From IMG/VR virus record IMGVR_UViG_3300025131_000463, positions 1-22,915 of that record: DNA of 22,915 nt. One strand, written 5' to 3'. The translations under genes and the position numbers were made by a program. The notes below the pieces were generated by a model. It ran no database searches, was not told the DNA's origin, and was given only the letters and a program-made list of their open reading frames with translations. This document shows positions 1 to 22,915 of this stretch, piece by piece. Source of the DNA: a virus. Numbering within the stretch: the stretch's first letter is position 1; each line of letters starts with the position of its first letter.

Positions 1-2045
1 CAGCGCTTGTCGGCTGAACCAAGATCGTGTGTATTATCTGCTCCGGGCAAAATGCTTCCCGTAACGTGAAGGGCACCATTAACTGCTAATTGAGCCGTGG
101 GTGTTTGCGTTCCAATGCCGACTCTCCCAACAGCGCCGCCAGTTACAAACAATATTGGAGCATTTGCTGAAGGAATGGAGCCCGAAAGTGCATCGATTTG
201 AAATAAAGCACCCGGAGAGCCAGAAACATGGAGGAGGGACTGGACGCTAGTTGTTCCAATGCCAAATTGTCCGCTGCTGTCTAAGGTCGTTTTGGTGCTA
301 TTATTAATCCGGAAATACATGGCTTGGCTCACACCCGTATTCAGGATAGTCATGCCAGCAGCACTCTGATACAACGCATAATGCGAGCCCTGCAGATCCC
401 TGTGACCGAACGTTGCTGCGTCTGAATTGAAGCCGTTATAGCCAACAAAGGCGCGCCCAATTATAGCAGCCACATCTTTATCTGGAAAAACCTCTAACAC
501 TTGCGTAGGAGTATTTGTGCCAATACCGACACCTCCGGAGAGAGCCGCGGTGTTTTGGGCGCTGCCAGGACCGGAACCAGTAACAAACAGGAGGGCCGCG
601 GGTGATGGGGAGGCGCTTCCACTTTGGGTACCCCCATCGACCCGAAGCAGTGCTCCGTCACCCGAAGAGGAAACATGGAGAAGAATTCCGTCTGTGGCAT
701 CCGTGCCAATTCCAGTATTGCCGGAAACATTCAATGTGCTTCCAAGGGTGGTTACTCCAACTGCTTGCAAAGTGCTTGAGCCGGAAATTGATCCTGTAGT
801 GAATACGCTTGAACCGAAAGTGGCAGCCCCGTTTGCATGAAAGCCAGCCGAGGCGCTCACGCGGAGACCAGATTCTAGACGAAGAGCTTCGACAGAATTT
901 CCGGCCATGAACCTAACATAAGCATCAGTCTCGCCGGTTCCAATTTGTAAATATTTGCTAAGATGTGAGTATGCCAAAAGACCGTTGGTGGAGTCGTTTG
1001 AGTCACCAAAAGCAAGCGCAGACCAGCCGGTGGACGGCCCTAAAATAGACATACCAACCGGGGAGGTAGAACCCTCTATAACTAGATTATCATAACTTGA
1101 CGCGGCTACGGCTCCGCCGGCGCCGGTGCCTTCCTTGATATGGAGTTGAGACGTAGGAGTAGTTGTTCCAAGCCCAATATAACCGTTTCCACCTCCACTC
1201 ACATATAGAATTGGGGCATTTGCCGCCGGTACCGATCCAGAAGCCGAATCTATCTGGAGTAGTGCTCCGTCATTGCCCATATATGTTGTGCCAGATACGT
1301 GTAGAAGAATGTTGTTTGAAGGCTGAGTATTAATACCAACATTGCCAGAGACGGTAAGTGTGGTCCCCACAATGGCTTCACCAACTACCTCTAAGCTGTT
1401 TGAGCCGGAAATGGCGCCGGTAACATTAAGGTTGTCACCAAAATCAGCATCGCCGACGATTTGCAAAGTGCTTGAGCCAGAAATTGATCCTGTAGCAGAT
1501 ACGCTTGAACCGAAGGAGCCGCCACCAACTATTTGCAAAGTGCTTGAGCCAGAAATTGATCCTGTAGCAGATACGCTTGAACCGAAGGAGCCGCCACCAA
1601 CTATTTGCAGGGTGCTTGAACCGGAAAGAGTGCCGGCTACAGTTAATGTATGGGAGGGCGCGGCCGTGCCGATACCAACATATGGGGTCGCGCCGTTGGC
1701 ACTAGCTGTTGTCCACAAAACTGGTGTCGAAAGCGTGCTGGCTCGAAGGGAACCGGTTCTCGCATGTATATCATCATTGGTATTGCCGAAATACGTTGAT
1801 CCCGTAGCGTCAATAACTGTAATATTTTCATAGTTGATTACACTGGCGCTAAGCGTACCAGTGATGGACATGTTGCCCGATAAAATTAAAGAATTCGGTG
1901 GATGGGCGCCATAAGCCGCCGTATGAAACATAAAATGTTTACTACCGCTAATAGCCGTTCCTTCGACGTGGAACTGCACGGAACCGGTTGGGCCACTGCC
2001 CGTAGCAAATTCAGAGCAGTCAATATATGCCCAACCGTTCCCCAT
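1..2045 (-). CDS. Tail fibre protein, modular, 3' end outside window
   Basis: This open frame starts at ATG 2045 and stays open to the window edge (681 codons), so the C-terminus is missing. The protein is rich in Ser, Gly and Thr. It carries repeated units built as G-A-L-L-x-I-D, then A-P-I-L-x-V-x-G, then V-G-I-G-T-x-T-P-T; three such units are visible. Short TGSISGSSTLQ repeats lie between them. The last visible residues, HDLGSADKR, match the D-L-G-S segment that in many phage fibres and host-recognition appendages precedes a C-terminal intramolecular chaperone (peptidase S74 type). That end cannot be seen here. The inferred role is a trimeric fibre for host binding. The gene begins 6 bases after the preceding stop, with GGAG about 11 bases before the ATG. 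A 24-residue tandem repeat lies near residues 148-195. Confidence 0.8.
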   Translation of the reverse strand, partial: MGNGWAYIDCSEFATGSGPTGSVQFHVEGTAISGSKHFMFHTAAYGAHPPNSLILSGNMSITGTLSASVINYENITVIDATGSTYFGNTNDDIHARTGSLRASTLSTPVLWTTASANGATPYVGIGTAAPSHTLTVAGTLSGSSTLQIVGGGSFGSSVSATGSISGSSTLQIVGGGSFGSSVSATGSISGSSTLQIVGDADFGDNLNVTGAISGSNSLEVVGEAIVGTTLTVSGNVGINTQPSNNILLHVSGTTYMGNDGALLQIDSASGSVPAANAPILYVSGGGNGYIGLGTTTPTSQLHIKEGTGAGGAVAASSYDNLVIEGSTSPVGMSILGPSTGWSALAFGDSNDSTNGLLAYSHLSKYLQIGTGETDAYVRFMAGNSVEALRLESGLRVSASAGFHANGAATFGSSVFTTGSISGSSTLQAVGVTTLGSTLNVSGNTGIGTDATDGILLHVSSSGDGALLRVDGGTQSGSASPSPAALLFVTGSGPGSAQNTAALSGGVGIGTNTPTQVLEVFPDKDVAAIIGRAFVGYNGFNSDAATFGHRDLQGSHYALYQSAAGMTILNTGVSQAMYFRINNSTKTTLDSSGQFGIGTTSVQSLLHVSGSPGALFQIDALSGSIPSANAPILFVTGGAVGRVGIGTQTPTAQLAVNGALHVTGSILPGADNTHDLGSADKR
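1459..1602 (-). repeat. Two exact 72-bp tandem repeats in the tail fibre gene
   Basis: Bases 1459-1530 and 1531-1602 are identical as read. A diverged third partial copy follows at 1603 and a more degenerate copy lies at about 763-834. The unit is 24 codons, so copy changes stay in frame. It encodes the segment around GSISGSSTLQIVGGGSFGSS. Exact identity of adjacent copies suggests recent duplication by slippage or recombination. Confidence 0.9.
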
Positions 2046-2051
2046 GGTAGG

Positions 2052-2495
2052 CTAAACTCCGAAGGATCCAGACCAGTTGCGGCCGCCGCCGGGGAGGCCA
2101 GATGGTGAAACAGCATCATTATTAATGGTGCCCGTGGGTATAAATGTCAATCCTGCCACAACAGAAACATTATCGGAACCGCTGAGAAAAAGTTGTGATA
2201 ATTTTAAATCCATGCGCACAGATCCTGTCGTGCTAACTTCTACAAAGCGATTTCCCGGTACACCAACGCCGAGAATCCCCCTGTTAGAAAACCCTATGCG
2301 GCAATTATTGTTGGCACTATCATTATTTGAGACTATTACCCAGTTCGTTACCTGTGGGAAATCTATCTGTGCAACTCCCGTAACACCAGTACGACAATCT
2401 ATACTTCCGGAAGCAAAGGGCTTGCCAGATACCTGATAGGAGCCTACATTGTTTAACCCTACTTTATAATTAAATTGATTATTTGTGCTCGACAT
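2052..2495 (-). CDS. Small virion-structural-type protein
   Basis: This 147-residue protein has no signal peptide or membrane segment and is rich in Ser, Asn, Val and Gly, as expected for a beta-sandwich. Recognisable segments are VGSYQVSGKPFASGSI near residues 17-32, a TNWVIVSNN strand, and FIPTG near residue 118. I remember this pattern (Y-Q-V-S-G-x-P ... F-P-x-V-T ... I-P-T-G) from small structural proteins of uncultured marine phages, but this is recollection. It lies between bS21 and the tail fibre. A weak GGAG lies about 11 bases before the ATG, and a palindromic AT-rich element lies in the upstream space. A fibre-associated, neck or decoration protein is plausible; the exact role is unknown. 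Confidence 0.65.
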   Translation of the reverse strand: MSSTNNQFNYKVGLNNVGSYQVSGKPFASGSIDCRTGVTGVAQIDFPQVTNWVIVSNNDSANNNCRIGFSNRGILGVGVPGNRFVEVSTTGSVRMDLKLSQLFLSGSDNVSVVAGLTFIPTGTINNDAVSPSGLPGGGRNWSGSFGV

Positions 2496-2514
2496 CTTAT
2501 TTTCTTCTCCAGAC

Positions 2515-2528
2515 TACTATAAATAGTA
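2515..2528 (-). promoter_or_regulatory. Palindromic AT-rich element, candidate late promoter
   Basis: The minus strand reads TACTATTTATAGTA, an inverted repeat of 6 bases around TT. It lies in the 44-base gap between bS21 and the 147-residue gene, 20 bases from the ATG. Twelve of its bases recur exactly in the gap at 21001-21012, also just ahead of a structural gene. It resembles the T4 late promoter core TATAAATA, but that exact core reads on the plus strand and would point away from the genes. Function is unproven. Confidence 0.35.
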
Positions 2529-2539
2529 TTGACTTATAA

Positions 2540-2755
2540 CTATTTCCCTTTATTGCGTTTTCTTTCTAAACGTTGCTTTTCTTGGCGCGCCTTTTTTTGT
2601 TTTATCTTCTTTTTAACGGAAGGTTTTATGTGATATGAACATCGATATCGATATCTTTCCAACACTTCTTCTCTTTTAACTCTTTTTATAAATCGCCTTA
2701 TTAGTCTTTCGGAATGTTCATTAGGGCGACCTATCACTTCAACATTAACAGCCAC
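2540..2755 (-). CDS. rpsU: Phage-encoded ribosomal protein bS21
   Basis: This 71-residue, very basic protein is the same length as E. coli bS21. It has the family layout: a short beta start (VNVEVIG), a helix with NEHSERLIRRFIKRVKREE, then the R-Y-R-x-x-x-Y-x-x-K-P-S motif and a long Lys/Arg-rich helical tail. bS21 sits on the 30S platform next to the anti-Shine-Dalgarno sequence and takes part in initiation. Phage bS21 genes are known from marine phages and are thought to enter host ribosomes. The start is GTG at 2755, with AAGAGGT about 6 bases upstream; that site overlaps the stop of the preceding gene, suggesting coupling. The location inside a head and tail gene block suggests late expression. 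Family assignment is firm; the effect on translation is inferred. Confidence 0.9.
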   Translation of the reverse strand: MAVNVEVIGRPNEHSERLIRRFIKRVKREEVLERYRYRCSYHIKPSVKKKIKQKKARQEKQRLERKRNKGK

Positions 2756-2765
2756 TTAATACCTC

Positions 2766-3218
2766 TTACTTTTCTGCATCTACGTGAGCTTTCCAATTTC
2801 TCCCAACGCTTCCAAGCAATCCTGATATATCTACTCCAGGATCGTGCGCCGCGACGCCAGCAAGGGGCCCCTGAACATTGGGGGGAGCGCCGGGAGCAGG
2901 GCCGGCAGAGGCTATTGGAGTTGTATCCTCAAACAAATTAACGCCGTTATATGCGTCATTGCCTATAGCACTTAGAAGCTTCTGGCGTGATGCATTAATC
3001 TTCTGTTTCTGCTCGTTCAATGATTTCTGTCGCATCTTGGCGAAGTTTTCTTCTTCTACGTTTGGCTGAGATTTTTGAGATTCTACGAGTTGGGGCGCCT
3101 TTAATCCTCGATTTACCTCTGAAACTATTCCAGAGAGAACACCATCTTCAAAAATCACCTCCTTGATGCATTCTTTGATTAAAGGTTTGAGTAGTTTTTT
3201 AAGTTCTGACTTGTTCAT
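2766..3218 (-). CDS. Unassigned head-region protein, possible prohead core component
   Basis: I do not recognise this 150-residue protein with confidence. Its N-terminus is an amphipathic helix (ELKKLLKPLIKECIKEVIFE). A charged coiled-coil-like stretch follows at about residues 55-85 (FAKMRQKSLNEQKQKINAS). Then come a Pro/Gly/Ala-rich linker at about 105-120 and a conserved-looking tail, DISGLLGSVGRNWKAHV. It starts exactly where the prohead protease gene ends, the position held by the scaffold gene 22 in T4. The helical, low-complexity makeup would suit a scaffold or core protein, but it is much shorter than T4 gp22 (about 269 residues). The role is inferred from position and composition only. 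Confidence 0.55.
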   Translation of the reverse strand: MNKSELKKLLKPLIKECIKEVIFEDGVLSGIVSEVNRGLKAPQLVESQKSQPNVEEENFAKMRQKSLNEQKQKINASRQKLLSAIGNDAYNGVNLFEDTTPIASAGPAPGAPPNVQGPLAGVAAHDPGVDISGLLGSVGRNWKAHVDAEK

Positions 3219-3820
3219 TAGTCTCTCAAGACATTATTAAGAGCGCGGTTAATGCGATCGGCTTTTGTAAATACTTCATTAATTTTATTCTTGCTCTCGC
3301 GCATCATAAACGCTCCGGGTGTAGAAGGTTCCGATACCATATCAAAACAAATGAGTTGGAAGTCGTCTTCAACTATGGTTTGTCCGGCATTCTCTGAGAC
3401 CGATCCTAAACCTCTAGAGGAAATACCTATAGACACCCCAGAGTCCACCAGAGATCGTAGGATTCCACCAGATGGAGTGTCAAGTACTTTCATCTTACCC
3501 ATCACTTTATTGCCGTCCATCCAAATATCAGTTATCTGATGGGAAACATTTCGAAGATTAATGACTGATTCTTCAGGATGATCTAATTCTCCGAGAGCGC
3601 GATTATCGTCGACAAGCTTCTTGTAATTCTTTACTTCTCGTTCCAAAATCTGCTGAGGATAAACACGGCCATTGCCGTTTTGTATCTCGGCCATCTGCAT
3701 CATACCAGATAGCATCATGCCGCCGGCAGCAACAAACTTCTTTTCAACTTCCGTGAGGAGATCCTGACAAGCACCGCCGTCACAAAGCTCATAATATTCT
3801 CGGAGAAGTTGCTGTGCCAT
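3218..3820 (-). CDS. Prohead core protease, T4 gp21-like
   Basis: This 200-residue protein matches the T4 gp21 family of serine prohead proteases, which share the herpesvirus assemblin fold. Visible motifs are NGRVYP at 50-55, the catalytic His in ALGELDHPEES (His81) and the catalytic Ser in VSIGISSRGLGS (Ser134 or Ser135). FDMVSEPSTPGAF at 159-171 is also typical of the family. In T4 this enzyme cleaves scaffold, core and capsid proteins during head maturation, after Leu/Ile-x-Glu, then degrades itself. The gene sits within the head block, 4 bases after the 229-residue gene and overlapping the start of the 150-residue gene. No capsid gene follows it, unlike in T4. Confidence 0.88.
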   Translation of the reverse strand: MAQQLLREYYELCDGGACQDLLTEVEKKFVAAGGMMLSGMMQMAEIQNGNGRVYPQQILEREVKNYKKLVDDNRALGELDHPEESVINLRNVSHQITDIWMDGNKVMGKMKVLDTPSGGILRSLVDSGVSIGISSRGLGSVSENAGQTIVEDDFQLICFDMVSEPSTPGAFMMRESKNKINEVFTKADRINRALNNVLRD

Positions 3821-3823
3821 TGT

Positions 3824-4513
3824 TTATTCTTCGAATTCCCCGCGCATTGCGGCGCCGGCAATTTGGGAAGCAGATGGGTTGCGGGGGCGATGTTTCTTCG
3901 CACGGCCGCCATCCCTACGTCTCTTCTCTTCAGCGCGCTCTGCGTCTTCTTTTTCGTATTTGGCAGCTATTTGCGCTTTGCGTTCAGGACTTCTTTGTCT
4001 GGCTTGTTTTTCCTCGCGGTCGGCCCAGTCGCTCAGTCGATCCAGGGCAATTTTGTGGATTTTCTCTTCGTCTGGAATCTGATGAGTCTCTCCTTTCGCG
4101 CGGCGGGCGGCGACATCTTGGCGAAGTTTCTCCAGATTGTTCATATATATTCTTTGGGCCCTGCCTTGGTTGACATCCTTAACGTCCTCTCTCGTCATAT
4201 AATATAAAGTAAAACGGGGATCAAATCCGGTTGGACCTCCTTTAACGAGCCACCTCCAGCCCGCTAGGAAGCGCCCTTCGTCGCTCTGGGGATCCGGGGC
4301 GGGCTCTTCTTTTTTACCCTTAAATGCGCCAGCAATAGCCGAACCGGCGGACTTAGCCTTGTCTGTGACCCATTTTTCGCCCCAAGAGGCGACGGAGCCC
4401 TTCGGGAAAAGCCCCTCTTCGAGTTCTTCTTCAATCTCTTCCTCTCCACGATTCGCTGTCTCGTCCAAGAAGTATCTTGGGTCTATTCGTTTTACATTTT
4501 TTCTGCGTGCCAT
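3824..4513 (-). CDS. Highly charged head-region protein
   Basis: This 229-residue protein begins with a basic segment (MARRKNVKRIDPRYFLDE) that I remember from marine T4-type phages. An acidic cluster follows at about residues 23-33, then a folded-looking middle (GRFLAGWRWLVKGGPTG, DPRFTLYYMTREDV) and a long Lys/Arg/Glu-rich helical tail from about 160. An L-E-E-G sequence at residues 31-34 fits the T4-type protease site (Leu/Ile-x-Glu before Gly/Ala/Ser). It lies directly before the prohead protease. Position and composition suggest a prohead core or internal head protein. The start follows AAAGGA about 9 bases upstream. A 64-base space with no convincing gene precedes it. Confidence 0.6.
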   Translation of the reverse strand: MARRKNVKRIDPRYFLDETANRGEEEIEEELEEGLFPKGSVASWGEKWVTDKAKSAGSAIAGAFKGKKEEPAPDPQSDEGRFLAGWRWLVKGGPTGFDPRFTLYYMTREDVKDVNQGRAQRIYMNNLEKLRQDVAARRAKGETHQIPDEEKIHKIALDRLSDWADREEKQARQRSPERKAQIAAKYEKEDAERAEEKRRRDGGRAKKHRPRNPSASQIAGAAMRGEFEE

Positions 4514-4577
4514 AATCTTATTCCTTTAAAGTAGTCAACTGCCTTTGCAACATCGTCGTACTGGTTGTAACATCCAT

Positions 4578-4904
4578 TTAGTCATTTTTTACTCCTCCTC
4601 CTATTTGTATTCCATCATCACAGATAATCACACTTAAGGCGTATGATGTACCCGAACTCAAGCATCCTAGCAAAAATCCAGTTACGGGATTAGCGCCGTC
4701 GAATATAAATAGTTCGGTATGACCATTAACGACCCATAGAAATACGCCAACCCAAAATCCTATGCACATAGGACAAGAAAAAAAATAATGCTTGGGCCTG
4801 ATACGATCTAAAATCTTAGAAAAGCAAAGAAGCTGTGTGAGGCCATAGGCACACAAAATAAATATTAGAAGGCTCTCCAGAACAGGCCACATTATGACTT
4901 GCAT
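4578..4904 (-). CDS. Small membrane protein, DUF1360-like
   Basis: This 108-residue protein has hydrophobic segments at about 8-25 and 45-60, and a weaker one at about 74-95. It carries the hallmark FFSCPMCIGFWVG (residues 41-53, Cys44 and Cys47), which matches the Cys-x-x-Cys-x-G-F-W pattern I associate with the DUF1360 family found in phages and Gram-positive bacteria. The function of that family is not known to me. Two cysteines beside a membrane segment could bind metal or form a disulfide. The gene overlaps the preceding one as TAATG, so it is translated in the head block, an odd place for a membrane protein. Confidence 0.65.
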   Translation of the reverse strand: MQVIMWPVLESLLIFILCAYGLTQLLCFSKILDRIRPKHYFFSCPMCIGFWVGVFLWVVNGHTELFIFDGANPVTGFLLGCLSSGTSYALSVIICDDGIQIGGGVKND

Positions 4905-5410
4905 TACATCTTGTAGCGAAGTGGGATATAATAATACCCAGGCACCATCGCACCCTTCTGAGCCTGCTGCGGTACCTCTCCAAGTTCTGTTGAATCTTGG
5001 TCGGTGGGATCGGTGAAATAATTCTCAAGATTCTTCTCATATTCCTCGGCCCTCTTCAAGGAGTCTGCCTCGTTGGAAATAAACTCTGATATAACATACA
5101 CTGCTGCTTGCAGCCCATTAGCGTATTTGCTCTCCGGAATGACCGCCTCTAGAGAACTAAAAATATTGCCGCCCTGGATACTGCTTCGATCAATAATTCC
5201 CTTATCTGCTAAAAAATGAAAAAACCGAGATTGCGTTCCGTATGCGTCTTTAACAGATTCACTTTTTGGGAAAGCTAAAACCTTACTGCCCTCCGGCAAT
5301 AAAACGATATCAATAATGTCGTGATCCATTATCAAAAGATTTCCATCTAATGTTTTGCGGGCCTGTAATTCTACAGTGGCCTGCGGACCTCCAACATGTA
5401 TCTTAATCAT
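4904..5410 (-). CDS. Unassigned protein of the head region
   Basis: I do not recognise this 168-residue protein. The first 55 residues look beta-rich (IKIHVGGPQATVELQ, GNLLIMDHDIIDIVLLPEGSK). The centre looks helical, with GLQAAVYVISEFISNEADSLKRAEEYEKNLENYF at about 98-131 by composition; an acidic Gln/Glu-rich linker and the tail YYYIPLRYKM follow. There is no signal peptide or membrane segment. It overlaps its neighbours at both ends by one or a few bases, so it belongs to the portal-to-protease operon. A head assembly role is inferred only from this context. Confidence 0.55.
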   Translation of the reverse strand: MIKIHVGGPQATVELQARKTLDGNLLIMDHDIIDIVLLPEGSKVLAFPKSESVKDAYGTQSRFFHFLADKGIIDRSSIQGGNIFSSLEAVIPESKYANGLQAAVYVISEFISNEADSLKRAEEYEKNLENYFTDPTDQDSTELGEVPQQAQKGAMVPGYYYIPLRYKM

Positions 5411-6228
5411 TATGAATTTATTTCCTTGACGAGTTCTTGAATATTTAGAACCTTTGAAATAATTTCTTGTGTGGGTACTGCGTTTTTAAAACCTTCTAGG
5501 ATATTTAATACTTTTTTGGTATTCTCAGCCATCTTCTCGTCGGTATAAATTTCTTCCATTTTTAGCGAATCGTTAACTATTTTCTTGAGGCGGCCTATCT
5601 CTTCATTTAAATATAGCTTGAGCTCTAGACCGTTATTTGCAAAAGAAGCAATATATTTGCCGAGCAACTCTTTCTGTTCTTTTAAAAGTTCCGTATATTG
5701 CTCATTAAATTTCTTTACAAAAGAATGATAAACAATATTGTCAATTGGTTGTAGGTTGTTCTCTTCAACACTTACAGAAGAATGCATTAGTTTGATCACT
5801 GTATCTTCATGTAAAACTCTCTGCTTTACTGGAGTCGTGGAATTGAATATGGCCGCAATGGTTGCAAGAGATTTAAAATTGGGCACAAAAGTATTCCAGG
5901 CATCCTGAGATAAAGTCTTATTAATTTTGTTAATAACCCGAGTCTGGGAATCAAAGATGTTTTTACTATCGAGGCGCGATTGGGCGCCCTTAGTTTCCTG
6001 CAAAAGCTTCTCGGCAACATGTAGTTCTAGATTGGTTGTTTCCAAAAGCGTAGTGTAGTGCTCTAATTCTTTTCCTAAAATAGAGCGCGCTCCAAAGTTT
6101 TCTTTTATAAGGCTAGAAACAAATCTTTTTCGGTGTCCATCCTTATTAACAATCGACTTAGTTAACTCTTTAACAAGGACTTCATATAAAAACGCTGTGT
6201 TTCTTTTTTTATTGTGCTTTACTTTCAC
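5410..6228 (-). CDS. Alpha-helical protein after portal, candidate prohead core
   Basis: This 272-residue protein starts with a basic segment, KHNKKRNTAFLYEVLVKELT, and is mostly predicted helical by composition, with charged coiled-coil-like stretches at about 55-90 and 170-245. The start is GTG at 6228, 20 bases inside the end of the portal gene, with no clear Shine-Dalgarno site, so coupling to portal translation is likely. No in-frame ATG lies nearby. It sits immediately downstream of the portal, where T4 has the small core genes 67 and 68, and a scaffold or core role is plausible. I recall similar proteins in marine T4-type phages without an assigned function. Confidence 0.6.
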   Translation of the reverse strand: MKVKHNKKRNTAFLYEVLVKELTKSIVNKDGHRKRFVSSLIKENFGARSILGKELEHYTTLLETTNLELHVAEKLLQETKGAQSRLDSKNIFDSQTRVINKINKTLSQDAWNTFVPNFKSLATIAAIFNSTTPVKQRVLHEDTVIKLMHSSVSVEENNLQPIDNIVYHSFVKKFNEQYTELLKEQKELLGKYIASFANNGLELKLYLNEEIGRLKKIVNDSLKMEEIYTDEKMAENTKKVLNILEGFKNAVPTQEIISKVLNIQELVKEINS

Positions 6229-8176
6229 TTGTTTCAGCCTCCGACTCTTTTGTTTCTAATTCGGTAATTAGTTTTCGAATATCTTTTGTGTTCTCTAGCA
6301 GACTTATCTCGTCTTCATCATTATAAATAGGTTCGTGTTGTTCATAAAGTGCGTTGATATTTAAAAGCTGATGTCCGGGAAATACATCTCGATGTGCAGT
6401 TTTCCCCCCGCTCTTCGTGGCGCTGCGTAGTTTACGAGTGGTGGGGCCCGATTTGTTAGTGCGACTTCGCTTTGATTTTACTGGAAAATATGGCTTCCCG
6501 TGAGATCTGGCAGCCAAACTTGCGTCGGTTGGATTATCTTCTCTACGAGCCGGTGCTGCCAATAGGGTGCTCTCTTCACCACCTAGTTCTTCACCGCCTA
6601 GTTCGCCACCTAGTTCTTCACCGCCTAGTTCGCCACCTAGTTCTTCACCGCCTAGTTCGCCACCTAGTTCACCACCTAGATCACCGCCTAAGCCTCCGCC
6701 CGCAGCCTCGGCGGCCGCTTCTTCTGTAACAGCATCCAAAGCAGCCTGATATTTGCGATCATAGAAGGCCTCGCGCTGGTTGCGCAAGAACTCTTCGTCC
6801 GTTAAGTTAAGAATATTCTTGGCAATCCAGTGCTTGCTAAACATCCCCTCTACTACGTTGTTTGCAAGATCGAACTTGGTTCGCAGATGTTCAATCTCTT
6901 GTAGCTCAGCGAGTTTGGAAGGATTATTTAAGGCAAGTTTAAACGAAATCAAGTCTGGCCCTCTGTATCCTAAAGTATATAAGTGAACAACGGCTATCTT
7001 TTCAAGTTCCGATAGGAGAGCGCGCTGTAATCTTTGGATAGTTCGTGCAAATCGAATATCCTTTTGAGCCAGGGTGGTATCACCTTCGCCGCCACCTTCG
7101 CTCATAGTCAAATAAGCTTGAGGAATCTTAATAGCAGAAAATAATTTATCGCGAATATACTTTACATCGTCAATATCATTAAGTTGCGAGGCGCCGGCAA
7201 GTGTTGAGATATCAGATCCTACGCCGCCTCGAATGGGAATAAAATAATCTTCTTCAACAGAAAGAGGATTATAGCGCAAATCAACTCGGCCCGTGTCGGC
7301 ATTTATTAAAGAGTTTCTTTTTAAGGATGTTTTAACCTTTTCCATATATTGTTCCACTTCCTGTGGAGGAATATTGCCTACGTCAATCTTAAACATGCGC
7401 CGCTCAGGGGCGCGGACAACACGATATGCTAGCATTGCGTCTTCAATCAAGACAAGCTGTCGCCAAATACGACGCGAAGGATCTAGAACCGAAGTGCCAT
7501 AGGGGGCGTGTTTATCGTTGCCTAGAATTCTAAAGTGTGCACACTGCCAATTTTCAAATGTCATATTGGCCGAGTTCCACTGAAATTGAACATAGTTAGG
7601 ATTGGTGGGATCTTGGCCTTCGAGCCTTTCTACCTCTCCCGACGGAAGCCCAACTACGCTTTTAACTCCAAGAACCTCATCGATGTCCAAATATAAAAAG
7701 AAGTCTCCATACTTACACATTGTTCGTGCCCAGCCAAATGCATTAAACTCAATGTTGAGTGCATCATAAAAAAGCGATTCTATGATTGTTTTGATTTCAT
7801 CGTTGCGACACTCTATCTTAACAAGCTTATTAAATTCATTTGAAGTGGTCATTTCATCAGCATATATATCCAAAGCAGATGCGATCTCTGGCATATATTC
7901 CATTTGATCAAAATCGATGTAGCGCTCATTGCGATTCTGATTCCGCATTGCTGCGGACGTCATCATATTATAATTGCGAGAAAGATTGTCGGCCGAACGC
8001 TTGAACTGCTTGCCGCTCAAACTATTAAATCGATATTGAAACTTGTCTAGACCAGAGCGTCGCTCTTCGCGTGTAAATTGTGCCCGATAATTAATCAAAG
8101 GGCCCGAAAGAAGCCTGGTTAACCTCTTAAAAAGTGGGGACGCTGGGTTGCGTGGATTATTGTCCTTATTTGCCAT
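6209..8176 (-). CDS. Portal vertex protein, T4 gp20-like
   Basis: This 655-residue protein matches the T4 gp20 portal family, the dodecameric ring through which DNA enters the head. Family-like segments include RNYNMMTSAAMRNQNRNERYIDFDQMEYMPEI... near residues 67-98 (here cut), ASALDIYADEMTT, WRQLVLIEDAMLAYRVVRAP and APERRMFKIDVGNIPP in the core, and AIKIPQAYLTMSEGGGEGD further on. T4 gp20 is 524 residues. The extra length here is mainly a C-terminal extension with a Gly/Glu/Leu repeat (about 490-540), a basic Ser/Thr/Lys stretch (about 560-600) and an acidic end. The gene follows the terminase gene by 5 bases and overlaps the next gene by 20. Confidence 0.92.
   Translation of the reverse strand: MANKDNNPRNPASPLFKRLTRLLSGPLINYRAQFTREERRSGLDKFQYRFNSLSGKQFKRSADNLSRNYNMMTSAAMRNQNRNERYIDFDQMEYMPEIASALDIYADEMTTSNEFNKLVKIECRNDEIKTIIESLFYDALNIEFNAFGWARTMCKYGDFFLYLDIDEVLGVKSVVGLPSGEVERLEGQDPTNPNYVQFQWNSANMTFENWQCAHFRILGNDKHAPYGTSVLDPSRRIWRQLVLIEDAMLAYRVVRAPERRMFKIDVGNIPPQEVEQYMEKVKTSLKRNSLINADTGRVDLRYNPLSVEEDYFIPIRGGVGSDISTLAGASQLNDIDDVKYIRDKLFSAIKIPQAYLTMSEGGGEGDTTLAQKDIRFARTIQRLQRALLSELEKIAVVHLYTLGYRGPDLISFKLALNNPSKLAELQEIEHLRTKFDLANNVVEGMFSKHWIAKNILNLTDEEFLRNQREAFYDRKYQAALDAVTEEAAAEAAGGGLGGDLGGELGGELGGEELGGELGGEELGGELGGEELGGEESTLLAAPARREDNPTDASLAARSHGKPYFPVKSKRSRTNKSGPTTRKLRSATKSGGKTAHRDVFPGHQLLNINALYEQHEPIYNDEDEISLLENTKDIRKLITELETKESEAETSESKAQ
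6580..6660 (-). repeat. Three exact 27-bp tandem repeats in portal C-terminus
   Basis: Copies at 6580-6606, 6607-6633 and 6634-6660 are identical as read, and a degenerate copy continues to about 6700. Each encodes nine residues of a Gly/Glu/Leu pattern (GELGGEELG). The repeat lies in the portal's C-terminal extension and would be flexible and acidic. Copy number could vary without breaking the frame. Confidence 0.9.
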
Positions 8177-8181
8177 TTTGC

Positions 8182-9768
8182 TTATCCTTTAATAATTCCT
8201 AAATATTGTTCGTTGAAGCCCTCAGCTTGTTTTGTTCGTTCCTCTTCGGTGTGGCGCCGGTGTCCCAGCATTCCTGGAATAGTTGTGGACATTTTTCGCG
8301 AAGAAACCGATATCGACGAAAGAGCGTTCTTATTATATTCTGTTAATCTCTGATTCTCAACCAAAACCGTATCTCTTACCCAACATCCAATAGCAAATGA
8401 CATAATCAAATCGTCATTATAACTTCTCATCGCTTGAGGCCTTCCGTTGTGCCAAATGAATGTTTTCATCTCTGAAAGCAAACGATTTGAGTTAATCTTA
8501 ATTAGTTTATTTCTCATAAACTCTTCCATCTTTGCTATCACCAAGGGTCTTGTTTTTGACGAGGTTGTAAACCCGGGAACAACGTTAGACATCCACTGAG
8601 CTTGAATAGGATCAACATAATCATGGGAAGACTTCGTAGAATGATAAACATTATTATAGCCCTTATCCTTAAGTTTATTAAGGACAGCAAAGCCAATGTT
8701 GTTATTTTCAGCCACCATCATGCACGTGCCATATTCCGTACCGGCATCAAATAACATATCAGCATAATCATCCGGATTAGGCTTTCCAATATATTCCGCA
8801 ACTATCTCCATGGTCTCTAGCTTAAAAACATGAAATGCCGAGTTATCCTGGCCGTCGCCCCTGGCTATGTCTGCCGAGAGAAGATATGTGCTGTCTGGCT
8901 GATATTCTTCCCATATCCAGTAATTGCGATCAAAGCCGGTACGATATTTGGGCTCTTTAGTATTCTCGAGATAGTGAATAATGTCGTCTGGATGTATCAC
9001 AGTCTCTCCTGAAACATTAAAATTGCATTCAAGCTCTTGCGCGATCTGGCGACTGGACATGTTTTTTGTCTCTTTTTCATACCATAGTTGATCCCGATCG
9101 GGGTGAACATCCCACTTTAGTGTGGTCATATGAAAAGCGTTTGTGCCGGCTTCCGCCTCAACACAGGCCTTGTGAAACCAATTGCCAACGCCGTTGGGAG
9201 TAGAAAGAGCAATGCATCGACCGCCGGTTGACAGGGTAGGATAGAGTGCGGTCCAAAGTTCTTCTAAGGCCTCAACGTGTGCAGCCTCATCAACAACCAA
9301 TAAAGATAATGCCTCGGAACGACCAGCGTCAGCAGAGGTTGAAGAAGCCTTAATCTGTGAACCATTGGTGAGCTCAAACGAAGTCCTGTTATCAATATGA
9401 ATCTCGGAGATCCTCATCCACGGAGGCAACTGTTTCATAATCTTTTTAACTTTGCGAACAAGGTTGGTCGCTGTTTGTAGCTTTGTGGCTACAACCAAAA
9501 TATTCTTGTCACGGTGAAATAACATCAGCCACACAATATATGCTGCCGTGATGGTAGAGATACCAAGCTGTCGTGCTTTTAAAATGACGTTAAAGCGATA
9601 ATCGTTAAAATCTTTTAGAAGAGCGTCCTGAAAGTCATAGGTCTTAAAGGGAATAAGACCCCTCTGGGGGTGGGATATTTTGCAGTAGCTCGTAATAAAA
9701 TGTACTGGATCTTTGCCAGATTTTACTACTTCTTTTAAGATTTCCTGCTTTGTAAGCTGATACCCCAT
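8182..9768 (-). CDS. Terminase large subunit, T4 gp17-like
   Basis: This 528-residue ATPase-nuclease packages DNA into the prohead through the portal. The ATPase part shows a Walker A variant at 65-72 (ARQLGIST), Walker B at 156-161 (LLVVDE) and the coupling motif near 188-190 (LST). The RNase H-fold nuclease part shows acidic residues in SADIARGDGQDNS (Asp300), MVAENNNIG (Glu354) and YNDDLI (Asp452 and Asp453). Order and length fit complete gp17-like proteins (T4 gp17 is 610 residues). The N-terminal small-subunit contact region appears short. The portal gene follows directly. No obvious small terminase gene precedes it. Confidence 0.95.
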   Translation of the reverse strand: MGYQLTKQEILKEVVKSGKDPVHFITSYCKISHPQRGLIPFKTYDFQDALLKDFNDYRFNVILKARQLGISTITAAYIVWLMLFHRDKNILVVATKLQTATNLVRKVKKIMKQLPPWMRISEIHIDNRTSFELTNGSQIKASSTSADAGRSEALSLLVVDEAAHVEALEELWTALYPTLSTGGRCIALSTPNGVGNWFHKACVEAEAGTNAFHMTTLKWDVHPDRDQLWYEKETKNMSSRQIAQELECNFNVSGETVIHPDDIIHYLENTKEPKYRTGFDRNYWIWEEYQPDSTYLLSADIARGDGQDNSAFHVFKLETMEIVAEYIGKPNPDDYADMLFDAGTEYGTCMMVAENNNIGFAVLNKLKDKGYNNVYHSTKSSHDYVDPIQAQWMSNVVPGFTTSSKTRPLVIAKMEEFMRNKLIKINSNRLLSEMKTFIWHNGRPQAMRSYNDDLIMSFAIGCWVRDTVLVENQRLTEYNKNALSSISVSSRKMSTTIPGMLGHRRHTEEERTKQAEGFNEQYLGIIKG

Positions 9769-9777
9769 GACACTTTG

Positions 9778-10323
9778 TTAATTACCTTTACGCGTATCGT
9801 TTTTGGGGCGCTTATTGCGAGGGCCCAATGCGAGCCAGCTTTTAACAGCCTTATCTAGTCGTTCTTCGGACGTTCCTCTGACCTCTTCGACTTCATTAAT
9901 GCCGCCAATTTTGTAATCACATGTAGCGCAAACGTCTGTTCTGTAGTTTGAAAGCTTTTGTACGAGAATTGAAGGCTCGCCTATCTTAGTAAGCGCTAGA
10001 CTGTTTCCGGTAATTGCTTTATACTCTTTCTTGAGGAAGGAGGCGATCTTACCTATCATACCAGATATTTCGTTTTCAAACCCCTTCTGAGCTACTTCTT
10101 TCAAGCGCGTCTCTGACTGATAAAGGATAGTTAAGATAGGACCGTTAAAGCGCACTTTGAATCCGTCAGATACGCGTCTATCATTAATAATGTGTCCCTC
10201 TTCTCGCTTCAGGCCCACCTTGCGCGCGCGGCCGTCTGCATTTAAAGACTCTTCGTGAGATCCATCCCATGCATTTGCCGCGGCCTGATTAATGCCTTGA
10301 ATGATTTCTAATACTGTTGCCAT
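9778..10323 (-). CDS. Unassigned protein directly upstream of terminase
   Basis: This 181-residue protein begins ATVLEIIQGINQAAANAWDG and continues with VGLKREEGH, DGFKVRFNG and ETRLKEVAQKGFENEI. I remember this layout from uncharacterised proteins of marine T4-type phages. A single Cys-x-x-Cys lies at 132-135. The C-terminus is basic and low in complexity (GPRNKRPKNDTRKGN). There is no signal peptide or membrane segment. Its place just before the large terminase gene would suit a small terminase subunit or neck protein, but I see no helix-turn-helix or other small-subunit signature, so I leave it unassigned. It overlaps the preceding gene as TAATG. Confidence 0.6.
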   Translation of the reverse strand: MATVLEIIQGINQAAANAWDGSHEESLNADGRARKVGLKREEGHIINDRRVSDGFKVRFNGPILTILYQSETRLKEVAQKGFENEISGMIGKIASFLKKEYKAITGNSLALTKIGEPSILVQKLSNYRTDVCATCDYKIGGINEVEEVRGTSEERLDKAVKSWLALGPRNKRPKNDTRKGN

Positions 10324-10544
10324 TATTTTTTACTCTCCTGGAAAGGGGCCCCGGGGCCTGGATCTCCTCGATCCATCAATTTGTTTTCTATATTATCTAC
10401 GCGTTGTTGCAGGCTCTTCACCATTTTTGCAACAGTTTCAAGCGGGAGTAGATTGGGGGGTATCTCGTGAGTCATTTGCTCTCGGCCTCCCTCGGCGAGT
10501 TCTTCTCTAATGATCCTGCGCAGTTGCGCTTTACTTATTTTCAT
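10323..10544 (-). CDS. Small helical protein with phage-type N-terminal helix
   Basis: I place the start at ATG 10544, giving 73 residues, because GGAGA lies 7 bases upstream and the N-terminus MKISKAQLRRIIREEL matches a short helix that recurs at the start of many marine phage proteins in my memory. A longer frame from TTG 10622 is open but lacks support. An L-A-E-G sequence (residues 16-19) fits a T4 gp21-type cleavage site. A coiled-coil-like helix follows at about 39-57 (VAKMVKSLQQRVDNIENKL), then a Pro/Gly-rich tail. It overlaps the end of the zinc-ribbon gene. The function is unknown; a head-targeted peptide or assembly protein is one possibility. Confidence 0.6.
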   Translation of the reverse strand: MKISKAQLRRIIREELAEGGREQMTHEIPPNLLPLETVAKMVKSLQQRVDNIENKLMDRGDPGPGAPFQESKK

Positions 10545-10920
10545 GATTTGGTCTCCAGCCTGTTGCCCATCTTTCTTCTCTTCCATCCACCCACTTAATG
10601 TAACATCTCCAACAACATTCAAATTTATTCATATACAGGTTGTTGCGCACATCAAACGAATACTTGTCACAAACAGAGCAAACCCTATTTGTATCTTTAG
10701 TAAGTAGTTTTTTATTAATCAAAAATCCATCTTGTTCTACTTTCTCTAATTGAGTTTCGTTCTTCCTAAGTTTCTCAACAAAAAGTTTAGATTGCTGGAT
10801 GTATTCTTGTTCTTTGTCCTCGTCCCAAAACTTGCGAGGGTTGTCGACGGTTTCAGCGCCATACTTCTGTGCGATAGCTTTCTCTAACTTGGGGATGTAG
10901 TTGGGATCTTTTTTTGTCAT
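10531..10920 (-). CDS. Zinc-ribbon protein of unknown role
   Basis: This 129-residue protein has a charged helical N-terminal half and a C-terminal zinc-ribbon-like module: Cys81-x-x-Cys84, then about 18 residues, then Cys103-x-x-Cys106 (ECCWRCYIKW). These four cysteines probably bind one zinc ion. The tail WVDGREERWATGWRP is Trp- and Arg-rich. I remember close relatives as uncharacterised proteins of marine phages. It starts 6 bases after the preceding stop without a strong Shine-Dalgarno site, so coupling is likely. It sits three genes before the large terminase. Nucleic acid binding is possible but unproven. Confidence 0.65.
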   Translation of the reverse strand: MTKKDPNYIPKLEKAIAQKYGAETVDNPRKFWDEDKEQEYIQQSKLFVEKLRKNETQLEKVEQDGFLINKKLLTKDTNRVCSVCDKYSFDVRNNLYMNKFECCWRCYIKWVDGREERWATGWRPNHENK

Positions 10921-10926
10921 ATGGCA

Positions 10927-11712
10927 TTAAGCTGTTGTATAAGAGCCATCGGGATCAAACCATATCACCCTTTCGTGGTCGGTGGCATTTCCAGAAAGGC
11001 AAAAACCCATCACCCTTATTACACTACCGCTTGCTGTGGGTATTGTGTCGGACATAGTTCCATTGGTCAGTGTTTTGTCCGATATATAAACAGGAACACC
11101 GGGATTCCACGGAGACCCATGAGAATAGGTACCAACACGTGCATATCCTTTTAAAAGCATTCCGTGGACATCTGGATCGGTTCCCATGGCGAATGCCACA
11201 AGAGCGGTGCCCGAGGTTGCGACAGAGCCATCGGTTAGTGCCCAATTGCCGGAAGTGTTTAAATGATAGATCTTACCAGCTACCGTAGTACCACCGCCCC
11301 ACTTCAATATTATTCCACATGCCGCATCAGGATTGCCGGTGACGCTGCTCTCGAAATATTTAAACTCTGTCGTTGCGAAGTCTTCTACCCAATTAAAATG
11401 ACCCGGGATGATGCCTGCGGGACTAATAGTCTCCATCTCATCTCGCGCATTACGATCTATATTTAATTGAGAGTCGTTATTCCCGGTTTTATTAAGATGT
11501 AAATTTACCGATCGGCTCAATCCATTGAAAGGTGCACGTTCCCTGTTTAAAATAATCAACGTATCCGGATCTTCATCGGGGTTAAGTTCTAGTTCTCTAA
11601 GGAAATTAAATACCTGCGTGAAGTTGGTAAGAAATTTAATTATTGCATCCCTGGAACGCAAAAGATCTGGCAAATTAAAGTAACCTGGGACTCCAAATCT
11701 AGGTATTTTCAT
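10927..11712 (-). CDS. Virion-structural-type protein with beta-rich C-terminus
   Basis: This 261-residue protein has a helical N-terminal part (PDLLRSRDAIIKFLTNFTQV) and a beta-rich C-terminal part from about residue 130. The latter contains GKIYHLNTSGNWALTDGS, GMLLKGYARVGTY, GVPVYISDKT and RVMGFCLSG ... VIWFDPDGSY. This order (x-G-x-Y-Y-L ... L-L-x-G-x-A ... P-V-Y-I-S ... R-V-x-G ... I-x-F-D-P-D) is one I associate with phage appendage and decoration proteins of marine phages, without an exact assignment. It overlaps the previous gene as TAATG. A fibre or surface protein is plausible, and its place after the small membrane genes is unexplained. Confidence 0.6.
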   Translation of the reverse strand: MKIPRFGVPGYFNLPDLLRSRDAIIKFLTNFTQVFNFLRELELNPDEDPDTLIILNRERAPFNGLSRSVNLHLNKTGNNDSQLNIDRNARDEMETISPAGIIPGHFNWVEDFATTEFKYFESSVTGNPDAACGIILKWGGGTTVAGKIYHLNTSGNWALTDGSVATSGTALVAFAMGTDPDVHGMLLKGYARVGTYSHGSPWNPGVPVYISDKTLTNGTMSDTIPTASGSVIRVMGFCLSGNATDHERVIWFDPDGSYTTA

Positions 11713-12179
11713 TACTTGATTATCTCCGTCGATATGGCGAAAATCCCCAACGAAGTGACCGTTCCAATTCCAAACCCCAAAGCAACTAACCAGGGCGCTT
11801 GAGCAGGCTTGCGCTTCATTACTAGGTCATAAAGTCTATCATTTTCTGCTGTTTTAAGAATCATCATCTGTTCGTGGCGTGATTCCCATGACTTTATCTC
11901 TATGTCCTTGTAATTTAACTGTAAATTAAACCGCTCTTCTTGCAGATGAAGCTCGTATCCTATGCGCAAATCACACTCAGCACCCTCAAATTTCTTATCA
12001 ACAGCTATCTTTGCTGCAGCGTCCAACGATAAAAGGACCCCAGCAAACGGCGCCGGTTGGCCGGCCTCTAGAGAAACGATATCATACTCAGGAGAAGTTT
12101 CTTCTTCACCTTCCCCAAAAGCGTAGGAGGGAAGTACAAGATTAAAGATGACTAATAAAGATAATAGTTTTCTAGCCAT
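11712..12179 (-). CDS. Exported protein with C-terminal membrane segment
   Basis: I start at ATG 12179, 8 bases inside the preceding gene. A TTG two codons upstream is also open. The 155-residue product has a classical signal peptide (ARKLLSLLVIFNLVLPSYA, probable cut after Ala20), an acidic exported start, a helical middle (about 85-125) and a C-terminal membrane segment at about 128-149. The segment APFAGVLLSLDAAAKI is familiar from uncharacterised marine phage proteins. The topology (exported body, C-terminal inner-membrane anchor) is that of a one-piece spanin, but no lipobox cysteine is present, so outer-membrane lipid anchoring is not supported. It may act with the preceding gene in lysis. 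This is a context-based inference. Confidence 0.6.
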   Translation of the reverse strand: MARKLLSLLVIFNLVLPSYAFGEGEEETSPEYDIVSLEAGQPAPFAGVLLSLDAAAKIAVDKKFEGAECDLRIGYELHLQEERFNLQLNYKDIEIKSWESRHEQMMILKTAENDRLYDLVMKRKPAQAPWLVALGFGIGTVTSLGIFAISTEIIK

Positions 12180-12588
12180 GTTCAAATCCGTAAAGTTTAG
12201 CTAGCTCTCTTGAAAGCTTCTCTGGATCATTATAGCTCTCATCGATAAGATTTTTAAGTTCCTTCTTTTTCGCCGAGTCTAGAGTTTCATTTCGCTTGGC
12301 ATATTCTTCTTCTAGTGCGCGCAAGTTTTCATTATATGCCTCAAGAGCTTTCTTTTTTTCTTCCGCTTCTTTTTTGTGAGTCTCGTTAAGAACCTCAACC
12401 TCTTTTTTATAACTCGCGCGCGAACCCTCGTAAGCATCTATTACAGCCGCCAAGAAAGCAGAGTTTCTTGTGAGAGCATAAAGCAGTAACCCAACAAGCA
12501 CCATTAAAAATAATATCGGGGCCCACCAATGCGCTTTTGTCCAGGCCCATGATTTTTTTAAAAACTTTTTAACCGCTAACCACTTCAT
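12172..12588 (-). CDS. Membrane-anchored coiled-coil protein, inner-spanin-like
   Basis: This 138-residue protein has a basic N-terminus, one membrane segment at about 21-39 (WWAPILFLMVLVGLLLYAL) and a long charged coiled-coil-like region at about 55-115 rich in Lys and Glu. This is the layout of inner-membrane spanins (Rz-like), which join an outer partner to disrupt the outer membrane at the end of lysis. Tail-tube or other membrane roles cannot be excluded. A good AAGGAG lies before the start, and the start overlaps the holin-like gene's stop as TAATG. The next gene overlaps its 3' end, as outer-spanin genes often do. Confidence 0.55.
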   Translation of the reverse strand: MKWLAVKKFLKKSWAWTKAHWWAPILFLMVLVGLLLYALTRNSAFLAAVIDAYEGSRASYKKEVEVLNETHKKEAEEKKKALEAYNENLRALEEEYAKRNETLDSAKKKELKNLIDESYNDPEKLSRELAKLYGFEHG

Positions 12589-12773
12589 TACTTAACTCCT
12601 TTTAATCTCGCTACCGTATCAACGACTCCCTGTGTACCAATGTATACTACAGTAATCATGGTCCAGTCAGCCGATGCAAGATCGGCAAATGCTAATAGAC
12701 AAGTTGCTGTCGCCCAAGCTAGAAGCTTGCGAGAAACAACCTTATTTAGTCCTTTATCTAGTAAATGTTTCAT
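12588..12773 (-). CDS. Small two-helix membrane protein, holin-like
   Basis: This 61-residue protein has a basic N-terminus (KHLLDKGLNKVVSRK), hydrophobic segments at about 17-35 and 37-55, and a basic C-terminus (ARLKGVK). Size, charge and two closely spaced segments suit a class II holin, which makes the membrane lesion that starts lysis. The first segment may also be read as a signal-like helix ending at ADLASA. No sequence family is certain. It is the first gene of a three-gene cluster of membrane or exported proteins. Its ribosome binding site (AAAGGAAAA) lies in the 3' arm of a 10-bp inverted repeat, so translation may be controlled. Confidence 0.5.
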   Translation of the reverse strand: MKHLLDKGLNKVVSRKLLAWATATCLLAFADLASADWTMITVVYIGTQGVVDTVARLKGVK

Positions 12774-12775
12774 AG

Positions 12776-12810
12776 TGTTTTCCTTTCTATATAATTAGTG
12801 AAGGAAAACA
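12776..12810 (-). promoter_or_regulatory. Hairpin over the holin-like gene's ribosome binding site
   Basis: On the minus strand TGTTTTCCTT (12810-12801) is followed by a 15-base AT-rich loop and by AAGGAAAACA (12785-12776), a perfect 10-bp inverted repeat. The 3' arm holds the Shine-Dalgarno sequence and the ATG lies 2 bases beyond it. The loop contains CTAATTATATAG, which could be a promoter core. Messages read through from the upstream gene would hide the start; messages started in the loop would lack the 5' arm. No T-tract follows, so it is not a typical terminator. Confidence 0.6.
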
Positions 12811-12820
12811 AAGATTACAT

Positions 12821-15800
12821 CTAGATTTCAACGTGGGCGTAGGCGCCCTTTTTGTCAATTATTATTTGAGTGTCCACGCAATCCTTTAAGCTGTCGAGAT
12901 GGGAAATCAAAATAACTGTTTTAAAAAACGATTTAATCAAATCAAGAATACGTATGAACCCCTCCATATTATCTGCATCCAACGCGGTTCCGGGTTCGTC
13001 AAGAATAAATACATCTCCCTTGGGAAGATTAGACACGCTTAAAAGAGCCAAACGAATTGCCATGGCAGCGATCGTTTTTTCTGCTCCGGAACCCATCTCT
13101 AGCGGACGTGGTTCATGCTTAGGATGTTTAATAAAAATATTTAATCGTTTCCCATCATCTTCGAAAAAGGCTTCGAAAGAAACTATGTTAGCTAAAACCT
13201 TTGCAATCTCCTCATTAATCACAGGAAGCTGCTTCTTAATAATATCATACGCAATACCGTTGGAGTGCATGCAGCGCATATAAAGATCATAGGCAGCATA
13301 TTCTTGCTGAATATCTTTTAATTCCTTTTGCTGTTCCATAAGATTGGTCGACTTTTGCTCGAGAGAACCCTTTAGCTTATAATATTCTAAAATCATATTC
13401 TGGCACCTCGTCTCTTGAACAGAAAGAGTTTCAATGGTATCCAAAACCCCCTGTCGCTGATCGGCGAGGTACTCAAAGTTTTCAATGTTCTCTCGATTAT
13501 CTTTATATTCCTCAATCTTTATTCTAATATCCGCAAGTTCGCTTTTATACGATACAATCTTATTCTTTTCTCTCGCATATGAAATCTGTAAATCTTTAAG
13601 ATCGCTTTCTTTTTTCATACGTTCAGCAATAAGATGAGTACTCTCTTGGCGATCGGCCGCAATCTTTTCAGGATTCATATCCTCTAAAAATCTTTTAAGT
13701 TCCTTTGCTTCATTAATGCTATCAAATATTTTAGTATGTAGGTGCGGGGCTTCATTCTTGGCGGTGTGAGCATCGTGGATAAATTTACATTGAGGATACT
13801 CGGTGCCACACGGCACTTCGTTTAATAATTTAAGCTTAGTGCGCTTGGTGGCATAATCTTTCTGCAGACTTCTCGCGTCTCTAACTGCCGCATCCATCTC
13901 TTCTTGTTTTATATCTATCAACTCTTGGTCGCGTTCTAATTCTTCTATATCAAATTTGCTTATATCTTCATCTAGATGTTCAAGAACGTTTTTAAACTTC
14001 TGTATACTGTCGCCTCGGTTTGAATTACTTTCTTCAGCGGCAGTTAGCTTTGACTTTAGTGCTGCTTTCTTTTTTTCAGCCTCGATAATGTCTACCACTT
14101 CATGAGGAATAGAGTCGATGGATTCGTTTACTTTTACTAATTGAAGCTCTTTTATTTCGATCTCTTCTTTAATTCTCTCACAATTTTTTTCTTGCTCTGT
14201 TAACTGCTGATCGGTTTTTATAATTTCTTTCTTAACGCTAAGTATATCCTCTTCGAAATTGCGATCCCCAATCCTACGCAGAAGACCCTTCAAATCGGCG
14301 CTGTCCTCCTTCGCAAGCCTGTACTTCTTCTCGAACACTTCCAGGTCTAGGAACTTAGCTAGAATCTCTTTACGGCGCGTAGAGCCCTCTTTAATGAAGG
14401 ATAGTGAATCTAGCTGCGATGCCATCGAAGTCAGGAGGAAATCCTCTATAGTGCCGAAATGCTTACGAATAGCCGCATCAGTTTTCATTCTGGTAGTGTC
14501 GTTAAGACTGTGGTTTTCGCTCATGATGGGATCAAAATATTCAAAATCTAAATCGGTCTTGGCTTCATCGGTCACCTCTCCCTTTAGCTTCTTAACATAC
14601 TTCTCTGAGCTGCGATTGATTGTATATACCTTATCGCCAATTTGGAGTTCTACCTTTCCAGAGCATGTAGATTTATGCTGATTAATCACGTTTAGATTTT
14701 TGCGCTCATTCTTAGACGTCGTGTTAAATATTGTATAGAGCAATCCATCAATAATGCTGGACTTGCCTGAGAAGTTCTTTCCAAAAATTCCAACAATTCC
14801 ATTTAACTTTTCAAAATCAACTCTATTGTTCTTGCCATAGTTGAAAAGATTGTCCCACTCAAAGTTATTCAGTTTCCAATTAATATTTCTTGCTACGTCT
14901 TCTGTGGCTTCTGCCATCTTATTGTACTTTTGGTTTAGGTTATTGACGCGCTCCATCATTTCACCGGTTGCTTCATAATCTTTAAGATATTCCTTCATCA
15001 ATCTTTCTTGTACAGAAATATCTCGTAGATTTTCCTTATAGAAGCTGTGTCCTGATGCATTAATGCTGCCTCTTTGGCCGGCAGCTCTATTCAGGAATGT
15101 GATGCTCTCTGGAGCAAAGCGATGCTTCGCAACTTCGACTGCTCTCTTCATAACATTCAACGGAAGATTGTTGTTGCTCACAAGCCGTATACGGGCCCCA
15201 GAGGGCACCGTCGTGCCCCGGGGCATCCTACCCTTCGGCGTGAGTTCAATGGTCACAAAGGGCTTGGGGTTAAGCAGCTTGACGTGTCTTACGCTGAACT
15301 CGTCCTTATTTTCTATATCCCATATCAGGAAGCCCTTATCGTTCGTCTCCCCGTGATTTTGCTGCACGATCGATCCGCAGTAGCGTACGCGGCCTTCATG
15401 ATCCAGAATCTGATTAGTCTTGTGAATATCTCCGAGCATTGCATAATCGTGGCCACCAAAAATAGACACGTCGTGATCGCCATGCTCCATTACCCAGCCA
15501 ACATCTGTCTGTACTCCTGCAATCGATCCGTGATAAACGGCAATATTGATCTTACTTGGATCTGACGGTTCTACCCAATTTTCTTCATCGAATATAGAAA
15601 GAACATTCATCGTCAAATCTGAATTCATCTCCACTTCGCCCGAGTTCTTTAACAGATGAAGCCGTGGATGTTGAAGTGCTTCGACGATTGGCGTGATCGC
15701 GTCCTGTCGAGATGAGTTGCGTAGGTTGCCGTCGTGGTTTCCTAAGATTACATAAGTCGGTGCTATATCAGCTAGCGTTGACAAGAATGTCGAGCACATA

Positions 15801-15976
15801 TCAACAAACTCTGGAGATATTTGTGTCTTCGTGTGGGCGATGTCACCGCCGATGTAAATAAAATCTACTTCTTCTTCGCGAAGCGTTTCGTACATCTGTT
15901 CAAATACCTTGCGATATTCATAATGATATTTTAAATTCTTAATGTGGACGTCTGCGCAGTGCGCAATTTTATACAT
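12821..15976 (-). CDS. Fused Mre11/SbcD nuclease and Rad50/SbcC ATPase
   Basis: This 1051-residue protein joins two proteins that are separate in T4 (gp47 and gp46) and in bacteria (SbcD and SbcC). Residues 1-240 are an Mre11-type phosphoesterase: CADVHI (Asp9, His11), YIGGDIAH (Asp45), LGNHDG (Asn80, His81), VYHGSI (His149), GGHDY (His176) and LGDIHK (His185). A capping-like region and linker follow to about 370. The Rad50-type part has Walker A GKNFSGKSS (399-407), two long coiled-coil arms with Cys723 and Cys730 between them, signature MGSGAEK (961-967), Walker B VFILDEPGTALD (989-1000) and a switch His in ISHLD (1026). In T4 the complex processes DNA ends for recombination-dependent replication. 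All key motifs are present, so it should be active. SD is AAGGAA. Confidence 0.95.
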   Translation of the reverse strand: MYKIAHCADVHIKNLKYHYEYRKVFEQMYETLREEEVDFIYIGGDIAHTKTQISPEFVDMCSTFLSTLADIAPTYVILGNHDGNLRNSSRQDAITPIVEALQHPRLHLLKNSGEVEMNSDLTMNVLSIFDEENWVEPSDPSKINIAVYHGSIAGVQTDVGWVMEHGDHDVSIFGGHDYAMLGDIHKTNQILDHEGRVRYCGSIVQQNHGETNDKGFLIWDIENKDEFSVRHVKLLNPKPFVTIELTPKGRMPRGTTVPSGARIRLVSNNNLPLNVMKRAVEVAKHRFAPESITFLNRAAGQRGSINASGHSFYKENLRDISVQERLMKEYLKDYEATGEMMERVNNLNQKYNKMAEATEDVARNINWKLNNFEWDNLFNYGKNNRVDFEKLNGIVGIFGKNFSGKSSIIDGLLYTIFNTTSKNERKNLNVINQHKSTCSGKVELQIGDKVYTINRSSEKYVKKLKGEVTDEAKTDLDFEYFDPIMSENHSLNDTTRMKTDAAIRKHFGTIEDFLLTSMASQLDSLSFIKEGSTRRKEILAKFLDLEVFEKKYRLAKEDSADLKGLLRRIGDRNFEEDILSVKKEIIKTDQQLTEQEKNCERIKEEIEIKELQLVKVNESIDSIPHEVVDIIEAEKKKAALKSKLTAAEESNSNRGDSIQKFKNVLEHLDEDISKFDIEELERDQELIDIKQEEMDAAVRDARSLQKDYATKRTKLKLLNEVPCGTEYPQCKFIHDAHTAKNEAPHLHTKIFDSINEAKELKRFLEDMNPEKIAADRQESTHLIAERMKKESDLKDLQISYAREKNKIVSYKSELADIRIKIEEYKDNRENIENFEYLADQRQGVLDTIETLSVQETRCQNMILEYYKLKGSLEQKSTNLMEQQKELKDIQQEYAAYDLYMRCMHSNGIAYDIIKKQLPVINEEIAKVLANIVSFEAFFEDDGKRLNIFIKHPKHEPRPLEMGSGAEKTIAAMAIRLALLSVSNLPKGDVFILDEPGTALDADNMEGFIRILDLIKSFFKTVILISHLDSLKDCVDTQIIIDKKGAYAHVEI

Positions 15977-15987
15977 GCATGGGTTCC

Positions 15988-16929
15988 TTAAACCAGTATA
16001 GTTCGTTGAAGTAGTTCTTCGAAGTTCATTCGAGTTGTATTGTTTTTTCTATTCTCGAACTCTTTCTTCGGCATCTCTCCAAGATCTTTATACGGTTCTA
16101 TATCTATCTTATACAATTCTACATCATATGTCAAGAGGTTTTTGATAATTTCTAGTGCTTTTCTTTCGGCGTCTGGGTCAAGCGCAATATATACCGAGGC
16201 GTCTTTCTGTACAATCTTTCGGAAGAGATGTGAATCCACACGCAGAGTAGACCCCAACAAAGGAATACTATTGCGCCCAGCCACAATGGCATCGAATACA
16301 CCCTCCACCAAGACTATATTTGAGGTCCAGTCAATAGAAAGATCATTAAACACAACATCTCTATCGACAGGTGGATTTTTATATTTTGGATAGCCGCCAT
16401 CATACGTACGGGAAATAAAGTAATCAACATTTCCATTTTCATTAAACGAAGGAATGATGATTCGATTTCCGTATTCTCCTGTTGAACAGTACCCTATCTT
16501 CCACCAAATAATATCTTTCTTCGCTATACCCCTCTCCTTTAAATACTTCCTCGCCATAAAACCTGTCGGTGGCATTTCTTTATTTGCAAGAGAAATATAT
16601 TCTTTTGGAAGGGGAATGATTTGTTCGGGCTTTTTCTTCTTCTCAAAATGTTCCAGGAGATCCCAACGATCTAAATCGCGATAATCTACTTCTGTATCAA
16701 GCCGCAGCCAATTCTGACGATGTCTATACTCTCCAAATTTTCTGACTACATGATATAGGTTGCGACCGCGGGTGTCACAGACCCAACATTTATATACATT
16801 TTTTGTTAGATTAACTGAGAACTTGGGTTTATGATGACTACAGTAGGGACAATTAAAAAGATACTCCCCATTAGTTCTCCGACAAGAGCCAAGAATTTCT
16901 CTTAGGATGAAAAGCTTTTGTTCTTCCAT
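15988..16929 (-). CDS. DNA primase, DnaG-type with zinc finger and TOPRIM
   Basis: This 313-residue protein has an N-terminal zinc-binding domain (Cys27-x-x-Cys30 and Cys48-x-x-Cys51, in FNCPYCSHHKPKFSVN and YKCWVCDTRG). A primase core follows (RKYLKERGI, GNRIIIPSFNENGNVDYFISR) and then a TOPRIM domain with IVLVEGVFDAI (Glu209) and IALDPDAERKA (Asp251, Asp253). It would make RNA primers for lagging-strand synthesis. T4 gp61 (342 residues) is of similar size and type. There is no helicase domain and no helicase gene nearby. The start lies 28 bases inside the end of the resolvase gene, without a strong ribosome site, which suggests coupling. Confidence 0.92.
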   Translation of the reverse strand: MEEQKLFILREILGSCRRTNGEYLFNCPYCSHHKPKFSVNLTKNVYKCWVCDTRGRNLYHVVRKFGEYRHRQNWLRLDTEVDYRDLDRWDLLEHFEKKKKPEQIIPLPKEYISLANKEMPPTGFMARKYLKERGIAKKDIIWWKIGYCSTGEYGNRIIIPSFNENGNVDYFISRTYDGGYPKYKNPPVDRDVVFNDLSIDWTSNIVLVEGVFDAIVAGRNSIPLLGSTLRVDSHLFRKIVQKDASVYIALDPDAERKALEIIKNLLTYDVELYKIDIEPYKDLGEMPKKEFENRKNNTTRMNFEELLQRTILV

Positions 16930-17435
16930 AAAGCATGTCCCGCGCGAGCCATAACTATGCTGTCGGCTCTATCATAATAACCCGGCTTTGGATTACCATG
17001 CTTTGTATATTCTACCTTAAACGCAGGCATCTTGTCAAGGAGAAACTTTAAAACCTCTTCTTTTGCTTTAGTCCCGCGCGGGATTTTAATCTCATTCAGC
17101 TTCCTTGCTTGACTGGCGCCCAGATATTGCGGATCCATGTGGAAGGTATCCCTAATGGCTACCGATGCCATCCCATTAAATCGCTGTAGAATAGCCATTG
17201 TTTTGCCGCTCGATCCTCCGCTATTAAAAAACACGAATGGCTCTTCAATCCAAATTTCTTGAACCGCTGCTTGCAAGAATCTTATGTTGCCTAAAAACTC
17301 TCTAAATCTATCTATCTTTGCAAACAACCCTTTTTCTTTTCGAAGGTCACAGTGCTCACAAAATATTATTTCACCATGCGAACTAACGCACGAAACACCT
17401 ATAATGCTTGTGCTAATATCAAATCCTAAAAACAT
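16902..17435 (-). CDS. RuvC-like Holliday junction resolvase
   Basis: This 177-residue protein has the RNase H-fold nuclease layout of RuvC: a first acidic strand GFDISTSIIG (Asp6), a second strand IWIEEP (Glu64 or Glu65), a helix with KAKEEVLKFLL and a C-terminal DRADSIVMARAG (Asp155, Asp158). It is close in size to bacterial RuvC (about 173 residues). It would cut branched DNA from recombination before packaging, a job done by the unrelated endonuclease VII in T4. The gene overlaps the 493-residue structural gene's end and the primase start. RuvC-fold phage endonucleases vary in substrate, so the exact target is inferred. Confidence 0.85.
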   Translation of the reverse strand: MFLGFDISTSIIGVSCVSSHGEIIFCEHCDLRKEKGLFAKIDRFREFLGNIRFLQAAVQEIWIEEPFVFFNSGGSSGKTMAILQRFNGMASVAIRDTFHMDPQYLGASQARKLNEIKIPRGTKAKEEVLKFLLDKMPAFKVEYTKHGNPKPGYYDRADSIVMARAGHALWKNKSFSS

Positions 17436-18916
17436 TAAAAATCTAATTTAAGTTTAAAAGTAATATCTCTATTTTCTGTTTTCTTAACAGGAGTGGCCAC
17501 TTTGGCAATTGCGATTAGGTTTTTATCCTCATCATATATGCCAACCTTAGAGATATACGTCGTCTTCTTAAAACTCCCTGTAGGGTCATTATACGACGAA
17601 CTGACAACATTTTTAATAGTTTGTTTGTCACTTTCTATATATCCCGGACCTGAGCCACTGCGGGCTGGCTGGGTTGGCCGTGCAATTTGTCCCGAACTAT
17701 AGCTTAAAAATGTGAAGTTGGCTGAGTTGTTTACTTCACCCATAGGAGCTGTCGCAAACATTGTTAAAACTTGAGTCTTATTGGTCCCAGAGAACTGCAT
17801 AACGAAGGAAGAACTACGTGCCGTAGTTGAGCCAGAAATGCTCTGGCCAAAATAAATCCATTTCGCTCTCTGGTCTGAGCCGGCATCTATATAATCGTCA
17901 ACTGTAGCCGGGGACATGTCCCAACTTCCGGTTAATATAATGAACCCCTCGTTATATAAAACAATGCCAGCTACTTTATCTGCGCTCGCTCCAAAAACTT
18001 CTATTAATTCACCGTTCTTATATTTGTCTTGGAGCTCTCCGTGTAAAGTACCAGTAACATAATATTTTAAACTTACGCTGCCCTTTTTAATTCCGGATCC
18101 AAAAAATATCGCTGGGATTGAAACCATGCCGACATCTATTGCGCCGAGGCCGCCATCGACTCCCGACGAAGCAGTTAAATCTCTGCCGCGGCCACTAGCA
18201 AGGCTACTGTGCGCTATAGAAGAAGAAACAGCAAAATGAGGGCTTAGTCGTCGATAATAATTTATGGTGTTTTTAAGAGCGTAAAGATATGATACGCTTC
18301 CTTTAAAATTAATTCCGTGATCTTCATTATCTACGTAGCCTATCTGAGTATCGTTTGGGGGGTACGTGATGGTGCCATAAGTCGACCAGGCGCTGACCGC
18401 GGAACCCTCGGTGATATCAAAGTCGACACTCCTCGACAAGCTAGCAGGATAAAACTCTTTCGAGATAGATGACGATCGAGGGAGATCCATTACAATAGTG
18501 TTACCAATCTCGAGATCATTATATGCCCGAGTAGTGGTGGTTTTAAACATGATCCTGGAGGCGTCTTTAATGGTCCATGGATAAATTAGACCGGTATTTA
18601 CTACCATATCTGATGTGGGGTTCTGCGCAGTGCCCTGGAGTGGCTGTCCGCCGACGGCGCCACGGGCTAGCGGCTGGGCGCCGCCTTGAGGTAGATTGAA
18701 GCCACCGGGATAGGCGCTAGCCGATCGGTCTACGTTGTACTCATAAAGGCTTAAATAGCCTCCCGAAACATGTCCGACAATATCGTGGAAAGCTCCAGAT
18801 ATAGTTATTTCTTGATTATAATAAGCGCTCCCGTTATAGATTACAAATTCTACAGCGGGGTGGGTTCTGAGAGTGTTAACAAACTTATCAGTGGGCCCAA
18901 AGCGATAGTATGACAT
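17435..18916 (-). CDS. Virion structural protein, paralogue of the upstream gene
   Basis: This 493-residue protein is beta-rich, Ser/Thr/Gly-rich and lacks signal or membrane segments. It shares an order of motifs with the 369-residue protein just upstream: GYLSLYEYNVDRS early, then SGIKKGSVSLKYYVTG, then VAGIVLYNEGFIILTGSW, then a 41-residue C-terminal module (residues 453-493, with VGIYDEDKNLIAIAK and FKLKLDF). Sixteen of 41 positions of that module are identical in an ungapped alignment with the neighbour. I remember related structural proteins in marine phages. It is longer than its paralogue, with an insertion rich in Gly, Pro and Gln (NLPQGGAQPLARGAVGG). The position in the particle is unknown. 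Confidence 0.7.
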   Translation of the reverse strand: MSYYRFGPTDKFVNTLRTHPAVEFVIYNGSAYYNQEITISGAFHDIVGHVSGGYLSLYEYNVDRSASAYPGGFNLPQGGAQPLARGAVGGQPLQGTAQNPTSDMVVNTGLIYPWTIKDASRIMFKTTTTRAYNDLEIGNTIVMDLPRSSSISKEFYPASLSRSVDFDITEGSAVSAWSTYGTITYPPNDTQIGYVDNEDHGINFKGSVSYLYALKNTINYYRRLSPHFAVSSSIAHSSLASGRGRDLTASSGVDGGLGAIDVGMVSIPAIFFGSGIKKGSVSLKYYVTGTLHGELQDKYKNGELIEVFGASADKVAGIVLYNEGFIILTGSWDMSPATVDDYIDAGSDQRAKWIYFGQSISGSTTARSSSFVMQFSGTNKTQVLTMFATAPMGEVNNSANFTFLSYSSGQIARPTQPARSGSGPGYIESDKQTIKNVVSSSYNDPTGSFKKTTYISKVGIYDEDKNLIAIAKVATPVKKTENRDITFKLKLDF

Positions 18917-18924
18917 TCCATTCC

Positions 18925-20034
18925 TTAATAATCCAATCGAACTCTCAAAGTGAATTCATTATTCGGAGACTTCTTTAGAGGCTCCGACAACTTACCAACA
19001 GCCAAAAGTTCATTATCCGTCGAATACAGCCCAACAGTTGTTATATATGAAACTGGTAAATCGGCTGCTTGATTCTTCACGCGAATTTGGCTAGCGCTTA
19101 AATAAGTCGGATTGGCGCTATAGTTAAATTCATTATGGGTTAATCGGCAGAAATAAATCGTTGAATTTAGTTCGGTCGTATTGTTGAACTGAACATTCTT
19201 TAGCCGATTTCTGAAACCATCGCATGCATTATTTATAGTTGAACCGGTTAGCGAACCACTTACGCTGTTTGAGGAAGACAACTGATCGCCAAAAAACTTC
19301 AATGGTATAATACCGTTTGCTTGCTGATCGGTCTGGGTGCTCCCGTAGCCAAAGACGCTTGAAGTTATAACGGCAATACCGGCTTGATAATAAAGAAGAC
19401 CAACCGCAACATTTGAGCCCGTGCCGCCGCCGGAAGAGGTATGCAGCAAGGTATATTCTCCTACTGGCGAATTAACCAAATAGGTTCCCGCATCTGCGTC
19501 CCGGATTGTCATGGCGCCCGTAGGATACGGAGTAGTGGTGCCGCCCGAGTCGACAACACTCCCGGTATAAACGGTCATTTGGAAAGTGCCCTTCTTAATT
19601 TCGTCTTTAGTTAACAACCTAGTAAAATTAACGAAGAAGCAGTCCGTCATTTTCTCGCCGCCATCGGCAATATTACCATCCCGATCAAATCTGCGAACTC
19701 CGCCGGTTACATCAAAACCAACCAGCATCTGAGCCATTTGATTATAGATGTTGATCTTTTTATCATTTTGCACATTGGTTGAGGACGATAATTTTGAAAC
19801 ACTAGAATAGCCCACTGTCAGATCTAAAACGTGATTTGCCGATGAGCTTAAGTAGGGATAGTCATATATCGACTGGAACATGCCGTGTGAAAAAGTTTTA
19901 ACGTTATGCTCGGTGCCGGCAAAATCTGTATATGTGCCAGAAATTATTGTGCCCGTAAGCGGAATAGCCTCATGAAGCATGGTTTTCGTGGACACAGAAT
20001 CTTGAGGTCCAATTTCTTTAAATGATGATGCCAT
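18925..20034 (-). CDS. Virion structural protein, paralogue of the downstream gene
   Basis: This 369-residue protein starts ASSFKEIGPQDSVSTKTMLH. It carries HGMFQSIYDYPYLSSSANHV, IKKGTFQMTVYTGS, GLLYYQAGIAVITSSVFG, NNTTELNSTIYFCRLTHNEF and NYSANPTYLSASQ in order. It ends with a 41-residue module (329-369) containing TTVGLYSTDNELLAVGKL and RVRLDY. The N-E-F-N-Y-S-x-N-P-T-Y stretch is one I recall from marine phage structural proteins. It and the next gene form a tandem pair with 8 bases between them, probably from an old duplication. The role within the virion (tail, neck or head appendage) cannot be told from sequence alone. Confidence 0.72.
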   Translation of the reverse strand: MASSFKEIGPQDSVSTKTMLHEAIPLTGTIISGTYTDFAGTEHNVKTFSHGMFQSIYDYPYLSSSANHVLDLTVGYSSVSKLSSSTNVQNDKKINIYNQMAQMLVGFDVTGGVRRFDRDGNIADGGEKMTDCFFVNFTRLLTKDEIKKGTFQMTVYTGSVVDSGGTTTPYPTGAMTIRDADAGTYLVNSPVGEYTLLHTSSGGGTGSNVAVGLLYYQAGIAVITSSVFGYGSTQTDQQANGIIPLKFFGDQLSSSNSVSGSLTGSTINNACDGFRNRLKNVQFNNTTELNSTIYFCRLTHNEFNYSANPTYLSASQIRVKNQAADLPVSYITTVGLYSTDNELLAVGKLSEPLKKSPNNEFTLRVRLDY

Positions 20035-20049
20035 TTTTTTATCCTTTCA

Positions 20050-20985
20050 TTAAATCGTTTTAATATATCTGATTGGAATATCAATACGATATCCGGTATT
20101 AACACCCGTAACGCGTACAATAGAATCCAAGTAATAGTATGACGAGGCAGCTAAAGTATTGGGGCCGTTGGTAAGAGCCACTGTAGCAGTAGACCCTAGC
20201 GTAGTAAATAAATAAGTACTTGAATTAAGTTCTACACTTGCACCTATTCTAAAAGTTAATTTATTTCCCCTAGAGCCTTGAATTGACGAGGGCTCAGCGG
20301 AATTGGGGCCGGTAGGAATATCTTGTATATAAGTTGTACTATCTAAATAATAACTCGCTATCTGATCATCATCAATAAATGAATATGTAGCACTGGTGGA
20401 AGCGCCCGTACCTGCATATGGGGGAAATATTTCCCCCAAGCGATTATCTATTTCAACCAGATAAGCCGGCTCTCTTAAAATTAGTTGGAGATCGACTGTA
20501 GGCGGCGGTGTCGCAGAATCCAACCCCTGGTCTGTTCGAATTTGATTTTGACTCCCGGCGACCTGAAATCCATTTAATATGCCAGGCTGAAGAACTGTGT
20601 TGTTAGCTGTTAAGTTGTTGACAGTTGTCTGGTCCACCGGGATCACAAAAGAGCCATTGGCATTTCTTGCATTTACCCCCTCTTCAAAAAGCTTAATCAC
20701 CGGCAAACGAAAATGATTACTCTCACCAATGGTAATAACTTTAGAATTCATTGTTGAAGTGTTATTAGTAAATGCCTCTAGTACTGGGGTTTGCATTATT
20801 TTTAAATCATAGTATTGCGCACCACTGAGATGGGTGCCCTCATATAAACTATAATCTATTTCATCATCGCCGAGAGCGAATTTTTTAATATCGAAAGAGC
20901 CGTCTGCTCTCGCTAAGCGATGCCGGCCTGCGTCCGTTAAAACTGCATCCAAAATGATGTCACCCGAGTTGTCTAAGAATCCCAT
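20050..20985 (-). CDS. Virion structural protein with recurring phage N-terminus
   Basis: This 311-residue protein opens with MGFLDNSGDIILDAVLTDAG and continues GRHRLARADGSFDIKKFALG, then DDEIDYSLYE. This N-terminus (an L-T-x-x-G-R-x-x-L-A segment followed by I-x-K-F-A-L-G-D-D-E-I-x-Y) recurs in structural proteins of marine phages I remember. The rest is Asn/Thr/Ser-rich and beta-like. There is no membrane or signal segment. It is preceded by AAAGAGGAAAA and by an AT-rich 12-base element also found at 2517-2528. It probably belongs to the tail or baseplate block, but I cannot assign a T4 counterpart. Confidence 0.65.
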   Translation of the reverse strand: MGFLDNSGDIILDAVLTDAGRHRLARADGSFDIKKFALGDDEIDYSLYEGTHLSGAQYYDLKIMQTPVLEAFTNNTSTMNSKVITIGESNHFRLPVIKLFEEGVNARNANGSFVIPVDQTTVNNLTANNTVLQPGILNGFQVAGSQNQIRTDQGLDSATPPPTVDLQLILREPAYLVEIDNRLGEIFPPYAGTGASTSATYSFIDDDQIASYYLDSTTYIQDIPTGPNSAEPSSIQGSRGNKLTFRIGASVELNSSTYLFTTLGSTATVALTNGPNTLAASSYYYLDSIVRVTGVNTGYRIDIPIRYIKTI

Positions 20986-21000
20986 AAAATTTTCCTCTTT

Positions 21001-21012
21001 CTATAAATAGTA
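21001..21012 (-). promoter_or_regulatory. AT-rich 12-base element, candidate late promoter
   Basis: The minus strand reads TACTATTTATAG, immediately followed by AAAGAGGAAAA and, after 4 more bases, the ATG at 20985. The same 12 bases lie at 2517-2528 before another structural gene. The holin-like gene's leader is similar: TATAGAAAGGAAAA. A conserved leader of promoter core plus ribosome site is possible. As at 2515, the exact TATAAATA core reads on the opposite strand, so its direction is uncertain. Confidence 0.35.
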
Positions 21013-21031
21013 ATTAAATCGATAAGTTTCC

Positions 21032-22459
21032 TTAAGGATTTCGTTGTCCTGTATTTTTAAATGTAATATTTAAATCTAACTTTCTTCCTGTTTTCTTACT
21101 AGTAAGTCTAATCTTGTATATGCCGTTCCAAACCCTCGACCCCGGGGCAATTCCGTCGACCTTGCCAAGCAGCGGCATCTGAGCCGGTGCAGTTCCCACT
21201 TCCGCTTGGAAGGTGTCCTCGGGTTCAAAATAAATCTGTCTCGTTGAGGGGCTGATATAAATAAATCTTTTTGCGCCCTTTGTCAAGCTTAATTGTCTAG
21301 CGGATTCAAATTTGTATGATTCAATTATTGGATATATCTGTCCATTATTGTCTATCATTTCTACTTGAAATACGGGCGTTGGGTTCGATAAGTGTCCATG
21401 TACATCTATTGCCCTAAAACAATAATAGTATTTTGTATTTGGCCGTATGATATCGGTATGTGTCGCCAGGGTAGAAATTTGGTCTTCTCCAACATATTCA
21501 ACAATATCAGTTTTTTCGCCCTCGGCAAAATCTTGATAGGAAGATGGGGCAACATCTGTTCTAAACATTTGATATTCGACGGTCGGATCATCGCCTCGAA
21601 AGAGAATATCGGTATTTTTAACTATCTGTAATTTTTCAGCCGCGGTGACCTCGGGGGCAAACTGGCCGCCTTGTACTATATAAGCGTTGATAAAATGCTC
21701 CGCGTCTTCAGCTTCAATAATTATTGGTTTTTCATAATAGGTGCCCCCAGTTCCATTCACTAAAATTAAAATCCTATCATTGACTTCTCTATAGGGAATT
21801 ATTTCAACATCAGGAGTTGTCGGTGGATTATCTTGCATGGTAACCACTTTGCTATAAAACGGAAAATTTCCCATTTCTGTAGCGGGATTGTTCACGACCT
21901 CTACGGTACCGCCAATATCGCCGCCGAGTTGTAAAAAGTTGCCAGTTGAGCCATGTGGGCCAGTTACAAACTTAATTTTAAACAATTTGTTATTCCAACC
22001 CAGTTGCGGGGGCGCCCCACCGGGACCGGCTGCGAGGACGCACTCGATTTCATATTTAATAGCCAATTCATCCTGTTGAAAGCCTTGTTGGTGGCTATAA
22101 TGGCCGCGGCGAAAGACCGGAATGCTGGCTGTAATTTCATATCTTCTGGCGGCACCCAACGACTGCGAGGCGGCCTCTACGTAGAGGGCCTGCTCCAGCT
22201 CATCAGCCCTAGCATCCAAAGCGTTCTGGATGCCGCTAACGAACTGGGCCACAGAAAGAGTTTGGTTTACATCAAACGGAAGTGGTACCGAATAACTGCG
22301 ATAGGGCACGTCGTCGCTCCCGTCGGGATTGCGTAACTGGTCGTTGCCAGTGCCCCCCGGGGGGTTCCAAGTGCCCGATCCGTGGGCGAAAGAATATTCT
22401 TCTATATCTAGATACCACCCCAGGCTTCCGATTATCGTGTCGTTCTCCCATCCACTCAT
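21032..22459 (-). CDS. Structural protein with Fn3-like domain
   Basis: This 475-residue protein has an aromatic N-terminus (SGWENDTIIGSLGWYLDIEE) and a helical stretch at about 68-100 (VAQFVSGIQNALDARADELE). Beta-rich parts follow, with an Fn3-like domain at about 292-370: a YQMFRT strand and the typical RPNTKYYYCFRAIDVHG ending of an Fn3 sheet. The C-terminus (GIYKIRLTSKKTGRKLDLNI) is again beta-like. Fn3-like domains are common in tail and baseplate proteins. The start is ATG 22459, with AAGGGA about 12 bases upstream. It lies between a partial upstream structural gene and the 311-residue gene. The tail role is inferred. Confidence 0.65.
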   Translation of the reverse strand: MSGWENDTIIGSLGWYLDIEEYSFAHGSGTWNPPGGTGNDQLRNPDGSDDVPYRSYSVPLPFDVNQTLSVAQFVSGIQNALDARADELEQALYVEAASQSLGAARRYEITASIPVFRRGHYSHQQGFQQDELAIKYEIECVLAAGPGGAPPQLGWNNKLFKIKFVTGPHGSTGNFLQLGGDIGGTVEVVNNPATEMGNFPFYSKVVTMQDNPPTTPDVEIIPYREVNDRILILVNGTGGTYYEKPIIIEAEDAEHFINAYIVQGGQFAPEVTAAEKLQIVKNTDILFRGDDPTVEYQMFRTDVAPSSYQDFAEGEKTDIVEYVGEDQISTLATHTDIIRPNTKYYYCFRAIDVHGHLSNPTPVFQVEMIDNNGQIYPIIESYKFESARQLSLTKGAKRFIYISPSTRQIYFEPEDTFQAEVGTAPAQMPLLGKVDGIAPGSRVWNGIYKIRLTSKKTGRKLDLNITFKNTGQRNP

Positions 22460-22490
22460 ATCATTTCATCCCTTTATCCTCTGCATATCC

Positions 22491-22915
22491 CTAACTAGGT
22501 ACCAGGTAGTCGACGCACTGGCCTGGTATCTGATCGGTACAGTCATCAAACGCAGCATAGTTGTCGTCCAGTCGAAAACGTTGCCGGTACGGCTCGCCGG
22601 TGGCTGTATTTAAGACGCTGCAGCCAACAGTCGGATCATCGTTGTAAATTTGAAGATATGCAAGAAGTATATCTCTATCGTACTGGTGATGTCCCTCGAC
22701 GTAGCTGGTAAGAACGTCAATCAGCGCCCAAGCCGTTAAGGGCCAGCTCCCGCCTATCGGCGCCCACGTGTCCGTCGGTGGGTGATATTTAGGCCATCTC
22801 ATGTCACCCCGGAAGAGGTCGCCGAGTTCGTCCCCATAGAACTGATACGGGGAGTGGGTCCAACTAAAGTATGCCATAAACCCAGCAGGTGGATCTGGCC
22901 ACCCTGCGTCTTCCT
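22491..22915 (-). CDS. Partial protein of the structural block, 5' end outside window
   Basis: The frame is open from the window edge to the stop at 22491, giving at least 141 residues. An ATG at 22877 would give 128, but no ribosome site precedes it and the upstream residues (EDAGWPDPPAGF) continue the same aromatic, Pro-rich style, so the gene probably extends beyond the window. The visible part is rich in Trp, Tyr, Pro and Asp (SWTHSPYQFYGDELG, YHPPTDTWAPIGGSWPL). I do not recognise it. Its place before the Fn3-like structural gene, with a 31-base gap, suggests a tail or baseplate protein. Confidence 0.55.
   Translation of the reverse strand, partial: EDAGWPDPPAGFMAYFSWTHSPYQFYGDELGDLFRGDMRWPKYHPPTDTWAPIGGSWPLTAWALIDVLTSYVEGHHQYDRDILLAYLQIYNDDPTVGCSVLNTATGEPYRQRFRLDDNYAAFDDCTDQIPGQCVDYLVPS

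Follow-up and report, generated by a model that had tools for sequence, protein, structure and literature searches.

A virus record of 22,915 bases, called here the window and carrying T4-type portal, head maturation protease and terminase genes by Pfam and PHROGs matches, contains one long gene in which an Mre11-like (SbcD) nuclease runs into a Rad50-like (SbcC) ATPase. The locus raises the questions of what such a joined chain would do for a phage, whether the junction is genuine and shared, and which parts of the protein depart from known Mre11-Rad50 systems. We approached them through 171 related IMG/VR loci collected in three scans (hereafter the relatives), with 164 full-length members used for family tallies.

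Domains of the joined chain

The gene is a single open reading frame that opens with ATG, has AAGGA 8 nt upstream, and starts only a few bases past the stop codon of the primase gene on the same strand. Pfam places Metallophos (PF00149, over the cut-off) at residues 3-176 (6e-11) and AAA_23 at residues 376-609 (5e-9), and PHROGs adds an SbcD-like match at residues 1-271 (4e-33) and an SbcC-like match at residues 318-1046 (2e-52). An AlphaFold2 model of the chain, built on a 68-row alignment, has a mean pLDDT of 82.7 and a single-chain pTM of 0.51, a value at which the model does not establish the relative placement of the domains. The chain and its parts are as follows.

12821..15976, minus strand: Mre11-Rad50 (SbcD-SbcC) fusion gene, 1051 residues (sequence, Pfam and PHROGs matches)
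15278..15976, minus strand: Mre11-like nuclease domain, residues 1-233 (Pfam and PHROG matches, motif tallies, AlphaFold2 model, S. aureus SbcD 7dog)
15089..15259, minus strand: capping domain, residues 240-296 (AlphaFold2 model, DSSP; 7dog alignment reaching residue 296)
14906..15019, minus strand: predicted two-helix (HLH-like) segment, residues 320-334 and 338-357 (AlphaFold2 model)
14882..14905, minus strand: junction linker, residues 358-365 (8 residues), from the helix pair to the first Rad50 strand (AlphaFold2 model, span lengths)
14342..14881, minus strand: Rad50 head lobe I, residues 366-545, with Walker A 399-406 and Q-loop Q521 (Pfam, motifs, AlphaFold2 model, structural matches)
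13817..14341, minus strand: coiled-coil arm 1, residues 546-720, including C599 (AlphaFold2 model)
13787..13816, minus strand: hook apex, residues 721-730, C723-x6-C730 (VPCGTEYPQCKFI; sequence, family tallies)
13268..13786, minus strand: coiled-coil arm 2, residues 731-903, including C858 (AlphaFold2 model)
12827..13255, minus strand: Rad50 head lobe II, residues 908-1050, with signature 961-967, Walker B 989-994, D-loop and H1026 (motifs, AlphaFold2 model, structural matches)

The nuclease is calcineurin-like, with metal-binding motifs I-V that are conserved across the family and read D9xH11, GD45IAH, GNH81D, H149 and GD183IH185 in the window, and the positions of the Mre11 metal site are occupied. 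Two motifs deviate. At motif V, which is GDIH in all 164 members, an Asp replaces the H206 ligand of P. furiosus, and at motif II a His replaces the third Asp. Motif II reads GDxxH in 147 of 148 members, all except LR756501, in a tally made before the final 16 joined the set. Given these two changes, metal use or nuclease activity could differ from the usual. The Asp in motif V is not unique to fusions, since the SbcD of Vibrio phage D386, a split form, has it too (GDLH).

The ATPase half carries the complete bipartite ABC set, namely Walker A (GKNFSGKS in the window), Q-loop, signature (MGSGAEK), Walker B, D-loop and switch His, with motifs that are near-invariant in the family. Structural matches for the head are E. 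coli SbcC (Z 30.5) and an archaeal protein, Rad50 (3av0, Z 30.0); residues 1-296, the nuclease plus cap, match S. aureus SbcD (7dog, Z 23.9). After the nuclease follow the capping domain, seen in both the model and the 7dog alignment, a loop of low confidence (residues 299-313) and the helix pair, which comes from the model and is predicted at the position of the Rad50-binding domain of Mre11, where it might dock in a like manner. The modelled helices 546-720 and 731-903 make up an antiparallel coiled coil whose apex bears a cysteine pair; two apex cysteines are present in 161 of 164 members.

An earlier note on this DNA had described one unbroken 1051-residue frame with nuclease and ATPase motifs, in that order and with the full motif set. 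The single frame, the Pfam and PHROGs matches and our motif reading bear this out, and the residue numbers given there (D9/H11, H185, Walker A 399-406, signature 961-967, Walker B 989-994, switch H1026) are correct. That reading overlooked GDIAH in motif II, GDIH instead of GHxH in motif V, and a hook of the Cx6C rather than the CxxC type.

Genomic setting and likely role

Two neighbouring genes bear on the role of the fusion.

15988..16929, minus strand: DnaG-type primase, directly upstream of the fusion (Pfam and PHROG matches)
16902..17435, minus strand: RuvC-fold protein, 177 aa (AlphaFold2 pLDDT 92.5; top Foldseek matches RuvC, E 2e-6 to 6e-6)

Sequence matches of the RuvC-fold protein are weak, and its modelled fold makes it a probable Holliday junction resolvase. 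The primase lies no more than 500 nt upstream of the fusion in 114 of the 149 relatives with a match, and the fusion sits between the primase and lysis or structural genes, an arrangement that most relatives share. Just downstream, among small open reading frames, an Rz-like spanin match (E 3e-5) falls at 12172-12588 on the minus strand. The window being a 22.9-kb fragment, the recombinase is seen in relatives: a UvsX-like protein is encoded in 10 of 12 contigs of 104-204 kb, and in L099 UvsX lies between SSB and an exonuclease. The fusion is the sole strong SbcC/SbcD match in these 12 long contigs, and a search of them for a second, split Mre11-Rad50 pair found none; a single SbcC match is present in each of three further contigs of 145-245 kb. 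In contig G006 there is an additional weak metallophosphatase match. Flavobacterium phage immuto (L097), the nearest named phage by terminase, gave no SbcC/SbcD match; at 14403-16107 of this phage, an exonuclease (phrog_298) directly follows the primase, in the place that the fusion takes in the window.

Collectively, we consider it very probable that the gene encodes a fused Mre11-Rad50 of an uncultured T4-like phage and performs the job of T4 gp47 and gp46, a pair with the same domains, the same gene order (47 before 46) and the same inferred role. The T4 proteins are thought to be the main end-resection enzymes ahead of Gp32/UvsY/UvsX loading (PMC3016280), and, judging by family and context, the fusion would likewise act in DNA end resection. 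Two chains would dimerise via their heads, nuclease and apex, and the heads, by binding and hydrolysing ATP, would open and close the access of DNA ends to the nuclease. Phage DNA ends would thereby be resected to 3' single strands, which SSB and UvsX would take into recombination-dependent replication and repair, with the adjacent primase and the putative RuvC-fold resolvase serving the same pathway. The 1:1 ratio of nuclease to ATPase that the earlier note attributed to a single chain follows from the sequence; the fusion would also tether the helix pair beside the ATPase head, its docking site in split complexes. The order Mre11 then Rad50 fits the known complex, where the Mre11 C-terminus lies about 28 Å from the Rad50 N-terminus (PMC3175470).

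Such an enzyme might instead serve mainly to degrade host or competitor DNA and so feed the nucleotide supply during takeover, rather than replication-linked resection. The T4 record leads one to expect both roles together, as gp46/gp47 are needed for recombination as well as for host-DNA degradation. However, the genomic neighbours of the fusion are recombination and replication genes (RuvC fold, primase, and UvsX in relatives); we regard degradation as an unlikely main job, although the context is compatible with it as a second one. Far less probable still, and hard to credit, is a Lamassu/SMC-type defence or counter-defence protein in place of an end-processing enzyme. LmuB is itself an SMC/Rad50-like ATPase, and the match of the PADLOC LmuB profile to residues 379-1034 (E 8e-27) is expected from the shared fold, whereas the PHROG SbcC match is stronger, a full Mre11 nuclease is fused to the ATPase and the gene keeps its place between primase and lysis or structural genes. 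The Lamassu assignment was rejected on context, as the LmuB profile match stands alone among a primase, a RuvC fold and a spanin-like gene, with no LmuA effector beside it.

Junction, distribution and known fusions

The resection enzyme proposed here is encoded in one piece, and split operons are the usual phage form. A sequencing or assembly artefact that fused two adjacent genes has nonetheless next to no probability and is refuted in practice by the junction evidence, with no split in the 171 related contigs, a length-invariant junction, purifying selection and a single gene in the isolate Mel-JY01. The frame is open in every locus that spans the junction. Residues 316-376 of the window correspond to 61 residues in 116 and 62 in 46 of the 164 full-length members (61 or 62 in 162), in line with the set linker between nuclease and head that had been claimed before. 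Over junction codons 320-375, the counts of synonymous and nonsynonymous differences from the window are 19 and 3 for L002, 21 and 1 for L003, and 17 and 2 for L005; the junction is under purifying selection. Because no relative is split, the junction length is near-constant and selection is purifying, the fusion frame is real and not a sequencing error. The earlier note had named a frame error at the junction and a close relative with two genes and an intact junction as findings that would speak against it. The mostly synonymous differences and the open frames answer the first, and no instance of the second turned up among the relatives; the commonness of the fusion in this phage group, which that note had left open, can be given as common.

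Some loci that looked like exceptions were rejected as such. L050 and L088, considered as broken genes, each have an intact 1065-codon frame, and LR756508, considered as a split relative, is broken inside the nuclease with its junction intact. Downstream of the intact gene, the final 60 codons of the fusion recur as a diverged second copy in L050 (9186-9365) and in L088 (6959-7899), where an open reading frame for a GIY-YIG homing endonuclease lies between gene and copy. In LR756508 (L095, 3527-7749), the nuclease domain is interrupted shortly past GDIHK by a 305-codon open reading frame with an HNH endonuclease family match; an Rfam search for an intron at this interruption found none.

The fusion per se is of a published kind and is not new. 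Yoshida, Claverie and Ogata (Yoshida et al. 2011) reported them not only from Mimivirus (R555) but also from a Bacillus phage, bacteria, plasmids and eukaryotes, and inferred that phages carry many of the marine metagenomic copies (PMC3175470). The earlier remark that T4 and bacteria encode two proteins holds for T4, where genes 47 and 46 lie apart with 46.2 and 46.1 between them, and, for bacteria, as the usual case, the published fusions including bacterial and plasmid ones (PMC3175470). Apart from being one open reading frame, the window protein differs from the T4 pair in its motifs (GDIFD and GHFH in T4) and in its hook (CPTC in T4). R555, as described in the paper, shares several traits with it: Mre11 is N-terminal and Rad50 C-terminal in a single chain, with both domains in one open reading frame, the linker is of similar length to that of the window family, the fusion is the only Mre11-Rad50 version in the virus, and the identical two active-site substitutions, a His at the third Asp position in motif II and an Asp where P. 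furiosus has H206, are reported (PMC3175470). R555 has 1351 aa, against 1051 aa for the window protein, which comes from a T4-like phage. The fold search ranks giant-virus proteins first: the best full-length BFVD matches to the model are mostly from giant viruses, among them a Tupanvirus protein (22% identity, E 1e-60), followed by pT24 and PTm1.

Only a minority of named phages have the fused form, namely Microcystis phage Mel-JY01, Tenacibaculum phage pT24, Rhizobium phage RHph_TM21B and the two huge-phage genomes LR756501 and LR756508. In T4, Vibrio D386, S-B68, phiM12 and S-SKS1 the pair reads as two genes; the genes of split operons overlap in Vibrio phages and lie closely spaced in cyanophages and Sinorhizobium phages. 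The Mel-JY01 gene (183173-186373) is a single-gene fusion that aligns with 99% of the query (30% identity), with a primase just upstream and a terminase 46% identical to that of the window; unlike the window, it has a canonical CxxC hook, and it is annotated merely as 'AAA domain containing protein'. BPT24_019 of pT24 (1310 aa) and the RHph_TM21B protein likewise have nuclease and Walker A in one frame but differ in their CxxC hooks and, for pT24, in greater length. The RHph_TM21B fusion (L107, MN988560.1, 3992-6561) is unannotated and interrupted only by a run of Ns. In both the nuclease and the ATPase trees, in which long branches meet, all fused rows cluster except RHph_TM21B, which lies beside split forms; the fusion may have arisen more than once. 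Only eight matching loci were found in bacterial and archaeal genomes, all in MAGs and at least some of them phage contigs. One, the WOR-3 MAG chromosome CP070664.1 (L112), contains a block of phage genes, among them the fusion, a primase and a RuvC-like gene, that runs into N gaps and is either a prophage or a mis-scaffolded phage.

The full-length genes and their genomic context support what was inferred in 2011, namely an abundance of R555-type fusions among aquatic phages. They also provide many compact (about 1050 aa) single-chain Mre11-Rad50 enzymes for structure work, with fixed stoichiometry and one protein to express.

The cysteine hook

An apex CxxC has been described as conserved in Rad50 across all life (PMC5093744). 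The window protein, with C723-x6-C730, is set apart as a variant because it departs from this trait described as universal; CxxC is widely shared, and the head and nuclease assignment does not rest on it. Hook types among the 164 members are CxxC in 93, Cx6C in 58, Cx7C in 10 (68 for the latter two together) and other in 3. C730 is near-fixed (162 of 164), and its partner sits 3 residues earlier in CxxC or 7-8 residues earlier in Cx6C and Cx7C hooks, with cysteines at both partner positions, 723 and 727, in L077 only. T4, Vibrio D386, S-B68, phiM12, S-SKS1, AG-345-L05, pT24, RHph_TM21B, LR756501 and Mel-JY01 all have CxxC. The apex is a conserved island, with a mean identity of 49% against 23-25% in the arms, where cysteines are otherwise scarce (0.6%).

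A FastTree tree built from the nuclease and heads requires at least six changes of hook type. CxxC members (L030/L032/L041, L049/L056, L085/L092, L078 and L090) are nested among Cx6C relatives, to whose heads their own are 67-99% identical; in L090 and L074, the head lobes are 96% and 99% identical and the hooks differ. The hook of L030 resembles that of L118, a distant member (52%), more than it does that of L014 (34%). Near-identical heads carrying different hooks, together with the likeness of the L030 and L118 hooks, suggest that the apex is exchanged as a cassette between relatives. Chimeric assembly is an unlikely general cause, since there are five separate cases. We lean slightly towards a family Rad50 hook with two interchangeable geometries, CxxC and Cx6C/Cx7C, whose type would have been switched in this cassette-like manner.

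We did not find the Cx6C/Cx7C hook described, and it is apparently the undescribed part of an already known fusion. Named phages, plasmids and the PDB yielded no Cx6C-like hook to a 29-residue family consensus, a short query and hence a weak test, and a literature search that mostly did not extend to subscription papers returned no description of a Cx6C hook. If the Cx6C pair binds zinc, a metal hook would not require CxxC, and the type of hook might decide which complexes pair. The variation amounts to a natural experiment on hook requirements and pairing, for which close relatives whose heads are near-identical but whose hooks differ offer ready-made pairs to test.

A further cysteine pair lies within the arms. 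C599 (14180-14182) and C858 (13403-13405, both minus strand) occupy roughly opposed positions on opposite arms; they occur together in 63 of 164 members and each alone in only 2, and they change jointly in 5 of 6 independent tree pairs, a pattern that makes an inter-arm contact between them possible.
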